Shown one piece after another: positions 1 to 64,000 of a stretch of 64,000 nucleotides of DNA. The number at the start of each line of letters is the position of its first letter. Position 1 is the first letter of the stretch. Made by a program: the position numbers and the translations under genes. The DNA is from Geomonas agri (GTDB taxonomy: Bacteria; Desulfobacterota; Desulfuromonadia; Geobacterales; Geobacteraceae). The notes under the pieces are model-generated. The model was not told the DNA's origin, ran no database searches, and was given only the letters and a program-made list of their open reading frames with translations. The DNA is taken from the NCBI RefSeq assembly GCF_020179605.1, contig NZ_JAINZO010000001.1, positions 2,268,799 to 2,332,798 on the forward strand, given 5' to 3'.

Positions 1-938
1 TTAAGTTCCCGCTCCAGCACCACGTCCAGGTAGCGGTAGTTGTACAGGCCGGTTAGCTCGTCTATGTAAAGGAGATCTTTGGCGATGTTGTAACGGGCGG
101 CGTTGTCCAGGGCCAGCGACCCCTGGTCGAGCAGGAAGGAGATGTGTTTGCGGTTTATGTCCCTGGGCAGCAGCACACCGGGGTCGTTAAACAGGATGAT
201 CACTCCCTGCAGCTCGGATCTCTGCCGCAGGTAAAGGCACATGGCCTCCGCTACTTCGCTACCGTATTCGGCGTCCTCGGGGAGGAAGTGCCTCAGGAGC
301 ATCAAGTTGGCGCTGCCGTCATCGCGCAGGTCGCACTCGCTGATTACGGCCTGGCCCAGCAGGTGCGCGTTCAACTCCTCGATTCCCTTCAACTCGCGCA
401 GCGTGAGCTGCCCGTTGTCCATGAAGTAACCGAGTGCCCGGGTCACGCCGACTTCCTTTACGAGGGCATCGGTGAGCATCGAGTAGATGCGCTCGAGCTC
501 CAGGCAGTTGGCGATGTTCTGGCTCACCTGGAACAGGTTGACCAATCCCTTCAGCTCCAGGTTCTCGTCGAGGAGCCTGCGCTGCTCCATGCAATGGGCA
601 ACGATGTGACGGAACTCGTCCGGGTTGATTGGCTTGATGAGATAGTCCGTGGCGCCATTTTTGAGGGCGTAAATGGCGGTCTCCACGTTTGCGTGTCCGG
701 TGACCATGATCACCGCGGTGGCAGGATCAAGCCTCTTCACCTCCGAAAGGAGGTCGAGACCTGACACGTCGCGCATCACCAAGTCAGTGACGACGAGGTG
801 GTACCCTCCCCTACCGATCATTTCCAGCGCATCCTCTCCGGAAGCGGCCACTTCGACGCTATAGCCATCTCCCTTGAGCAGGTCGGTGTAAACCTCTCGG
901 AAAAAGCTGTCGTCTTCGACTAAAAGAATCCTTTCCAT
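1..938 (-). CDS. Response regulator with GAF-like and GGDEF domains (3' part cut by window edge)
   Basis: The visible 312 residues begin with a CheY-type receiver (acidic EDD near residue 8, phospho-acceptor Asp52 in VVTDLVM, conserved Lys in YLIKPINPDEF). A GAF-like middle region of about 150 residues follows. The last visible residues contain DELTGLYNYRY, the opening signature of a GGDEF diguanylate cyclase domain, whose catalytic part lies beyond the window edge. The likely role is a phosphorylation-controlled cyclic-di-GMP synthase. The start is supported by AGGAG nine bases before the ATG. It is divergent from nothing and lies downstream of comEC on the same strand with a 75-base gap. 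Whether the GGEEF active site is intact cannot be seen. Confidence 0.85.
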   Translation of the reverse strand, partial: MERILLVEDDSFFREVYTDLLKGDGYSVEVAASGEDALEMIGRGGYHLVVTDLVMRDVSGLDLLSEVKRLDPATAVIMVTGHANVETAIYALKNGATDYLIKPINPDEFRHIVAHCMEQRRLLDENLELKGLVNLFQVSQNIANCLELERIYSMLTDALVKEVGVTRALGYFMDNGQLTLRELKGIEELNAHLLGQAVISECDLRDDGSANLMLLRHFLPEDAEYGSEVAEAMCLYLRQRSELQGVIILFNDPGVLLPRDINRKHISFLLDQGSLALDNAARYNIAKDLLYIDELTGLYNYRYLDVVLEREL

Positions 939-1013
939 GCAAAGAATCTCCTGGATGGCCGGATATTACAGGGGGCAATGCCAGCATAAACTAGCAGATA
1001 GGACTCTTAAGTG

Positions 1014-3374
1014 TCAATTAAAATGCCCCCAAAGAGCCGATAATATTACCTCACCATCCGCATTGCAGACGGCCTCGATGGTGCCTTCGAGGTCGGTCCG
1101 GTAGGTCCTGACGCCGTGGCGCTGCAGTCTGACCAGCGTGTCGGCGGCGGGGAGATGGAAGGCGTTGCGGTACCCTGCGGAAATGACCGCGGCCGCCGGG
1201 TGCACCGCTGCTACGAAAGAGTCGCAGGAAGAATACCTGCTGCCGTGATGGGCGACCTTCAAGAGGTTGCACCGTTGCACGGCTCCCCGGTCAAGAAGTT
1301 CCCGCTCCTCCGGTGTGCCGATGTCACCGGTAAATAAAACCGAGCTCCTACCGTAGACAAGTCTGAATACCAAAGAAGATGCATTTGCATCCGCCTGCGA
1401 CTCCCCCTCGCCGCCCGGCCATAAAAACTCAAGCAGAACGCCCCCCACCAGCAAAGGAGCCAGCCCCGCACCGACCTCCTGCACCGGAACCTCCCGTGAG
1501 GCCAGAATCCATTTCAATTGCTGCGACTCCGAGGCATCGATGGTTTGCCTGTCAACGAGGAACCGCCCCACGTCGAAGTTTGCGGCGAGGTACTGCACCC
1601 CCTGCAGATGATCAGGATGCCCGTGCGACAACACCAGGTAATCGATGCGTCGCACCGATAGGGCCCGCAGGGCAGGGAGCAACAAGCGAGACCCTACTTT
1701 GGTATCGGCGTCGGTGGCGTTGCCGCCGCCGTCGACCAGCATCCATTTCCCGTCAGGCAGGCGCACCAGCGTGGCATCCCCCTGCCCCACGCTCAGGAAG
1801 TACAGCCGTAGGGTTCCATCGGTAGCTTGGGCACCCGGCACGGCCCGCACCACGAGAGCGGCAACTAGCGCGATGACAGTCGGGTAACGCCACCCTCTCG
1901 ACGTGAAAAAAGTGATGGCGCAAAGCACCAGACATGCCAGCAAGAGGTCCAGGCGGTCCGGGACGTAACCGGTAAAGACCGGGACCCGGGACAGCAACTC
2001 CACCACCCGATCCGACCAGCGCACCAGCGTCGCGGCGATGTGCAGCAGCACTGCGGCAGGCGCTTCCCAAAGAGAACCCAGGACGAGGGAGCTGAAGCCG
2101 AGGACAACGGCGCCGTAGCCCATCAGCGGCACCACCAGAAGGTTGGCGATCAGCCCCACCAGCGAAATCCGCTGGAAGTAGTAGGCGACATGAACGGAGG
2201 TGGCGAGAATAGCCGCCGCGGAAGCAATGAAAAGTAGCAGCATCCAGCGCAACGCTCTCCGAACCCTCTCGGGTGATGCCGGGAACGTCGGCGTCAGCAC
2301 AGAGAGTCCCCAAATGGCAAAAAACGAGAGCTGGAACGAGACGTCGAATGCCAGTTGCGGTGCGGCGAACAGGATGGCGCAGGCAGCGAGCATGATGGTG
2401 TGAACAGGATCAATTTCCCTTTTCATTTGCAGCGCAGTCACGACGACGCAAATCATCAGCACGCTGCGTAGGGTGGCGGGCGCCTGACCGGACAGGAACA
2501 GGTAAAAGATCACCATGGGCAAAGAGGCCAGCATGACCAGCGGTCTCAACTTGAGGTGCAGGGCAAGCCACTCGGAGCGCCGCAACAGGTAATAGAGCAA
2601 CTGGCACAGGGAAAGGAACACGATACCGACGTGGAAGCCGGAGATGGAAAGGATGTGGTTTACCCCGCTGCGAGCGAACGCCTCCTGCAACTGCTCCGGC
2701 ACATCGCTCCGATCCCCAAGGAGCAGCGCCTTCAACACGCCCCCCTCAGCCCCGGGCTCAATTTTGGTGATGAAGGTTGCCAGCCTTTCCGCCAAGAGGT
2801 CGATGTTGTGCAGCCCCCCCTCCCCCGCACGTAGAAGCACCAGGTCATCGGTGGTCAGCACGAAGCCGGTCACGTGCACCTGCTGGTAGGCCAGCCTGCG
2901 CACCCAGTCGGATTCGCCGGGCAGCCCCAGGTTGCGCGGCACCCTGATCCGTGATGCGAATTTTATCCTGTCGCCTATGTGCAACGCGGGGCGCCCCTCT
3001 TTCACGTAAACCAGTAGCCGCCCCGATACCCTCTGCTCGCGACCGTCCGCTTGCACCCGTTCAACCTGCACATATACCCTGCTCCCCCCTGTGGAGCCGG
3101 GTTCCGGCCGGGCGTCCACGACCCCTTCGATAATTAACGGTCGGTCCGAGGCGAAACGCTCCAGACCGGGCAGCGACCTCAGGAACGGCTGCAGCGACAG
3201 TTGCCCCCATACGAAAAAGAGCAGGGCCAAAGCTATCAAGAAAGGGGATCGCGAGCGGAGGAAGGACGCGGCCAGAGTCACGCTAAGCAACGCAGGCAGG
3301 GACCAGGTCGGGGGGAAGGTATCAAACAGGTGCGTGGTGGCCAGACCCGTGATCAACGCGGCCAGCGGCACCAT
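1014..3374 (-). CDS. comEC: ComEC/Rec2 DNA internalization protein
   Basis: This 786-residue protein has the full ComEC layout: an N-terminal membrane region with a DUF4131-like segment, a competence domain (about residues 210-480, including the conserved LGDRSD and SGVNHILSISGFHVG stretches), and a C-terminal metallo-beta-lactamase-like domain (about 520-780). The last domain has the motifs SVGQGDA, LSHGHPDHLQG, FTGDI and VAHHGS, so its metal ligands look intact. The family forms the inner-membrane channel for single-stranded DNA uptake in natural transformation, and the lactamase domain is thought to degrade the non-transported strand. A GGAGAG site lies upstream of the ATG. No other competence genes are nearby. 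Confidence 0.93.
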   Translation of the reverse strand: MVPLAALITGLATTHLFDTFPPTWSLPALLSVTLAASFLRSRSPFLIALALLFFVWGQLSLQPFLRSLPGLERFASDRPLIIEGVVDARPEPGSTGGSRVYVQVERVQADGREQRVSGRLLVYVKEGRPALHIGDRIKFASRIRVPRNLGLPGESDWVRRLAYQQVHVTGFVLTTDDLVLLRAGEGGLHNIDLLAERLATFITKIEPGAEGGVLKALLLGDRSDVPEQLQEAFARSGVNHILSISGFHVGIVFLSLCQLLYYLLRRSEWLALHLKLRPLVMLASLPMVIFYLFLSGQAPATLRSVLMICVVVTALQMKREIDPVHTIMLAACAILFAAPQLAFDVSFQLSFFAIWGLSVLTPTFPASPERVRRALRWMLLLFIASAAAILATSVHVAYYFQRISLVGLIANLLVVPLMGYGAVVLGFSSLVLGSLWEAPAAVLLHIAATLVRWSDRVVELLSRVPVFTGYVPDRLDLLLACLVLCAITFFTSRGWRYPTVIALVAALVVRAVPGAQATDGTLRLYFLSVGQGDATLVRLPDGKWMLVDGGGNATDADTKVGSRLLLPALRALSVRRIDYLVLSHGHPDHLQGVQYLAANFDVGRFLVDRQTIDASESQQLKWILASREVPVQEVGAGLAPLLVGGVLLEFLWPGGEGESQADANASSLVFRLVYGRSSVLFTGDIGTPEERELLDRGAVQRCNLLKVAHHGSRYSSCDSFVAAVHPAAAVISAGYRNAFHLPAADTLVRLQRHGVRTYRTDLEGTIEAVCNADGEVILSALWGHFN

Positions 3375-3738
3375 TAGAGGTCTCTCCAGGGATCACCTCC
3401 CTGCTTCCTGGCTGTGAGCGCCATCACCAAACGATTAAAAACAACACACGTTATAGCAGATGGCAAGGGTTGCACAATGGCACCTGTGCATTCCCCTCCT
3501 GCTGTTCAGAGTTGGCAACGCGCTTAACCATCTGAATTAAAAGATTATTTTTAAAGGCATCGGAGCCCTTGTGCAGGTTTCGCACAGATGAGCGATTTCC
3601 AAACACGTGAAAAAGAGGCGCAGCAACGACAAATTACAACAAAAATTCAGCGTGTTAGAACCCAGAGACCCGTGGAGCCACTTTTGGTACGCCAGTTGAA
3701 GAAGCAGGAGAAAACGGCATTACTACCGGGAGGACATC
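3375..3738. other. 364-base intergenic region with no recognised gene
   Basis: The stretch separates divergent comEC and the plus-strand Fis-tailed gene. It contains an A/T-rich patch (about 3535-3560) likely to hold promoter elements, but no open frame with a ribosome binding site and no clear terminator. A sequence resembling a sigma-54 site near 3463 has spacing that is two bases too short. Confidence 0.5.
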
Positions 3739-4194
3739 ATGGCATATAGAGATCGCAGCACCAATGAAAGGTCTGGCTCTTTCGGTTATACCATCATGGA
3801 AGTACGCCTGAGGAAGAAGGGAGCGCCGGAAGGAACCCCGGACGACCTGCGCTTCATGACCGTGGACAGTCACTGGGACACGCTGCGCTTCGTCCAGGAC
3901 AACATGGACCAGTGCGTGGGGAACGTGGTGCGGCTCAAGCGGAGCGAACCGGTGGGTCATACCGTGAATGAGAGCGCCAAACTGTTCCAGAAGAACCTGG
4001 AGCCACTAGTTTCGACCTTGGCAGCAACCCAGGGGCAGGGCGTCATGGACAAGCTCTCGGCCTCGCTGAAGAAGGCACTGCTGCTGATGGTGATGGAGCG
4101 TTACCAAAGCGACCGCGAGAAGGCCTGCCGCGTGCTTGGCATCTCCCGGGAGAAGCTGGAGAGCGAACTGAGGCTGTGCGGCGTGGCGAGATAG
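3739..4194 (+). CDS. Unknown protein with Fis-like C-terminal helix-turn-helix
   Basis: This 151-residue soluble protein is not recognised over its first 100 residues. Its C-terminal 45 residues (MERYQSDREKACRVLGIS then REKLESEL) match the pattern of the Fis/NtrC-type DNA-binding tail, in which a helix ending in ACRVLGIS is followed by a recognition helix. The expected N-terminal receiver and AAA+ domains are absent. It could be a small nucleoid or accessory regulator, or a remnant family that kept the HTH. GGGAGG lies at good spacing before the ATG. It ends three bases from the convergent radical SAM gene, with no terminator between them. Confidence 0.7.
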   Translation: MAYRDRSTNERSGSFGYTIMEVRLRKKGAPEGTPDDLRFMTVDSHWDTLRFVQDNMDQCVGNVVRLKRSEPVGHTVNESAKLFQKNLEPLVSTLAATQGQGVMDKLSASLKKALLLMVMERYQSDREKACRVLGISREKLESELRLCGVAR

Positions 4195-4197
4195 CGC

Positions 4198-5082
4198 CTA
4201 GTAGTATTCCTCGTGATACGAAGGGATCTCCGCATACCAGCGGGGGTCCCTTTTTGCATCCACAAGGGCGGCGTCCACGGTATCGATGAGACGCTGCCGG
4301 TCCTTGGGGTAGCTCCCAGCCAGACTGAGAAAATTGGAGACGTGGTTGGAGCGGAGGATGGTGCCCTGCGGCGCCAGCCGCTCCAGCATGGCGCGGGTCT
4401 CCAGCAGAATCTCCCCGTGGCTCAGCGGCTCGATCAGCTTCAGGAAATCGTCGTTGTGGCGCTGGAACATGGTGAGCAGGGAGAAGTATTCCGGCGAGAG
4501 TGCCGTGATCCAATCCGCGGTGGCGGCGGCGTGCTCGGCGCTGCGCTTTCTTCCCGCCAGTCCGAGAATCGCGGTGATGGAGAGTTTCATGCCGGCGGCC
4601 TTGGCCTTGAGGCACTGCTCGAGCATCTGGTCCGGCCCGAAACCCTTGTCGATTAGGTGCAGGGTTTCCGCATCGCCGCTTTCCAGCCCGTAGTAGAGGA
4701 TTCGCAGTTTCCTGGCCCGCAGGGAGGCGAGATCCTGCTCGCTCTTTAGGTTGAGGCTGTTGGGCGAGGCATAGGCACCCACCCGGGTCAGCGCCGGGAA
4801 CACCTCGTTCAGTTCATCAAGTATCCGCTCCAGCCCCTCCTGCGGATAGATCAAGGCATCGCCATCAGCGAGAAAGACGCGCCGGACACCGGGACGGTAG
4901 CGCGGCGGGATGGACCTGATCTCAGTGAAGATATCGTCCAGCGATCGAACCCGGAACTGCTTCATCTTGTACATGCCGCAGAATTTGCACCGGTTCTGGG
5001 AGCAGCCGATGGTGATCTGGAAGATGAGGCTCGCCGCCTCGGACGGCGGGCGAAAGAGCGGCTCGTGGTAGCTGAAGAACAT
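4198..5082 (-). CDS. Radical SAM protein
   Basis: This 294-residue protein carries the iron-sulfur motif GCSQNRCKFCGMY near residues 25-37. The cysteine spacing is CX4CX2C rather than the classical CX3CX2C; I recall this variant in a COG1032-type group. A glycine-rich SAM-binding stretch and the YGLESGD motif follow, both typical of the radical SAM barrel. Substrate and reaction are unknown. The start at 5082 is chosen because GGGGGA lies nine bases upstream; an upstream in-frame start at 5139 lacks a site. The gene ends almost touching the convergent gene at 4194. Confidence 0.8.
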   Translation of the reverse strand: MFFSYHEPLFRPPSEAASLIFQITIGCSQNRCKFCGMYKMKQFRVRSLDDIFTEIRSIPPRYRPGVRRVFLADGDALIYPQEGLERILDELNEVFPALTRVGAYASPNSLNLKSEQDLASLRARKLRILYYGLESGDAETLHLIDKGFGPDQMLEQCLKAKAAGMKLSITAILGLAGRKRSAEHAAATADWITALSPEYFSLLTMFQRHNDDFLKLIEPLSHGEILLETRAMLERLAPQGTILRSNHVSNFLSLAGSYPKDRQRLIDTVDAALVDAKRDPRWYAEIPSYHEEYY

Positions 5083-5144
5083 GTGATGAATCCCCCAATT
5101 AGATACCAAGGAATTACACGAACTCCAACAAAACCGCAATTAAC

Positions 5145-5176
5145 AAAAAAGGGGACGATAAAATCGTCCCCTTTTC
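5145..5176. terminator. Bidirectional rho-independent terminator downstream of glyA
   Basis: A nine-base-pair stem (GGGGACGAT / ATCGTCCCC) with an AAA loop is flanked by A-runs on one side and T-runs on the other. Read on the minus strand it follows the glyA stop at 5200 and ends in a T-run, so it probably ends the fab-glyA transcript. Confidence 0.85.
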
Positions 5177-5199
5177 TTTACTGCAGGAGCGGCCGCTTC

Positions 5200-6447
5200 T
5201 TACTTGAGGCGGTCGGCGTACATCGGGAAGCGCTTCATCAGCGCGTTCACCTGGGTCTTAACGGCAGCGAGTTTGGCCTCGTCATTGACGTTGCCCAGGA
5301 CCTCGGCGATGAAGCCTGCCACCTGCTCCATCTCGGCCTCTTTCAGGCCGTGGCTGGTGGCCGCCGGGGTGCCGATGCGGATACCGGAGGTGATGAACGG
5401 CGAGCGGGTGTCGAAGGGGATACCGTTCTTGTTCACGGTGATGCCAGCGCGGTCGAGCGCTTCCTCGGCAACCTTGCCGGTCAGTTCGGTCTGGGAGAGG
5501 TCGACCAGCATCAGGTGGTTATCGGTGCCGCCGGAGGTGAGTTTGAAGCCACGGCTGGTGAGGCCGGCGGCGAGCGCCTGGGCGTTCTTCACGATCTGCT
5601 GCTGGTACTGCTTGAACTCGGGGCTGAGCGCCTCTTTGAAGGCAACTGCCTTGGCCGCGATGACGTGCATCAGCGGGCCGCCCTGGATGCCCGGGAAAAT
5701 GTTGGAGTTCAGGGTCTTGGCCCAGTCCTCGCGGCACATGATCATGCCGCCGCGCGGTCCGCGCAGGGTCTTGTGGGTGGTGGTGGTCACGAACTCGGCG
5801 TAGGGGACCGGGCTCGGGTGCAGGCCGGCGGCAACGAGGCCGGCGATGTGGGCCATGTCCACCATGACTACCGCGCCCACCTTGTCGGCGATGCGACGGA
5901 AGGCTTCGAAGTCGATGATGCGCGGGTACGCGGAGGCGCCCACCACGATCATCTTCGGCTTGTGCTCGACGGCGAGACGCTCGCACTCCTCGTAGTCGAT
6001 GGTCTGGGTCTCCTTGGAGACGCCGTAGGGAACGATGTTGAAGAGCTTGCCGGAGAAGTTGACCGGGGAGCCGTGGGTCAGGTGACCGCCGTGGGCGAGG
6101 TTCATGCCCAGCACGGTGTCGCCCGGCTTCAGCACGGAGAAGTAGACCGCCATGTTGGCCTGGGAACCGGAGTGCGGCTGGACGTTGACATGGTCGGCGC
6201 CGAACAGTTCCTTGGCGCGCTCAATGGCCAGGTTCTCGACCTTGTCCACCTCGTGGCAGCCACCGTAGTAACGCTTGCCGGGATACCCTTCAGCGTACTT
6301 GTTGGTAAGGACCGATCCCTGCGCCTCGAGTACCGCCGGGGAAACGAAGTTCTCCGATGCGATCAGTTCGAGGTTGAACTCCTGGCGCTCAGTCTCGTGC
6401 CTGATGACTTCCGCCACTGCCGGGTCGAATGTTTCCAGTACTGACAT
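5200..6447 (-). CDS. glyA: Serine hydroxymethyltransferase
   Basis: The 415-residue protein is full length for GlyA. It has the N-terminal [10 protein letters not shown] motif, the SGSQAN phosphate-binding loop and [14 protein letters not shown], which contains the PLP-binding lysine. It interconverts serine plus tetrahydrofolate with glycine plus methylene-tetrahydrofolate in the cytoplasm, feeding one-carbon metabolism. It is the last gene of the long minus-strand fatty-acid and ribosomal operon, and a terminator follows. A terminator-like hairpin lies between it and rpiB, so part of its transcription may be separate. Confidence 0.97.
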
Positions 6448-6488
6448 GTCTGACTCTCCTAGTGAAAAAGTGCTGTTGAAATGAGAAA

Positions 6489-6509
6489 ACGGGACTCTGG
6501 GAGTCCCGT
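6489..6509 (-). terminator. Terminator-like hairpin between rpiB and glyA
   Basis: The nine-base-pair stem ACGGGACTC / GAGTCCCGT with a three-base loop is followed on the minus strand by TTTTCTC. It could partially terminate transcription before glyA or act as a processing hairpin. Confidence 0.6.
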
Positions 6510-6576
6510 TCTGTGCTTTAGAATCGTTTGCCTTACCAGTGCCGCTTAGCTGATCCGCTCGCTTTTGGGTGATGCA

Positions 6577-7023
6577 TCATCCCTTGAGCTCGCGCTCCAC
6601 TTCAGCGATCTTGTCCAGCCGCTTCTGGTGCCTGCCCCCGGCGAACTCGGTGTCGAGCCAGGCTGCCACCATCTCGCGCGCCTTCGCGGTCTCCAGCACG
6701 CGGCCGCCCAACACCAGGATGTTGGCGTTGTTGTGCTCCTTGGCCATGGTCGCCATGAAGACGTCGGTGGCGAGAGCCGCGCGGATGCCGGGGAACTTGT
6801 TGGCCACGATGGACATGCCGATGCCGGTGCCGCAGACCAGGATCCCCTTCTCGGCGCTCCCCTCGGAGACACGGCGCGAAACCGCGATCCCGAAATCGGG
6901 GTAGTCGACGGAATCGCCGTTGTGGGTACCGAGATCTTCGCAGGGAAGGCCGCGCTCCTCGAGCAGTTTCTTGATCTCGTTCTTCAGCTCGAGGCCACCG
7001 TGATCGCTACCAAGGACTATCAT
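6577..7023 (-). CDS. rpiB: Ribose 5-phosphate isomerase B
   Basis: This 148-residue protein has the RpiB/LacAB hallmarks: GSDHGG at the N-terminus, VDYPDF, and the active-site CGTGIGMSI segment with the catalytic cysteine. It interconverts ribose 5-phosphate and ribulose 5-phosphate in the pentose phosphate pathway. It starts two bases after the fabF stop, so it is translationally linked to the fab operon and precedes glyA. Confidence 0.95.
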   Translation of the reverse strand: MIVLGSDHGGLELKNEIKKLLEERGLPCEDLGTHNGDSVDYPDFGIAVSRRVSEGSAEKGILVCGTGIGMSIVANKFPGIRAALATDVFMATMAKEHNNANILVLGGRVLETAKAREMVAAWLDTEFAGGRHQKRLDKIAEVERELKG

Positions 7024-7025
7024 GC

Positions 7026-8258
7026 CTAGACCCTCTTGAAGAGCAGCGACGCGTTGGTGCCGCCGAAGCCGAACGAGTTACTCATGGCGTACTCGAGCTT
7101 CGCCTCGCGCGCCGTGTTGGGCACGTAGTCGAGATCGCACTCGGGGTCCGGATCGGTGTAGTTGATAGTCGGAGGCACCACCGAGTTCTGCATCGCCATC
7201 AGCGAGAAGACAGCCTCAACGCCGCCAGCAGCGCCAAGCAGGTGGCCGGTCATCGACTTGGTCGAGGAAACCATCAGCTTGTAGGCGTGATCGCCGAAGA
7301 CGGTCTTGATCGCGGTGGTCTCGCCGACGTCACCGAACGGAGTCGAGGTGCCGTGGGCGTTGATGTAGTCGACCTGCTCCGGGTTGATGCCCGCGGTGCG
7401 CAGTGCCATCTTCATGCAGCGTGCCGCACCCTCGCCACCCGGGGCGGGAGAGGTCAGGTGGTAGGCGTCGCCGGACAGACCGTAGCCCACGACTTCACCG
7501 TAGATCTTGGCGCCGCGCGCCTTGGCAGCCTCGTACTCCTCGAGCACCACGATGCCGGCACCCTCGGAGAGAACGAAGCCATCCCTGCCCATGTCGAACG
7601 GACGGGAAGCCGCGGCGGGGTTCTCGTTATTGGTGGAAAGCGCCTTCATGACGGAGAAGCCGCCGATACCAAGCGGGGTCACGGTGGATTCGGTGCCGCC
7701 CGCGATCATGGCGTCGGCATCGCCGCGCTGGATCATGTGGTAGGCGTCCCCGATGGAGTGCGTGCCGGTTGCGCAGGCGGAGACGGAGGAGACGTTGGGG
7801 CCTTTAGCGCCGTACTTGATGGAGATGTGCCCCGGAGCCAGGTTGATGATCAGCATCGGGATGAAGAACGGGGAGACCTTCTTGTACCCCCCCTCCAGTA
7901 GCGCGGAGTGGTAACGCTCAATGGCGGGCAAGCCACCCAGGCCGGCACCCACGAGGACGCCAACGCGCTCGGCGTTCTCCTCGGTGATCTGCAGACCGGA
8001 GTCTTCCATGGCGAAATGTGCCGCGGCCAGCGCGTACTGGATGAAGAGATCCATCTTCTTGATCTCTTTCTTGTCGATGAAATCCTCGGCAACGAAGTCC
8101 TTAACCTCGCCAGCGATCTTCACCGGCAGGTCGGAGGCATCGAAACGGGTGATGGGCGCGATGCCGGACGTGCCGGACACCAATGCGTCCCAGTTCTTGC
8201 CGTTACCGGTCCCCAGCGGGGAGACCACGCCTACCCCCGTGACAACAACTCTTCTCAT
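7026..8258 (-). CDS. fabF: 3-oxoacyl-[ACP] synthase II (FabF)
   Basis: This 410-residue condensing enzyme elongates acyl-ACP with malonyl-ACP in type II fatty-acid synthesis. The active-site cysteine is in [12 protein letters not shown] (near residue 163), and the two histidines are in [11 protein letters not shown] and [14 protein letters not shown]. The start at 8258 has AAGGAGAG eight bases upstream and gives the normal N-terminus [16 protein letters not shown]; a start at 8291 would add 11 residues without support. It follows acpP with an 84-base gap containing a hairpin. Confidence 0.97.
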
Positions 8259-8292
8259 ACTCTGAACTCTCCTTAGGTACTGTTGACTCATG

Positions 8293-8308
8293 GCCGCCCG
8301 AAGGCGGC
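8293..8308. other. Small GC-rich hairpin between acpP and fabF
   Basis: GCCGCC-CGAA-GGCGGC forms a compact stem with a stable tetraloop. No T-run follows on the minus strand, so it is more likely an mRNA processing or stabilising hairpin that sets the high acpP level than a terminator. Confidence 0.45.
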
Positions 8309-8342
8309 ATGAAAAAGGGGAAGCATAACTCCCCCCTCTCTA

Positions 8343-8576
8343 CTAGGTGTGATCAGTGATGTAGTCGATTGCGTCCTGTACCGACTGGATCTTCTCGGCG
8401 TCCTCGTCGGAGATCTCGATTTCGAACTCTTCCTCAAGGGCCATAACCAGTTCCACGGTATCCAGGGAGTCGGCGCCCAGGTCGTCCATGAAGGAGGACT
8501 CGTTGGTCACCTGAGCCTCGTCAACACCAAGCTGCTCAGCGACTATCTCTTTAATGCGTTTCTCGATCGAAGCCAT
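8343..8576 (-). CDS. acpP: Acyl carrier protein
   Basis: This small acidic 77-residue protein has the phosphopantetheine attachment motif [15 protein letters not shown], with the modified serine at residue 37. It carries the growing acyl chain for FabD, FabG, FabH and FabF, which are coded around it. A GGAGG-type site precedes the ATG. It lies in the fab operon between fabG and fabF, the usual place. Confidence 0.98.
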
Positions 8577-8713
8577 TCAATTACCTCCATTTGATTGTAA
8601 CGTTAGACGTTTTTAGATTTGTTGTGCCCAAGACTGCTATTTCATAGCATGAATCGCACAATTTGCAAAAGGTATTTTTGGCGCTGAAAGTAAAAACAAC
8701 GCCGTTACCTGAC

Positions 8714-9454
8714 TCACATGTACATGCCGCCGTTAACCGAGAGAACATGGCCGGTGATGTATGCCGCGGCGTCCGAAACGAGGAACAGGACCGCCCCCGC
8801 TATGTCATCCGCGCTGCCCAGGCGGCCCATGGGAATCTGCTCCTGGAGCGCTTCCCTGGTCTTCTCGGAGAGTTCCGAGGTCATGTCGGTTTCAATGAAA
8901 CCCGGGGTAACCGCGTTGACGGTGACGTTTCTCCTGGCGAGTTCCTTTGCCACCGACTTGGTGAGGCCGATCATGCCGGCCTTGGAGGCGCAGTAGTTGG
9001 CCTGGCCCGGGTTGCCCATCTCGCCTACGACGGAGGAGACGTTGACGATCCTGCCGAAGCGCGCCTTGGACATGAGCTTTGCGGCCTCGCGGGTGCAGTT
9101 GAAGCAACCTTTCAGGTTCACGTCGAGAACCGCGTCCCAGTCCTCTTCCTTCATCCTGAGGAGCAGGCCGTCCTTGGTGATGCCGGCGTTGTTGACCAGG
9201 ATATCGACCTTACCGAAGGCCTCCACCGACTGTTTGAAGAGGCTCTCCACCTCGGCGACTACCGAGACGTCGACCTTCACCGCGAGGGCCTTGCCACCCG
9301 CGGCGACGATCTCGTCGGCGGTCTTGGCGGCGCCCTGCTCGCTGGTGGCAGTCACCACCACGGCAGCGCCCTGTGCGGCGAGTTTGAGGGCGATGGCCCG
9401 GCCGATACCGCGGGAGGCACCGGTGACGACTGCTACCTGTCCGTTCAGGCTCAT
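8714..9454 (-). CDS. fabG: 3-oxoacyl-[ACP] reductase (FabG)
   Basis: This 246-residue short-chain dehydrogenase reduces 3-oxoacyl-ACP with NADPH. It has the cofactor motif VTGASRGIGRA, the NNAG motif, the catalytic serine in NVSSVVG, and YCASK with the Tyr and Lys. The start at 9454 overlaps the fabD stop as TAATG and is preceded by GGAGG; a longer frame to 9634 lies inside fabD and is spurious. Confidence 0.97.
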   Translation of the reverse strand: MSLNGQVAVVTGASRGIGRAIALKLAAQGAAVVVTATSEQGAAKTADEIVAAGGKALAVKVDVSVVAEVESLFKQSVEAFGKVDILVNNAGITKDGLLLRMKEEDWDAVLDVNLKGCFNCTREAAKLMSKARFGRIVNVSSVVGEMGNPGQANYCASKAGMIGLTKSVAKELARRNVTVNAVTPGFIETDMTSELSEKTREALQEQIPMGRLGSADDIAGAVLFLVSDAAAYITGHVLSVNGGMYM

Positions 9455-10386
9455 TACGCCACCTCCGTGATTGCTTTTACGCCTGCCGCGTCCTGCACGT
9501 TGACGCAGGCCGCTTCCTTGTCGATCCTCTTTACCAGGCCGGCCAGCACCTTCCCCGGGCCGATCTCGATGAAGTTGGTGACGCCGGCGGCGACGATGTT
9601 CTGGATGATCTGCTCCCACAGGACCGGTGCGCAAACCTGCTCCACGAGGAGCGGCTTGACGCGGGCCGCGTCGGAGTTTGGTTTCGCCTCGACATTAGTC
9701 ACCACCGGGGCGGTCAGCGCGTTCACCTGCACCGCCTCGAGGGTCTGGGCCAGTCTCTCTGCGGCCGGCTTCATCAGCGCACAATGGAAGGGGGCGGAGA
9801 CCGGAAGGAGCATTGCCTTCCTGAAGCCCTTGGCCTTGGCGATCTCGATGGCGCGGTTCACAGCGCCGGCGTGACCGGCGACAACGATCTGGCCCGGGGA
9901 ATTGAAGTTGGCCGGGGAGACCACTTCACCCTGCGCAGCCTCAGCGCAGATTTCCCTGAGCACGTCGGCCTCGGCGCCGAGGATGGCGGCCATCGCCCCT
10001 ACCCCAACCGGTACCGCGTCCTGCATGTAGCTGCCGCGGGCACGCACGGTCCTGAGCGCATCGGCAAAGTTAAGAGCGCCTGCGGCGACCAGTGCCGAGT
10101 ACTCGCCCAGCGAGTGGCCGGCAACGAAGGACGGCACCAGCGGGGACTCTTCTTTAAGCACCCTGAATGCCGCGACACTGGCGGCCAAGATGGCCGGCTG
10201 GGTGTTCGCGGTGAGTTTCAGGTCCTCCTCAGGCCCTTCGAAGCAGAGCTTGGAAAGGGAGAAGCCGAGCGCGTCGTCGGCCTCCTCGAAGGCGACCTTG
10301 GCGGTCTTGAAGTTATCCGCCAGATCCTTCCCCATCCCGGCGTGCTGGGAACCCTGCCCCGGGAAGATGAATGCATAGGATTGCAT
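9454..10386 (-). CDS. fabD: Malonyl-CoA:ACP transacylase (FabD)
   Basis: The 310-residue protein has the FabD signatures: the IFPGQGSQ N-terminus, the nucleophile motif AGHSLGEYSAL, and the active-site histidine in PVSAPFHCALM. It loads malonyl groups onto ACP. Its stop overlaps the fabG start. Upstream, a 120-base REP-like element separates it from fabH. Confidence 0.97.
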   Translation of the reverse strand: MQSYAFIFPGQGSQHAGMGKDLADNFKTAKVAFEEADDALGFSLSKLCFEGPEEDLKLTANTQPAILAASVAAFRVLKEESPLVPSFVAGHSLGEYSALVAAGALNFADALRTVRARGSYMQDAVPVGVGAMAAILGAEADVLREICAEAAQGEVVSPANFNSPGQIVVAGHAGAVNRAIEIAKAKGFRKAMLLPVSAPFHCALMKPAAERLAQTLEAVQVNALTAPVVTNVEAKPNSDAARVKPLLVEQVCAPVLWEQIIQNIVAAGVTNFIEIGPGKVLAGLVKRIDKEAACVNVQDAAGVKAITEVA

Positions 10387-10443
10387 AGGTAACCTCTTTT
10401 CTTTTGCTGTTGGGCGTGATCTTTCGCCAGATACGTCCGTCCA

Positions 10444-10557
10444 TCCCCTCTCCCTCAGGGAGAGGGTCAGGGTGAGGGCGTCCGCAGCTGCAACTACTCA
10501 GTCCAGGGCAACTCCCTCACCCGCCCTTCGGGCACCCTCTCCCGGCGGGAGAGGGGG
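10444..10557. repeat. REP/BIME-like palindromic element, copy A
   Basis: Two inverted modules flank a unique spacer. The left module is a hairpin of CCCTCTCCC and GGGAGAGGG followed by AGGGTGAGGG. The right module reads CTCCCTCACCC, GCCCTTCGGGC, ACCCTCTCCC and GGGAGAGG. The same architecture with a different spacer recurs at 35257-35368. It lies between fabH and fabD inside the operon. Confidence 0.8.
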
Positions 10558-10562
10558 ACTTT

Positions 10563-11543
10563 TTACCAGCGCACCAGTGCGGAGCCCCAGGTGAGGCCAC
10601 CGCCGAAGGCGTCGAGCAGCAGCAGGTCGCCTTCCTTGAGACGGCCGGCGCGCACCGCCTCGTCCAGCGCGATCGGGATCGACGCCGCCGAGGTGTTGCC
10701 GTAGCGGTCCAGGTTGACGAAGACGCGCTCGCCGGTGATGCCGAGACGCTTGCCGACGGAGTCGACGATCCTCTGGTTGGCCTGGTGCGGTATGAACAGG
10801 TTGACGTCGTCGGGGGTGAGCCCGTTGGCCTCAAGTGCCTCCATGGCCACTTCACCCATGGAACGGACAGCCAGCTTGAAGACCTCGTTGCCCTGCATGG
10901 TCAGGAAGACCAGACCGTCGTCCACGTTCTGGTGGGTCGCAGGGTTGCGGCTACCGGCACCCTTCTGGTACAGGATCTCCCAGTAGTTGCCGTCGCTGTG
11001 CATGTGGGTGGAGAGGATGCCGTTGTCGCCTTCCTGCGCCTCGAGCACTACCGCGCCGGCACCGTCGCCAAAGAGCAGGCAGGTGTTGCGGTCGTTCCAG
11101 TCGACGATGCGGGACAGCACCTCGGCGCCGATCACCAGGGCCTTCTTAACCTGACCGGAGAGAATGAACTTCTGTGCGGTGGAGAGGGCGTAGATGAAAC
11201 CGGAGCAGGCGGCGGAGAGGTCGAAGCAGAAAGCGTTGGTAGCCTTGAGTGCCTGCTGCACGATGCAGGCAGTGGCGGGGAACGGGAAATCCGGAGTGAG
11301 CGTGCCCACCACGATCAGGTCGATTTCCTCCGCCTTCACCCCGGCGGCAGCCAGCGCCCGTTCTGCGGCGGCGATTGCGAAAGTCGAGGTGTATTCCCCC
11401 TCGGCGGCTATACGGCGTTCCCGGATACCGGTCCTGGTGACGATCCACTCGTCGGTGGTGTCCACCATCTTCTCCAGGTCGAAATTGGTCAGCACTTTCT
11501 CCGGTACGGCGGAACCGGTACCGGTGATTCTCGGTCTAATCAT
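10563..11543 (-). CDS. fabH: 3-oxoacyl-[ACP] synthase III (FabH)
   Basis: The 326-residue enzyme starts fatty-acid synthesis by condensing acetyl-CoA (or another short primer) with malonyl-ACP. The Cys-His-Asn triad is visible in [23 protein letters not shown] and RYGNTSAAS. Its ATG overlaps the plsX stop as ATGA, so the two are translationally coupled. Confidence 0.97.
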
Positions 11544-12592
11544 GAAGCAACCCTTTCTGTGGCGTCCGGGTTTTGGCCGGTGCGCTCGCGAGTCTCACCG
11601 GGGAAGCTCTCGTTGAGCTTTTCAGCCATACGGCCATTGACCCCTTTGAGTGCGTATTCATGGGCAAAGCGGATCGCGTTCTTGATTGCCTTGGTATTCG
11701 AACCGCCGTGGCAGATCATCCCCACGCCGTTGATCCCAAGCAGAGGCGCACCGCCGTACTCGGCGTAGTCTACGGTCTTCTTGAAATTGTTGAAAGCCTT
11801 GCGGCTTAAGAGGTAGCCGATCTGGCACAGGAAGCTGCGCTTGATCTCAGCTTTGAGCATCTTGCCCACGGCATCGGCCAGGCCCTCGGAAAGTTTCAGC
11901 GCGACATTGCCCACGAAGCCGTCACAAACAACGACGTCGACCGAGCCGTTAAAGATATCGCGGCCTTCCACGTAACCAATGTAGTTGATGGGCTTGTCGC
12001 GCAGGAGGGCGCTGGTTTCCCGGGTGAGTTCGTTCCCTTTGCTGTCCTCCTCGCCATTGGAGAGCAGGCCAACCTTGGGCTTGTCCACCCCCATGACGAA
12101 CTTGGCGTACACTTCGCCCATAACGGCGAACTGGACCAGGTGGATGGGCTTGCAGTCGACGTTGCCGCCGACATCGAGAACGAGGGTCTTACCGGTAACG
12201 GTGGGAAAGAGTTGGGCGATTGCGGCGCGGTCGATTCCCTTCATCCTTTTCAGAACGAACATGCCGGCCGCCATGGTGGCACCCGAGTTGCCGGCGCTTA
12301 CCACCGCGACGGCCTCGCCACCCTTGACCAGTTCGAAGGCGACGCGGATGGAGGAGTCCTTCTTCTTGCGCACCGCGTCGGAGGCGGAGTCGTGCATGCC
12401 CACGACTTCGGAGGCATGCCAGAGTTCGATGTCCAGCCCCTTGCAGTCGTGGCGGGCCAATTCGGCCTGCACCTTTTCTACGTCGCCGACCAGAGTCACC
12501 GGGATGCCGAATTCTCTGGCGGCAGCTACCGCACCTTCTACTTCAACATGAGGGGCGTTGTCGCCCCCCATTACATCGACAGCAACTCTCAT
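11540..12592 (-). CDS. plsX: Phosphate acyltransferase PlsX
   Basis: The 350-residue protein makes acyl-phosphate from acyl-ACP, the first step of PlsX-PlsY phospholipid synthesis. It has the family N-terminus [12 protein letters not shown], the [10 protein letters not shown] segment and the [11 protein letters not shown] motif. The start at 12592 has AGGGGAAAT directly upstream; a start at 12625 lacks support. It lies between rpmF and fabH, the common bacterial arrangement. Confidence 0.96.
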
Positions 12593-12645
12593 ATTTCCCC
12601 TAGGGAGCGGATTCCGAACAGTCACGGCTTAGGTGAGACGAAATC

Positions 12646-12828
12646 CTAGAGCTCTTCAGCCTTCAGCACCTGACGTCCTTTGTAGGTGCCGCAGGACGGG
12701 CAGACGCAATGCGGCAGCTTCGGTGCCTTGCACTGCGGGCAGGTCGAAACGGTCGGAGCGGTGAGGAAATCGTGTGCACGCCTCATGTTCTTGCGCGACT
12801 TGGAGGTCTTCTTCTTAGGTACAGCCAT
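12646..12828 (-). CDS. rpmF: 50S ribosomal protein L32
   Basis: The 60-residue basic protein begins [19 protein letters not shown] and has a zinc-ribbon pair CPQC and CPSC, so it is the cysteine-containing (zinc-binding) L32 form. It lies between the YceD-like gene and plsX, the conserved context of rpmF. Confidence 0.97.
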
Positions 12829-12841
12829 GATGTTCTCCTTT

Positions 12842-13378
12842 TTACTTTTCTATCTTGATCTTCTTCAGGGCGGCCATTTTCAGATTTATCCCGCCGCGAT
12901 CGCAGCCGCATTCTCCGGCGTTCAGGTCAGCTCCGCACTCGGGGCAAAGCCCGCGGCACGACTCGCTGCATAACGGTTTATAGGGTACTTCCAGCGCGAC
13001 CTGCTCGGCGATCTCGGGATCCATGTCGATCTCGTCGCCGCTGTAGGTGGCCGAAATGAGTTCTTCGTCGGAAAGCTCGACTTCCTCGTCCAGCTCCTCA
13101 CCCTTGCTCTCGGTGTAGAAGATGGTGAAGTCCGAGGAGATCGAGTAATCGTACTCGGCCAGGCAGCGGGAGCAGGTGAGGCGTACCGCGCTCTCCACCT
13201 TGCCGGCGGCCCTGACGTGGTCATACTCCCAGATCGCGGCGACCTGGGCGTTCACCGGTGCGGTGAAGACACACTCGCCCGCTTTTTCCATCTCTACCAA
13301 GGCCGGGAAGTGTGAGGCAGGCTCCGACTCCGAGAGGTCGAGCTGCTTCTTTTTCACCTTATCTATCTCTATCTTCAA
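12842..13378 (-). CDS. YceD/DUF177 family protein
   Basis: This 178-residue acidic protein belongs to the DUF177 family, recognised from the CSRCL motif and the C-terminal CGL-type cysteines ([17 protein letters not shown]). The family is nearly always coded directly upstream of rpmF and has been tied to 23S rRNA or ribosome maturation. It starts the rpmF-plsX-fab operon and ends 13 bases before rpmF. Confidence 0.88.
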
Positions 13379-13526
13379 AGGAAGATCTCCCCTTTTTCAA
13401 AGTTTCCCAGTATATAGATGGCGGTTTTTTTGTCAAGGTAAATCTAAAGACAGCGGCGGGGCCACAGGCAAGGCTTGAGCCTCTGTCACAACGTGCACTA
13501 TCGCACCAGTTTCGGGTACCGGATCA

Positions 13527-14408
13527 CTACCAACCGAGCCGGTAGTCAACGCTCACCCCGCTCTCAGAGTCGGAGAGAACGCCGATGCGCTGGGCGGCGC
13601 TCTCCACCAGGTAATCGAGGGCGCGCGCCTTCTTCTTAGGCAAGCGGATCAGCCGCGGCTCCCCCTTGATGCCACCGAGACGGGCCGCCTCGTCGATGGC
13701 GTCCTGCATCGAGCCAATGCGGTCCACGAGTTTCAGGGCGAGCGCCTGCTCGCCGGAGAAGATCCTGCCGTCCGCGATGCTCCTGACCTGCTCCTCCGGG
13801 AGCCTCCGTCCCTGCGCCACCGCTTTCACGAACTGCCCGTGGGTGGAGTCGATCACCCCCTGCAGCATCGCCTTTTCCTCGTCGGTCATGGTGCGCGCGG
13901 GAGAGCCGGTATCTTTGAACTTGCCGGTTTTGATGGTGAACGCCTTCATGCCGACCTTGTCCATGAGCCCTTCGAGGTTGGAGAACTTCATCAAGACGCC
14001 GATACTCCCGGTGATGGTGCCGGGGTTGGCGTAGATGAGGCTGGCAGGTGCCGAGACGTAGTAACCGCCGGAAGCCGCGACGCTTCCCATGGAGACCACC
14101 ACCTTCTTGCTCTTGGCCAGGTCTTTCACCGCCGCGTAGATTTCCTGTGAAGGGCCGACGACTCCTCCCGGGGAATCGACCCGGAACACCACGGCCTTGG
14201 CGTGCTCGTCTTTCTTCATGGCCCGCAACTGGCGTATGGTTTCCTGGCCATCGACGATCACGCCTTTCAGTTCCACGATACCGACCCCGTCCCCTCCGGA
14301 GAGGGAGTCCTGGTCGCCAACCAGAGAGGTGACCACAGCGACGCAGGCGCCGAAAAGGAGGAACAGGCCTACAAAGAAGGCGGCGATCCACAGCAGTAAT
14401 TTCTTCAT
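13527..14408 (-). CDS. sppA: Signal peptide peptidase SppA (short form)
   Basis: The 293-residue protein has one N-terminal membrane anchor and a single peptidase S49 domain. The nucleophile serine is in GSVAASGGYYVSAP, and the general-base lysine is probably in TIKTGKFKDTGSPAR. It digests cleaved signal peptides in the inner membrane. It lies upstream of the YceD-rpmF operon with a 148-base gap, so it may have its own promoter. Confidence 0.93.
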   Translation of the reverse strand: MKKLLLWIAAFFVGLFLLFGACVAVVTSLVGDQDSLSGGDGVGIVELKGVIVDGQETIRQLRAMKKDEHAKAVVFRVDSPGGVVGPSQEIYAAVKDLAKSKKVVVSMGSVAASGGYYVSAPASLIYANPGTITGSIGVLMKFSNLEGLMDKVGMKAFTIKTGKFKDTGSPARTMTDEEKAMLQGVIDSTHGQFVKAVAQGRRLPEEQVRSIADGRIFSGEQALALKLVDRIGSMQDAIDEAARLGGIKGEPRLIRLPKKKARALDYLVESAAQRIGVLSDSESGVSVDYRLGW

Positions 14409-14682
14409 GACTCCTCCGTCTCTCTTTTCCGACTGAAGCCTTTGAGAGCAAACACAAGGGCGAATATGTACCAGCCCTACAGGATCAAACGTTTACAGCT
14501 TATTTTGCTTGTCTTTTACTGAGACTCTGTCCTATATCTGAACAGTAGGGGGTGACGCAAAGGCATTGAGCGCGCCGCCAACAACTCTACACCATGCGGG
14601 TCACTCCGCAAAACCCAAATATCCGGTGGCGGGGGCTCGGCTGAGTGTCCCGCTGTTACCAAAGAGAGCTCGAAGAGGACGT

Positions 14683-15147
14683 ATGAGAGTATTGGTTATC
14701 TCCGACAGCCACGGCAACTACGCCCACGCCTTCCGAGCCCACGAACTTGCCGGTCCTGTGGATCTCGTCGTTCATCTGGGGGATGGATGCGATGATGCTC
14801 GCATGCTGGAGGAAGTGCTGGAGGTACCGGTGCACCGGGTGGCGGGTAACTGCGATCTGGACCGGCGCGTACCGGCGGAACTCACACTAGAGCTTGGGGA
14901 GTGCCGGTTCCTGCTGACCCACGGCTACCGCCAGCACGTGAAAAGCGGTCTGTCGCAACTGATAGGGCGGGGGATGCAACTGGGAGCGTCGGTGGTGCTG
15001 TACGGTCACACCCACCTTGCCGACGTGCAGTCGACGGACGGGATGCTGCTGGTGAACCCGGGTGCCCTCAAGGAGGGGCTACCCGGGAGCTACGCCGTCG
15101 TCACGGTCGAAGGAGCCACGGCAAAGGCCGAGATCTTCCCTCTCTAG
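14683..15147 (+). CDS. YfcE/MJ0936-family metallophosphoesterase
   Basis: The 154-residue calcineurin-like phosphoesterase has all metal-binding blocks: ISDSHGN, HLGDGCDD, GNCD, LTHGYR and YGHTHLAD. The family hydrolyses small phosphodiesters; the physiological substrate is unknown. The start at 14683 has an AGAGG site and yields the usual MRVLVISDSHGN; a start at 14566 would add an unrelated tail. It overlaps the convergent gene at 15144 by four bases. Confidence 0.9.
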   Translation: MRVLVISDSHGNYAHAFRAHELAGPVDLVVHLGDGCDDARMLEEVLEVPVHRVAGNCDLDRRVPAELTLELGECRFLLTHGYRQHVKSGLSQLIGRGMQLGASVVLYGHTHLADVQSTDGMLLVNPGALKEGLPGSYAVVTVEGATAKAEIFPL

Positions 15148-15533
15148 CAGCCACAGCCGCAGTTGTGGCAGACCTTGCGGTTCTCGTCGTCGGGAGCGAC
15201 GGTTTCTGGCGCGAAAGCCATGCGGTTCACCGCGCGCCGGATGTCCTCCTGGAGGTCGAGGCGCGGGCTCTGGCCGATGACGTGGCCGATGCAGATGTTG
15301 CTGATCCCGTCCGACGGCGAAGCGATGCGAATGGAATTCAAAAGGTCGCCATAGCCGTTCACTTCAATCACCTGCCCGGGGTCCGCCCCCAGTTCCAGGG
15401 TGATGTCAAAGCGCTGCAGTTCTTGGGCCAGTTCCGCGAAGAAGATATCAAAGGTAAATCCCGAGAGGATCGATTCCCACTCAGGCTTGCTCTTGCTGCG
15501 TCCGTAACAGGTAAGTCTCATCTGCTTTGCCAT
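15144..15533 (-). CDS. Unknown protein with Cys-rich C-terminus
   Basis: This 129-residue protein is not recognised. It has no membrane segment and ends in VCHNCGCGC, a CXXCXCXC tail that could bind metal. GGAGC precedes the ATG. It lies last in the minus-strand run that contains the cytochrome, porin and receiver genes, 37 bases after the receiver gene, so it may belong to that unit. Confidence 0.65.
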   Translation of the reverse strand: MAKQMRLTCYGRSKSKPEWESILSGFTFDIFFAELAQELQRFDITLELGADPGQVIEVNGYGDLLNSIRIASPSDGISNICIGHVIGQSPRLDLQEDIRRAVNRMAFAPETVAPDDENRKVCHNCGCGC

Positions 15534-15570
15534 GCTGTGTAGCTCCTAAAAACAGGGGCGAACCCCACTA

Positions 15571-15957
15571 TTAACTCCCCGCTGCCTTTCTCTGCATCGA
15601 ACTGAAGATCATATCCAGCACAGCCTTCTGCTTGGCCTCGTACTTATTGAGAACAGCCAGACAGGTTCCCATGGGAAACTGCTCGTGCAGGTAATCGGAA
15701 TCGCGCCCGGACAGAATCACGATCCGGTTCTTGTCGATGCCGACCGAGAGGGCATAGCTAAAAATCTTGGACCCGTCGAGGGTGGGCATCTCCAGGTCGA
15801 CTAGCAGGAGGTCGACCTTGCCCTGTCTGAGGATGGTCAGGGCGAGCAGGGGTTCGGTACAGGTTATGACGTCCAACAGCGGGTAGAGTGCGTGGATCTT
15901 GTCCTTGAGCGCCCCCACGAATGCCGCATCGTCATCAACGATCAAAATTCTTCCCAT
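15571..15957 (-). CDS. Stand-alone response regulator receiver
   Basis: The 128-residue protein is a single CheY-like domain: an acidic DDD pocket near residue 8, phospho-acceptor Asp in LLLVDLEMPTLDG, Ser in VILSGRD and the conserved Lys in LNKYEAKQK. There is no output domain. The ATG at 15957 has AGAGG six bases upstream; a TTG three bases earlier is less likely. It is 16 bases after the ABC-type binding protein and could relay a signal for this electron-transfer cluster. Confidence 0.85.
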   Translation of the reverse strand: MGRILIVDDDAAFVGALKDKIHALYPLLDVITCTEPLLALTILRQGKVDLLLVDLEMPTLDGSKIFSYALSVGIDKNRIVILSGRDSDYLHEQFPMGTCLAVLNKYEAKQKAVLDMIFSSMQRKAAGS

Positions 15958-15973
15958 CAATACCTCTATCTAT

Positions 15974-16978
15974 CTATTTAAGCACCCGGGTGGCGTTGGT
16001 CAGCACCGGGAACGGGACATTCAGCTCAAGCAGCCGCGCCGCTTTCAGGTTGACCACCAGGTCCACCCGCTTGGGGGTGATGACCGGCAAGTGAGATGCC
16101 TTTTTCCCGCTCAGGATGCGCGCCACGTAATCTGCGGCGAGCTGCCCCTGCTCGACAGGATCTGCCTCCAGCGAAACCAGCGCCCCCTTGTGAGCCGCTC
16201 CCGGCATCTGCGAAATCACCGGGATCTTCAACTCGTTGCAGCGATGCACGATCTTTTCGAAGGAGCGACAGCCGGCAGTGCACTCGGTAACGTACACGCA
16301 GTCGACCCTGGTGGCAAAGAGGGTGGCCAGGGCCGCGTCCAGCGCGGTCGGGGAGGCGACGTTGGTTTCCACCAGTACCACCCCCGATTGGGCGGCGACC
16401 TTGCGCGCTTCCTTTAACTGCGCCAAGGCGCCTTCCTCGCGGTTGGCAGAGATGATACCGAGGGTCTTGATCTGTTTCACTTGCATCGCGGCCTTGATCA
16501 GCGTCACCAGGGGGACCTTTGAACTCACCCCGGCGGCGTTGCGCCCGCTGGAGGTCATGCTCTTGGCGATCCCGGTCTCCACCGGACCATAGACGTCGGC
16601 AAAGACCACGGGGATGTCCTGCGCCTCGCGCAGGGCGGCCAAACTGGCGGAGGTGCCATAGGTGACGATGACGTCCGCACCGATGGCGTTGAACTTCCGG
16701 ACGCTGTTGGACCAGGAGATGAGATCCGGGTTCGGGGTCTGGGTGATGACCTCGACGTTGCTCTGATCGTATCCCTTCTGCACCAATGCCTTCACAAACG
16801 CCTTGTGGGCCTCGCGGTAGCGCGGCAGGTCGCAGGTCAGCAACGCCGCAACCAGTTTTCCGGCCGCACGGGAGTCCGCCGCGGGGATCACCGCGCAAAG
16901 CAGCAGGAGCAGAAGTATGGAACGGACCAGTGTCTTGATAACTACCCCTTGGTCACCACTTTGCCGAGAGGCCGGCAA
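15974..16978 (-). CDS. ABC-type periplasmic binding protein (ABC_sub_bind family)
   Basis: This protein of about 320 residues has an N-terminal signal sequence (hydrophobic LLLLLLCAV then an AxA-like site) and resembles the COG2984 uncharacterised ABC transport binding proteins. The start is unclear: the open frame begins with TTG at 16978 inside the upstream porin gene and without a ribosome site, while a good AAGGGG site lies just before an ATC at 16942. No ABC permease is adjacent. It may sense a ligand for the neighbouring receiver rather than feed a transporter. Confidence 0.75.
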   Translation of the reverse strand: MPASRQSGDQGVVIKTLVRSILLLLLLCAVIPAADSRAAGKLVAALLTCDLPRYREAHKAFVKALVQKGYDQSNVEVITQTPNPDLISWSNSVRKFNAIGADVIVTYGTSASLAALREAQDIPVVFADVYGPVETGIAKSMTSSGRNAAGVSSKVPLVTLIKAAMQVKQIKTLGIISANREEGALAQLKEARKVAAQSGVVLVETNVASPTALDAALATLFATRVDCVYVTECTAGCRSFEKIVHRCNELKIPVISQMPGAAHKGALVSLEADPVEQGQLAADYVARILSGKKASHLPVITPKRVDLVVNLKAARLLELNVPFPVLTNATRVLK

Positions 16979-19208
16979 CGATGGTGTGGACAGTGCCGCT
17001 GTAACTCTTGTAGGCGGACTTTAACTCGTTGTAGTCGCTCACCGAATACTCGAGCGTGGTGGAAAGGACGCTCGAGAAACGGTACTCGCCCCGTGCCGCA
17101 AGCGAGCTGATTACGGTGTCCTGCTCGGAAATCTCCTTGACCCCGGTGGTGCTGCCGGGGATCAGGGTAAAGGTGGTGTCGGTCGGCACAAAGGCAGCCG
17201 AGGACCTGATCTGCTGCGCCATCAACGAAAGGTCGCACTTTTCCCCCAGTGAATAGGAGGCATTCACGCCATAGACGTGGGACGTGCTGGTAAACTCCGA
17301 GGCGGCCTGGCTGCCGGTGAATACGCCGGTAAAAAGAATTCCCTGCTCCACCTCCTGGTGCAGATAGGAATAATTGGCCCCGACGGTGAGTTTTGGGATG
17401 GGCACCCACCAGACACCGATGTTAGCGTTCTCGCTGTCAACGTTGCGGGCTGTCAGTGGAGCAAGAGAGAACGTGTGCCGCTCGAAAGGGACATCTACCA
17501 GGTACTTCCTCACTTGGTCGTTTTCGTCACGACGCAGCACGGCATGACTGGTGATGCCCCAGCGATTGTTAAGCGTGTAGGTCAAAAGCAGCTTGGCCTC
17601 GTGGCGGGTTTCAAATGCCGCGCCGTAGCCGGGGTGATCGGCGCTGGCATAGCTGTAATGAGCACTGGTCCTGAGCCCCTTAATGGGACGATAGTAGGCC
17701 GACAGCGAGCCGGTGTGGGTGGAGGAGTTGTGTGGCAGCCCCCAGGTCGTTTCCGTCGGCACATCGCTCACGTTGTTTCTGCGCAAGAAGTCGCCACGGT
17801 ACTCGCCGACCAGGGCGAGGTCCAGACGCGGCCGGTAGGAAACGGTGCCGGTGACGAGGTCGCGGGTGCTTTCAATGGGCGGTTTGGCTACCATGACCGG
17901 GTCGGCGAACGCAGTGTTGATGAGGGCGCCCCGGTTGCTGTAGTCAATTTCCTGGCGCCGGTATTTAAGGGCGAAGCTGTACTCACGGCTGGGGGTATAG
18001 ACCAGGTCCCCGGCGGCATTCTGCAGGAAGGTCCTCATGTGGCGCGCACCGATGGTATCGCTCAGATCGGACAGGTTTTCGCGCCGCTCGAAGCTGTACG
18101 ACCCGGAGCCGACCAGGCCTCCGGCCAGCGATGTGTGCAGTTTCAAGGTGTGGGAAAAGAAACTGCTGTCGGGATTTTCGTTGTGCTGCAGCGATCCGCC
18201 GAGGAAATCCGGTGTACCGCTGAAGTCGTTGCGTGCGGCATACGTCCCCACCGGTGTGGCAAGCCTGTCTTCGAAGTAGCGCGCCTTGAAGTCGTAAATC
18301 ACGTCGACCGGGCCAAGGTGTGAATCCAATCCGACATGCCCTTCCTGAATCTGCTGGTTCACGCTGCGCGGCTGGGCATAGACGGTATTGGCGGCTCCCT
18401 CAAAGGCGGTATCTGCGAACCGCTGCTGGATGGTCCCCTCCTTTTGGTAACGCCAGTAGCCAAGATTCACGTGCAGGGGGAAGTTATGCAGCCGGTAGCG
18501 GAAGTCGGCCCGGTCCTGCACCACGCTCACCCCGTAGTTCGCCGTCGGGTCCTGAACCGCAGTGTAGGTGGCAGGGGTACCGGCATCGGTACGCCCACTG
18601 GTAAAGGAGGGGGAAAAGAGGATCTCCCGGTCCAGGTTGTGGTACAGGGACTCCGTCCTGAGGTGGAGGCGGTAATCACCCTTGTAGTCCATGAGCAAGT
18701 CGCCATGGTAGTCGTTCTCGTTCAGGTAGAACCCTTCCAGCTCCAGGTTGGTGTCCTTCTCCATGTGCCGGTAGAAGAGGCCGCCGCTGCGGCTGGACTT
18801 GAGAAAGCCGTACTCCAGCGCGCGTCCGCGGTAACCGTCGCCGAAGACAAAGTTGTAACCGAGGAAGCCGCCTTTGCGCTCCAGCACCTCCACCTGGCGG
18901 TCATCCTCCGGCAGCGGTGCCCCTTCGATATGCGGCTGCACCGGGGACGCATCGGCGGCCGGGGGCACTTCTCCGCCAACTACTGGCGGCTGCTCCGTGG
19001 CCGCGGGGGCCTCCGCGCCGGTCTGCCGCTCCTCTTCCGCGGCGTTGCCGGCCGATTCGTCGAAGGGGGCATCCTTTTCTGCTGCCGCTGTCGACTCCTG
19101 GCTCGCCACCGGGAGCGGCTCCTGCTCCGCAGCTGCCACGCCTCCGGTTACCAGCAGCAGAAGCAGCAGAGGCGAGACGACGGTTGATATGAGCGGTTTT
19201 TCCACCAT
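16953..19208 (-). CDS. MtrB/PioB-like outer-membrane beta-barrel
   Basis: The 751-residue protein has a signal peptide (start MVEKPLIS, cleavage near VAAAEQ), then a low-complexity Ala/Pro/Glu-rich stretch of about 70 residues. The rest is a long barrel region of alternating aromatic strands (such as SGGLFYRHMEKDTNLELEG) ending in an aromatic residue (SAKW). This is the architecture of MtrB/PioB, the barrel that holds a periplasmic decaheme cytochrome in outer-membrane electron conduits. The N-terminal CXXC of Shewanella MtrB is not visible. The start at 19208 has AAGGAG. A multiheme cytochrome gene lies 14 bases upstream, supporting the role. Confidence 0.8.
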   Translation of the reverse strand: MVEKPLISTVVSPLLLLLLVTGGVAAAEQEPLPVASQESTAAAEKDAPFDESAGNAAEEERQTGAEAPAATEQPPVVGGEVPPAADASPVQPHIEGAPLPEDDRQVEVLERKGGFLGYNFVFGDGYRGRALEYGFLKSSRSGGLFYRHMEKDTNLELEGFYLNENDYHGDLLMDYKGDYRLHLRTESLYHNLDREILFSPSFTSGRTDAGTPATYTAVQDPTANYGVSVVQDRADFRYRLHNFPLHVNLGYWRYQKEGTIQQRFADTAFEGAANTVYAQPRSVNQQIQEGHVGLDSHLGPVDVIYDFKARYFEDRLATPVGTYAARNDFSGTPDFLGGSLQHNENPDSSFFSHTLKLHTSLAGGLVGSGSYSFERRENLSDLSDTIGARHMRTFLQNAAGDLVYTPSREYSFALKYRRQEIDYSNRGALINTAFADPVMVAKPPIESTRDLVTGTVSYRPRLDLALVGEYRGDFLRRNNVSDVPTETTWGLPHNSSTHTGSLSAYYRPIKGLRTSAHYSYASADHPGYGAAFETRHEAKLLLTYTLNNRWGITSHAVLRRDENDQVRKYLVDVPFERHTFSLAPLTARNVDSENANIGVWWVPIPKLTVGANYSYLHQEVEQGILFTGVFTGSQAASEFTSTSHVYGVNASYSLGEKCDLSLMAQQIRSSAAFVPTDTTFTLIPGSTTGVKEISEQDTVISSLAARGEYRFSSVLSTTLEYSVSDYNELKSAYKSYSGTVHTIVAGLSAKW

Positions 19209-19222
19209 CCGGCTCCTTTCCG

Positions 19223-20224
19223 TTACTGGCGCAGCGTCCCTCTGCCGGTGATGGCAGGCGAAGGGGTATCGGTGCCATGCACCTGGGAGTGACAGTCGGT
19301 GCAGCGATTGACGAAGAGTTGCTTCAGCCCTGGCGTGTTGGTGGCCAGGTGCCCGGTGTGGCACTGCAGGCACAGAAACGGCATCGCGGCATTCAGGAGG
19401 TTGTTATTCACCGACCCGTGCGGGGTATGGCAGTTCATGCAATTCTCGGTGACGTCCCCGTGCTCGAAGGCGAACGGCCCCTGTTTTTCCATGTGGCACC
19501 GGGTGCAGGTCTCCTTGGGGGTGTTGCCCCGGAGCAGGCGGTCCTGCGTCGAACCGTGCACTTCGTGACAGTCCACGCAGAACATCTTCTTCTCCCGCAA
19601 CGGATGGTGCGAAAAGAGGGAGTTTTCCGCCTGCACCTCGGGATGGCAGCTGAAGCACATCTCGGACATCTGCTGCCGGCTCACCTTCTGCTGCGGTCCC
19701 TGGTGCAGCTTATGACAGTCGAAGCAACTTACCTCGTGCAATGCGTGCGGGCTGGCATTCCAGTGGGAGAGCACGGGCATGGAGGCGGCCGAGTGGCACT
19801 TCAGGCAGATCAGGGATTGGGCCTGGGGCGGCAGGTGCATGATATCCAGGAAGGTCGAGGTATCGCACTTCTTCTTGAGGCGGGTGTTCTCCTCGCGGTC
19901 GTCGCTTAAGTGGGCGATGGCGAGGCTGCCGGGGCCGTGGCACGATTCGCAGTTGACCAGCGGCAGCCCGGTTTCCGGCTTGATCTGTTCACCGTGCAGG
20001 CTGTGGCTGAAATCGTCGGTGATCTTGTCGTGGGCGTGGCACTTGGAGACGCAGTTGTTGGTGCCAACGTACTCGGCGTCGAGGCGACCTACGATCATCT
20101 TCTCGTAATCGCGGATGGGGAGGATGGGTTTGCTTTGCTTGAGGTCGGCGCAGGAGACCGAAAGAAGGGGGAAAAGCGCCATGAGGATCACGAATTTGCC
20201 GCGGCGCAGAAGAAGTGCTGACAT
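19223..20224 (-). CDS. Decaheme-type periplasmic c cytochrome (MtrA/DmsE-like)
   Basis: The 333-residue protein has nine canonical CXXCH heme sites (CESCH, CLKCH, CFDCH, CFSCH, CVDCH, CTRCH, CMNCH, CLQCH, CTDCH) and one noncanonical first site CVSKCH with three residues between the cysteines. That would make ten hemes, matching MtrA/DmsE/PioA proteins that sit inside an MtrB-type barrel. The N-terminus has a signal peptide ending SVSCAD, a weak lipobox, so it may be a lipoprotein. It directly precedes the barrel gene and starts where the ABC ATPase gene ends. Confidence 0.88.
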   Translation of the reverse strand: MSALLLRRGKFVILMALFPLLSVSCADLKQSKPILPIRDYEKMIVGRLDAEYVGTNNCVSKCHAHDKITDDFSHSLHGEQIKPETGLPLVNCESCHGPGSLAIAHLSDDREENTRLKKKCDTSTFLDIMHLPPQAQSLICLKCHSAASMPVLSHWNASPHALHEVSCFDCHKLHQGPQQKVSRQQMSEMCFSCHPEVQAENSLFSHHPLREKKMFCVDCHEVHGSTQDRLLRGNTPKETCTRCHMEKQGPFAFEHGDVTENCMNCHTPHGSVNNNLLNAAMPFLCLQCHTGHLATNTPGLKQLFVNRCTDCHSQVHGTDTPSPAITGRGTLRQ

Positions 20225-21058
20225 CTATTCCCCCCTTATCCCCTTGGTCGTGGTGTAGATGAAACCGCGCACGATGGGATTTTCGCTATTCTTAATCTCA
20301 CGCGGCGTGCCGACCTCGACCACGGAGCCGCCGTGCATCATGGCAATCCGATCCGAGATGTACAGCGCGAAGTTCAGGTCGTGGGTCACGATGACCGTGG
20401 TGTTCTTGGTGCTTTCCTTGAGCTTCAGGATCGTGTTGGCCAGCTCGTCCGTGGTGACCGGGTCGAGTTCGGCCGTTGGCTCGTCGTACAGGATCAGGTC
20501 GGGGTTCATCGCCAGCGAACGCGCGATTGCCACGCGTTTTTTCATGCCGCCGGAAAGTTCCGAGGTGCGCAGTTCCTCCTTGCCCACCAGTCCGACCATT
20601 TCCAGCTTTTGCTTGATGATCTCGCGAACCTGCAGCTCTTTGCAGACCCTTTTCTCCCTGAGCCACAGTCCCACGTTCTCCCCTACCGTGAGGGAATTGA
20701 ACAGGGCGGAGGACTGGAACACCATGCTGTAGCGGTAATCGTGAGTCGCGGAGTGCCCCCCCTCGCCGAAGATGGGGAGGTCATCGATGTAGATCTCGCC
20801 GCTGTCGGGGGACTCCAGCTTCACAATGTGTTTCAAAAGAACACTCTTGCCGGTGCCGGACGGACCGATGATGCTGAAAGTCTCCCCAGCCTTGATCTCG
20901 AGGTTGACGTCCTTGAGCACGTGGTTGGGCCCGAAGGACTTGTTCAACTGTTCGATCCTGATGCCCACCCCCCTAGTGTCGTGCAGGTTCACTGCCCGGT
21001 GACCGTTGTCGGGGTGAAAGAAAGAGCCGGGGAGGCCGTGTTTAAGCTTCTCGAACAT
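20225..21058 (-). CDS. ABC transporter ATP-binding protein, MlaF/Ttg2A-like
   Basis: The 277-residue ATPase has Walker A GPSGTGKS, Q-loop MVFQSSALF, signature LSGGMKKR, Walker B LILYDEPTAELD and the switch histidine VTHD. The sequence is closest in style to MlaF-type lipid-transport ATPases (SSALFNSLTVGENV). An N-terminal extension of about 30 residues precedes the ATPase fold. No MlaE permease or MlaD protein lies nearby; the next gene, with no gap, is the decaheme cytochrome. Confidence 0.85.
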   Translation of the reverse strand: MFEKLKHGLPGSFFHPDNGHRAVNLHDTRGVGIRIEQLNKSFGPNHVLKDVNLEIKAGETFSIIGPSGTGKSVLLKHIVKLESPDSGEIYIDDLPIFGEGGHSATHDYRYSMVFQSSALFNSLTVGENVGLWLREKRVCKELQVREIIKQKLEMVGLVGKEELRTSELSGGMKKRVAIARSLAMNPDLILYDEPTAELDPVTTDELANTILKLKESTKNTTVIVTHDLNFALYISDRIAMMHGGSVVEVGTPREIKNSENPIVRGFIYTTTKGIRGE

Positions 21059-21240
21059 CAGTATCCTTGTGAGAACGAAGTGTCACGGCGGCCACCGTGA
21101 TAAGTTCGGCTTTGCCAGTAAATACTGTCACCTGCCATTGCAAAGAAGCGCGCACATACTACCAGAGTTGTAAGCCCGCTGGCAAGGGGGAATATTTGAG
21201 GACACTTAACGTTTACACAATCGCACGGGACCGGTAACAG

Positions 21241-21675
21241 TTAGAAAAGGTAGGGCGAAGGGTTGTCGAACTCCCGCCTCACCCTGAAGATGTAGATGTT
21301 CATCAGGATCAGGGCGATGGACGCAAGCAGCGTCGAGGAAAGGAGATCTCCTTCGGGGACGGGGGCCTCGGCCAGGCGCGCGTATTCGGCCGCTGGAATC
21401 AGGGAGAGGTTGACCCATGCATTGCAGATGTCGAGCAGGTTGTAGCCGATCAGTAGCCACACGGTGAGACGCTGCCGCTTGAGCACCCCGAGCAGCAGGT
21501 ACAGCGAGATCAGGCTGTCGCAAAAAACGAAGCGTTGGGCGGTCCCTCCCTGGTACAGAGTCCCCATGAAGGGAAAAGGGTTGCCGTAACTGGAGAAGCA
21601 GAGCAGCAGCGAGAACGAGGTGAGCAGGACCAGGGGCCACAGCGAGGCGGGGCGCCTGCCGTTTTCATCGGGCAT
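21241..21675 (-). CDS. Small integral membrane protein, unknown
   Basis: The 144-residue protein has about four hydrophobic segments (from near LWPLVLLTSFSLLLCF to LLASIALILMNIYIF). No family is recognised. The start at 21675 has a GGGG stretch upstream. It lies 42 bases downstream of the CoA-binding protein gene on the same strand and ends the acuC cluster. Confidence 0.65.
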   Translation of the reverse strand: MPDENGRRPASLWPLVLLTSFSLLLCFSSYGNPFPFMGTLYQGGTAQRFVFCDSLISLYLLLGVLKRQRLTVWLLIGYNLLDICNAWVNLSLIPAAEYARLAEAPVPEGDLLSSTLLASIALILMNIYIFRVRREFDNPSPYLF

Positions 21676-21717
21676 GGGGCACCCCGCCGTTTTCGCTACC
21701 AAAACGAAGCAACAGTA

Positions 21718-22122
21718 TCAACGCCGCACCGCCTTGACGTGCTCCTTCAACATGCAGCGGTCCATCACCACCTCAAGGCCCGCCTCGCGGGCGCGTTGCG
21801 CGGCCTCTTGGTGGACCACCCCTTCCTGCAGCCAGACCACCTTGGCTCCTTTGGCAATGGCCTGCTCCACGATTTCCGGCACGAACTCGGAGCGGCGGAA
21901 CACGTCGACGATCTCGACCGGCTCCGGGATGTCGGCCAGGGTCGGGTAGCTCTTCTCGCCGAAGACCTCCGCGACGGCGGGGTTCACCGGAATGATGCGG
22001 TAGCCGGCCCGCTTGAGATAGGCGGCGACCTCGTGACTGGGCTTGCCGGCGTCGGGGGAAAGCCCCACCACGGCGACGGTACGGTACTTGGTCAGTATCT
22101 CTTTGATGTCAGGAACTTGCAT
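21718..22122 (-). CDS. CoA-binding domain protein (YccU-like)
   Basis: The 134-residue protein is a single Rossmann-type CoA_binding_2 domain with VAVVGLSPDAGKPSHEVA at the N-terminus and VWLQEGVVHQEAA later, both typical of the family. Members bind CoA derivatives, and their role is undefined. GGGAGG lies five bases before the ATG at 22122; a GTG six bases upstream is less likely. Its position near an AcuC-type deacetylase suggests a link to acyl-CoA or acetylation metabolism. Confidence 0.85.
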   Translation of the reverse strand: MQVPDIKEILTKYRTVAVVGLSPDAGKPSHEVAAYLKRAGYRIIPVNPAVAEVFGEKSYPTLADIPEPVEIVDVFRRSEFVPEIVEQAIAKGAKVVWLQEGVVHQEAAQRAREAGLEVVMDRCMLKEHVKAVRR

Positions 22123-22272
22123 GAGCACCTCCCTTGGAAACCGAGTCAGGATACATTGTTGTGACTGCGCGATGCCGACAGCTGGCGCCGAGCAAACGAA
22201 GCCAGGCGGTCAATTTCTTTCTCTGCGTCCTTCGCTGGTGTTTTGCAATCTTCAAGTAACCGCTTTCCCCGT

Positions 22273-22368
22273 CTACCGTTTGCGCATACCGCTCAGGGCG
22301 ACGAAGAAGAAGATTACCGCCATTACGCCGGCGATAAAGATCCAATCTGCCGGGCTGAATCCGAACAT
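22273..22368 (-). CDS. 31-residue single-span membrane protein
   Basis: A 31-codon frame begins MFGFSPADWIFIAGVMAVI, continues as a hydrophobic helix and ends with SGMRKR. AGGAGGAGTC lies directly before the ATG, the strongest ribosome site in the area. A short N-terminal tail, one helix and a basic C-terminus predict a positive-inside single-span protein. It lies between the TPR gene and the CoA-binding gene, 8 bases after the TPR stop. No known family is recognised. Confidence 0.65.
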   Translation of the reverse strand: MFGFSPADWIFIAGVMAVIFFFVALSGMRKR

Positions 22369-22376
22369 GACTCCTC

Positions 22377-23321
22377 CTACTGTTCCAGTTGCTGCAGTGT
22401 GGCCTTGGCCTCTGCAAAATCGGGATTGATCTTCAGGGCCTGGCGCAGGTAGAAGCGGGCGTCACCGGCTGCGCCCAGGTCCTTGCAGCAGAGCGCCAGG
22501 AGGTACGGTATCTCGGCCATGGGGAACTCCAGGGCGAACCAGGCGTCGGCCATGACGTCGTTCAGGATGGCGGTCGCCTCCTGGTAGCCGCCGTCCTCAC
22601 GCAGGGCCATGGCCCCCGCGATCGCCTCCAGGTAGTCCACCGCGGGCACCCGGGGCACCTCGCCCCGCTCAATCCGCTCCAGACGCGCCCTCAGCTCGGC
22701 CTGGGCTTTCGCCTCGACCTGGGGCAGGAGTGTGTTCCAGAGCGCGGCAGCCTTGTCGTACTTGCCCAAGAGGAACGAGACCTCGGCAAGGGTGGTGAGG
22801 CAGCGCGGCTGGTCACCACCCAGTTCACGGGCCCGGTCCAGGTACCCCTCGGCCTTGAACAGGGTGACCGTGGAGAGGTGAAGGGCGGAGAACCGGCAGG
22901 CCTGCTCCAAAAGGGTGGCACCGATCTCCAGCGGGAAGTGCGCATTCTCCGGCTCAATCAGGGCGAAGATGCGCAACAGCTTAACGCGCCGCTCCAGGTA
23001 GGGAACCTCGACGTCCTTTTCACCAAGCATCAGGATGTGGCTGGCCAGCTCGGACACGTAATGCGGGTATCCCTTGAGCATCTCCGCGTAGAGTTCGCAG
23101 CAGCGGCAGCCGGGGTCCATGCGTAAGGCCTGGTACACGCCGCGCCCGACAGCGTCGTAGCCGGGTAGTTGCCCCTCCAGCGCCTTGTAGTCGTCGTCCA
23201 AAAGCGGGATCTGCTCCGGCCCGATGGTGAAGGACACCTTGCCGTCCAACCCGCTCACCGTGGTCCCCGCGGGGGGACGGTAGTAGGTAATGCCAGTGAG
23301 GGGGGTCATCTCTCTTTCCAT
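22377..23321 (-). CDS. Tetratricopeptide-like protein
   Basis: The 314-residue soluble protein has helical repeats typical of TPRs: ARFYLRQALKINPDFAEAKA at the C-terminus and earlier YLDRARELGG and LLGKYDKAAALWNTLL. A CRCCELY cysteine cluster lies near residue 80. No enzymatic motif is visible, so a scaffolding role is likely. The start at 23321 has AAGGAG eight bases upstream; a longer frame to 23450 lies in the upstream gene. It overlaps the end region of its upstream neighbour slightly in coordinates only (stop at 23342). Confidence 0.7.
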   Translation of the reverse strand: MEREMTPLTGITYYRPPAGTTVSGLDGKVSFTIGPEQIPLLDDDYKALEGQLPGYDAVGRGVYQALRMDPGCRCCELYAEMLKGYPHYVSELASHILMLGEKDVEVPYLERRVKLLRIFALIEPENAHFPLEIGATLLEQACRFSALHLSTVTLFKAEGYLDRARELGGDQPRCLTTLAEVSFLLGKYDKAAALWNTLLPQVEAKAQAELRARLERIERGEVPRVPAVDYLEAIAGAMALREDGGYQEATAILNDVMADAWFALEFPMAEIPYLLALCCKDLGAAGDARFYLRQALKINPDFAEAKATLQQLEQ

Positions 23322-23341
23322 GAAACGCACTCCTTTTTCCG

Positions 23342-24145
23342 CTAACGCTCCCGCCCGGGAAACGTGTTGACACCGGCATGCACGCCGATGGTCTTGTAGA
23401 TGCGCACCTCGTCCCAGGGCTCGTCGAGGATGCCGTCGTGGATGGCCCAACTGCGCCCCAGTACGCTTTTTTCCATTCCCGGCCGCCGGAACGGGGTGGA
23501 GCCGTCCAGCCTCCGGTACAGGATGCCGCCCGGTGCAAAGCCGGCGTCGATCTCCTGCATCAGTCTCTTGCCCACCGTATAGTCGAAGCCGTACTTCTCG
23601 TAGCGGATCGCGTTGTCGTAGGTGAGGGGCTCGCCGACGATGAGCTGCATCCCGAGCGCCTCAGTGAAGCGCTCGAGAAGAGGCAGAAACTCGCCAAACA
23701 TCCTCAGGCCGCGCCGGGTCTGGTTCGGGAAGAGCCCTGCCTCCATGGCGCGTTCCTCTTCCGCCAGGTTGCGCCCGAGGGTCGCGAAGATGTTGTTTTT
23801 CCCGTGCTCGTCGAGGTCCACGTCGTAACGCGGCGCCGTCGGATCCGCTATGGTGCAGAAGGAGAGCTCCATCTGGCCGTGATGCGTATCGCAAAGCTCC
23901 AGGAAGAACACCGGATCACGGTCCTCGCAAGCCCGGCGGGCTACCAGGCGCAGAAAGCGCAGTCCCTCAGGTGCGATCACCTCGACGCTGCCCCGGTCCC
24001 GGATCAACTCCAGCAGGCGCTCGGGGAGAAGTGACCGGTAGATCGCCTCCTTCTCCACGGCAGGCAACCGGTTAATGTCGTACAGGGAGAAAAGCTGCCT
24101 TCCCCCGCTGTCGATCAACACCTTATGTCCGGTAGTGTTTGCCAT
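23342..24145 (-). CDS. Unknown protein coupled to AcuC
   Basis: The 267-residue soluble protein is not recognised. Visible features are an N-terminal region with the charged stretch YDINRLPAVEKEAIYRSLL, a central FFLELCDTHHGQMELSF and a C-terminal WDEVRIYKTIGVH. There is no ribosome site before its ATG, but it begins 23 bases inside the acuC gene, so translational coupling is likely. Together with acuC and the TPR gene it forms a compact three-gene unit, which suggests a partner or substrate of the deacetylase. Confidence 0.65.
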   Translation of the reverse strand: MANTTGHKVLIDSGGRQLFSLYDINRLPAVEKEAIYRSLLPERLLELIRDRGSVEVIAPEGLRFLRLVARRACEDRDPVFFLELCDTHHGQMELSFCTIADPTAPRYDVDLDEHGKNNIFATLGRNLAEEERAMEAGLFPNQTRRGLRMFGEFLPLLERFTEALGMQLIVGEPLTYDNAIRYEKYGFDYTVGKRLMQEIDAGFAPGGILYRRLDGSTPFRRPGMEKSVLGRSWAIHDGILDEPWDEVRIYKTIGVHAGVNTFPGRER

Positions 24146-25280
24146 AGTCGCCGATCAGGACCGGGAAGATGTGGTCGCGCACGTAGGCGATGCTCTTTTC
24201 CACCGCGTCGAGCGCCCGGTTGCGGTCGTCTTCCTCGGCCCAGTGCATGGCGTCGAGGAGCATCCGGTGCGGGTAGCCAAGCTGTGAGATCAATTCGACA
24301 AAGGAAGCGGGTAGCCGCGGGGCAAGCTCCCGGTCGTTCATGATGCCCCAGGCGATGGTCCAGGCCCGCGCCACGTTCATCTGGTCGTACCCCCCTCCCC
24401 CCACGGCGACCCAGGGGATCTCCAGGGCGCGCAGTTTCCTCATTATATAGGAATAGGCGTGGGTGGTCACCTCGAGACGGGTGAGCGGGTCAGTCCTGAA
24501 GGTATCCGCCCCAAGCTGGGTAAAGAGGACGTCCGGGTCGAAAGCGGCGATCAGGGGGAAGGCGACCTCGTCGAAGGCCTTCATGAACAAGGCATCGTCG
24601 GTGTGGGCCAACAGCGGGAGGTTAACCGAGTACCCCTGCCCCGCTCCCTCGCCGGTCTCGTTCTCGAACCCGGTCCCGGGAAAGAAGTAGACCCCGCTTT
24701 CGTGCAGAGAGATGGTGAGCACGCGGTCGTCACCGTAGAAGGCGTTCTGCACCCCGTCGCCGTGGTGGGCGTCCAGGTCCAGATAGACAACCGTCTTTCC
24801 CTGTTCCAGGAGGTAGTTGATGGCGACTACCGCATCGTTCAGGTAGGAGAAGCCTGATGCCCGCCCCGCCTGGGCGTGATGGTAGCCCCCCAGCGGGTTG
24901 AAGGCGGCATCGTACCCTTCATCGGCAACCAGGCGCGCCGCCTCCAGCGTGCCGGAGACCCCGAGGCAGGCCCAGTCGTAAACGCCAGGAAAGACAGGAT
25001 TCTCCACGTCGCCGAGGCCGTAGCGGAAGTCCGCTCTTGGTTCCTCCGCCGCGCTGAACTCCCGCAACCGGTCCAGGTAGTCGGCGCGGTGCGCCCCCAA
25101 AAGCTGCGATTCGTTCACCGGACGGGGCCGCACCTCGGTCATGCCGGGGAGGCTCAGCAGTCCGTAAGCGCCCATCAGGTCACGCGCCAAGCGGTAACGC
25201 TGCACCTTGAACGGGTGCTGTTCACCATAGCAGTACCCGGACAGGTCGGTACAGGCGATGAGTGCGGTTTTGCGCGACAA
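24123..25280 (-). CDS. acuC: Histone-deacetylase family protein (AcuC-like)
   Basis: The 385-residue enzyme has the full HDAC motif set: GYHHAQAGRASGFSYLND with the His pair, YLDLDAHHGDGVQ with the zinc-binding Asp and His, ISLHESG, FTQLGADTFRTDPL with the second zinc Asp, and VAVGGGGYD. AcuC-type enzymes deacetylate proteins such as acetyl-CoA synthetase. The start is TTG at 25280 with GGAGG seven bases upstream; the frame to 25337 lacks a site. The acs gene is not in the window. Confidence 0.9.
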   Translation of the reverse strand: MSRKTALIACTDLSGYCYGEQHPFKVQRYRLARDLMGAYGLLSLPGMTEVRPRPVNESQLLGAHRADYLDRLREFSAAEEPRADFRYGLGDVENPVFPGVYDWACLGVSGTLEAARLVADEGYDAAFNPLGGYHHAQAGRASGFSYLNDAVVAINYLLEQGKTVVYLDLDAHHGDGVQNAFYGDDRVLTISLHESGVYFFPGTGFENETGEGAGQGYSVNLPLLAHTDDALFMKAFDEVAFPLIAAFDPDVLFTQLGADTFRTDPLTRLEVTTHAYSYIMRKLRALEIPWVAVGGGGYDQMNVARAWTIAWGIMNDRELAPRLPASFVELISQLGYPHRMLLDAMHWAEEDDRNRALDAVEKSIAYVRDHIFPVLIGDYGKHYRT

Positions 25281-25450
25281 CGGGGAACCTCCGGCGAAAG
25301 TGTGGACAAATTTACCCGTTGGCTGTTTACAGGTCAACCTTTAAATCCTGCCCACGGCTTAGGCACTGCTGCCCATTTTACAGGCAAACTAGCGCGACGC
25401 TCTCATTAGCGAAGAACTGCCACCAATGTTATTTCAAAGAGATATCGGCT

Positions 25451-25466
25451 TGGCAAACTGCTTGCT
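25451..25466 (+). promoter_or_regulatory. Sigma-54 promoter of amtB
   Basis: TGGCAAACTGCTTGCT matches the sigma-54 consensus TGGCACGN4TTGCW with exact spacing between the -24 GG (25452-25453) and the -12 GC (25464-25465). It lies 52 bases before the amtB ATG. Sigma-54 control of ammonium transporters through NtrC-like activators is well established. Confidence 0.8.
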
Positions 25467-25518
25467 TGTGTGTGGCGTTCTCCAACGACGGGGAGCGAGA
25501 TACCAACGGAGGTAGCAA

Positions 25519-26739
25519 ATGAACGGGATGTCGACGATGACGACTCTGGCCAACAGCAGTGATGTACTTTTCCTGATGCTCGGCGCGGTAATGGTGTTTG
25601 CCATGCACGCCGGATTCGCCTTTCTCGAAGTGGGAACGGTACGTCAGAAGAACCAGGTAAACGCCTTCGTGAAGATCCTGACCGACTGGTCCGTTTCGAC
25701 CGTGGTCTACTTCTTGATCGGCTTCCCCATCGCCTACGGCATCAGCTTCCTCAGACCGGTAAAGGAACTGCTGGGGCCGAACCAGGGCTATGACATCACC
25801 CACTACTTCTTCCTGCTCTGCTTCGCAGCCTGCATCCCGGCCATCATCTCCGGCGGCATCGCCGAACGCGCCAAGTTTTGGCCGCAGGTCATTGCTGGCG
25901 CCATCTTCGCCGGCCTCACCTATCCCCTCTTCGAATCCCTGATCTGGGGGCAGAACTGCTCCAGCCTGCAGGGGCTCTTCAAACAGTTCGGCGGTGCCGA
26001 GTTTCATGACTACGCGGGTTCCGTGGTAGTGCACTCCATCGGCGGCTGGCTCGCCCTTCCCGCCGTCCTCATCCTCGGACCGCGCATGGGACGCTACATC
26101 AAGGGCAAATCTCATCCGATCCCGATCAGCAACATCCCCTTCCTGGCCCTAGGCTCCTGGATCCTCGCCATCGGGTGGTTCGGCTTCAACGTGATGAGCG
26201 CCGGACACCTGGACAAGATCTCCGGCATCGTCGCGGTCAACTCCCTGATGGCCATGGTAGGCGGCGTGCTGGCAGCCCTCATCGCCGGCAAGAACGACCC
26301 GGGCTTCGTGCACAACGGCGCTCTCGCCGGCCTCATTGCCGTCTGCGCCGGGTCCGACATCATGCATCCGCTGTTTGCCTTCGTGACCGGCGCCATCGCC
26401 TCGGTGATCTTCGTGTACGGCTTCCACATCGAGCAGGAGAAACTCAAGATCGACGACGTGCTGGGCGTGTGGCCGCTGCACGGCATCATCGGCTCCTGGG
26501 GCGGCATCGCCGCAGGCATCTTCGGGCACGAGGCCTTGGGCGGTATGGGCGGTGTCACCTTCGTCTCCCAGTTGCTCGGTTCGCTCTCCGCCATCGTCTT
26601 CGCCCTGGTCAACGGCTTCATCGTCTACGGCGTGCTCGCCAAGACCGTGGGGATCAGGCTGAGCCAGGAGGAAGAGTTCGCCGGTGCCGACCTCTCCATC
26701 CACAGCATCGGCGCCTACCCGGAGCAGCACATCCGTTAA
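25519..26739 (+). CDS. amtB: Ammonium transporter
   Basis: The 406-residue Amt protein has eleven or so membrane spans, with the twin histidines in DYAGSVVVHSIGG and VWPLHGIIGSWGG and the family motif FAFLEVGTVRQKN. It conducts ammonium/ammonia across the inner membrane. GGAGG precedes the ATG and a sigma-54 promoter lies upstream, pointing to induction under nitrogen limitation. The usual partner glnK is not adjacent. A strong terminator follows. Confidence 0.95.
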   Translation: MNGMSTMTTLANSSDVLFLMLGAVMVFAMHAGFAFLEVGTVRQKNQVNAFVKILTDWSVSTVVYFLIGFPIAYGISFLRPVKELLGPNQGYDITHYFFLLCFAACIPAIISGGIAERAKFWPQVIAGAIFAGLTYPLFESLIWGQNCSSLQGLFKQFGGAEFHDYAGSVVVHSIGGWLALPAVLILGPRMGRYIKGKSHPIPISNIPFLALGSWILAIGWFGFNVMSAGHLDKISGIVAVNSLMAMVGGVLAALIAGKNDPGFVHNGALAGLIAVCAGSDIMHPLFAFVTGAIASVIFVYGFHIEQEKLKIDDVLGVWPLHGIIGSWGGIAAGIFGHEALGGMGGVTFVSQLLGSLSAIVFALVNGFIVYGVLAKTVGIRLSQEEEFAGADLSIHSIGAYPEQHIR

Positions 26740-26767
26740 ACCACCGTCGCACGTTGCGCAACCCAAT

Positions 26768-26797
26768 GAGGCCCCGAAACCGGGGCCTCTTTTTTTG
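26768..26797 (+). terminator. Rho-independent terminator of amtB
   Basis: The nine-base-pair stem GAGGCCCCG / CGGGGCCTC with loop AAAC is followed by eight T residues, 28 bases after the amtB stop. Confidence 0.9.
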
Positions 26798-26873
26798 TTT
26801 TGTATTTTTTAAAGAAGAATGTATTATTTGCGATGTTAATAAATTCTCATTACCGTAAAAGGCGTACCTTATC

Positions 26874-27461
26874 ATGAAGATACCCTTGGGACAGTTGCTG
26901 GTTCAGTCCGGCATCATAACGGTAAAAACATTGGATCGCGCCCTGGCGCGGCAGCAAAGCTGCGGCCTGACGCTTGGTGAAGCGCTTCTGGAGATGGGAG
27001 TGATTACCGAGGATGAGTTGCGCGAGGCGCTGGGCCAGCAGGCCCAGGCACTGGCAGAGATGAAGATCCTGCTGGTGGACGACCACTCCGCCATGAACTG
27101 CGATGTGGAAGGTGCCCTGAAGAAGGAGGGATACCAGGTTTTCATTGCGCGGGACGGGGTGGAAGGGCTAAAAATCGCCTTCTCGCAAAAGCCTGACCTG
27201 ATCCTGTGTGATGCCAGTTCCCCCAGGATGGACGGTTACGCCCTGATGCGCGCCATCAAGGCCAACCCGGCCAGTGCCGGAACTCCCATGATCCTACTTA
27301 CCTCGAAGGCGTCCCCCGAGGAGGAGCACCGCGCGCTGAAAGCCGGGTTCCACGACTTCATCGCGAAGCCGGTGATGACCATCCGCGTGGTGTCCCGGGT
27401 GAAGCGCGCCTTCGAGATCATGGACAAGTACCACGAACCCGAGGTGGCTCCCCCCGCCTGA
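26874..27461 (+). CDS. MshEN-like N-domain plus receiver protein
   Basis: This 195-residue protein has two parts. Residues 3-58 carry two copies of the pattern LGxxLLxxGxIxxxxLxxALxxQ, as in the MshEN/GspE N-terminal domain that binds cyclic-di-GMP. In the first copy the leading Arg is replaced by Pro. Residues 62-185 form a CheY-type receiver with DDH, Asp in LILCDASSPRMDG, Thr/Ser in LLTSKAS and Lys in FIAKPV. There is no output domain. The ribosome site is weak. It is downstream of amtB but separated by the terminator. Confidence 0.8.
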   Translation: MKIPLGQLLVQSGIITVKTLDRALARQQSCGLTLGEALLEMGVITEDELREALGQQAQALAEMKILLVDDHSAMNCDVEGALKKEGYQVFIARDGVEGLKIAFSQKPDLILCDASSPRMDGYALMRAIKANPASAGTPMILLTSKASPEEEHRALKAGFHDFIAKPVMTIRVVSRVKRAFEIMDKYHEPEVAPPA

Positions 27462-27478
27462 TCAGATCGACCTGCTCA

Positions 27479-27506
27479 CCCGGCAGCACCGCCTGTCGCT
27501 GCCGGG
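27479..27506. terminator. Hairpin between convergent genes
   Basis: The nine-base-pair stem CCCGGCAGC / GCTGCCGGG with a ten-base loop lies between the convergent receiver and aminotransferase genes. No T-run follows, so its strength as a terminator is uncertain. Confidence 0.5.
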
Positions 27507-27516
27507 CCCCGTCATT

Positions 27517-28818
27517 TCAACTCTTCCTCCTGGTCAACTCAACCAACGCATCGGACAAGATCCCCAGCGCCTGTTTCAGTTCGGCATCGCTCACGTTCAG
27601 TGGGGGGATCAGGCGGACCACGTTACGCTGCAAGCCGCAGCCGATCAGGATCAACCCCTTGGCCAGACACTCGTCAATCAGGTTTTGGCACAGCCTGCCG
27701 TCAGCGGCGCCGGCCTCGTCCACGAATTCCACCCCGATCATGCACCCCATCCCCCGGACATCGCCGATGCTCGGGTTGTGCATGGCCACTTCCTGCAGGT
27801 AGGAAACCATCTTGGCGCCGGCCGCGCAGGCACGGTCTAGAAGCCCCTCTTCCTTGATCGACTGCAACGTCGCCAAGGCGGCCGCGCAGGAGACAGGGTT
27901 CCCCCCGAACGTGGAACCGTGCGCCGGGGAATCCCACTTCTTCATCAGTTCCTTGGATGCGACCACTGCCCCGAGCGGCAGACCGGAGGCGAGTGCTTTG
28001 GCGGTCACCAGAATGTCCGGCTTGACCCCGGCATGCTCGCAGCAAAACCACTTCCCAGTCCTGCCGACTCCGGACTGCACTTCGTCGAAGATGAGCAGGA
28101 TGCCGTACTCGTCGCAGATCTTGCGCAACCCCTTGAGGTAAGTCCTAGGGGCCGGGTAGTAGCCTCCTTCCCCGAGGAAGGGCTCGACGATGATGGCGGC
28201 CACCTCCTCCGGTGGCACCTGGCGCTGGAAGAGCCGGTCCAACTCCTCCAGGCATCTGCCACCGCACGCCTCGGCGTTCATGCCGCACGAGCAGATGAAA
28301 CAGGCGGGGTAGCTGACTTGGTACACGGAGGGAACCAGCGGATGGTAACGCCTGCGGTAGGCGGAGGAGCTGCTGGTGAGGGAGAGGGCCCCCATGGTGC
28401 GCCCGTGGAATCCCCCGGTGCAGGAGACGATTGCCTGACGGCCGCTGGTGTAGCGCGCCAACTTGAGGGCTCCCTCGACCGCCTCGGCACCGGAGTTGCC
28501 GAAGAACAGCATGTCCAGTCCGGCGGGCGTGACCGAGGTCAGTTCCTCGGCGGCCGCTACCGTTGCTTCGCTGTAGTAGATACCGCCGGCGTGGAGGTAG
28601 TGGTCCACCTGTTTCTTGACCGCCTGGATCACCTTGGGATGGTTGTGCCCCAAGTTAAGGACCGCAAGTCCGGAGGAGAAGTCGAGAAAGCGCCTGCCGT
28701 CGATGGAGACGACTTCCGTCCCCTTACCGTGGGCGATGGTGATCGGGTAATAGTGATGCGCCGGCGGAGCTATGACTGCAAATGCCCGTTGCACCATCCT
28801 GTCGTCTTCGGTCATCAT
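27517..28818 (-). CDS. Class III aminotransferase (4-aminobutyrate/acetylornithine type)
   Basis: The 433-residue PLP enzyme has the class III motifs: GNSGAEAVEGALKLAR, GGFHGRTMGALSLT, the cofactor aspartate in LIFDEVQSGVGRTGKW and the Schiff-base lysine in TAKALASGLPLGAV. The sequence style fits 4-aminobutyrate or related omega-aminotransferases, and the exact amine donor is not determined. A cysteine-rich insert (CFICSCGMNAEACGGRC) near residue 175 may bind metal. It is monocistronic, with GGGGG before the ATG. Confidence 0.88.
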   Translation of the reverse strand: MMTEDDRMVQRAFAVIAPPAHHYYPITIAHGKGTEVVSIDGRRFLDFSSGLAVLNLGHNHPKVIQAVKKQVDHYLHAGGIYYSEATVAAAEELTSVTPAGLDMLFFGNSGAEAVEGALKLARYTSGRQAIVSCTGGFHGRTMGALSLTSSSSAYRRRYHPLVPSVYQVSYPACFICSCGMNAEACGGRCLEELDRLFQRQVPPEEVAAIIVEPFLGEGGYYPAPRTYLKGLRKICDEYGILLIFDEVQSGVGRTGKWFCCEHAGVKPDILVTAKALASGLPLGAVVASKELMKKWDSPAHGSTFGGNPVSCAAALATLQSIKEEGLLDRACAAGAKMVSYLQEVAMHNPSIGDVRGMGCMIGVEFVDEAGAADGRLCQNLIDECLAKGLILIGCGLQRNVVRLIPPLNVSDAELKQALGILSDALVELTRRKS

Positions 28819-28927
28819 GCACCCCCAGCTTTACATTAATAGTAACAAATGAAGGTTAGATGATAGCAGAGTCATGAGGGTGCGCAAGACGGACGCTAAT
28901 GCTGCCGGAGAACTTTTTTTGCGGTTG

Positions 28928-28955
28928 TTGCAAATAAAAAAGATTAGACTACACT
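28928..28955 (+). promoter_or_regulatory. Possible sigma-70 promoter of the PilZ gene
   Basis: TTGCAA, a 16-base spacer and TACACT (four of six matches at each box) lie 59 bases before the PilZ gene start. Confidence 0.35.
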
Positions 28956-29013
28956 AACGTCTGCGCCGAAATCGCCGTTCAAAAAACCAATGAAGGACTA
29001 AAAAGGAGGGGCG

Positions 29014-29286
29014 ATGTACAAGGAAAAAAGAAACTTCGCCAGGCTGGCCTTACACGCGAAAGCGAACCTTCACCAGGGCGACCGCACCATCGAGGGAGAG
29101 GTTGAAAACCTCAGCATGAAGGGGGTCTTCGTGACGGCGGCACACAAGCTGGAGCAGAACGACATGGTAGCCGTGACCATCTACCACACGCTGACGCCGC
29201 AGGTGCTCTGCGACCTAAAGGCGAAGGTGGTCAGGATCACCGACCAGGGGATGGGACTGCAATTTGAAAAGACCCTTCTCGACTGA
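29014..29286 (+). CDS. PilZ domain cyclic-di-GMP receptor
   Basis: The 90-residue protein is a single PilZ domain with both binding motifs, RNFAR (RxxxR) at residues 6-10 and NLSMKG (NxSxxG) near residue 33. It should bind cyclic-di-GMP and act as an adaptor. A strong AAGGAGGGG site precedes the ATG. A hairpin overlaps its stop codon. Together with the GGDEF regulator and MshEN-like protein it adds to the cyclic-di-GMP content of the window. Confidence 0.9.
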   Translation: MYKEKRNFARLALHAKANLHQGDRTIEGEVENLSMKGVFVTAAHKLEQNDMVAVTIYHTLTPQVLCDLKAKVVRITDQGMGLQFEKTLLD

Positions 29287-29294
29287 GAAGGGTC
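29271..29294 (+). terminator. Hairpin overlapping the PilZ gene stop
   Basis: The ten-base-pair stem GACCCTTCTC / GAGAAGGGTC with loop GACT includes the last codons and the stop. No T-run follows. Confidence 0.5.
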
Positions 29295-29342
29295 CCGATA
29301 TACCTGCCAAAAACAGGGGAGTTGGTCGAGGCCGCCGCGGCC

Positions 29343-30353
29343 TCAACAGATGCGGGGCAGCTGCTCTCCCGCCAGCATCTCCACTCCCCTCACTCCACCA
29401 ACCAGGGTTTCCATCTGCACCTTGCCGGCTGAAGTCTCGGTGACCTCGCCGATGATGGCGGCATCCTTCCCCAGTGGATGGCGGTGCATCCGCGCCAGGG
29501 CTGCTTCAGCCTGGTCCGGCGCCACGAACGCCAGCAGTTTCCCCTCGTTTGCAACATAGAGCGGGTCGAGCCCGAGGATGGAGCAAACTCCCTTGACCCC
29601 CGGGTTGATCGGGAGGCTCTTCTCGTCCAGCGTGATGGTCACGCCCGACTGCAGGGCAATCTCCTTGAGGGTGGTCGCCACGCCGCCGCGGGTCGGGTCG
29701 CGCAGCACGTGGAGCGCGGGACCAAGCGGCAGAAGGTCCGCCACCAGCCCGTTCAGGGGAGCCGAATCGCTCTGGATACCGCTGTCGATCTCCAGCCCTT
29801 CACGAGCCGAGAGAACGGCGATGCCGTGGTCGCCGATGCAGCCGTTGACGATGACCTTGTCGCCCACCTGCGCCGAGGCGCCGTCTATATGCAGGTTGTG
29901 CTCCACGGCCCCGATGCCGGAGGTGTTGATGAAGATGCGATCCCCCTTCCCTTTCGGCACCACCTTGGTGTCTCCGGTGACGATGGCGACCCCGGCTGCT
30001 TCAGCAGCTTCGCGCATCGACGCAAGAATCTTCGCCAGTTCGGCCTTGGAGAAACCTTCCTCGAGGATGAAGCCGACGGAGAGGCACAAGGGGCGGGCGC
30101 CCATCATGGCCAGGTCGTTGACCGTGCCGTTGACGGCGAGGTCGCCGATGTTGCCGCCAGGGAAGAAGATCGGGTCCACGACGTAGGAGTCGGTGCTGAA
30201 GGCGAGTTTGATGCCGCCGATATTGAGCAGGGCCGCGTCGTTTTGGCCGGCGACCGGCACGCTGGAGAGCTGCGGGATAATCAGCTCGTCGAGGAGCTGG
30301 TGCGAAAGCCTCCCGCCGCTGCCGTGGCCCAGGAGGATGAGGTCGTTGTTCAA
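29343..30353 (-). CDS. hypE: Hydrogenase maturation protein HypE
   Basis: The 336-residue AIR-synthase-like protein starts MNNDLILLGHGSGGR and ends in PRIC, the C-terminal cysteine that is carbamoylated and dehydrated to thiocyanate for the NiFe cyanide ligands. The motifs FSTDSYVVDPIFFPGGNIG and RDPTRGGVA are family-typical. The start codon is TTG with AAGGAG seven bases upstream. It follows hypD after a 74-base gap containing a 9-bp tandem repeat and is the last gene of the hydrogenase unit. Confidence 0.96.
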   Translation of the reverse strand: MNNDLILLGHGSGGRLSHQLLDELIIPQLSSVPVAGQNDAALLNIGGIKLAFSTDSYVVDPIFFPGGNIGDLAVNGTVNDLAMMGARPLCLSVGFILEEGFSKAELAKILASMREAAEAAGVAIVTGDTKVVPKGKGDRIFINTSGIGAVEHNLHIDGASAQVGDKVIVNGCIGDHGIAVLSAREGLEIDSGIQSDSAPLNGLVADLLPLGPALHVLRDPTRGGVATTLKEIALQSGVTITLDEKSLPINPGVKGVCSILGLDPLYVANEGKLLAFVAPDQAEAALARMHRHPLGKDAAIIGEVTETSAGKVQMETLVGGVRGVEMLAGEQLPRIC

Positions 30354-30370
30354 AGGGGGTCTCCTTTTTG

Positions 30371-30415
30371 GTCAGACTTGTCGGACCAGTCGGACTTGCC
30401 GGACTGGTCTGACAA
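30371..30415. repeat. Five tandem 9-bp repeats between hypD and hypE
   Basis: Five consecutive degenerate 9-mers of type GTCGGACNN are present: GTCAGACTT, GTCGGACCA, GTCGGACTT, GCCGGACTG, GTCTGACAA. The outer parts are also mutually inverted (GTCAGAC and GTCTGAC), so the transcript could fold into a hairpin. Confidence 0.8.
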
Positions 30416-30427
30416 CAGAGTTTTTTC

Positions 30428-31519
30428 TTACCGGCCGTACTTGAAGGCGGCTGCGCAGGTTCCCTCGGAGGAGACCATGCAGGCGCCTACCGGCGACTCG
30501 GGGGTGCACTTGCCGCCGAAGAGCGGGCAGTCGAAGGGGGAAACCTTACCCTTCAGGATCTCGCCGCACAGGCACCCCTTGTGCTCCTTGAGCTCCTCCA
30601 CCTGCACCGGGATGGCCAGTTCGGCATCGAACTCGGCATACTTGTCGGCGATCCTCAGCCCGCTGCCGGGGAGCACGCCGATGCCGCGCCAGGGGGCGTC
30701 GAAGGGAGTGAACACGTCGGCAAGCATCGCCTGTGCCTTGGCGTTACCTTCCCAACGCACCACGCGCGAGTACTGGATCTCCACCTTGCTCTCACCGGCC
30801 AACGCCTGGCGCACCAGCATCTCCACGCCCTGCAGGACGTCGGTCGGCTCGAAGCCGGTCACCACGCAGGGGACCCTGTACTCCTCGCACAGGAAGCGGT
30901 AAGCGTCGGCGCCGATGATGGCGCTGACATGGGCCGGGCAGATGTAGCCGTCCACCTGCAGGTCCGGGTCCGCGGACAGGATCGCCATCGGCTGCGGCAT
31001 GGTCTTATGCGAGGCGAGCACGAAGTAGTTGGTAAGTCCCTGCGCCTTGGCCGCCAGGATGCTGCCGGCGATGGTCGGGGCGGTGGTCTCGAAGCCGACA
31101 CCGAGGAAGACGACGCGCTTAGTTGGGTTCTTGGCGGCGAGCTGCACGGCGTCCAGCGGCGAGTAAACGACACGGATGTCGGCCCCTTTGGCCCGCTCTT
31201 CCATTAGCGAGGAGCTTGAGCCTGGTACGCGGAGCATGTCGCCGAAGCTGGTGATGATAACGTCGGGGAGGCGGCATAGCGCGATGGCCCGATCGAGGTA
31301 GCTGTTGGGGGTGACGCAGACCGGGCAGCCCGGGCCAGAGATCAGCTTCACCTGCGGCGGGAGCAGGCTTCTCAGGCCGAACTGGTAGATCGCCATGGTG
31401 TGCGTGCCGCAGACTTCCATGAAGACCAGGGGCTTCTCCACCCCCTTGGTCAGCTCGGCGATACGCCGCGCCAATCCCTGCACCAACTCTTTATCGCGAA
31501 AGCTGTCGGAGTAGTTCAT
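30428..31519 (-). CDS. hypD: Hydrogenase maturation protein HypD
   Basis: The 363-residue iron-sulfur protein, with HypC, forms the scaffold on which Fe(CN)2CO is built. Family motifs are CGTHTMAIYQFGL, GPGCPVCVTP, GFETTAP and the C-terminal cysteine-rich EHKGCLCGEILKG and CPLFGGKCTPESPVGACMVSSEG. Its ATG overlaps the hypC stop by four bases. Confidence 0.97.
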   Translation of the reverse strand: MNYSDSFRDKELVQGLARRIAELTKGVEKPLVFMEVCGTHTMAIYQFGLRSLLPPQVKLISGPGCPVCVTPNSYLDRAIALCRLPDVIITSFGDMLRVPGSSSSLMEERAKGADIRVVYSPLDAVQLAAKNPTKRVVFLGVGFETTAPTIAGSILAAKAQGLTNYFVLASHKTMPQPMAILSADPDLQVDGYICPAHVSAIIGADAYRFLCEEYRVPCVVTGFEPTDVLQGVEMLVRQALAGESKVEIQYSRVVRWEGNAKAQAMLADVFTPFDAPWRGIGVLPGSGLRIADKYAEFDAELAIPVQVEELKEHKGCLCGEILKGKVSPFDCPLFGGKCTPESPVGACMVSSEGTCAAAFKYGR

Positions 31520-31746
31520 CCCATCAACTCCGGCGAGTAGACTTCACGCATCAACTCCAGGGTTGCCTTTGCATCTTCCTCGTCCAGCTTGGAGATGGCG
31601 AAGCCGGCGTGAACGATGACGAAATCGCCCACTTTAACTTCCTGGTCCAGCATCATGAGGCTCGCTTCGCGCTTCACGCCATCGACCTCGGTCATGGCAA
31701 AGTCGCCATCAATGCTGATCACCTGCATCGGTACACCTACACACAT
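31516..31746 (-). CDS. hypC: Hydrogenase maturation chaperone HypC
   Basis: The 76-residue protein begins MCVGVPMQVISI, the HypC signature in which Cys2 binds iron after Met removal. AAGGAG precedes the ATG at 31746; the longer frame to 31926 runs into hypF and is spurious. It overlaps hypD by four bases. Confidence 0.96.
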   Translation of the reverse strand: MCVGVPMQVISIDGDFAMTEVDGVKREASLMMLDQEVKVGDFVIVHAGFAISKLDEEDAKATLELMREVYSPELMG

Positions 31747-31841
31747 CTTCGGACTCCTTTTTACAATATCCGCGTTCGTATCCGTTTCGTCTTTCAAGGT
31801 TTGCCTGGGTCCCCGCCCCCGGAGGGGGAGGAGCAAAAGCA

Positions 31842-34115
31842 TTACTGTCTCCGAAAAAGGTTGCCTGCGATGACAGCTTGGCCGAGGGCGAGGCCGCCGT
31901 CGTTGGGCGGCACCAGCCGGTGGCAATAAACTCTAAATTCCTCGGCCGCCAACCGCTCCGCGACGTCCTCGGTCAACAGCCGGTTCTGGAACACCCCGCC
32001 GGACAGGACCACCCGATCCAGCCCTCTTCCGGTTCTGATCCGTCCGCACATCTCAACGATCCCAGCCGCGACGGTACGGTGGAAAGCACGGGCAATGTTG
32101 GAACAACTCCTGTCGGCGGCAAGGTCAGCGCAGATGGCGGCGATGGTCGGGCCGAAGTCAAGGACCTCCCCCCCCTCCCCTGTCACCACATACGGATACG
32201 GCTCGCTCGCACTCCCCGTTTCCGCCAGCGCCTCCAGCTCGATGGCGGCCTGCCCCTCGTAGCTGATCCGGTGCCGCACCCCAAGCAGAGCCGACACGGC
32301 ATCGAAAAGCCTGCCGCAGCTCGAGGTGAGCGGCGCGTTGATTCCCTTCTCCAGCATCTTCAAAAAGAGCGATCGGTCAGCCTCCTGCACTTCATCGCAG
32401 ACGGCCAGCGGCTGCCGGAACAGCTCGTCACCGTGTAACCGGTACAGCGCCGAGAGCGCCATGCGGTACGGCTCCTTGACCGCTGCATCGCCGCCGGGCA
32501 TGCGCATCTGGGCTAAGTAACCGCGCCGCTGGAAACTTTTATAACCGCCGACCAGGAACTCGCCTCCCCAGATAGTGCCGTCGCTGCCGTAGCCGGTCCC
32601 GTCCAGGACCACGCCGATCACGTCGCCGTCAAGGCCGTTCTCGGCCATGCAGGACGCCATGTGTGCGTGGTGGTGCTGCACGGCGATGCACGGCAATCCC
32701 AGCCCCTGCCCGTACACCGTGGAGAGGTAGTCCGGGTGCAGGTCATGGGCTACGACGTCGGGAGTAATCTCGAGCAGCCGCTGCAGGTGCCCCGCGCTTT
32801 CCTCCAGCGACGACATGGTCGCTGCGTTCTTCAAATCGCCGATATGCTGGCTCATGAAGCCTTGGGGGCCGCGGGTGAGGCAGAGGGTTGCTTTCAGCTC
32901 CGCACCCAGCGCCAGCACGCTCGCCTGTTCGCCCGGAAGTGCCAGCGCACGCGGCACGTAACCACGCGAGCGGCGTAAAAAGAGTGGCTCGCCCCGGTAC
33001 AGGCGAATTACCGAATCGTCGGTCCGCATGTGGATTTCGCGGTCGTTGGTCAGGAACAGGTCCGCGATGCCGGAGAGCATACGGAGCGCCTCGTCATCCC
33101 GGTAGGCGATGGGCTCGTCGGACAGGTTGCCACTGGTCATTACCAGCGGACGACCAAAGCCACGCGCCAGCAGGTGCTGCAAGGGGTTCCCCGGCAGCAT
33201 GAACCCGAACCAGCCGTTGCCCGGAGCCACCAGCTCCGCAATCGGTGTCTGCAGCCGTTTCCTCGTCAGGACGATGGGCCGTTCCACCCCGGCGAGCAAC
33301 CGTCCTTCCAGATCGGAGCAGTGCACGTAGCGGCGCACGGAGTCGAGGTCGGCGGCGAGCATGGCAAAAGGCTTCTCGTCCCGCTTTTTGCGCCGACGCA
33401 ACAACCCGATCGCAGCCTCGCTGCAAGCGTCAACGGCGAGATGGTATCCCCCCACCCCTTTCACGGCAACGATGGCACCTTCTTTCAGTGCCTCGATTGT
33501 CTGCCGCAACGGATCCCCAGTCACGGCAACTCCCTCGCGATCGTAAAGGCTCAGGCGGGGGCCGCAGACCGGACAGGCATTAGGCTGGGCATGAAAGCGG
33601 CGATGCAGCGGATCGTGGTACTCGGCCAGGCAGTCATCGCACATGGCGAAGCCGGCCATGGTGGTGGCGGGACGGTCGTAGGGGATGCCAGTGATGATGG
33701 AATAGCGCGGGCCGCAGTTGGTGCAGTTGATGAATGGGTAGAGGTACCGGCGGTTGCCCGGTTCGAAGAGTTCGGCGAGGCAGTCGTCGCAGACGTCGCA
33801 ATCGGGGGATATCTCGCCGCCCTTCCCCGCCTTGGCGCTGTCGAGGATGACGAAGCCCTCGCCACCGGCTGTCGTGATCTTCTCGAACTTGAGCGAGCCG
33901 ATCACGGCCAGCGGGGGTGCTTCCTCGCGCAGTGCGTGGCTGAAGGCTAGCAGGTCATTCCCATCCCCTTCCGCCTCGATCTGGACTCCTTTGCCGGTGT
34001 TGCGCACCCAACCGGAGAGCCCAAAACGCAGGGCGAGACGGTACACGAAGGGGCGGAAGCCCACCCCTTGCACGATGCCGTCGATCTCCAGGCTGGCACG
34101 CTCGCGTGAGGTCAT
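31842..34115 (-). CDS. hypF: Carbamoyltransferase HypF
   Basis: The 757-residue protein has the HypF domain order: acylphosphatase (GIVQGVGFRPFVYRLA at the N-terminus), two zinc-finger pairs (CDVCDDC, CTNCGPR, CDDCLAEYHD, CPVCGPR), a YrdC-like domain and a Kae1-like domain with HHHAHMASC. It makes the carbamoyl adenylate that becomes the cyanide ligands of the hydrogenase. It lies between hypB and hypC. The ribosome site is weak. Confidence 0.97.
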   Translation of the reverse strand: MTSRERASLEIDGIVQGVGFRPFVYRLALRFGLSGWVRNTGKGVQIEAEGDGNDLLAFSHALREEAPPLAVIGSLKFEKITTAGGEGFVILDSAKAGKGGEISPDCDVCDDCLAELFEPGNRRYLYPFINCTNCGPRYSIITGIPYDRPATTMAGFAMCDDCLAEYHDPLHRRFHAQPNACPVCGPRLSLYDREGVAVTGDPLRQTIEALKEGAIVAVKGVGGYHLAVDACSEAAIGLLRRRKKRDEKPFAMLAADLDSVRRYVHCSDLEGRLLAGVERPIVLTRKRLQTPIAELVAPGNGWFGFMLPGNPLQHLLARGFGRPLVMTSGNLSDEPIAYRDDEALRMLSGIADLFLTNDREIHMRTDDSVIRLYRGEPLFLRRSRGYVPRALALPGEQASVLALGAELKATLCLTRGPQGFMSQHIGDLKNAATMSSLEESAGHLQRLLEITPDVVAHDLHPDYLSTVYGQGLGLPCIAVQHHHAHMASCMAENGLDGDVIGVVLDGTGYGSDGTIWGGEFLVGGYKSFQRRGYLAQMRMPGGDAAVKEPYRMALSALYRLHGDELFRQPLAVCDEVQEADRSLFLKMLEKGINAPLTSSCGRLFDAVSALLGVRHRISYEGQAAIELEALAETGSASEPYPYVVTGEGGEVLDFGPTIAAICADLAADRSCSNIARAFHRTVAAGIVEMCGRIRTGRGLDRVVLSGGVFQNRLLTEDVAERLAAEEFRVYCHRLVPPNDGGLALGQAVIAGNLFRRQ

Positions 34116-34136
34116 CTCGTTACCGAAAGGTCCGGA

Positions 34137-35000
34137 CTAGGCCTTGGACCGCTCCATCCCTTTCTTGAGCCAGGCGTACCACTCGTCCATCCCCTGGCCG
34201 GTCTTGCTAGAGACCTCGAGGATGTGGATACCCGGGGAGACCCGGCGCGCCATCTCCTTGCACTTCTCGACGTCGAAATCGAGGTAAGGAAGCAGGTCGA
34301 CCTTGTTGAGCAGCATGATGTCGGCGGCGTGGAACATCTGCGGGTACTTGAGCGGCTTGTCCTCGCCCTCGGTGACGCTCAGGACGACCACCTTGTGGTG
34401 TTCGCCCAGGTCAAAGGAAGCGGGGCACACGAGGTTGCCAACGTTCTCGATCAGGAGCAGGTCCAGGTTGTCCAGGTCGAAGCTCTCCGTGGCGTGCAGC
34501 ACCATGTGCGCGTCGAGGTGGCAGCCGGCGCCGGTGTTCACCTGCTTGACCGGCACGCCGGTTGCGGCGATACGCATGGCGTCGTTGTCCGTCTGCTGGT
34601 CACCCTCGACCACGGCGCAGCGGCAGGTGTCGGCCAGATCCTTCAGCGTCCGCTCCAGGATGGTGGTCTTGCCCGAACCGGGAGAGGAAACGAGGTTCAG
34701 TACGAACAGCCCCTTCTCGCGGAACAAGGCGCGGTTGCCCGACGCCATCCTGTTGTTCTTGGCGAGGATGTCGGTCTCGATCACCACCTTCCGGGCAGGC
34801 TTCTCCTCGCCGGTATGCTCGTGGTGATGGTGGTGCTTATGCCCCTCTCCGTGGTGATGGCCATGGTCATGGTCATGCCCGTGATGGTGGTCGTGACCGT
34901 GGTGGTGCCCATGACCGTGTCCGTGATGGTCGTGGTCGTGGTCGTGGTCATGATCATGATCGTGGTTGTGGTTCGGGCCGCAGCCGCAGTCTACGCACAT
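34137..35000 (-). CDS. hypB: Nickel-binding GTPase HypB with His-rich region
   Basis: The 287-residue protein begins MCVDCGCGP, the high-affinity nickel motif, followed by a stretch of about 50 residues with roughly 31 histidines. The GTPase part has Walker A SSPGSGKT, ENVGNLVCPASFDLG and NKVDLL. It stores and inserts nickel into hydrogenase together with HypA. GGAGG lies upstream. It is placed between tatA and hypF. Confidence 0.96.
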   Translation of the reverse strand: MCVDCGCGPNHNHDHDHDHDHDHDHHGHGHGHHHGHDHHHGHDHDHGHHHGEGHKHHHHHEHTGEEKPARKVVIETDILAKNNRMASGNRALFREKGLFVLNLVSSPGSGKTTILERTLKDLADTCRCAVVEGDQQTDNDAMRIAATGVPVKQVNTGAGCHLDAHMVLHATESFDLDNLDLLLIENVGNLVCPASFDLGEHHKVVVLSVTEGEDKPLKYPQMFHAADIMLLNKVDLLPYLDFDVEKCKEMARRVSPGIHILEVSSKTGQGMDEWYAWLKKGMERSKA

Positions 35001-35018
35001 ATCGTTTCAACCTCCGGA

Positions 35019-35201
35019 TTAGGCGTCTTTCTTATCGCTCTTCTCGTTGATCTGGACCACGTCCTCGCCGTTCATGGCCTTCTTGAAGCCCCTGATGCTG
35101 CTCCCCAGCGCCTGGCCGAACTGCGGCAGTTTGCAGGGACCGGCCACCACCAGCAGGATGACGGCTACGATGATCAACTCGGGCAAACCAAATCCAAACA
35201 T
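35019..35201 (-). CDS. tatA: TatA/E-type protein translocase subunit
   Basis: The 60-residue protein has one N-terminal helix (LPELIIVAVILLVVAG), the amphipathic segment LPQFGQALGSSIRGFKKAM and a charged tail, as in TatA/TatE. AAGGAG precedes the ATG. Its place in the hydrogenase operon suggests it serves Tat export of the HybS and HybA proteins, which both carry twin-arginine signals. Confidence 0.92.
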   Translation of the reverse strand: MFGFGLPELIIVAVILLVVAGPCKLPQFGQALGSSIRGFKKAMNGEDVVQINEKSDKKDA

Positions 35202-35256
35202 ATCGTTCTCCTTTGCAACGCTGACCCGGAGCGCCGGATCAGCCGTTTTTCCAAAA

Positions 35257-35368
35257 TCCCCTCTCCCTCCGGGAGAGGGCTAGGGTGAGGGCTTTGGCAC
35301 AGGGCACATGATCAGAGCCGGCAGCTCCCTCACCCGCCCTTCGGGCACCCTCTCCCGGGGAGAGGGAC
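35257..35368. repeat. REP/BIME-like palindromic element, copy B
   Basis: It has the same two inverted modules as the copy at 10444-10557 (CCCTCTCCC / GGGAGAGGG, AGGGTGAGGG, then CTCCCTCACCC, GCCCTTCGGGC and ACCCTCTCCC / GGGAGAGGG), around a different spacer of about 33 bases. It lies between hybP and tatA. Confidence 0.8.
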
Positions 35369-35373
35369 GAGAG

Positions 35374-35859
35374 CTAGGCATCTTTCCTTTTCAGTTCAAC
35401 GCCCACCTTGGCCAGTTCCTCGACCACCAGGGCCGCCACCTTCTCGAGCCCTGCCTCAAGGGGCGGGGTGAGCTGGTCGCCCGGGTCGAGCGACTTGGCA
35501 ACGATACCAAAGAAGGTGAGGTCGGGCTTGGGTGCGTCGCGCATCTCAGAGATCAGCAGCATCTCCTGCAAACCGATCTGGTGCGGCGACATCTTGACCG
35601 GTATGTTCTTGAGCATGATGTCTTCGCGCTCGTAGCGGAAGATGTCACCCGGTTCGCCCTTGGCCTGCACCACGTCTACCAGGATGACCTTGTCGGCCTC
35701 CTCGAACTTGAAGTGCACCATAATGCCTAGGGTACCGCCGTCGTAGAGTTCGACGTTCTCCGGGATCTGGTAGTGCTTCTCTAAATGTCGTACGAAATGG
35801 ACGCCGAACCCCTCGTCGGAGAGGATCAGGTTGCCAGCGCCATAGATGAGGACCTGCAT
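35374..35859 (-). CDS. hybP: Hydrogenase maturation protease (HybP/HybD type)
   Basis: The 161-residue endopeptidase has the nickel-sensing residues of the family: Glu16 in LSDEGFGVH, Asp near 62 in VILVDVV and His near 93 in MSPHQIG. It removes the C-terminal peptide of the large subunit after nickel insertion. It begins with TGGAGG upstream and lies 289 bases after hybL. The symbol follows the Geobacter hyb naming. Confidence 0.93.
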   Translation of the reverse strand: MQVLIYGAGNLILSDEGFGVHFVRHLEKHYQIPENVELYDGGTLGIMVHFKFEEADKVILVDVVQAKGEPGDIFRYEREDIMLKNIPVKMSPHQIGLQEMLLISEMRDAPKPDLTFFGIVAKSLDPGDQLTPPLEAGLEKVAALVVEELAKVGVELKRKDA

Positions 35860-36148
35860 GTAACCTCCAGAAAAAAGAAAAGGCCGGGGGGAAAACCATG
35901 GCTTGGAACTAGGGACTGGGGGCTAGCAAAACCAGGCTCTAAATTAAACGAGTACCGGCGGCGGCACAAGCTTTTTTCGCTGGTGCGCGCCCCTTAAGCC
36001 TTTTGGAATTGCCGATTTTTTGCAGCCCCCAACCCAAACTTTCCTAACCACTGTCTTCCGGTCCCGGCCCCTGATTCGGGAACGGAGGGGCCGGGAGCCA
36101 AGCAGCCGTTTTACCAGCCCCTACCCCCGGCACCTAGTCCCTGTTTTG
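35860..36148. other. 289-base gap between hybL and hybP with inverted motifs
   Basis: The gap has no gene. It holds GGGACTGGGGGCTAGCAAAAC near 35912 and an inverted relative (CACCTAGTCCCTGTTTTGCTA) near 36131-36151, which touches the hybL stop codon. A ten-base-pair hairpin lies between them. Confidence 0.6.
36062..36096. other. Large GC-rich hairpin between hybL and hybP
   Basis: TCCCGGCCCC and GGGGCCGGGA form a perfect ten-base-pair stem with a 15-base loop. There is no T-run. It could protect the upstream hybSABL mRNA or attenuate transcription into the maturation genes. Confidence 0.5.
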
Positions 36149-37828
36149 CTACAGTACCTTGACCTTGGTGATCTCCGCCCCTTCCGGATCCACGGTGTGG
36201 ACGGCGCAGGCGATGCACGGGTCGAAGGAGTGGATGGTACGCAGCACCTCGAGCGGCTTGCTGGCGTCGGCGATGGGGTTGCCCATCAGCGATGCTTCGT
36301 ACGGACCCATCTCGCCCTTGTCGTTTCTCGGTGCCGCGTTCCAGGTGGAAGGAACGACGGCCTGGTAGTTCTCGATCTTCTTGTTCTTGATCACGATCCA
36401 GTGGGACAGGGTGCCGCGCGGAGCCTCGTGGAAGCCGACGCCGCGGTACTCGCCTTTCGGGATCACGGTGTGGTTAGCATAGGTCTGGTCGCCGGAAGCG
36501 ATGTTGGCGATCAGCTTGTCCAGGTTCTCCAGCGACAGGTCGGCCATGACGTGGGCGCGAGCACCGCGGCAGAAGAGACGGCCCATGGTGGAGTGGATGT
36601 CCTTCATGGAGATGCCCAGGGTGGAAACGGCGCCGTCGACGAGTTTCTTGACCTTCGGGTTGCCCGCAGCGTAAGCGGCCATGATCTGAGCCGGCGGACC
36701 GACCTGGACCGGCTTGCCATCGAGGGTCGGAGCCTTGCACCAGGAGTACTTGCCGTTTTCTTTGAAGTCGGTGTAGTCCGGCTTGGTCTCGCCGTCCCAC
36801 GGATGCAGGGTGCCGTTACCCTCGTACCAGGCGTGGGTGACGTTCTCCTTGATGTTCTTGATCAGGTAGTCGTCGCGGTGATCCTTGACCATCCTGATGC
36901 CGCCGATGTTGCCACCCATGACCACGCCGCCCGGGAGCTGGAACTTGGTGTTCTTGGTGTCTTCCGGGAACTCCGGCACCGCCATGTAGTTGGTGACGCC
37001 AGCGCCGTACTTGAACCAGTCCTTGTAGGCACCGGCTATGGCGAGGAGGTCCGGGTAGTAGACCTTCTGGACGAAGTCGCGGGTCTCTTCCATGAGGGTC
37101 CGCAGGTAGATCAGGCGCTCCATGTTAAGGGTCGCGATGTTCTCGGTGTTGATCGCGGTGGCGACGCCGCCAACCACGAGGTTCTGGATGTGCGGGTTCT
37201 TGCCGCCGAGGATCGCGGTGGCCTGGGAAGCCTTCCTCTGGTAGTCGAGGGCCTTCAGGTAGTGGGCGACCGCCATCAGGTTCACTTCCGGGGAAAGTTT
37301 CATCGCCGGGTGGCCCCAGTAGCCGGTAGCGAAGATGCCGAGCTTGCCGCCGGCCACGAAGGCCTTCAGCTTGTCCTGCACTGCCTTGAACTCCTTCTCG
37401 GAGTTGCCCGGCCAGTCGGAGATGCTCTGCGCGATCTGCGCGGTCTTCTTGGGATCGGCCTTCAGCGCGGAGACGATGTCAACCCAGTCCAGCGCGGAGA
37501 GGTGGTAGAAGTGGACAATGTGGTCCTGCACCGAGTGCTGGGCGATCATGATGTTACGGATGTACTGCGCGTTCAGCGGCACTTCCACATCAAGGGCGTG
37601 CTCAACGGCACGGATGGACGAGATGGCGTGTACGGTGGTGCAGACGCCGCAGAAACGCTGTACGAAGCTCCAGGCGTCCTCGGGGGCGCGCCCCTTGAGG
37701 ATGACCTCGATGCCGCGCCACATCTGGGCGGAGGACCAGGCGTTGGTGACCTTGCCGCCGTTTGCTTCGACATCGATCCTCAGATGTCCTTCGATTCGGG
37801 TGATGGGATCAAGCGTGATTCTAGACAT
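36149..37828 (-). CDS. hybL: NiFe hydrogenase large subunit (group 1 uptake, Hyb type)
   Basis: The 559-residue subunit holds the NiFe site: the N-terminal cysteine pair is in RFCGVCTTVH and the C-terminal pair in DPCIACAVH. The predicted HybP cleavage after that His removes the last 15 residues (TVDPEGAEITKVKVL). It starts MSRITLDPITRIEGH. It oxidises hydrogen in the periplasm, carried across with the Tat signal of HybS. GGAGG precedes the ATG. Confidence 0.97.
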   Translation of the reverse strand: MSRITLDPITRIEGHLRIDVEANGGKVTNAWSSAQMWRGIEVILKGRAPEDAWSFVQRFCGVCTTVHAISSIRAVEHALDVEVPLNAQYIRNIMIAQHSVQDHIVHFYHLSALDWVDIVSALKADPKKTAQIAQSISDWPGNSEKEFKAVQDKLKAFVAGGKLGIFATGYWGHPAMKLSPEVNLMAVAHYLKALDYQRKASQATAILGGKNPHIQNLVVGGVATAINTENIATLNMERLIYLRTLMEETRDFVQKVYYPDLLAIAGAYKDWFKYGAGVTNYMAVPEFPEDTKNTKFQLPGGVVMGGNIGGIRMVKDHRDDYLIKNIKENVTHAWYEGNGTLHPWDGETKPDYTDFKENGKYSWCKAPTLDGKPVQVGPPAQIMAAYAAGNPKVKKLVDGAVSTLGISMKDIHSTMGRLFCRGARAHVMADLSLENLDKLIANIASGDQTYANHTVIPKGEYRGVGFHEAPRGTLSHWIVIKNKKIENYQAVVPSTWNAAPRNDKGEMGPYEASLMGNPIADASKPLEVLRTIHSFDPCIACAVHTVDPEGAEITKVKVL

Positions 37829-37862
37829 TTATTCCTCCAAAAGGCTAATTGCTTAATTAATG

Positions 37863-39197
37863 TTAGTGCGCGTGCGCCTCGGTCTGCGGCAGCTTCTCGG
37901 CTGCGCCCCCTTTGTGCTTCTTCGCGTGTCCCTTCTTCTTGTGGGCGCCGTGCAGGTCCATGTTGGGCAGAACCGGGAACAGGGCCACGAAGACCTTGTA
38001 GCCCAGGATCTCAAGGGCCACGATGCCGACCGTGATCATCACCTCGGCGAAGGAGGGGAAGTACTTCCACCCCTGGCCCGGGTTGAAACCGATCAGGTAC
38101 ACGTTGAAGCGGTACAGGGCGCCGCCTAGGACGATCATGGAGGCCGAGATGAAGAGCCAGCGTGCCGACCTTCTGCACTTCTTGACGAAGAGGATCAGCG
38201 AGCCGCAGGCGACCAGCAGGAACTCAGTCATGAACCAACCGGAGTAGAAGTCACCCTTGAGCGCCGCGTGGATCTGGCCGCGGTAGGAAAGATCGCCGAT
38301 GACGACGGTCAGCCAGATCACGGTCACGAACGGGATCAGCCCGGCCAAGCCGGAGAGTTCCTCGATCTCATAGGGACGCTTGAAGGAGTAGCTCGAGATG
38401 ATCGACTCCAGGATGGCGATGGAGTAGCCGATGAAGACGCAGTTCAAGAGGAACAGCAGCGGCAGGAAGCCGGTGTGCCAGAGCGGATGCAGTTTGGTCG
38501 AGGCGATGAGGAGCAGGCTCCCCAGCGAAGACTGGTGCATGGTCGGCAGCGTGATGCCCAGGACGATGAAGAAGATGAGGACCTTGTTCAGACGCGGGTT
38601 GAGCCAGGCAGCGCCCAGACGCACCATCTCCAGCTTGTCCTCCATGGTCTTCTTGTCCGGCGCGATCTTCGGGTGCAGCCAGTTGCGGATCGCGTTCATG
38701 CGGTCCCACTTGCTCTTCTCGATCGAGGTCAGGATCGCCGGGAGGAACTCGAGGATGAGGACCGTGGAGTAGGCCATGACGCAGAGCGCGACCTCGAACA
38801 TGGCGGAGTTCGCCTGCCACTTGCTCGGGATGAAGAAATTGTAGGCGTTCCACGGACGGCCCAGGTCGACCATGACCGAGAAGCCGGCCAGGCCGTAGCC
38901 GAACATGGAGGTGAGGATCGCCGAGCGGATCATCGGGTGGTACTGCATCCTGTTCCTGATGTAGACCAGGATGGCGACCGCGTAGCCGCCGCAGGCGATG
39001 GCCGTGCCGGTAGCGACGTCGTAGGTGATCCAGATGCCCCAGGGGTAGCCGTCGCTCATGTTGGAGACGGCGCCGATGCCTTTCACGTAGCGCACGCCCA
39101 CGAAGTAGAAGCCGAGCAGCACGATGGAGAGGAGGATGAAGAAGGATTTGGTAAAGATCTTACCTTCCAGCTTTTGGTATTCTTCACTGTGTCCCAT
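37863..39197 (-). CDS. hybB: NrfD/HybB-type integral membrane subunit
   Basis: The 444-residue protein has about ten membrane spans and resembles HybB of E. coli hydrogenase 2. It should pass electrons from HybA to menaquinone. The C-terminal tail is His/Lys-rich (KKKGHAKKHKGGAAEK). Its ATG overlaps the hybA stop as TAATG. Confidence 0.92.
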   Translation of the reverse strand: MGHSEEYQKLEGKIFTKSFFILLSIVLLGFYFVGVRYVKGIGAVSNMSDGYPWGIWITYDVATGTAIACGGYAVAILVYIRNRMQYHPMIRSAILTSMFGYGLAGFSVMVDLGRPWNAYNFFIPSKWQANSAMFEVALCVMAYSTVLILEFLPAILTSIEKSKWDRMNAIRNWLHPKIAPDKKTMEDKLEMVRLGAAWLNPRLNKVLIFFIVLGITLPTMHQSSLGSLLLIASTKLHPLWHTGFLPLLFLLNCVFIGYSIAILESIISSYSFKRPYEIEELSGLAGLIPFVTVIWLTVVIGDLSYRGQIHAALKGDFYSGWFMTEFLLVACGSLILFVKKCRRSARWLFISASMIVLGGALYRFNVYLIGFNPGQGWKYFPSFAEVMITVGIVALEILGYKVFVALFPVLPNMDLHGAHKKKGHAKKHKGGAAEKLPQTEAHAH

Positions 39198-40123
39198 TAC
39201 TTACCCCCCTTCTTGTGATCGTCGTCGTGCCCCTGGTGTTTCTTCATGTTCTTCACCGCGATGAAGCAGAGGGTGCTGTACAGGGCCACTGGGGCGATGA
39301 AACCCTTGTAGATGGTGTGCTGGATCTTCTCGGAGAACTCGGCCGGGGCTTCCGGCTTGATCTCGGGGAGACCGAGCTTGTTGAACGGCATGGAGGCCAG
39401 GTAGAGGTGGTTGGTGCCCCCCCCTTCGTGCTCGCCGTAGACGTGGGCGACGTACTTGTCGGGCGCGTCCTTGAGCCTCTGATGCGCTTCCTCCAGCAGG
39501 TCCTTCCTCTTGCCGAACTTGATGGCGCCCGCCGGGCAAGTCTCGGCGCAGGCCGTGATCCCCTTCTCGCGCAGGTTGGTCGCCTTGCACAGGTCGCACT
39601 TGACGATCTGCGGCACCGCCTTCTCCCACTGGAATTTCGGAATGTTGTACGGGCAGGCGATCTGGCAGTAGCGGCAGCCGATGCAGGTGTTCTTGTTGTA
39701 GTCGACGATGCCGGAGACCTTCTCCTTGGTCATGGCCGAAACCGGGCAGACCGAAACGCAGGAGGGTTTTTGGCAGTGCATGCAGGAGTACTTCACGTAG
39801 CTCCAGCGCTTCTCGCTCTCCTTGAAGAGCTTGATAAGGGTACGGGTCGAGCCGGAGAGGTCGCTCGGGGCATCCCACAGGCCGTCCTCGTCGAACTTCG
39901 CCTTTTCGTAGGAGAGTGAGCCGTAGTCGGAATTGACCCTCTTGCAGGCCGACATGCACGCCTTGCAGCCGACGCACTTGGTGGCGTCGTAGAGCATGCC
40001 GAGTTCGTCGTTGTTGACCTGGAGTCCCTCGTTGGCCAGAGCGTTACCCGTGCCGCAGGCCAGAAGGCCCGCGCCGGTTGCGCCGGCCAGCTTCAGGAAA
40101 TCGCGTCTACTTGTCTTTTTCAT
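39197..40123 (-). CDS. hybA: HybA-type four-cluster ferredoxin subunit
   Basis: The 308-residue protein has a Tat signal (SRRDFLKLAG), four cysteine-rich [4Fe-4S] blocks (CVGCKACMSACKRVN, CMHCQKPSCVSVCP, CIGCRYCQIACPYN, CDLCKATNLREKGITACAETCP) and a C-terminal membrane helix (PVALYSTLCFIAV). It links HybS to HybB. The ATG at 40123 has AGGAGG six bases upstream; the frame to 40192 is an extension into hybS. It overlaps hybS by 17 bases. Confidence 0.94.
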   Translation of the reverse strand: MKKTSRRDFLKLAGATGAGLLACGTGNALANEGLQVNNDELGMLYDATKCVGCKACMSACKRVNSDYGSLSYEKAKFDEDGLWDAPSDLSGSTRTLIKLFKESEKRWSYVKYSCMHCQKPSCVSVCPVSAMTKEKVSGIVDYNKNTCIGCRYCQIACPYNIPKFQWEKAVPQIVKCDLCKATNLREKGITACAETCPAGAIKFGKRKDLLEEAHQRLKDAPDKYVAHVYGEHEGGGTNHLYLASMPFNKLGLPEIKPEAPAEFSEKIQHTIYKGFIAPVALYSTLCFIAVKNMKKHQGHDDDHKKGGK

Positions 40124-41216
40124 GGGCATCCTCCTGCGCCTCACCGCCCGGAAGCTTCTTGGCGAGCATCGCGCCGGCGCCAAGTGCCGCACCTGCCGCG
40201 AGACCGACGAAGCCGGTGGTCAGCGGGTCCGGACCCTTTCCTTTTTCCTTCAGGTCCACCGGGGCGTAGCTGTCGAACGGCGTCGGCTCGTGGATCTGCA
40301 CCTTCTCGGCGATAGCGGTCTTGAAAAGGATGTCCGGCTCGGTGCAGCCGATGCAGGGGTGACCGATGGACACCGGCCAGGCGCCCACGTCGTTGAAGCG
40401 CTGTACGGAGCAGTTGGCGTAGGTGGCGGGACCTTTGCAGCCCAGCTTGTAGAGGCAGTAGCCCTGGGCGTGGGTCGGGTCGCCGTACGCCTTGGCGAAG
40501 CGGCCGGCGTCGAAGTGCGGGCGACGCTCGCAGTGCTCGTGAATCCTCCTGCCGTAGGCGAACTTCGGGCGGCCCAGCTGATCGAGCTCGGGCAGCTTCT
40601 TGAAGGTCAGGTAGTACAGCACGGTGGACAGGAAGTTGTAGGGGTTGGGGGGGCAGCCGGGGATGTTGATGATCGGCTTGTCCTTGATGATGTCCTTCAC
40701 GCCGACCGCGCCGGTCGGGTTCGGGGAAACGGACTGGATGCCGCCGTAGGAAGCGCAGGTGCCGATGGCGATGATGGCCGCGGCCCCTTCGGCCGCATGC
40801 TGCAGCGATTCGAGGGCGGTCTTGCCGGAGACCTTGCAGAAGATGCCGTTCTGCTTGGTCGGGATGGCGCCTTCCACGACCAGGATGTACTTGCCGTGGT
40901 TGGCCTTCATGGAGTCATGGAGCGCCTGCTCGGCCTGGTGACCGGCGCCAACCATGAGCGTCTCGTGGTAGTCCAGCGAGATCATGTCCAGGATCAACGT
41001 GGAGATGGTCGGGTGGGACGAACGCAGCAGCGACTCCGAGCAGCCGGTGCACTCCTGGAAATGGAGCCAGATCACCGCAGGGTTACCGTTTTTCTCAACG
41101 GCCTCGGCCACCTGCGTATGCATGGCGAAGGGAAGCCCCATCATCGCGGTGGCGGTGACACAGGCCTTCATGAAACTCCTGCGGGTGACCCCTTCGCAAA
41201 ACATCTCTTCTTTCAT
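40107..41216 (-). CDS. hybS: NiFe hydrogenase small subunit
   Basis: The 369-residue subunit has a Tat signal (TRRSFMKACVTATAMMG) and the iron-sulfur ligands for three clusters: ECTGCSES, GTCASYGG, INIPGCPPNP, HEHCERRPH, GYCLYKLGCKGP, TYANCSVQRF and GHPCIGCTEP. A C-terminal hydrophobic helix (GFVGLAAGAALGAGAML) anchors it to the periplasmic face. It is the first gene of the hyb operon, downstream of a sigma-54 promoter, with GAGGAGG before the ATG. Confidence 0.97.
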   Translation of the reverse strand: MKEEMFCEGVTRRSFMKACVTATAMMGLPFAMHTQVAEAVEKNGNPAVIWLHFQECTGCSESLLRSSHPTISTLILDMISLDYHETLMVGAGHQAEQALHDSMKANHGKYILVVEGAIPTKQNGIFCKVSGKTALESLQHAAEGAAAIIAIGTCASYGGIQSVSPNPTGAVGVKDIIKDKPIINIPGCPPNPYNFLSTVLYYLTFKKLPELDQLGRPKFAYGRRIHEHCERRPHFDAGRFAKAYGDPTHAQGYCLYKLGCKGPATYANCSVQRFNDVGAWPVSIGHPCIGCTEPDILFKTAIAEKVQIHEPTPFDSYAPVDLKEKGKGPDPLTTGFVGLAAGAALGAGAMLAKKLPGGEAQEDAHEKDK

Positions 41217-41254
41217 AACAAGCCTCCTCGAGATAAATCAAACCGCCCGTATAC

Positions 41255-41270
41255 GGCAACACCCGTGCCA
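41255..41270 (-). promoter_or_regulatory. Sigma-54 promoter of the hyb operon
   Basis: On the minus strand the sequence reads TGGCACGGGTGTTGCC, an exact match to TGGCACGN4TTGC with the right spacing. The -24 GG is at 41269-41268 and the -12 GC at 41257-41256. It lies 39 bases upstream of the hybS ATG. Confidence 0.85.
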
Positions 41271-41317
41271 ACCCGGTAAACAAAATTTGAAATTGTAATA
41301 CATTGTAATCATTGGAC

Positions 41318-41356
41318 AAAAAAAATGGCGCCTGCGGAAGCTCTCCGCACGGCGCC
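41318..41356 (-). terminator. Rho-independent terminator downstream of hypA
   Basis: The stem GGCGCC plus TGCGGA pairs with TCCGCA plus GGCGCC around an AGCTC loop, with one bulged base. On the minus strand it is followed by ATTTTTTTT. It isolates hypA transcription from the hyb promoter. Confidence 0.85.
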
Positions 41357-41403
41357 TTTGGTTGCTTCATTTTGTTGGGTACTTCTGTCCCGGTTTTGTA
41401 TCA

Positions 41404-41427
41404 TTTTGTCCCAAGGGCGGGACAAAA
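41404..41427. promoter_or_regulatory. Palindromic enhancer-like site upstream of the hyb promoter
   Basis: TTTTGTCCC-N6-GGGACAAAA is a perfect 9+9 inverted repeat centred about 147 bases upstream of the -24 element, the normal distance for a sigma-54 enhancer. A related half-site TTCTGTCCC lies at 41383-41391 and GGACAAAA at 41314-41321. The proposed binder is the NtrC-family protein coded nearby (inference). Confidence 0.6.
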
Positions 41428-41465
41428 GGAGAAAAGGGTACGGGCACCTGAGGAGCCAGTCCCCG

Positions 41466-41798
41466 TCAGGCCAGCTCCAGTTCCTTCACCCTCAACTCCT
41501 CACCCGATACGATGGCGAGGCCGAAGGCGCCGCACCCGGGACAGGGGGAGAAGAGGCTTTGCAGGGGAAATTCGCCGTGGCAGGCGGGACAGGTCCCCCG
41601 GCCCGGCACCTCCTCGATGGTGAGCTTGGCTCCCTCCAGCAGGGTGCCCTTGGTGCAGGCCTCGAAGCAGAATTCCACGCTCTCGGGCACCACCCCGGAC
41701 AGCTCCCCTATCTCGAGAACCACCTCTATAACTTTGCGCCCTGCGGCGTGTCCCTCGCATATCTCCACCACGCTCTGGGTTATGCTCATCTCGTGCAT
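41466..41798 (-). CDS. hypA: Hydrogenase nickel incorporation protein HypA
   Basis: The 110-residue protein begins MHEMSITQSVVE, with the nickel-binding His2, and has the zinc site CPAC and CPGC. It delivers nickel with HypB. GGAGG precedes the ATG at 41798; the frame to 41852 is too long. It lies 64 bases after the histidine kinase gene and is followed by a terminator, so it is separate from the hyb/hyp unit. Confidence 0.95.
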   Translation of the reverse strand: MHEMSITQSVVEICEGHAAGRKVIEVVLEIGELSGVVPESVEFCFEACTKGTLLEGAKLTIEEVPGRGTCPACHGEFPLQSLFSPCPGCGAFGLAIVSGEELRVKELELA

Positions 41799-41862
41799 GC
41801 CCGCCTCCGATTTTAATGTGGAGGGATGATAGCAGATCGGACCGCGCAGCAAAAGGGGCTTT

Positions 41863-42783
41863 TCATGTGATGCACGACTGCAGCGTGAAGAAGAAGGTCG
41901 CCCCCCTGTCCACCTCCCCTTCGGCCCAGATGCGCCCGCCGTGGCGGTTTATAATACGCTGCACGGTGGTGAGGCCGATGCCGTTGCCGGGGAACTCGCT
42001 GGAGCTGTGCAGGCGCTGGAAGGCATGGAACATCCTTTCCGCGTTGGCCATGTCAAAGCCAATGCCGTTGTCCTTCACGAAACAGGTCTTGTCCGAGGCA
42101 CTCTCCTGGGCTCCGAACTCGATACGGGCTACATCGCGCATCTGAGTGAATTTCCAAGCGTTTCTCAGTAGGTTCTTCATGGCGATCTCGAGCAGGTTCT
42201 GGTCGCCGAAGGTGCGGATCCTGGGCTGGATCAGGAACTCCACCTTGCGCTCCGGGGTCCCCTGCGCCAGGTCGGCCGCGGTGTCGCTGACGATCTCGGA
42301 GAGATCGACCACCTCCCGTTTCAGACTCAGGTAGGAGAGCTGCGAAAGTTGCAGCAGCGCCTCGATCAGGTCGTTCATGTGCTGGCTCGACTTGAAGATG
42401 CGCTCCAGGTAGTCCATCCCCTCCAGGTCGAGCATGCCGGCGTACTGCTCCTGCAGGGCACGGGTGAAGCCGCAGATCCTCCTTAAGGGAGCACACAGGT
42501 CGTGGGCCACCGAGTAGTTGAAAGCCTCCAGATCCCGGTTGATCGATTCCAGCCGTTCGGTCTGCTCGGTGAGCAGGCGTTCCACCTGCTGGGTCAGCAG
42601 GCTGATCTCCTCATTGTTGGGCCGCTCCTGGAGCATGTTGCGTATCGTCTCCAGGGAGGTGTGGACTGCCGATTTGAGATCTACCGCGTAAGAGGCGTTC
42701 AGCATGCTGGACGCTATTTCCTTATCTATGGTCAAATACCGGCCCTCCCCGTTGTTTCTCTTTGCCTTGTACGCATCGGTCAT
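41863..42783 (-). CDS. Sensor histidine kinase (soluble)
   Basis: The 306-residue kinase has an N-terminal coiled-coil region, a dimerisation/H-box FNYSVAHDLCAPLRRI with the phosphorylated His near residue 94, and an HATPase domain with N-box LLRNAWKFT, G1 VKDNGIGFD and G2 GNGIGLTTVQRI. There is no transmembrane segment, PAS or receiver. It starts MTDAYKAKR at 42783 with AGGGGG. It lies between hypA and the NtrC-type regulator and could phosphorylate the latter. Confidence 0.85.
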   Translation of the reverse strand: MTDAYKAKRNNGEGRYLTIDKEIASSMLNASYAVDLKSAVHTSLETIRNMLQERPNNEEISLLTQQVERLLTEQTERLESINRDLEAFNYSVAHDLCAPLRRICGFTRALQEQYAGMLDLEGMDYLERIFKSSQHMNDLIEALLQLSQLSYLSLKREVVDLSEIVSDTAADLAQGTPERKVEFLIQPRIRTFGDQNLLEIAMKNLLRNAWKFTQMRDVARIEFGAQESASDKTCFVKDNGIGFDMANAERMFHAFQRLHSSSEFPGNGIGLTTVQRIINRHGGRIWAEGEVDRGATFFFTLQSCIT

Positions 42784-43137
42784 GGGGCACCCCCTGTTGA
42801 CCTGCACCCCCCAAGGGGGCTCGCCCGGGGACGCCTGCCCGTGCACCTGGAACCGGCCGCTGCCGGTCTCCCGGGACGACGTCCCTACAAACTCAAAATC
42901 CCATTCCTCGCCACTGCCGCAGGCTCCCTCCTGTTACTTCAGCAGCAACCATGCCCACCTCCTCCGCCTGGCTACTCCCTGCTCTTTCAGCCACTTATTC
43001 GGATCAGCCTCGCAGCGGCACACCGGGGGCGGCAATAAAGGTTTACCTCTTTCATGGCGGATGGCGCCGGGGCCTTGCTGTGGGCGGGTGTCAGGCAGGC
43101 AACGTTTGTGGCAGGTGCAACGTTTGTTGCAGACGGG
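42784..43137. other. 354-base region between NtrC-type regulator and kinase genes
   Basis: No recognised gene is present. It includes two tandem palindromic motifs directly after the regulator stop, GC-rich hairpin-forming DNA near 42815-42880, and an open minus-strand frame (about 42945-43110) with a short C-terminal basic tail but no ATG or ribosome site. No sigma-54 promoter with right spacing was found. Confidence 0.5.
43099..43132. repeat. Tandem pair of 16-bp palindromic motifs
   Basis: GCAACGTTTGTGGCAG (43099-43114) and GCAACGTTTGTTGCAG (43117-43132) differ at one base and are spaced by an 18-base period. The second contains the inverted repeat TGCAAC-N4-GTTGCA. A tandem palindrome of this kind suits a dimeric regulator. 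Confidence 0.7.
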
Positions 43138-44505
43138 TCAGGCCGATTTCCTCCTGAGCCGGTTGTTGAGGGCTTGCCTGGAGATTCCTAGCAGACTCGC
43201 GGCCTCGCCCTGGTTACCGTTGGACATCCGCAGCGCCTCGCTGATCAGGTGCGATTGCGCTTCCTTTATGCTAGGAAAACCGTTGAAGATGACGGTGACG
43301 ACCTCGTGCCCCTCCACGGTGAGCCCTTTGCCGAAGGGGACGCTCATGTTGGAACGGAAAGCCGCCACGGTAAGCGGACCCTTCTCGTGCAGGGCGACCG
43401 CGTCATAGACCATGGCCTGCAGCTCGCGCACGTTGCCCGGGAAGTGGTATTGCTGCAACAACCGCGGCAGCTCCAAGGGGTACCAGGGGCGTTTTTTGCC
43501 CATTTGCCGGGAAGCCAGGGTCACGAAATGCTCCAACAGCAGGGGAATGTCCCCCGGCCTCTCCCTGAGCGGCGGGATGTGGAGCCGGTGGCAACTGAGC
43601 CGGTAATAGAGGTCTTCGCGCAACTTTCCCTGTTCCAGGAGCAGTTTCAGGTCCCGGTTGGTGGCCACCACGATACCGGCGTCCGTTTTCGCCGCCACAT
43701 CTGACCCCAGCGGCAGGTACTCGTGTTCCTGGATCAGCCGCAGCAGCTTCACCTGGGCCTCCTCGCGCAGGTCGCCGATCTCGTCCAGGAACAGGGTCCC
43801 CCCCGCGGCCTTCCTAATCAGCCCCTCGCGGTTTTCCTGCGCGCTGGTGAAGGCCCCCTTGCGGTGGCCGAAGAGGGTGTCGGAGAAGACGGCGTCGTCG
43901 AGTCCCGCCACGTTCACCGTCACTAGCTCTCCTTTCTTCCCCGAACAGCGGTGTACTGCCTCGGCGAACAGTTCTTTGCCGACGCCGGTCTCCCCGGTGA
44001 TCAGCACTGGCTGGCCGCTGTGGGAGACTGCCTGAGCCCTTTTCATGAGCCTCAGCATCTGCGGGTCCTCGGTGACGATGTCGGGGAACGGCATGCGCCG
44101 CCAGCGCAGCCGGTGCTCCTCCGCCGGGGGACCGAGGGCACGGTCAATTGCCGCGAGGAAGAGCGCGTTGTCGATCGGTTTCAAGAGGTAGTCGCAGGCA
44201 CCGGCGCGCATGCAGGATACCGCCTGCCCCACTTCCGCCATGCCGGTGATGATCAGTACCGGCAGGTGCGGGAACTCTTCCACCAGGCGCGGCAACAGGT
44301 CGCGGCCGGTCACGTTGGGCAGCGCCAGGTCCAGGACCACCAGGGCCGCTTCGTTGCGGCGCAGGTAGGGAAGCAGCCCATCGCCGTCATCGAAGGTCAG
44401 CACCGGCCCGACACCGTGTCCCTGCAAAAGTGCCCGGTAGATCTGCAGCATGTCCTGATCGTCGTCCACCACCACTACCGGCAGCGTCGCGTCCTTGCTT
44501 TTCAT
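43138..44505 (-). CDS. NtrC-family sigma-54-dependent response regulator
   Basis: The 455-residue protein has a receiver (Asp near 58 in VVLDLALPNVTGRD, Lys in YLLKPID), an AAA+ domain with Walker A GETGVGKE, Walker B GGTLFLDEIGD and arginine finger LREDLYYRL, and a Fis-type tail (EAASLLGISRQALNNRLRRK). The sigma-54 contact loop reads GAFTSA instead of GAFTGA. It activates sigma-54 promoters; the hyb promoter is a likely local target. Its ATG lies just inside the end of the frameshifted upstream kinase gene. Confidence 0.92.
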   Translation of the reverse strand: MKSKDATLPVVVVDDDQDMLQIYRALLQGHGVGPVLTFDDGDGLLPYLRRNEAALVVLDLALPNVTGRDLLPRLVEEFPHLPVLIITGMAEVGQAVSCMRAGACDYLLKPIDNALFLAAIDRALGPPAEEHRLRWRRMPFPDIVTEDPQMLRLMKRAQAVSHSGQPVLITGETGVGKELFAEAVHRCSGKKGELVTVNVAGLDDAVFSDTLFGHRKGAFTSAQENREGLIRKAAGGTLFLDEIGDLREEAQVKLLRLIQEHEYLPLGSDVAAKTDAGIVVATNRDLKLLLEQGKLREDLYYRLSCHRLHIPPLRERPGDIPLLLEHFVTLASRQMGKKRPWYPLELPRLLQQYHFPGNVRELQAMVYDAVALHEKGPLTVAAFRSNMSVPFGKGLTVEGHEVVTVIFNGFPSIKEAQSHLISEALRMSNGNQGEAASLLGISRQALNNRLRRKSA

Positions 44506-46376
44506 GACCAGCCTCTCTGCACGTATGGCGTCGCTAGACCTGGAAGTAGAGGGTCGCCCCCTTCCCGGCCTGCTCCGCGCTCCAAATGCGGCCCCGATGC
44601 AGGTTGCATGATGCGCTGTACCGTGGCCAAGCCGATACCGTGACTCCCCCGCTCGCTAGCGCTGCGCCCGGCCACTTCACGCAGGCTGGTGCTCAACCGG
44701 GGGCCGTTGTCACTCACATAGTAACTGCGCTCTCCCTCGACCTGCGCGGTGCCGAACCTGATCACGGGGTGTTTCACACCGATGGTGCAGTGCCATGCGT
44801 TTTCCAGCAGATGCTCCATCGCCAACCGCAGCATCTCCTTGTCTCCGGTAACGGTGACCCCGTCCTCGATCCGGAAGTCGACCGGGTGCTGGGTCTGGTC
44901 GCTGAGCTGAGCAGCAATCTCCGAAGCCATGGCGCTCAGGTCCACCTCCACCGGCTGCAGTTCCCCCGCCGTCACCGCCGTCATGCGCTCCAGTGCGGCG
45001 ATGGATCCGGAAAGCTCGCACGCGACGGTGCTGATGCGTTCCAGGAGCTCCCGGCCGGGAGGGTCGAGCTGACCTTTATTGAGCTTTTGCAGTCTGCCAC
45101 AATCGCTGGTAATCCGCTCCAGGCGCGTTCCCAGGTCCTGGGACACCGCCTGTCCAATTGCCACCAGTTCCGCGCTGCGCGTCTCCAGCTCCACCTTGAG
45201 GACCCTGAGCCCGCTCTCGGCCTGCACCCGCGAGGTCATGTCCAGCCCGACAATCCAGTTCACCCAGCCGGTGATGGGGACGTAGCGCGAGATGTTGGAC
45301 CAGGAGATGAGCTTGGGGGAGCCGTCCTTGCAGCGCAGGTTCCATTCCCGCCCCCGGTAATCCCCCCCTTGCGGCGGGTGCGCCGATACCACGTCCTCGC
45401 GCAGTGCTCCGTCGACCTGGAGCAGCTCCAGCATTGGCTTGCCCATCACGTCCTCGCTCTTGAAGCCAGAGATGCGCTCGAATTCGTGGTTACAGGCGGC
45501 CAGACGATCGCCATTATCAAAGGCCATCATGATGACTGGCAGGTGCTGCAGGATGGTCTGCAGGCGCCTGCGGTTGGCCAGGAGCGCCTCGTCCTTCTCG
45601 TGGATCTGCTGCTCGTTGGCGCGCAGGGTATCCTCTTCCTGCCAGTTTTCGTAGATCTTGCGAGCGAGGGCCGCGTAGGCCTGCTCCAGTTCCTGCTTGA
45701 CCCGTCCACTTTCCGCCTCCACCATGGTCATGCGCTGGGCGGCGGCGAGGAAGACGTCGAGCTCGCATACCGCCGCCTTCTTACGGTGGGGCAACCCCGG
45801 CGAAATGAAGAGCGGGTTCTGGCACACTCTGCCGCCGCTGACCACCCCCGGGTGGATGCGAGCCAGGTCCAGAAGCAGTTCCGGACTGAACAGGCGCCGA
45901 TTGTACAGGCAAAGCAGGGCAGTGTCCTGCTCCTCGGCAAAGGTGGTCAGGTCACGTTCGAAGCGGTGCAGCAGCTCCAGCGACTTGGGATCTTTAAGTG
46001 CCCACCCCATGTCGCAGATGATCCGCGTTCCGCTGAAACCCTCGCTGGCGGCACCTGAGCAGATGTTGTGCAACAGCTCCATGACCCTGTCCTGCTTAAA
46101 GGTCCCTCCGGTCAGCCAGGCCTGCTTGATCGGTAGCAGGACCAAGGCGCCGGTGTCCTGTTTTTGCACCTCGACCACGCTTTGCAGCAGCCGCTCCAGT
46201 CTGTCCTGTGCGGCATGGAGGTAGACACAGCGCTCCCCTATCGCGATTCCCTTCTGGATAAAGGGGAGCACCAGGTTCAGCAGCTCTGTTTCGTCCTGGT
46301 ACAGCAGGCAGAGGTGATCGTGGCTGTTGACGACTCCGATGTCCGCAATTTCAGGTGCGCTTTTCTCTTCTTCCAT
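44502..46376 (-). CDS. MEDS-PAS sensor kinase, apparently frameshifted near the 3' end
   Basis: The 624-residue frame has a MEDS-like sensory domain (about 15-190, with HDHLCLLYQDETE and IGERCVYL), a coiled coil, a PAS domain (about 295-400) and an HATPase with N-box HLLENAWHCT and G-box SHGIGLATVQRIM. The H-box reads AVSQDLGTRLERI, with Gln in place of the phosphorylated His. After residue 591 the frame leaves the family pattern; removing one T at 44604-44605 gives HRGRIWSAEQAGKGATLYFQ plus V and a stop at 44534. The start at 46376 has AAGGAG. Confidence 0.8.
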   Translation of the reverse strand: MEEEKSAPEIADIGVVNSHDHLCLLYQDETELLNLVLPFIQKGIAIGERCVYLHAAQDRLERLLQSVVEVQKQDTGALVLLPIKQAWLTGGTFKQDRVMELLHNICSGAASEGFSGTRIICDMGWALKDPKSLELLHRFERDLTTFAEEQDTALLCLYNRRLFSPELLLDLARIHPGVVSGGRVCQNPLFISPGLPHRKKAAVCELDVFLAAAQRMTMVEAESGRVKQELEQAYAALARKIYENWQEEDTLRANEQQIHEKDEALLANRRRLQTILQHLPVIMMAFDNGDRLAACNHEFERISGFKSEDVMGKPMLELLQVDGALREDVVSAHPPQGGDYRGREWNLRCKDGSPKLISWSNISRYVPITGWVNWIVGLDMTSRVQAESGLRVLKVELETRSAELVAIGQAVSQDLGTRLERITSDCGRLQKLNKGQLDPPGRELLERISTVACELSGSIAALERMTAVTAGELQPVEVDLSAMASEIAAQLSDQTQHPVDFRIEDGVTVTGDKEMLRLAMEHLLENAWHCTIGVKHPVIRFGTAQVEGERSYYVSDNGPRLSTSLREVAGRSASERGSHGIGLATVQRIMQPASGPHLERGAGREGGDPLLPGLATPYVQRGWS

Positions 46377-46421
46377 CGGGGTTATCTCCTTGCTCGGATT
46401 AACATTAAAAAATACCAACAC

Positions 46422-46449
46422 AATATACTGGAATGGAACGTCTTTGCAA
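46422..46449 (-). promoter_or_regulatory. Sigma-70-like promoter of the MEDS kinase gene
   Basis: On the minus strand TTGCAA, a 16-base spacer and TATATT lie about 46 bases before the kinase ATG at 46376. Confidence 0.45.
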
Positions 46450-46510
46450 TACGGCCACCGGCGAATTTAGTACCTGCCGGGGTCGGAACTCTTGTGGTAA
46501 GCGCGTTTTT

Positions 46511-46524
46511 TTGACCGAGGTCAA
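46511..46524 (+). promoter_or_regulatory. CRP/FNR-like palindrome upstream of the small zinc-ribbon gene
   Basis: TTGACCGAGGTCAA is a 6+6 inverted repeat of the type bound by CRP/FNR family regulators. A weak -10-like TAGCTT at 46548-46553 would place the palindrome centre at about -41.5, the class II activation position (inference). Confidence 0.45.
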
Positions 46525-46592
46525 GGAAGGGGGAAAGGGTGTCGTGCTAGCTTGCGGCACGCTGGTGATCCAAAAGTAACGAGGGAGGAAAG

Positions 46593-46874
46593 ATGTGCGA
46601 TTGCGGTTCGGGTAGCTCCAGGGCTGGTGGCCCCTACGCTACCGGCAGGGAACTGGTTGAGTTTGTGCTGGCGGCGCACGGTGGGCAGGTGGCGTGTTCG
46701 CCGCTGCCGACAGCGCTGGAGGTGAGCTGCCAGGAGTGCGGCAGGGATTTCGTACTGCAGACCTTCGTGCAGGGTTGCCCCTCCTGCGGCGGCGTGCACG
46801 CGGTGTCACCGCCTAGGGCGAACGACCCTACGGCGGTGCAGTATGCGGGTGCCGACTTCGGTGCCGCAGCCTGA
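46593..46874 (+). CDS. Small cysteine-rich zinc-ribbon protein, unknown
   Basis: The 93-residue protein has CDCGSG at the N-terminus and a zinc-ribbon-like pair CQECGRDF and CPSCGGVH. The family is not recognised. GAGGGAGG precedes the ATG, a palindromic operator lies upstream and a strong terminator follows, so it is an independent, probably regulated gene. Confidence 0.75.
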   Translation: MCDCGSGSSRAGGPYATGRELVEFVLAAHGGQVACSPLPTALEVSCQECGRDFVLQTFVQGCPSCGGVHAVSPPRANDPTAVQYAGADFGAAA

Positions 46875-46890
46875 GTCGAGGCGATACGTG

Positions 46891-46922
46891 AAGACGGGGG
46901 CGAAAATTCGCCCCCGTCTTTT
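46891..46922. terminator. Bidirectional terminator
   Basis: AAGACGGGGGCGAA and TTCGCCCCCGTCTT form a 14-base-pair stem with a two-base AA loop (in practice a slightly shorter stem), followed by TTATT on the plus strand. It serves the zinc-ribbon gene and probably the convergent methyltransferase-like gene. Confidence 0.85.
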
Positions 46923-46958
46923 ATTGTGTACCAAGGTGGCGGCTTGTGCCGACCGTGA

Positions 46959-47681
46959 CTAGCGGCGGGGTGAGCGCTTCTGGCGCTGCCCGGCCCCGGG
47001 CTCCGGGCGGGACGCCAGGCGAGCCAGGAAGACTACGTGGCGCAGCCCCCCCCGGCCGGGACGGTCGCAGGTGACCGAGAAGCCGGCCTGGCGCAGGCGC
47101 TTTTCGAAGCCCTGGTCGTAGTTCTCGCCCCAGACGGCGAAGACGCCGCCGGGCTTCAGGGCCCCCTTGCTCAACTCGATGGCGATCTCGCCGTAGAGCG
47201 GGTCCATGATTTTGTCGGTCTTCGCGTGCGGCCCGGTGTAAAGGTCGAGCACGATGGCGTCGAAGCGGTTGTTGTTCATGGCGCTGCGCCTGATCACGTC
47301 CGCGACGTTGGCGATTTCCACCTCAACCCTCGGATCGTCGGCCGCCCCGTTGGTCAACGGCGCCAGCGGTCCGCGGCACCACTGCAGCACCACCGGGTTC
47401 AGTTCCGCGACCAGCACGCTCGCCTTCTCCGGCAACTGGTCCAGCACCGCCCGCAGGGTGATCGCCATCCCCAGCCCCCCCACCAGCACCCGCGGCGCCG
47501 CCGCATCCTTCAGGTGACCGCAGGCCACTTCGCCAAGGGCGACCTCGGAGCGATGCAGCGAGCTGTTCATAAGGACCAGCCCGTTCACGGTGATCAGGAA
47601 GTCCCGCTCGCCTCGTTGTCTTAGTTCCAGGACCCCGTCGCCGGTGGTCACGCTTTGCACTACTTTCCAGGGTACGGCCAT
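46959..47681 (-). CDS. Spermidine-synthase-like SAM-fold protein
   Basis: The 240-residue protein has a spermidine-synthase-like fold with the glycine-rich VLVGGLGMAITLRAVL, VAELNPVVLQWC and the DAIVLDLYTGPH segment. It may transfer an aminopropyl or methyl group; the exact substrate is unknown. The C-terminus is basic. GAGGAGAT precedes the ATG. It lies 16 bases after rsgA on the same strand. Confidence 0.8.
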   Translation of the reverse strand: MAVPWKVVQSVTTGDGVLELRQRGERDFLITVNGLVLMNSSLHRSEVALGEVACGHLKDAAAPRVLVGGLGMAITLRAVLDQLPEKASVLVAELNPVVLQWCRGPLAPLTNGAADDPRVEVEIANVADVIRRSAMNNNRFDAIVLDLYTGPHAKTDKIMDPLYGEIAIELSKGALKPGGVFAVWGENYDQGFEKRLRQAGFSVTCDRPGRGGLRHVVFLARLASRPEPGAGQRQKRSPRR

Positions 47682-47697
47682 GTATCTCCTCTTCTGA

Positions 47698-48618
47698 TTA
47701 TTTTTTCCAGTTGCGCCGCTGCGCCGCCTCTTCCAGGGCTTCTACCTCGTCCAGGAGTACCAGGTAGGTCTGGTACCGCTCCTCGCTGATCCCGCCCGAA
47801 GCGACCTCGTCGCGCACCGCACATCCCGGCTCCTGGCGATGTCGGCAGTCGTTGAAGCGACAGCGATGGTCCTGCAGCGCCTCGAAGCCGGGGAACCAGG
47901 CGGCGAGCTCGGGGACGGGTATGTCCACCAGCCCGAAATCGCGGAAGCCAGGGGTGTCGACCAGTTCGCCGCCGCCGGGAAGGGCGTGCAGGGAAGAGAC
48001 GGTAGTGGTGTGCCGACCAGTCCAGTTGTAGTCGGAAAGCGCTCCCACCTTCAGGTTCAGCTCCGGGCAGAGCGCGTTCATCAGCGAACTCTTGCCCACC
48101 CCGGTGGTGCCGACGAAGGCACCCCGGTGCCCCTGGCGCAGGAACTCCCGCAGCGGCTCGATGCCGGCGCCGGTGACGGCACTCAAGGTGAAAAGTGGAA
48201 CGATGCCGCCATAGACGCGGCCGGTGGCGTCACTCAATTCGGTGGATTCCGGGAGGTCGCACTTGTTGAAGACCACGAAGGGGGAAAGCCCTGCGGCACG
48301 GGCGGCGACGATGGCGCGGTCCAGGAATCCCGAGGGTGTGCCGGGAGCGAGCACCACGCCGAGCACGTCGAGGTTGGCGGCGAGAAGGTGGACGCCTCCC
48401 CTGGCGTCGCGCCGACTCAACTCGGTCCTCCTGGGCAGCCGGTGCAGGACCTCACCGCTTACCGTCACCTGGTCCCCGACGACGTGGCCGGAGTTGCGCT
48501 TCACCTTCACCATGCGTCGTTCGCCCGTCCCGAAAAGCACCTCGACGGCCACCCCGAAGTGGGAAACGATCAGCCCCTGTTCGGCCCCGCTCTTCCCCTG
48601 CTGATTCTTGTTCCCCAT
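47698..48618 (-). CDS. rsgA: Ribosome small-subunit GTPase RsgA
   Basis: The 306-residue circularly permuted GTPase has the G4-G1-G3 order: FNKCDLPE, GTTGVGKSSLMNAL, then DTPGFRDFGL, and a zinc-binding CRFNDCRHRQEPGCAV tail. It aids 30S subunit maturation. An OB-fold N-terminus precedes. GGAGGGG lies before the ATG. Confidence 0.95.
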   Translation of the reverse strand: MGNKNQQGKSGAEQGLIVSHFGVAVEVLFGTGERRMVKVKRNSGHVVGDQVTVSGEVLHRLPRRTELSRRDARGGVHLLAANLDVLGVVLAPGTPSGFLDRAIVAARAAGLSPFVVFNKCDLPESTELSDATGRVYGGIVPLFTLSAVTGAGIEPLREFLRQGHRGAFVGTTGVGKSSLMNALCPELNLKVGALSDYNWTGRHTTTVSSLHALPGGGELVDTPGFRDFGLVDIPVPELAAWFPGFEALQDHRCRFNDCRHRQEPGCAVRDEVASGGISEERYQTYLVLLDEVEALEEAAQRRNWKK

Positions 48619-48757
48619 ACCCCTCCATTTCGAAGTTTCAGGCAGTTGCGCCCCATCTCGTTTGCGGACAGGCTCCGAGAGTACGGCACGAGCGAAAAGT
48701 TGTCAACTAAAGCAAATTTGTGCCGATAAATGCGACAGATGCATCCAGTGAGAGCGG

Positions 48758-48786
48758 TTGACACCGGAGTCGTTTTGCACCATAGT
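48758..48786 (+). promoter_or_regulatory. Sigma-70 promoter of the two-span membrane protein gene
   Basis: TTGACA, a 17-base spacer and CATAGT lie about 140 bases before the start at 48926, leaving a leader of about 130 bases. Confidence 0.6.
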
Positions 48787-48925
48787 TTGCCTTATGCAAG
48801 AGGCCCGATCCGCCGGTGCCAGAGCCCATTTTCACTACTAGATCCGAAGGGCGAATCAACGCCCCTCACATAGAGATCCAATCGGACGCAGGAACATCAC
48901 TACCAGGCGTCCAAAGGTGGCTGCC

Positions 48926-49363
48926 ATGAGTAAAGAGACAGTGGATGAAGCTATCGACATGTACGTGAAGGAACGGATGGTGAGAGGGAAAGAAATGGCC
49001 ATTACCCATTTTCTGGCCAGCCTGTACCTCAAGGAACAAAGTGAAGGGATCATCGACTGCATGCGCAGGGTGCGGGGGCTCACCCGCTACTACATGGACC
49101 TCACCAAGGTGATGCTCAACCCCTTCAAGGGGCCGGAAGTAGCCTGGCTCTTCTCCATGGTGAACATCGCGGTCTACGCCTGCTTCCTGCTCTCGGTGGA
49201 CGACCAGCGGATGCTCGGCATCGCGCTCCTCTCCGGGACCCTGGTGAACGGCGGCTACCTGATTCACAACATGACGAAAAAGTGGTGCGACATGCACGTC
49301 ATGCTGGCCATCTACGACGAGATCGTGCAGATAGCCGACCACGAGCTGGAGACGTTGGCCTGA
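48926..49363 (+). CDS. Small membrane protein, unknown
   Basis: The 145-residue protein has a helical N-terminal half (EAIDMYVKERMVRGKEMAI) and two adjacent hydrophobic segments (VAWLFSMVNIAVYACFLL and MLGIALLSGTLVNGGYLI). The family is not recognised. The ATG at 48926 has AAAGGTGG; a GTG at 48917 is less likely. Its last 52 bases overlap the convergent HAD gene. Confidence 0.7.
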   Translation: MSKETVDEAIDMYVKERMVRGKEMAITHFLASLYLKEQSEGIIDCMRRVRGLTRYYMDLTKVMLNPFKGPEVAWLFSMVNIAVYACFLLSVDDQRMLGIALLSGTLVNGGYLIHNMTKKWCDMHVMLAIYDEIVQIADHELETLA

Positions 49364-49968
49364 AGCGCCTGCGCCAGCTCGGCCAGGCTCCCCACCGCGA
49401 TGTCGGTCAGCTCGGGCCAGCGGAAGGCGCGGGCAGGGTCGACATGAACGGTGCCGGCGCCGGCCGCGCGACCGGTCTGCAGATCGAAGGCGTAATCACC
49501 TACCATCACCAGTGCCGCTGCGGGAACTCCCCAGCGGCACGCCAGTTTGTGGATACCGTCCGGGTCAGGCTTGGCCCGGGCTTCGTCCCGCCCCAGCACG
49601 TCAGCCTCCCCGATGTAGTTCATGAGCCCGATATGCGCCAGGGTGGTCAGCGCGTTCTCCCTGGTATTGCGGGTGAGCACGCCGATGCGGGTGCCGCGGC
49701 CGTGCAGGAACTGCAGCAGCTCCAGTGCCCCTTCGGCCGGTTCGGTCCGCTGCGCCAGTTCCTGCTCGATCGACTGCAACAGCGCCCGCGCCCGCAGCCC
49801 CTCAGCCTCGGGGAGACCTTCCAGGTGCCCAAGAATGTCGCTCCCCTGCGGGACCCCCAGCACATTCCTGATGTGGGCGAAGTCGTGGATGGCGATGGTC
49901 AGCGTGCCGTCCAGGTCGAAAACCCAGTGTCGTTTCTGCAATATCCCTTGTGAGATGTCGTTGTCCAT
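49312..49968 (-). CDS. HAD-superfamily phosphatase
   Basis: The 218-residue enzyme has motif I FDLDGTLT, motif II VLTRNTREN, motif III lysine in ARAKPDPDGI and motif IV MVGDYAFDL, as in phosphoglycolate-phosphatase-like HAD-IA proteins. The substrate is unknown. AAAGGTGG precedes the ATG. Its C-terminus is coded on the strand opposite the end of the convergent gene. Confidence 0.88.
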   Translation of the reverse strand: MDNDISQGILQKRHWVFDLDGTLTIAIHDFAHIRNVLGVPQGSDILGHLEGLPEAEGLRARALLQSIEQELAQRTEPAEGALELLQFLHGRGTRIGVLTRNTRENALTTLAHIGLMNYIGEADVLGRDEARAKPDPDGIHKLACRWGVPAAALVMVGDYAFDLQTGRAAGAGTVHVDPARAFRWPELTDIAVGSLAELAQALQANVSSSWSAICTISS

Positions 49969-50008
49969 ACCACCTTTGTAACAGATCCCGACAAATCTGG
50001 AAAGCCCG

Positions 50009-52189
50009 CTATCCCTGCACTGGGGCCTCTGCCGCCGCGCCGCTTTCGGACAGGGTTTCCAGGAAGCCCCCCACCGCGGCGTGGACGTCCTCGGACCCCG
50101 GGCCGGCCAGGATGCCGTGGCGCTGGAGCGGAAACCTCTGGTAGCTCTTCTGCTCGCTCCCCAGCATCTCGAAGAGCCGCTGCGAGCCGCGCGGGTCGAC
50201 CACCGGGTCCCCCTCGGCCTGCAGCACCAGGACCGGCGTCCGGATCCCGGTCAGCTTGGGCTCCAGTTCGCTCATGAAGCGCTCCATGGCGCGCAGCGCG
50301 CGCACCGGAATCTTGCTGTAGTTCAATTCCGGGCGCTCCGGCACGCTGTCCACGAACTCCTTCTTGGCCCACTGGTAGCTGAAAACGTCCATGACCCGGT
50401 TCCAGACCGTGACCGCCGGTGCAAAGCGGGAGGAGATGTCCAGAAGCCGCTGCGGCGGGCAGACGGCGAACACCCCCGCCGCGTCCCCCACCCGGCTGGC
50501 GCAGTCGAGCGCCACGCCGCCGCCGAAGGAAAAGCCTCCCACCACCACCCGGTCGCACAGCGCCTTCATCAGGGCAAAGCCCAGGTCCACCGATTGCACC
50601 CAGTCGCTGCCGCTGCGAAGGGCAAGGTCCTCGGGGGAAGTGCCGTGCCCTTTCAGGCGCACCAAGTAGACCCAGAGCCCCTTCCGCTGCAGATAGTGCG
50701 CGAGCTCCAGCATCTGCGCTGGCACCGAGAGGAGCCCGTGCACCAGCACCACGCCCAGGCGGCGCGATTCACCCTTGAGCAGCACGGGCATCCCCACCTC
50801 GCTCTCCTTGCTTTCCCCCTCCCGGAAGTACTCGCGGTAGTCGGCGTCGAACTCCTCAAGGGCCTGGCGCTCAAGGAGCTGCGCCACCTTCCTGCGCACC
50901 AGCCAGACCGGCAGCCAGGCGGTCAGGTGCACATCGCGCTGCAACTGGGTGAGCGGGAGCACCTCGTTGGCGATGACGCCGATGGGGTTGTCGATCCGGG
51001 CGCGCTGCATCTCGAAGGGGGCCGAGAACTTGGCCCGGTCCTTCACCAGCATGCCGTCCCTGCACACCACCACCCCTTTCTCCAGCGCCAGTTCGCGGAA
51101 CTCCCGGTACTTGTGATAGCGGTCGTCGGTCAGAAGCGGGACCTGGTCAGTGCTGAGGCTCTGGTGCAGCTTGCAGGCGGTATCGTGCAGGCAGACCTTG
51201 GTCAGCAGGAACACCCTGCGCCGGAAATCGTCCTCGTCGATAGCCTTGTAGGGATAGGCGCGCAGGAGGGAGGCGAAGAGATGGTCGTGGTTGACCGTGG
51301 TGAGGTCGTAGATGCTGCTCATGTAGCGCTGCATGAGGCGGTTCGCCTCGTGCTTCATCTCGTTGATGGACGGGAGCCGGTCATCGAAGCCGTAGCTCGC
51401 CGTGGAGACGATGTCGGCCTCGACCTCGCGGCTCCTCAGGTAGGTGGAGGGATCGATGGGGCTACCGAAGCGGATGTCGATGTCCACGCCGGAGAGCAGC
51501 ATGCTCCCCTCGGTGAGGACCTCCTCCTTCAGGTGCTGGGGCGCCTCGCGCAGGAAGAGCTCAGTGAGCCTGCTGATCGCGTTTTCCCGGGCGCGCAGCG
51601 GGTAATAGGTGATGTTCACCGGGACAATGTGGCACTTCCCCTTCTTGAGAGGCCCAAGGTCGGGGATCTGGAACAGCCCCTGCAGCCGAGCCACCTCCTC
51701 CGGCGCCACCCCCTGCAGCCTCAGCATCCTCTGCCGGTAAAACTCGGTGCGCAAGGCGAGCGTCGCGGCGCCGGAACGGGGGCGCACCCCGCTGGAGGGA
51801 AGCAACAGTCGCTTGCGGAACAGCTCCTTGTCCTTCACCATGCGCCCCTCGGGGAAGATGATCCAGGAGGCCTCGCCGGTCAAGAGGGTCTTCACGATGA
51901 CCCGGTCGCGGTCCGGGTTCCTGGTGGACACCGCCCCCATCAGGTCCAGGAAACGCCCAAGGGGGCCGGCGAACAGCGAGGCGTCAGCCAGGGACCAGAC
52001 CGGGATCCTGGTCAGGCGATAGATGTGGTAGGGGAGCAGCACGGTCTCGATGCGGGTGAAGTGGTTCACCACGAAGATGACTGATCCTTCCGGGATGTGC
52101 TCCTTGCAATGGACGTTCACCCGCAGTTTGGAGAACCCCTGCAGCATCGCGATCATGCGACCGGTGGCGAGGTATGCCTTACGGTTCAT
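50009..52189 (-). CDS. Fusion of PlsC-type acyltransferase and alpha/beta hydrolase
   Basis: The 726-residue protein joins two enzymes. The N-terminal part (about 30-250) has the acyltransferase motifs NHFTRIE (HX4E at His43) and FPEGRMVKD. The C-terminal part (from about 490) is an alpha/beta hydrolase with VLVHGLLSVPAQM, nucleophile GGFSFGGGVALD, acid in AEGDPVVDPRG and His in LQRHGIL. A middle segment resembles a GPAT-type C-terminal extension. Likely a phospholipid remodelling enzyme. The ATG at 52189 has GGGAGAG. It overlaps the GDPD gene by four bases. Confidence 0.85.
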   Translation of the reverse strand: MNRKAYLATGRMIAMLQGFSKLRVNVHCKEHIPEGSVIFVVNHFTRIETVLLPYHIYRLTRIPVWSLADASLFAGPLGRFLDLMGAVSTRNPDRDRVIVKTLLTGEASWIIFPEGRMVKDKELFRKRLLLPSSGVRPRSGAATLALRTEFYRQRMLRLQGVAPEEVARLQGLFQIPDLGPLKKGKCHIVPVNITYYPLRARENAISRLTELFLREAPQHLKEEVLTEGSMLLSGVDIDIRFGSPIDPSTYLRSREVEADIVSTASYGFDDRLPSINEMKHEANRLMQRYMSSIYDLTTVNHDHLFASLLRAYPYKAIDEDDFRRRVFLLTKVCLHDTACKLHQSLSTDQVPLLTDDRYHKYREFRELALEKGVVVCRDGMLVKDRAKFSAPFEMQRARIDNPIGVIANEVLPLTQLQRDVHLTAWLPVWLVRRKVAQLLERQALEEFDADYREYFREGESKESEVGMPVLLKGESRRLGVVLVHGLLSVPAQMLELAHYLQRKGLWVYLVRLKGHGTSPEDLALRSGSDWVQSVDLGFALMKALCDRVVVGGFSFGGGVALDCASRVGDAAGVFAVCPPQRLLDISSRFAPAVTVWNRVMDVFSYQWAKKEFVDSVPERPELNYSKIPVRALRAMERFMSELEPKLTGIRTPVLVLQAEGDPVVDPRGSQRLFEMLGSEQKSYQRFPLQRHGILAGPGSEDVHAAVGGFLETLSESGAAAEAPVQG

Positions 52190-52947
52190 GCTCTCTCCCG
52201 GGGAAGCTCCAGGGCGCGGCGCAGCCATCCCGGGCGGTTGGTCATGATAGAGTCGACGCCGAGGTCGACAAGCCGTGCCGCGCCCCGCGCCGAATCGACG
52301 GTCCAGACGTGGATCTCCAGCCCGCGTGCCCGCAGCTCACCGACCAGGGCGGCATCGAGGATGGCGCGATCACGGCTGGCCAGCCCGTCGGCGCCGATCT
52401 CGGCCAGGCGCGTCAGGACCTCACCGGCGGAAGGGTGCCAGCCGCCGCGCCAGCGGTAGTCGCACAGCCAGCAGGCGCGGTATGCCGGGAGGCGCTCCCT
52501 GAGCGCGGCCACCAGCAGGTGGTCGAAGGCGAGAAAGCGGATCTGCGCCGCGGCGACGCCGCTGCGGGAAAGGTCGGCGGCCAGGGGCTCGATGATCTCG
52601 GCGCCGCACTTGAGTTCGATGAACAGCCGCTTGCCGGCGGGGAGCAGTTGGAGCACCTGGGCCAGGGTCGGGATGGCCTCGCCCTGCCACGGGTCCCCCT
52701 TCCAGCTCCCGGCGTCCAGGCGCTGCAACTCGGCCAGGGTGGACTCGGCGACCTGGAGCTCCCCCCCCGTGGTGCGGGAGGTGCCGGAGTCATGCAGGCA
52801 GACGATGCTGCCGTCGCGAGTGAGCCGGAAGTCGGCCTCGATACCGTCCGCCCCTTGCGCGAAGGCTAGCCGGAACGAGGCGAGGGTGTTTTCAGGAGCG
52901 TCACGGGAGGCGCCGCGGTGGCCGATGATGAGCGGGGTGCTGGGCAT
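52186..52947 (-). CDS. Glycerophosphodiester phosphodiesterase
   Basis: The 253-residue enzyme is a GDPD-family TIM barrel with IIGHRGASRDAPENT, EADFRLTRDG and CLHDSG motifs, including both catalytic His and the metal-binding Glu/Asp. It has no signal peptide, so it is likely cytoplasmic. It hydrolyses deacylated phospholipids to glycerol 3-phosphate. Translational overlap with the acyltransferase-hydrolase gene suggests a shared lipid turnover function. Confidence 0.92.
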   Translation of the reverse strand: MPSTPLIIGHRGASRDAPENTLASFRLAFAQGADGIEADFRLTRDGSIVCLHDSGTSRTTGGELQVAESTLAELQRLDAGSWKGDPWQGEAIPTLAQVLQLLPAGKRLFIELKCGAEIIEPLAADLSRSGVAAAQIRFLAFDHLLVAALRERLPAYRACWLCDYRWRGGWHPSAGEVLTRLAEIGADGLASRDRAILDAALVGELRARGLEIHVWTVDSARGAARLVDLGVDSIMTNRPGWLRRALELPRERA

Positions 52948-53034
52948 GCTATCCTCACGTCGGAGTGATCAAACGTTCATTAGCATACCCGGCCACTGTC
53001 GGGAAAGCAAACGGCAAAGGGAAGGCCGTCCCTT

Positions 53035-54525
53035 TCACCCCTCACGCCGCAGGTAATGGCCATAGAGGGAGCTGGCGCAGATGGTGAGAAACTTGGTGAG
53101 GTCGCTGTCGCTCCTCGAGGTGAGGATGATGGGAGCGCGGGCGCCCAGCACCACGTTGGCCACCTCGGCACCCATGGTGAACACCCAGCTCTTGTAGAGG
53201 AAGTTTCCCCCGGAGATGTGCGGCACCACGATGATGTCGGCCTGGCCGGCCACCGGGTTGCCGGTGAGCCCCTTCTTGCGGACCGAATCGGGATAGAGGG
53301 CTAGGTCGTAGGAGAGCGGGCCGTAGACATCGGCCTGCGGCCAGTGGCGCTGGGAAAGTTCCTGTTCCAGCATGGTGGTGGGGATATTGGCGGAGGGGAC
53401 TTCGTTCGCCTCCAGCAACGCCACCTTGGGGCGCTCGACGCCCAGGGCGCGCGCCACCTGGATGGCGTTGTCGATGATGTCGATGGCGGAAGCGGCGTCC
53501 TGGTGTGCGAAGAGTTCGGGGTTGATGGCGGGGTCGGTCAGGAAGATGAGCCGCTCCACGCCGGGGAGCTCGAAGATGCTCACGTTGGAGAGCCTTCTGC
53601 CGGTACCGATGCCGGTCTCCTTGGCGAGGACCGCCTTCATCAGGATGGCGGTGTTGATCCCCCCCTTCATGAGGAGATCGCCCTGCCGGGTCGCCACCAG
53701 CTCCACGCCGGCGCGTGCCGCCTCCCGCTCGTGGTCGGCACAGTCAGACACCGGGACGAAGTGGTACTGCTTCTCGAAGATCATGAGGTCGGCGCAGGAG
53801 TGCCGCACCCGCTCCGGGTCCCCCACCAGGAAGACCGACTCCAGGATTCCTTCCTCGATCCCCTTGTTCACCGCCTTGAGGGAGCCTGCGTCCGGGCAGA
53901 CCAGGACCACCTTCTGGCGCGGGGCCAGTCGCGCCGCCTCGATCAGGCTCTTCATGCCGTGCCCCTTGGTGAGCTGCAGCATGGACTCGCCCTTGTAGAG
54001 CACGGCGACCAGCCGACAGGAGTCGCTGAGCGCGGTGAGCACGTGGGGCAGGAGGGAATCGAAATAGAGGGAATCGCCGGCCTCGAGGTGGAACGGTTCG
54101 CCGTCCACGGTGACCTGCAGCTCGCCGGAGAGGACGAACAGGAACTCCTCACCGGGGTGGCGGCTCAGGTCCGGCTCGCAGGCCGGGTCGCGGTACAGCT
54201 CCACCACGAAGGGCTCCAGGTGCCGGCCGGCGAAGGCCTGGGCCAGGCTCTCGTAGTGCAGGGCGTTACGCCGGTCCACGCCGACCCGCTCGTCCTTACC
54301 GGTCTTGACTGCCCGTTGCCGTGACTCCTGGTCCCCTCCCAGAAGGCGCGAGATGCCAACGCCCAGGAAGGTGGCAAGCCGCAGCAGTTCGGAGATGCCG
54401 GGGGACAGCTGGTCGGCCAGTACCCGGTCCAGGGTCTCCCGGTCCCACCCCAGCGCCTCGCGCACCTCGTCCATCGGCACGCCCTTGGCCGCTACCACCG
54501 CCCTCAGATTAGGCCCGATCTTCAT
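53035..54525 (-). CDS. HTH-cupin-phosphotransacylase fusion
   Basis: The 496-residue protein has three parts: an XRE-like HTH (about 1-65), a cupin domain (about 100-170, HPGEEFLFVLSGELQVTVDG) and a C-terminal phosphate acetyl/butyryltransferase domain (about 190-496, ending in the SSLYGHYLRREG stretch). The XRE-cupin pair is a known regulator type, but fused to a transacylase it is unusual. It should convert acyl-CoA and phosphate to acyl-phosphate, which the overlapping butyrate-kinase gene would use. GGGAGA precedes the ATG; it overlaps the kinase gene by 17 bases. Confidence 0.82.
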   Translation of the reverse strand: MKIGPNLRAVVAAKGVPMDEVREALGWDRETLDRVLADQLSPGISELLRLATFLGVGISRLLGGDQESRQRAVKTGKDERVGVDRRNALHYESLAQAFAGRHLEPFVVELYRDPACEPDLSRHPGEEFLFVLSGELQVTVDGEPFHLEAGDSLYFDSLLPHVLTALSDSCRLVAVLYKGESMLQLTKGHGMKSLIEAARLAPRQKVVLVCPDAGSLKAVNKGIEEGILESVFLVGDPERVRHSCADLMIFEKQYHFVPVSDCADHEREAARAGVELVATRQGDLLMKGGINTAILMKAVLAKETGIGTGRRLSNVSIFELPGVERLIFLTDPAINPELFAHQDAASAIDIIDNAIQVARALGVERPKVALLEANEVPSANIPTTMLEQELSQRHWPQADVYGPLSYDLALYPDSVRKKGLTGNPVAGQADIIVVPHISGGNFLYKSWVFTMGAEVANVVLGARAPIILTSRSDSDLTKFLTICASSLYGHYLRREG

Positions 54526-55594
54526 CGGTTTCTCCCTGGTAACGGCGCGCCTCTTCGGTGCCGGCGAGTACCCTGAGCGCGCCGTCGACGAGCGCCTCGA
54601 TCTCGAATTCGCCGGGGCGAACGAAAAGCGGCGCGATGAACTGCACCCGCTGCCGTATCCCCTCCATCACGGTCGCGCTGAAGGCAAGCCCGCCGGTCAG
54701 GACGATGCCATCCACCTCTCCGGACAGGGCGGCAGCCAGCGCGCCGATTTCCTTGGCGATCTGGTACACCATCGCCTCCAGCACCAGGGCCGCCCAGTGG
54801 TCCCCCTGCCTGGCGCTTGCCTCGGCCTCGCGCAGATCCACCGTCCCCAGGTAGGAGAAGACGCCCCCCTTGCGGGCCACGATGCTCTTCAACTGCTCGG
54901 TGGTGAAAGCGCCTCGTTCCACGAGCTGCAGCACCCCGATCACGGGCAGCCCGCCGGTGCGCTCGGGGGAGAAGGGGCCGTCCCCGTTGAGGCCATTGTT
55001 CACGTCCACCACCTGCCCCTTGCGGTGCGCGCCGACGGTGATGCCGCCTCCCAGGTGCGCCACGATCAGGTTCAGCTCCTGGTAGGGCCGCCCCAGCTCC
55101 CGCGCCACCTCGCGCGCCACCGCCTTCTGGTTCAGTGCATGGAACATGCTGCGCCGCTCGATGCCCGCCATGCCGGAGACGCGCGCCACCGGCCACATCT
55201 CGTCGATGACTGGCGGGTCCACCACGTAAGCGGGAACATCCAGGCGCGACGCCACGGCGTGGGCCATGACCCCGCCCAGGTTGGCGGCATGCTCCCCGTT
55301 CACGCCACGCATCAGGTCCGCCAGCAGGGGCTCTTCCACCAGGTAGACACCGCTGGGTACCGGTCGCACCAGTCCGCCCCGCCCCACCACCGCGTCCCAG
55401 CGCACCTGCTCCACACCGATCTCACGCAGGTAGCGGACCAGGTGCTCCATCCGGTAGTCCAGCTGTTCCATGACAGCGTGGAAGGTCTCGATCTCCCGGC
55501 GCGGGTGCTCGATGGTCGCCTTGACGAGCTTCCCCGCGCGCCGCACCCCTACCTTGGTCGACGTGGAACCGGGATCTATGGCCAGGATGTTCAT
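54509..55594 (-). CDS. buk: Butyrate kinase
   Basis: The 361-residue acetokinase-family enzyme has AIDPGSTSTKVG (phosphate loop), VGRGGL, IVAHLGGGITVGAH and ILVLTGGLAFSA-like motifs (here GIVLTGGLAFSA). The form is that of Buk rather than AckA. It makes acyl-phosphate to ATP plus acid. The gene is first in a two-gene unit with the transacylase fusion. Confidence 0.9.
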   Translation of the reverse strand: MNILAIDPGSTSTKVGVRRAGKLVKATIEHPRREIETFHAVMEQLDYRMEHLVRYLREIGVEQVRWDAVVGRGGLVRPVPSGVYLVEEPLLADLMRGVNGEHAANLGGVMAHAVASRLDVPAYVVDPPVIDEMWPVARVSGMAGIERRSMFHALNQKAVAREVARELGRPYQELNLIVAHLGGGITVGAHRKGQVVDVNNGLNGDGPFSPERTGGLPVIGVLQLVERGAFTTEQLKSIVARKGGVFSYLGTVDLREAEASARQGDHWAALVLEAMVYQIAKEIGALAAALSGEVDGIVLTGGLAFSATVMEGIRQRVQFIAPLFVRPGEFEIEALVDGALRVLAGTEEARRYQGETDEDRA

Positions 55595-55628
55595 GCGAAC
55601 CTCGCTTGCCGAGCGTCAGTGGTCGCTC

Positions 55629-55677
55629 GTGGCGGTCAATGATTGCTTGTGGGGCCAGAGGCTGTTGTGGCGGTCAA
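55629..55677. repeat. Direct repeat of GTGGCGGTCAA upstream of buk
   Basis: Two 11-base copies of GTGGCGGTCAA start 38 bases apart (55629 and 55667) in the gap between buk and the flavoprotein gene. The function is not known. Confidence 0.45.
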
Positions 55678-55690
55678 CCGTTGTTGGCGA

Positions 55691-56155
55691 TCATAGGTTG
55701 CTTTTGGCTGCCATGGAGGAGATGTCGACGGCAAACACCGTCGTCGCGGCCAGGGTCGCCTCAGGGAACTTGAAACTGCCCGGGGCGTACTGAGCCATGA
55801 TTATACCGAGCGCTTCGCACTTTTCCTGGTAACCGTCGATCACCCGCGCGGTGCCGAACCCAACCACGCTGCGGAACTTCATGGTGAAGTCGCAGGCCTT
55901 CTCCGCCGGCAGCACCGCTCCGTGCTCGACCACGGTGAAGCAGACCCGGTTGTTCTGCCCGATGATCTCCAGCTTGCGCCCCGCCGCGGCGCAGTGGAAG
56001 AACAGGGTTGAATCGCGGTAGCCGTAGTTCATGGTGACCAGGTACGGCTCCCCCTGTACCGCCAGCGCCAGCTGGCAGATGGTGCCTTTTTCCAGGATAT
56101 CGTTGGCAACCTTTGCCGAGAGCTGACGATCCTTTCTTCTCATCATGTCATCCAT
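55691..56155 (-). CDS. Pyridoxamine-phosphate-oxidase-like flavoprotein
   Basis: The 154-residue protein resembles the small FMN-binding split-barrel family (NimA/PNPOx-like): ICQLALAVQGEPYLVTMNYGY and FHCAAAGRKLEIIGQNNRVCFTV are characteristic. It may reduce or bind a small flavin-dependent substrate. AGGAGG precedes the ATG. It is followed by buk but after a 97-base gap. Confidence 0.88.
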   Translation of the reverse strand: MDDMMRRKDRQLSAKVANDILEKGTICQLALAVQGEPYLVTMNYGYRDSTLFFHCAAAGRKLEIIGQNNRVCFTVVEHGAVLPAEKACDFTMKFRSVVGFGTARVIDGYQEKCEALGIIMAQYAPGSFKFPEATLAATTVFAVDISSMAAKSNL

Positions 56156-56584
56156 CTCGTCCTCCTAGTTAATGCATCTTTATAGCGGCAGGCCATCCGG
56201 CGCAGTCACACCCAGCAGTCAGGGCGCATGATGCCTTCATTCTTCAATAATGTCTAGGCCTTTTGGAACAGCAACGGTACAATGGGGCTACCGCACAGCA
56301 CCCCTTTCGTGCCCATAAAAGTTCTCGAACGCCTCGTCACCCAGTCGCACTTCACGGCTTTCGGCGCGGAGTGGGTACACTCAACGTCCCTCGCCGCCGG
56401 TAACGCCACCTGCCGGCGTGATTATAACTTTCCAATACATTTTTTTTGACTCAATTAAGCGCGTGAAGTGTCGATACATTGCATGGGTCCCGACTGCACA
56501 GCGGACCCTGGTCCAAGTCTAGCCTGATTGGTCGTTACCCATAGAGGACGCACCGACAGTCACCACTGAGAGAGGAGAGCAAAC
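56156..56584 (+). other. 429-base intergenic region with a possible sigma-28 promoter
   Basis: No gene is recognised. The region separates the flavoprotein gene from cheW. TCAATTAA, an 11-base spacer and GTCGATAC (56451-56477) resemble the sigma-28 pattern TAAAGTTT-N11-GCCGATAA, matching six of eight at the -10 but only about four of eight at the -35. Sigma-28 control of chemotaxis genes is common. Confidence 0.35.
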
Positions 56585-57079
56585 ATGGCGGTCGAGACAA
56601 TCACGGAAACTACCCAGTATCTGACCTTCAAGCTGGAGGACGAACTTTTCGCCCTGGACATCGGCAAGGTCCGCGAGGTGCTGGATTTCACCTCCATCAC
56701 CAAGGTGCCGCAAACCCCCGACTACATGCGCGGTGTCATCAACCTGCGCGGCAGCGTGGTCCCGGTGGTGGACCTGCGGCTTAAGTTCGGCATGGCGATG
56801 GCGGAGCAGACGGTCAACACCTGCGTCATCATCGTCGAAGTAGAACTCGAGGGAGAGAAGGTAGTGATGGGAGCCATGGCCGACGCGGTCCAGGAGGTAA
56901 TGGACCTGGAGCCGGACCAGATCGAACCGCCGCCGCGCATCGGCACCAAGCTGAACACCGACTTCATCAAGGGGATGGGCAAGCACAACGAGCAGTTCAT
57001 CATCATCCTCGACATCGACAAGGTGTTCACCAGCGGCGAACTGGAGATAGTCCAGGAGCTGGAAGGGGCGGCAGCCTAA
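56585..57079 (+). CDS. cheW: Chemotaxis adaptor CheW
   Basis: The 164-residue protein has the CheW fold motifs FKLEDELFALDIGKVREVL, YMRGVINLRGSVVPVVDLRLKFG and ILDIDKVF. It links MCP receptors to the CheA kinase. The convergent MCP gene lies 150 bases downstream. No cheA is present in the window. GAGAGGAGAG precedes the ATG. Confidence 0.93.
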   Translation: MAVETITETTQYLTFKLEDELFALDIGKVREVLDFTSITKVPQTPDYMRGVINLRGSVVPVVDLRLKFGMAMAEQTVNTCVIIVEVELEGEKVVMGAMADAVQEVMDLEPDQIEPPPRIGTKLNTDFIKGMGKHNEQFIIILDIDKVFTSGELEIVQELEGAAA

Positions 57080-57105
57080 CAGGCCTCCCGGTGACAGTGG
57101 GAAAA

Positions 57106-57135
57106 GGGCAGTCGCATCATGCGGCTGCCCTTTTT
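57106..57135 (+). terminator. Rho-independent terminator of cheW
   Basis: GGGCAGTCGCA pairs with TGCGGCTGCCC (one mismatch) around a short loop, followed by five T residues. Confidence 0.85.
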
Positions 57136-57152
57136 AGTTGGTCCCAAACAAT

Positions 57153-57183
57153 AAAAAAAGCGCCGTCCCGAAAGACGGCGCTT
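57153..57183 (-). terminator. Rho-independent terminator of the MCP gene
   Basis: AAGCGCCGTC and GACGGCGCTT form a ten-base-pair stem with a six-base loop, followed on the minus strand by a seven-T run. Confidence 0.88.
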
Positions 57184-57232
57184 CAATGGCAGGTCATCAC
57201 AGGCGGCCCTCAGGCTGCCGATAGAATCAAAA

Positions 57233-58939
57233 CTAGTACTGCTCGAAGTCGGCATCGCTGCCGTGCTGGTCGCCAAGATCGAAGTCATGCCCGCCCACTA
57301 CCTTCTGTACGGTTTTAGTGCCGGGGGCGACCGGTTTGGAATGGGTCAGCCGCTTCCACTGCGTAGCAGCCTGCGGCAAACGCCCCGCCGCCTTGACTGT
57401 GGCCGGTCCCTTTTTCACATCCTCGACGCCCATTTTGAAGAAGGCGATGGCGCTCTGGAGCTGTTCGGCCTGGCTGGAGAGTTCCTCGGCGGTCGAGGCC
57501 ATCTCCTCCGATGCACCGGCATTGTTCTGGATCACCTGGTCCAACTGCTGGATGGCCCGGTTGATCTGGTCAGCTCCCGTGTCCTGCTCCCTGCTGGCCG
57601 CGCTGATCTCCTGTACCAGCTCCGCGGTTTTCTGGATATCCGGAACCATCCTCGCCAGCAGGTCGCCGGCCTTGACGGCAATTTCCACGCTGCTGGCCGA
57701 CAGTTCGCTGATCTCTGCTGCCGCCCGTTGGCTGCGTTCCGCCAGTTTTCTCACTTCGGAGGCGACCACGGCGAAGCCCTTGCCGTGCTCCCCTGCCCTG
57801 GCCGCCTCGATGGCCGCGTTCAGGGCCAACAGGTTGGTCTGGCGCGCGATCTCCTCGATGATGCCGATCTTCCCGGCGATCTCCTTCATGGCGGCCACGG
57901 TCTCCTGGACCGCAGCTCCCCCTTCCCGGGCGTCGTCGGCCGACTGCACCGCGATTTTCTCGGTCTGCATGGCGTTGTCCGCATTCTGCCGGATGTTGGA
58001 GGACATCTGCTCCATGGACGAAGACGCTTCCTCGGCAGATGCCGCCTGCTCGCTCGCCCCCTGCGACATCTCCTCGGCCCCGGCAGAAAGCTGCTGGCTG
58101 CCGGCAGTGACGTTGTCCGACGCGCTCTTCACCTCGGCTACAATTCCTTTCAGACGTACCACCATGGCGTTCAGCGCCGCTGCCAGCTGCCCGACTTCGT
58201 CCTTCTGGTCGATATCGACGCTCTGGGTCAGGTCCCCCCCTGCCACGGCAGTGGCGAATTCGACCCCGCGCCTGAGCGGCACGCTGATCATCCGTGCGAT
58301 GACGATGCCCAGGGCCAGCCCGACCAGGACGCCTCCCGCCACCAGCGCTACCATCACCTTCAGGCTCGCCGGGTAGATCCTCGAGGCCTCAAGGGAGGAG
58401 TTTTTGGCGTGCTCCTCCTTGATACGTGCCAAATCGCTCAGCGTATCGTCGACGACCTTCTGTTTCGTGCGGGCCTCGCCAAAGGAGAGAATCACCGAGG
58501 GGGTGCTGTCGTTGAGCTTATCCCGAATCCCCAGGTCCATGACCTTCTGCTGCAGTGCGAACCACTCTTCGTTGGCGGCCTCCAGCTTCTTCATGGTCTC
58601 CTTCCCCTTCTCCGAGACAAAGAGCGGCCGCGCCTTGTCCAGCCATTCCCGGTACCCCGCCTTGTACTTGGTGAGGTTCTCGAGGTACTTCTCCCGCTCC
58701 TGCTGAGAAGTGGCGAGGAGGAAGTTCTTTTCCGCCCGCGACATGTAGACCAGGTTGATGTTGGCCTCCTTGATGTAGGAGACCCCCAGCAGTTCGTTCT
58801 GGTACATCTCATCGGCCATCTGGTTGATTGTCCCCATGTTGCGGATCCCGATGGCGCCGACCACCGCGGTTATCAATGCAACCGCTGCAAACGACGAGAC
58901 AAGCTTGCTACCGACTCTGAGATTGGTGAACCATTTCAT
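57233..58939 (-). CDS. Methyl-accepting chemotaxis protein
   Basis: The 568-residue receptor has an N-terminal transmembrane helix, a four-helix-bundle periplasmic domain (about 35-190, including [12 protein letters not shown]), a second helix, a HAMP domain ([22 protein letters not shown]) and a signalling domain with the hairpin tip [27 protein letters not shown] in part ([20 protein letters not shown]). The start at 58939 has GGACGGAG; the frame to 59014 is longer without support. It is convergent with cheW. Confidence 0.95.
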
Positions 58940-59223
58940 GATGCGCTCCGTCCTGCGGATGTGATGTAGCCGGCAAGGTACCTGCTGCGCGTGCGGTCGC
59001 GCCGACTGTCTCATGCTTCATCGACGGGAAGAGCACACGGTGAATCAGAAATGGGCCTGCTTCAGGCGGCATTTTGGCCTAGACGGCAGCGGACACAACG
59101 GAGGACGGGAACCGCAGGCGACGAGAGGGAGCAAGCGACAGCGAGGGGGCATGGGAGAGCGCGAAGAAAACGTGCAGCGCCGTGGAAGAAACCGGAAGTG
59201 GGGAGCGGCAACCGCCCCCAGGA

Positions 59224-59859
59224 TCAATCGAGGGGAAGCAGCCCCTCCCGGATGGCAAACTTGGTGAGGCTGGCGATGTTGGTGAGGTTCAGCTTTTTCA
59301 TGAGGTGCATGCGGTGGGTTTCCACCGTCTTCGGGCTGATCTGGAGCTGGGCGGCGATCTCTCGGGAGGTCTTCCCCTGGGCCATCAGCACCAGCACCTC
59401 TTCTTCACGCGAGGTGAGCGGCACCTTCCCCGCTGCCGTCTGCAGCTCGTGTTCGAGGACCCCTTGCAGGTGGGAACTGAGGTAGAAGCCGTTATCGGAA
59501 ACGATGCGGACGGCCTCGAGGATCTCGTCGGAGGGGCAGCTTTTGACCAGGAATCCTTTGACACCGGCATCGAGAGCCTGGCGTACGGAACGCGCATCGC
59601 CGTACATGGAGAGCATCAGCACCTTCATGTCGGGAAACGCGTTCAGGATGCAGCGGCTTGCCTCGATGCCGTTGCCGTCGGGCATGACCAGGTCCATGAG
59701 GACGATGTCCGGCTGCACTTCGTAGGCGAGTCGCACCGCCTCCATGCCGCTGGCAGCTTGGGCAACGACTTCCAGCCCGGGTGTTTTCTCAAACATCGCG
59801 ATCAGGCATTCGCGGATCAACGTATGGTCGTCGGCAAGGAGGATTTTGGTAGTCCGCAT
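59224..59859 (-). CDS. NarL/FixJ-family response regulator
   Basis: The 211-residue protein has a receiver (DDH, Asp in IVLMDLVMPDGNG, Lys in FLVKSCP) and a LuxR-type HTH (PLTSREEEVLVLMAQGKTSR). It is similar to the neighbouring regulator at 59986-60636 but not identical. No kinase overlaps it; the PAS kinase is two genes upstream. Confidence 0.92.
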   Translation of the reverse strand: MRTTKILLADDHTLIRECLIAMFEKTPGLEVVAQAASGMEAVRLAYEVQPDIVLMDLVMPDGNGIEASRCILNAFPDMKVLMLSMYGDARSVRQALDAGVKGFLVKSCPSDEILEAVRIVSDNGFYLSSHLQGVLEHELQTAAGKVPLTSREEEVLVLMAQGKTSREIAAQLQISPKTVETHRMHLMKKLNLTNIASLTKFAIREGLLPLD

Positions 59860-59985
59860 CGTGTCCCGGTAGTTGCTGCTTCGCGAGGAAGTTCAAGATC
59901 GCAAATGAGAGGCAACTCTAACAAATAGACACGGGTCTCGATATCAGGGTTTATATGAGATGCGGCGGAAATTTTCCTGAGGTAG

Positions 59986-60636
59986 TCAGTTGTCCAAGCT
60001 GGTGAACCCTTCCCGGATTGCGAACTTGGTCAGCTCGGCCACGGAGTGCAGCTTCAGTTTCTTCATGATCTGCTGGCGGTGGGTGTCCACGGTCTTGACG
60101 TTAATCTTGAGCAGGAAGGCGATGTTCTTGGCGTTGTTCCCCTCGGCGATCAACTGGAGCACCTCCCTTTCCCGCGGGGTCAGCGCCGCCTCACCCTGTT
60201 GCAGGGTGTCGGGAATCCGCTTGATGTAGTCGTCGATGACCACGCCGATGATGCCCGAGCAGACGTAGATCTCCCCCGCCGCCACGGACCGTACCGCATG
60301 CACCAGCTCCGCGGAAGTGCAGTCCTTGAGCAGGTAACCACGAGCACCGGCCCGGAATGCCTGGGCGACGAAACGCTTGTCCTTGTGCATGGAAAGGATC
60401 AGCACGCGCGCCGACGGGCACTCCACGCTGAGCCGCTGGGTCGCCTCGATGCCGTTCATGCCCGGCATGCTGGTGTCCATCACCACCACGCCGGGCGATG
60501 CCTGCGCGGCCACCTCGAGCGCTGTCCTGCCGTTGTCGGCGTCGGCGACCACCATGAGGTCGGGGAACTTCTCCAGGAGGATGCGTATCCCCTCCCGGAC
60601 TATGCTGTGGTCGTCGACTATCATCACGCGTGTCAT
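59986..60636 (-). CDS. NarL/FixJ-family response regulator coupled to a PAS kinase
   Basis: The 216-residue protein has a receiver (DDHS, Asp in VVVMDTSMPGMNG, Lys in YLLKDCT) and a LuxR HTH (ALTPREREVLQLIAEGNN). Its ATG overlaps the kinase gene stop by four bases and has GGGAG upstream, so it is the probable partner of that kinase. Confidence 0.93.
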   Translation of the reverse strand: MTRVMIVDDHSIVREGIRILLEKFPDLMVVADADNGRTALEVAAQASPGVVVMDTSMPGMNGIEATQRLSVECPSARVLILSMHKDKRFVAQAFRAGARGYLLKDCTSAELVHAVRSVAAGEIYVCSGIIGVVIDDYIKRIPDTLQQGEAALTPREREVLQLIAEGNNAKNIAFLLKINVKTVDTHRQQIMKKLKLHSVAELTKFAIREGFTSLDN

Positions 60637-61727
60637 CGCGAACTCCCTGTGTAGATCGGATCGGCGCAGGCAAAGGGGACGCGGACCGTTACCTCGGTTC
60701 CGCCGGCGCCGGAACTGAATTCCAGTTGACCGCCGAGATGCTGCACCCTTTGCCGGATGTTGAACAGGCCGAAGCCGGACATGGCCCGGTCCCCCTCCGC
60801 CTGGGTCGGAAACCCCTTGCCGTCATCGGCGACCGTCAACTCCAGGTAATCGGCGCCTTGCCTGTTGGTAATGGAAACCTTGCCCGCCTCAGCGTGCTTG
60901 ACCACGTTCACCAAAAGCTCGCGCGCCACGTGGTACAGGGTCCCCCCCAACTCCTCGTTGAGCTGACAAGTCAGGTCGCTCCGGACGGTTACCTGCAACT
61001 TGTGCTTGGCCTGGAACTGCTCCGCCAGCCAGTCCAGCGCGGCCTCCAGCCCGACCTCGTAGAGCAACGGGGGGCTGATCTGGAAGGTCAGGCTGCGCAC
61101 CTCCTGGATGGTCCGTTCCAGCAACTGCTCCAACTCCCGTACCGTCCGGCCCGCCGCTGCGGGGAGTTTGAAATCCTGCCGGCAATCGCTGAGCTTCCGC
61201 TTGGCCAGGGCCAGGTTCTGCCCGATCTCGTCGTGCAACTCGGCCGCGATGCGGCGGCGCTCCTTCTCTTCCGCCAGCGACAGCTCGATGGCGAGGGAGC
61301 TCAACTGCTCCTGGTTGGTCAGCAAAAGTTCCTGCGCCTGCACCTGCTCGGTGATGTCCCGCGAAATGCTGTAGATGCCGCTTACACTGCCGTGGCGGTC
61401 GAAGAGCGGCCCCTTGGTGGAGAGAAAAACGCACGAACGGCCCGAGCGGTCGACCACCTGCTCCTGGAGCGTGGTACTGGTGGACGACGCCATAACCAGG
61501 TGGTCGTTTTCGCGCAGCACCTGCGCTATCTCGTCGGGGAAGAGGTCGCTGTCGTCCAGCCCCAGGATCTCTTGCACCGGTCTGCCGTACCACGTGGCGG
61601 CCTGGCTGTTGATGAGCAGGTAACGCCCCTCCAGGTCCTTGGCGTAGATCAGGTCCGGGGTGCCGTTCACCACGGCGTTGAGCAGGTCCTGTGTTGTCCT
61701 CGGCTCATGGTCCAACAGGTGAGACAT
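60633..61727 (-). CDS. PAS histidine kinase (HisKA_3 type)
   Basis: The 364-residue kinase has a PAS domain (about 15-130), a HisKA_3 dimerisation segment with EERRRIAAELHDEIGQNL-like sequence (here EKERRRIAAELHDEIGQNL) and an HATPase domain with GxG motifs (VADDGKGFP, GFGLFNIRQRV). There is no membrane segment, so it is cytosolic. The ATG at 61727 has CAGGAG; the frame to 61904 is unsupported. It lies directly after the DUF2520 gene. Confidence 0.9.
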   Translation of the reverse strand: MSHLLDHEPRTTQDLLNAVVNGTPDLIYAKDLEGRYLLINSQAATWYGRPVQEILGLDDSDLFPDEIAQVLRENDHLVMASSTSTTLQEQVVDRSGRSCVFLSTKGPLFDRHGSVSGIYSISRDITEQVQAQELLLTNQEQLSSLAIELSLAEEKERRRIAAELHDEIGQNLALAKRKLSDCRQDFKLPAAAGRTVRELEQLLERTIQEVRSLTFQISPPLLYEVGLEAALDWLAEQFQAKHKLQVTVRSDLTCQLNEELGGTLYHVARELLVNVVKHAEAGKVSITNRQGADYLELTVADDGKGFPTQAEGDRAMSGFGLFNIRQRVQHLGGQLEFSSGAGGTEVTVRVPFACADPIYTGSSR

Positions 61728-61728
61728 G

Positions 61729-62616
61729 TTACGATGCTCCTGCCTTTGGGGTTGCCAGCAGATTCTCGATCGCCGCCAGCCCGGATACCGATGCCTGGCC
61801 CCGCTCGCGCGACAGGTCCAAGGCCACGCGGCCCAGGGCGCGGTAGATGAGCGCGAGTTCGTCATCGAAATTGTCCAGCGCGTCCAGTTGCCGGGCCACC
61901 ACACCGGCGTCGCCGCGGGCGATGGGACCGGTCAGGGCGCGTGCGGTGCCGACGCGAAAAACGTTGTCCACCGTGCCACGCACCAGGGGCTCCATTACCA
62001 GCAGCGCGGTCTCGCGGGGTACCCCCCCTTTTTGGAAGGCCCTGAGCCCCGCCTCCATGAGGGCGGTGAGGTAGTTGCAGACCAGCACGGAGCCGGCATG
62101 GTAGACGGTCTTGAAGCGGGGATCGATGGGGAAGATCCTCCCGCCGATGGCGCCGAAGAGCTCTGCCAGGAACTGGCACGTCTGCGGGTCTCCCTCGATG
62201 CCGCACCAGGTCCCGGCGAAATCATCGACACAGACGGCAGGGTCGGCGAAGCTTTTCACCGGGTGAACACTGGCCACCTGTGCCCCCATGGCTCGAGCCG
62301 GCTGCAGGATGTCGCTTGCCAGCGAACCACTCAGATGGCACACCGTGGTGTCCGAGTCCAAAAGCCCGGCGCGGCACAGCCCTTGGGCACAAGCGGCAAT
62401 GGCGTCGTCGGGACTGGCCACCAGGTACAAGTCGGCGCGCACGAGCTGGTCGAAATCGGCCACGGGACGCCCTGCGCCGATGAAATCGGCCGCGGCCTGC
62501 GCGCTCGCCGCTGAGCGGGTCAGGATGTCTTGAACGGCCGCCACTCCCGACTGCTGCAGCAGGCGCCCCGCGGTCTTACCGACGGCGCCACAACCTATCA
62601 TGCTGAAGGTTTTCAT
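61729..62616 (-). CDS. DUF2520-type Rossmann dehydrogenase-like protein
   Basis: The 295-residue protein begins MKTFSMIGCGAVGKTAGRLL, a Rossmann dinucleotide motif, and continues with HLSGSLASDILQPARAMGA and the DUF2520 helical C-terminal domain. It is related to NADP-dependent ketopantoate or 6-phosphogluconate dehydrogenase-like folds. The substrate is unknown. The ATG at 62616 has GGGGGAGAGG upstream. Confidence 0.85.
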   Translation of the reverse strand: MKTFSMIGCGAVGKTAGRLLQQSGVAAVQDILTRSAASAQAAADFIGAGRPVADFDQLVRADLYLVASPDDAIAACAQGLCRAGLLDSDTTVCHLSGSLASDILQPARAMGAQVASVHPVKSFADPAVCVDDFAGTWCGIEGDPQTCQFLAELFGAIGGRIFPIDPRFKTVYHAGSVLVCNYLTALMEAGLRAFQKGGVPRETALLVMEPLVRGTVDNVFRVGTARALTGPIARGDAGVVARQLDALDNFDDELALIYRALGRVALDLSRERGQASVSGLAAIENLLATPKAGAS

Positions 62617-62738
62617 CACCTCTCCCCCAAGTCCGGACAACTCGCTCAGGGTACGATACATCAAACGAGGATGTCAACGGTACCGGCGCTTGCAGCAGGT
62701 GAGTTACGCAAAGGATGAGAAAAGGGGACGCGAAAAGA

Positions 62739-62768
62739 AAACTCCCCCTCCGGTCGGAGGGGGAGTTT
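62739..62768. terminator. Strong bidirectional terminator
   Basis: AAACTCCCCCTCCG and CGGAGGGGGAGTTT form a 14-base-pair stem with a GT loop, with a T-rich TTTTCTTTT run on the minus strand. It ends transcription of the zinc-ribbon gene at 62801. Confidence 0.9.
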
Positions 62769-62800
62769 CTGGATGATGGGACAGGGGAGAGGCGCGGGGC

Positions 62801-63025
62801 CTAGGGCTTGCCGTCCATGTTCAGGCTGTAGTCGTCCCCCTCGACGCACTCGCTCTCTACCTGGAGAAACGACTCGGCCTGGGGGTCCTTGACGATCTCG
62901 ACGACGCCGTGGTTGGCGGACCAGACCGTGCCGCAGACGCTGCATTCCGTGATCCCTTCGTTGAAACCTTCCGTGTGTAGGTTGGTGTCGACCTGCGCAT
63001 GGTTCTTACATACCGGGCATTTCAT
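62801..63025 (-). CDS. Small zinc-ribbon protein, unknown
   Basis: The 74-residue protein begins MKCPVCKNHA and has a second CSVC pair, a zinc-ribbon pattern, with an acidic C-terminal half (VESECVEGDD). No known family is recognised. A GAGGAGAG site precedes the ATG. It is independent of the flanking genes and is followed by a terminator. Confidence 0.75.
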   Translation of the reverse strand: MKCPVCKNHAQVDTNLHTEGFNEGITECSVCGTVWSANHGVVEIVKDPQAESFLQVESECVEGDDYSLNMDGKP

Positions 63026-63204
63026 GGCTCTCCTCCTCCCGCGGCAACTGCGGTCGCTGATCTCATGAGAGAGATTATGACGGTATTTCCCGGCGTGGCA
63101 AGCGAGAATTATGCGGTTTCCCCCTGCCTGGTACGTGCTGACTGGGGTGCTGCCTGGTGGGTACCGAGTGGTCGCCCGCGGTGCCGGCCGATGACGTCAT
63201 CCTG

Positions 63205-63492
63205 TCAGGGCTGCACCACGGCCGGGGCCGCCGCTTTCTTGGGGCGGGGCGTTTTAGCGCGAGGGGCACCCGTGCGCCCCTTCCCCCTCCCCTTCTGCGC
63301 TTTCTTCACCGGCGGATGGTAGCTGGCCGGGTCGGCGGGGTGGAGGTCCTCGAAATGAGATGCAATGATCTTCCTGACCATACCGTCGCTGAAGCGGATG
63401 GTCGCCCTGACTTCGTCCACCTCGACAACCTTGCCGCTACCCCATTGCTGCGCCATTGCATGACTCACCACGCTGCCGCGTTTGACGATCAT
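63205..63492 (-). CDS. Small DUF3553-like protein
   Basis: The 95-residue protein begins MIVKRGSVVSHAMAQQWGSGKVVEVDE and continues as a short beta-rich domain (ATIRFSDGMVRKI) with a basic Lys/Arg/Pro-rich tail. It resembles DUF3553 proteins, whose function is unknown. The ATG at 63492 has GAGGG upstream; a longer frame to 63969 lies in non-coding and opposite-frame DNA. Confidence 0.7.
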   Translation of the reverse strand: MIVKRGSVVSHAMAQQWGSGKVVEVDEVRATIRFSDGMVRKIIASHFEDLHPADPASYHPPVKKAQKGRGKGRTGAPRAKTPRPKKAAAPAVVQP

Positions 63493-63727
63493 GATTTTAC
63501 CCTCGCTGGTGACGTAGTTCGGTCCAGGGCGGACGCGTCGACACGCTCGGCCGGAACGGTCGAGGCTGCTGGCTGCGAACTTGGATCGATTGTTGGAAAG
63601 ACTGATCAAGTGATCAAGAGACGTGACGGCTGCTGCAGAGAACTGGTACCCCGGAAAATGGGCACCATGAGAATATACACCGGAAACGGGAAATGGACAG
63701 GGGACGGGGATTTTTTCAAGGGACCCG

Positions 63728-64000
63728 TCAGCGCCCCGGTGCCCCGGCCTCGGCAGGCGACACGACGGTGGAGGTCGGGACCGGCCGCAACTGTTCGGGC
63801 GGTATCTGCGGCTCGCCCATGATGACCACCGCAGGTCCGCGCAGCCTCTGCAGGGCGCCGGTATCGCGCGCGCCCACCGCCCACTGGTAGAGCTTCTTGG
63901 CGTCCATGAGCAGGGGCTTGGCCGGCTCGCCGTAATAGGCCAGCTGCATCTCCTCGTCGGAGAGCCCAATGCAGCCGTGGGAGGCGGGATAGCCGGGGAG
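63728..64000 (-). CDS. L,D-transpeptidase YkuD domain, 5' part cut by window edge
   Basis: The 90 visible residues begin in PASHGCIGLSDEEM, the HGC catalytic motif of L,D-transpeptidases, followed by the typical continuing segment AYYGEPAKPLLMDAKKLYQWA. The family cross-links peptidoglycan or anchors lipoproteins in the periplasm. The N-terminus is outside the window. Confidence 0.85.
   Translation of the reverse strand, partial: LPGYPASHGCIGLSDEEMQLAYYGEPAKPLLMDAKKLYQWAVGARDTGALQRLRGPAVVIMGEPQIPPEQLRPVPTSTVVSPAEAGAPGR

Follow-up and report, generated by a model that had tools for sequence, protein, structure and literature searches.

A tandem repeat shared by the sigma-54 promoters of hydrogenase and formate dehydrogenase genes in Geomonas agri, with DivRR as its probable reader

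The [NiFe]-hydrogenase genes hybSABLP of Geomonas agri are preceded by a conserved sigma-54 promoter and, about 140 bp from it, by a direct tandem repeat that is found again at the sigma-54 promoter of the formate dehydrogenase operon fdn. The promoter and the repeat, their conservation, their spacing, their sharing between the two operons and the linkages of the genes concerned can be read directly from the genomes compared here. In the model that is proposed with considerable confidence from these features, DivRR, an NtrC-family response regulator, would activate both promoters through the shared repeat. Hydrogen and formate oxidation would thus probably share one activator.

The hyb promoter and its upstream repeat

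The hyb genes lie on the minus strand of the window, i.e. the whole stretch of 64,000 nucleotides that was analysed. They encode the small subunit HybS (40107-41216; TIGR00391 above cut-off, PF01058/PF14720), the iron-sulfur protein HybA (39197-40192; NF008134 above cut-off), the membrane cytochrome b-type subunit HybB (37863-39197; NF008133 above cut-off), the large subunit HybL (36149-37828; PF00374), and the hydrogenase maturation protease HybP (35374-35859; TIGR00072 above cut-off). An intergenic region (41217-41465) separates hybS from hypA, which encodes a nickel chaperone and lies on the same strand (41466-41852; TIGR00100 above cut-off). Read along the minus strand, this region carries a palindrome and related sequences, then a G+C-rich hairpin followed by a T run, and then the promoter element TGGCACGGGTGTTGC. 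The hairpin (41327-41356, minus strand), located between the repeat and the promoter, is a probable intrinsic terminator of the hypA transcript: the surrounding 41310-41372 segment folds with -24.3 kcal/mol (z -3.06), and a simple terminator scan of the sequence missed the hairpin.

The sequence-only reading had placed a TGGCACG-N4-TTGC element directly upstream of hybS, and such an element is indeed present, without a mismatch, at 41256-41270 on the minus strand. It begins 54 bp ahead of the hybS start codon and has the GG at -24 and the GC at -12, ten bases apart, within the TGGCAYR-N4-TTGC context. Up to two mismatches, the consensus has 21 matches in the window, where 25.3 would be expected, and TGGCACGGGTGTTGC is the sole one of the 21 without any mismatch. 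As a consensus match is by itself weak evidence, support for the hyb promoter comes from its conservation. A search for HybS covered 141 genomes of the order, at least 84 of which carry an orthologue of at least 77% identity, and 81 hybS loci were used. Three others (G014, G027, and G048) were left out because they are cut at a contig start, and G010, where HybS residues 3-37 only are present at a contig end, also stands outside the 81. Sampling of the order is uneven: the genus of G. agri contributes 19 of the 141 genomes, and another single genus contributes 39. In 72 of the 81 genomes, a -24/-12 element with no more than one mismatch lies upstream of hybS, and in 79 there is one with no more than three, the two failures being G022 and G055. 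It is thus very likely that the sigma-54 promoter is real and that hybSABLP would be transcribed from it.

Upstream of this promoter, two direct 16-bp units follow each other on the minus strand: unit 1, GGGACAAAATGATACA, at 41397-41412, and unit 2, GGGACAGAAGTACCCA, at 41376-41391. The first is a copy of GGACAAAATGATACA and the second a looser copy, degenerate in its 3' half. The units are 21 bp apart, which would correspond to two helical turns in an enhancer. Among 14 aligned genomes of the genus, all columns of unit 1 are identical except one (0.79), and the mean column identity of unit 2 is 99%. With a simple score of at least 23 of 30 as the threshold, the tandem repeat is present in 75 of the 81 hyb upstream regions and in none of 1,620 Markov shuffles. 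The distance from copy to copy is 20 bp in 56 regions, 21 bp in 15, 19 bp in 2, and 23 bp in 2. In G001-G003, which belong to one genus, the repeat upstream of hyb has the opposite orientation. The other regions below the score are those of G004, for which only 278 bp of upstream DNA is available, of G130 (score 21), and of G055, which has neither repeat nor promoter at hyb though DivRR adjoins fdn there. In G022 the repeat is present, whereas the promoter is poor. One unit alone is unspecific: for the single-unit pattern RGACAAAAYGATACA, unit 1 is the sole exact match in its own genome and three more sites have one mismatch, but with one mismatch allowed the pattern also gives control matches in many genomes. 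As a separate observation, the genome of one order relative (G117) contains 11 RGACAAAAYGATACA matches with at most one mismatch (4 forward and 7 reverse; control 0), the highest number among the genomes tabulated.

From the end of the repeat (unit 1) to the promoter GC, the distance is 109-142 bp in 73 of the 75 regions, with outliers at 270 and 288 bp. The repeat is therefore a conserved site within the 80-200 bp upstream in which an enhancer was sought, and the earlier expectation of a hyb sigma-54 promoter with an activator site 100-200 bp upstream gains support from the conserved promoter and repeat together. The per-genus modal distances are 109, 120-121, 130-132, and 139-142 bp, in steps of about 10 bp, as expected of a site held to one face of the helix. 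In a spacing test on these modes, their regularity was equalled in a fraction of 0.0002 of 5,000 uniform draws, a value that is uncorrected for shared ancestry and that plain clustering also lowers, since the null is a uniform distance. The modal test covers hyb only, and in genera g17 and g25 the mode is one among several distances that each occur once. A spacing test over genus-distance combinations includes seven fdn distances and omits G022 and G024 (poor promoter or distance of 200 bp or more). Taken together, the tandem repeat is probably a conserved enhancer of hyb, acting from about 140 bp in G. agri.

The location of the repeat behind hypA and upstream of the terminator-like hairpin could also suggest that the repeat binds a repressor, or functions as RNA within the 3' untranslated region of hypA, instead of being an activator site. 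This is most improbable: the same repeat stands at DivRR/hyb and DivRR/fdn junctions where no adjoining HypA was detected, its orientation is inverted in G001-G003, and its distance to the promoter falls in roughly helical-turn steps.

DivRR and the formate dehydrogenase promoter

The candidate reader of the enhancer emerges from gene linkage. In 51 of the 81 genomes, the 2.5 kb upstream of hybS contains a divergent gene for an NtrC-family response regulator, DivRR; in one of the 51 (G002), this is only a 43-residue fragment at a contig end, 1.7 kb away. At L050, the sole locus read completely, the gene of the divergent regulator is followed by that of a histidine kinase. Of the 81 hyb genomes, 79 have DivRR or a close paralogue at E<=1e-150. 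The two exceptions are G105, whose DivRR is truncated where the contig ends, and G133, where it is more divergent, at 54% identity. Such a protein is also found in 26 of the other 60 genomes of the order. In G. agri, the best match (70% to the G009 protein) is encoded 1.16 Mb from hyb (G000:C1:1152409-1153773). It comprises a receiver domain (PF00072), an AAA+ domain with the GAFTGA motif (PF00158), and a Fis-type HTH (PF02954); Pfam detected no GAF domain. DivRR falls below the NCBIfam equivalog cut-offs for NtrC, ZraR, and AtoC (TIGR01818, 424.9 versus 558.6). The gene of its partner kinase (L108:3422-5410) overlaps the 3' end of the DivRR gene by 4 bases and encodes an sCache_3_3-HAMP-HisKA-HATPase_c protein, in which Pfam detected no PAS domain.

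In this genome, DivRR is divergent not from hybS but from fdnG, which encodes the alpha subunit of formate dehydrogenase-N (TIGR01553, 1364.9 bits), with an in-frame TGA read as selenocysteine. The gap between the two genes contains a sigma-54 element, TGGCATGGCAATTGC, and, at 141 bp from it, the tandem TGGACAAAATGTCACA / TTGACAAAACGACGCA. FdnG adjoins DivRR in 24 of the 31 genomes looked at, and in 17 of 18 within the genus. In G053, a second kind of [NiFe]-hydrogenase adjoins DivRR. At fdn of G035 and G041, no more than a weak repeat (21 of 30) is present, and scoring detected no sigma-54 element. The hyb repeat is retained where DivRR is unlinked, i.e. in the genus except G043, in G023, and in G050; the repeat would therefore act in trans, and DivRR, with its sCache-HAMP sensor kinase, would activate hyb of G. 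agri from its distant locus. With one two-component system at both promoters, formate and hydrogen oxidation would be switched on together. It is from sequence that we infer that DivRR binds the repeat, that this binding activates transcription, and what the kinase may sense.

A strict tandem pattern gave 26 matches, one each in 26 of the 141 genomes of the order, and none in 136 further genomes of the class or in the reversed control. Twenty-four of these matches are upstream of hybS; the remaining two are in G010, before the hybS gene cut by the contig end, and in G053, between DivRR and the second [NiFe]-hydrogenase. A loose pattern gave 24 matches in 15 of the 19 genomes of the genus, 15 at hyb, 9 at fdn, and none elsewhere, with no match in the reversed control of the genus; in G. 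agri it detects the fdn and hyb promoters only. Because known sites served to write both patterns, the weight of these counts rests on the absence of matches elsewhere. The loose pattern finds fdn in just 9 of the 19 genus genomes. Upstream of a second HybS-like gene in G009 and G010 (53% and 59% identity), the tandem is present as well. A motif copy, GGCCAAAATGATACA, is also present in G. agri at L110:8439, in surroundings that do not fit a tandem of 20-21 bp.

A close paralogue of DivRR (59-60% identity) is encoded in the same genome (L109:4539-5918, G000:C1:1184038-1185417 or 1184059-1185408), about 1.3 kb from a gene for a cation-transporting P-type ATPase. Most genomes of the genus have such a second DivRR-like protein, with two matches in 18 of 19, and orthologue and paralogue were told apart in the G. 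agri genome only. With its similar HTH (NKSRAAKILEIARRTLDRKI) and an adjoining kinase of the same type as that of DivRR, the paralogue could read the repeat instead of DivRR, or both proteins could do so. This is nevertheless improbable, given that the 11 kb surrounding the paralogue contain no match to the site pattern and that fdn adjoins DivRR, not the paralogue, in this genome.

The local palindrome and other sigma-54 activators

A different activator had been proposed from the sequence alone, namely a neighbouring NtrC-family protein acting with an intact kinase through a palindrome upstream of hybS. The palindrome, TTTTGTCCC-N6-GGGACAAAA, is present at 41404-41427 and is perfect. The spacing of about 147 bases given for it agrees with the sequence, within the choice of reference point, and the two related half-sites also exist, one of them being unit 2 of the conserved repeat. 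With up to three mismatches, the palindrome has a single match in the window (0 in 100 shuffles) and a single place in the whole genome. However, a reversed control of the pattern, with three mismatches at genome scale, matched 2 forward and 2 reverse sites; near-matches to such a palindrome thus arise by chance at this scale.

Conservation does not favour the palindrome as the activator site. Across 14 same-genus genomes aligned with identical spacing, the mean column identity is 61% for its left arm and also 61% for the spacer, as against 98% for the right arm and 100% for the TGATACA that follows. The right arm, in minus-strand reading, is the start of unit 1, where the GGACAAAATGATACA copy begins. 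The palindrome (left arm) is perfect in only 3 of the 14 genomes; all 14 keep the neighbouring regulator, NtrC455, so that 11 have the regulator without a perfect palindrome next to hyb, an outcome that the sequence-only reading had itself named as speaking against it. The palindrome was thus rejected as the hyb enhancer. As its left arm is no better conserved than its spacer and its reversed control has matches, it is best regarded as having been added to unit 1 by chance or locally, or as an added half-site in a few species.

NtrC455 itself (43138-44505, minus strand; Response_reg, Sigma54_activat, and HTH_8 domains) is indeed encoded about 2 kb away. The intact kinase attributed to it is another matter, as the neighbouring MEDS-PAS kinase-like protein (44502-46421, minus strand) reads AVSQDLGTR, with Gln for His at the H-box. 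Among 10 sequences of this protein, 7 have His at this position, 2 have Gln (G. agri and G032), and 1 has Asn (G042). An intact H-box (VAHDL) is found instead in a separate histidine kinase of 327 residues, HK327 (41863-42846, minus strand; HisKA and HATPase_c). NtrC455 is below the NCBIfam TIGR01818 cut-off (313.7 versus 558.6), and it reads GAFTSA where DivRR and its aligned relatives read GAFTGA.

The proximity of NtrC455, its AAA+ and HTH domains, and a perfect palindrome that occurs once in the genome could suggest that NtrC455 binds 41404-41427 and activates hyb locally. Besides the low identity of the palindrome's left arm, three lines of evidence make this very improbable. First, NtrC455 orthologues (at least 72% identity) are found in 15 of the 141 genomes, all within the genus (the match in G042 being without the receiver part), as against a repeat that is distributed order-wide; the hyb repeat is kept in members of the genus without NtrC455 (G035, G041, and G043) as well as in many other genera. 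Second, NtrC455 appears to have a site of its own. Two dyads of the GCAAC-N4-GTTGC type, GCAACAAACGTTGC (43117-43130, minus strand) and GCCACAAACGTTGC (43099-43112, minus strand), lie just past its stop codon and are candidate NtrC455 sites. The paired-dyad pattern, which was written after the sites had been seen, has one match each in 14 of the 19 genus genomes, always just past NtrC455. Of the five genomes without it, four have no NtrC455 and the fifth, G034, has the pair at one mismatch; 14 of the 15 genomes with NtrC455 thus carry the exact pair and none of the four without it does. Third, the HTH of NtrC455 is unlike that of DivRR: residues H427, K428, S429, T441, D443, R444, and K445 of DivRR are invariant in 12 homologues and all different in NtrC455, with only R439 and L442 noted as common to both. 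The regulators divergent from hyb are 30-38% identical to NtrC455.

On distribution, own paired site, and HTH differences, NtrC455 was rejected as the hyb activator, and DivRR is probably the best candidate reader of the hyb repeat. Control of hydrogen uptake by the local pair of palindrome and NtrC protein is not borne out; another enhancer, another activator, and a wider regulon are probable. NtrC455 most likely controls HK327 and hypA from its own candidate site, with the palindrome being either incidental or an added half-site. A second candidate sigma-54 promoter, GGGCATGGTTGCTGC (42942-42956, minus strand), is located before HK327-hypA, and a similar sequence is present in the aligned NtrC455-bearing genomes of the genus and in G034. 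The features at 42942-43130 are thus candidates for a second, genus-restricted sigma-54 switch.

Another putative regulator in this genome has a possible link to hydrogen. A protein of up to 795 aa, encoded at L110:8482-10869 (G000:C2:368981-371368, minus strand), combines a ferredoxin domain, an [FeFe]-hydrogenase large-subunit domain (PF02906), a sigma-54 AAA+ domain, and an HTH, and looks like a hydrogen-sensing sigma-54 activator. Three genus genomes were aligned behind its gene and contain one GGMCAAAATGATACA copy and a near palindrome like GTGTGCCAAAAGTGGCGCAC, together with a -24/-12-like element, TGGCACGCATRTAGC, before a 59-aa gene that has only a sub-threshold match to RelB antitoxin. 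This arrangement resembles that of the enhancer-binding protein (EBP) upstream of GSU3364 (HgtR), as described in the available part of PMC2725144.

Known systems and Geobacter physiology

In its receiver-AAA+-Fis-type HTH architecture, paired kinase, and sigma-54 promoter, the DivRR system is like NtrBC, ZraSR, and AtoSC. These systems also have an upstream enhancer layout. The DivRR system differs from them in its putative targets, a hydrogenase and a formate dehydrogenase, and in its direct-repeat units, which are mostly 20-21 bp apart. HupR and HoxA are NtrC-family response regulators that activate [NiFe]-hydrogenase genes in proteobacteria; their partner is a PAS kinase (HoxJ/HupT) coupled to a regulatory hydrogenase (HupUV/HoxBC), and their site is TTG-N5-CAA. 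By contrast, the partner kinase of DivRR carries sCache and HAMP domains, and the repeat differs from TTG-N5-CAA. In enterobacteria, the sigma-54 activator FhlA ties formate to hydrogenase and formate dehydrogenase genes and binds formate itself through an N-terminal GAF region, whereas DivRR has a receiver domain and, by Pfam, no GAF.

The closest precedent comes from Geobacter sulfurreducens. According to the available part of PMC2725144, its fdnG (GSU0777) promoter, mapped by primer extension, depends on RpoN, and an EBP gene is situated upstream of fdnG. There too, a selenocysteine formate dehydrogenase thus has a sigma-54 promoter and an upstream EBP gene; the EBP site and a link to hyb are not described in the part seen of that source, whereas in G. 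agri one and the same repeat is found at both promoters. A text search of that paper, as far as its text was available, returned no statement on the hyb genes (PMC2725144), and hydrogenase and formate dehydrogenase were likewise absent from the searchable text of the Desulfovibrio sigma-54 regulome (PMC4641369). A literature search for GSU0776 found no paper. In searches mostly without subscription papers, no description of the repeat or of a connection between hyb and the fdn EBP was found, nor, within the sources reached, any account of how hydrogen uptake is switched in iron-reducing Geobacterales.

Proteomic data, as given in the portion of PMC7894505 that was available, bear on the model. 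In G. sulfurreducens, hyb carries the locus tags GSU0782-0786, which come next in number to those of fdn. HybL levels on formate exceeded those on acetate 25.6-fold and those on hydrogen 4.7-fold, a result that the authors described as unexpected; FdnG levels on hydrogen exceeded those on acetate 38.8-fold (PMC7894505). A shared activator predicts that both operons are induced by both donors, which is broadly what these data present. For FdnH and FdnI, levels on formate exceeded those on hydrogen (PMC7894505); set against FdnG, this means that subunits of one operon disagree and that the proteomics is uneven. Traces of formate were also seen in hydrogen-grown G. sulfurreducens (PMC7894505).

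More speculatively, and on balance rather doubtfully, a single formate-sensing two-component system might control hydrogen uptake across the order, hydrogen being sensed only via formate. The sCache kinase would then perceive formate, including the traces made by hydrogen-grown cells, and DivRR would fire the fdn and hyb promoters together. If true, this would account for the higher Hyb levels of G. sulfurreducens on formate than on hydrogen.

The hyb locus also carries a lesson, namely that a search for the nearest regulator plus the best palindrome can mislead. For the Geobacterales, an enhancer and an activator shared by hyb and fdn would offer a simple reason for the high Hyb on formate and the high FdnG on hydrogen in the data available from PMC7894505, and may have a bearing on syntrophy, where hydrogen and formate are exchanged.
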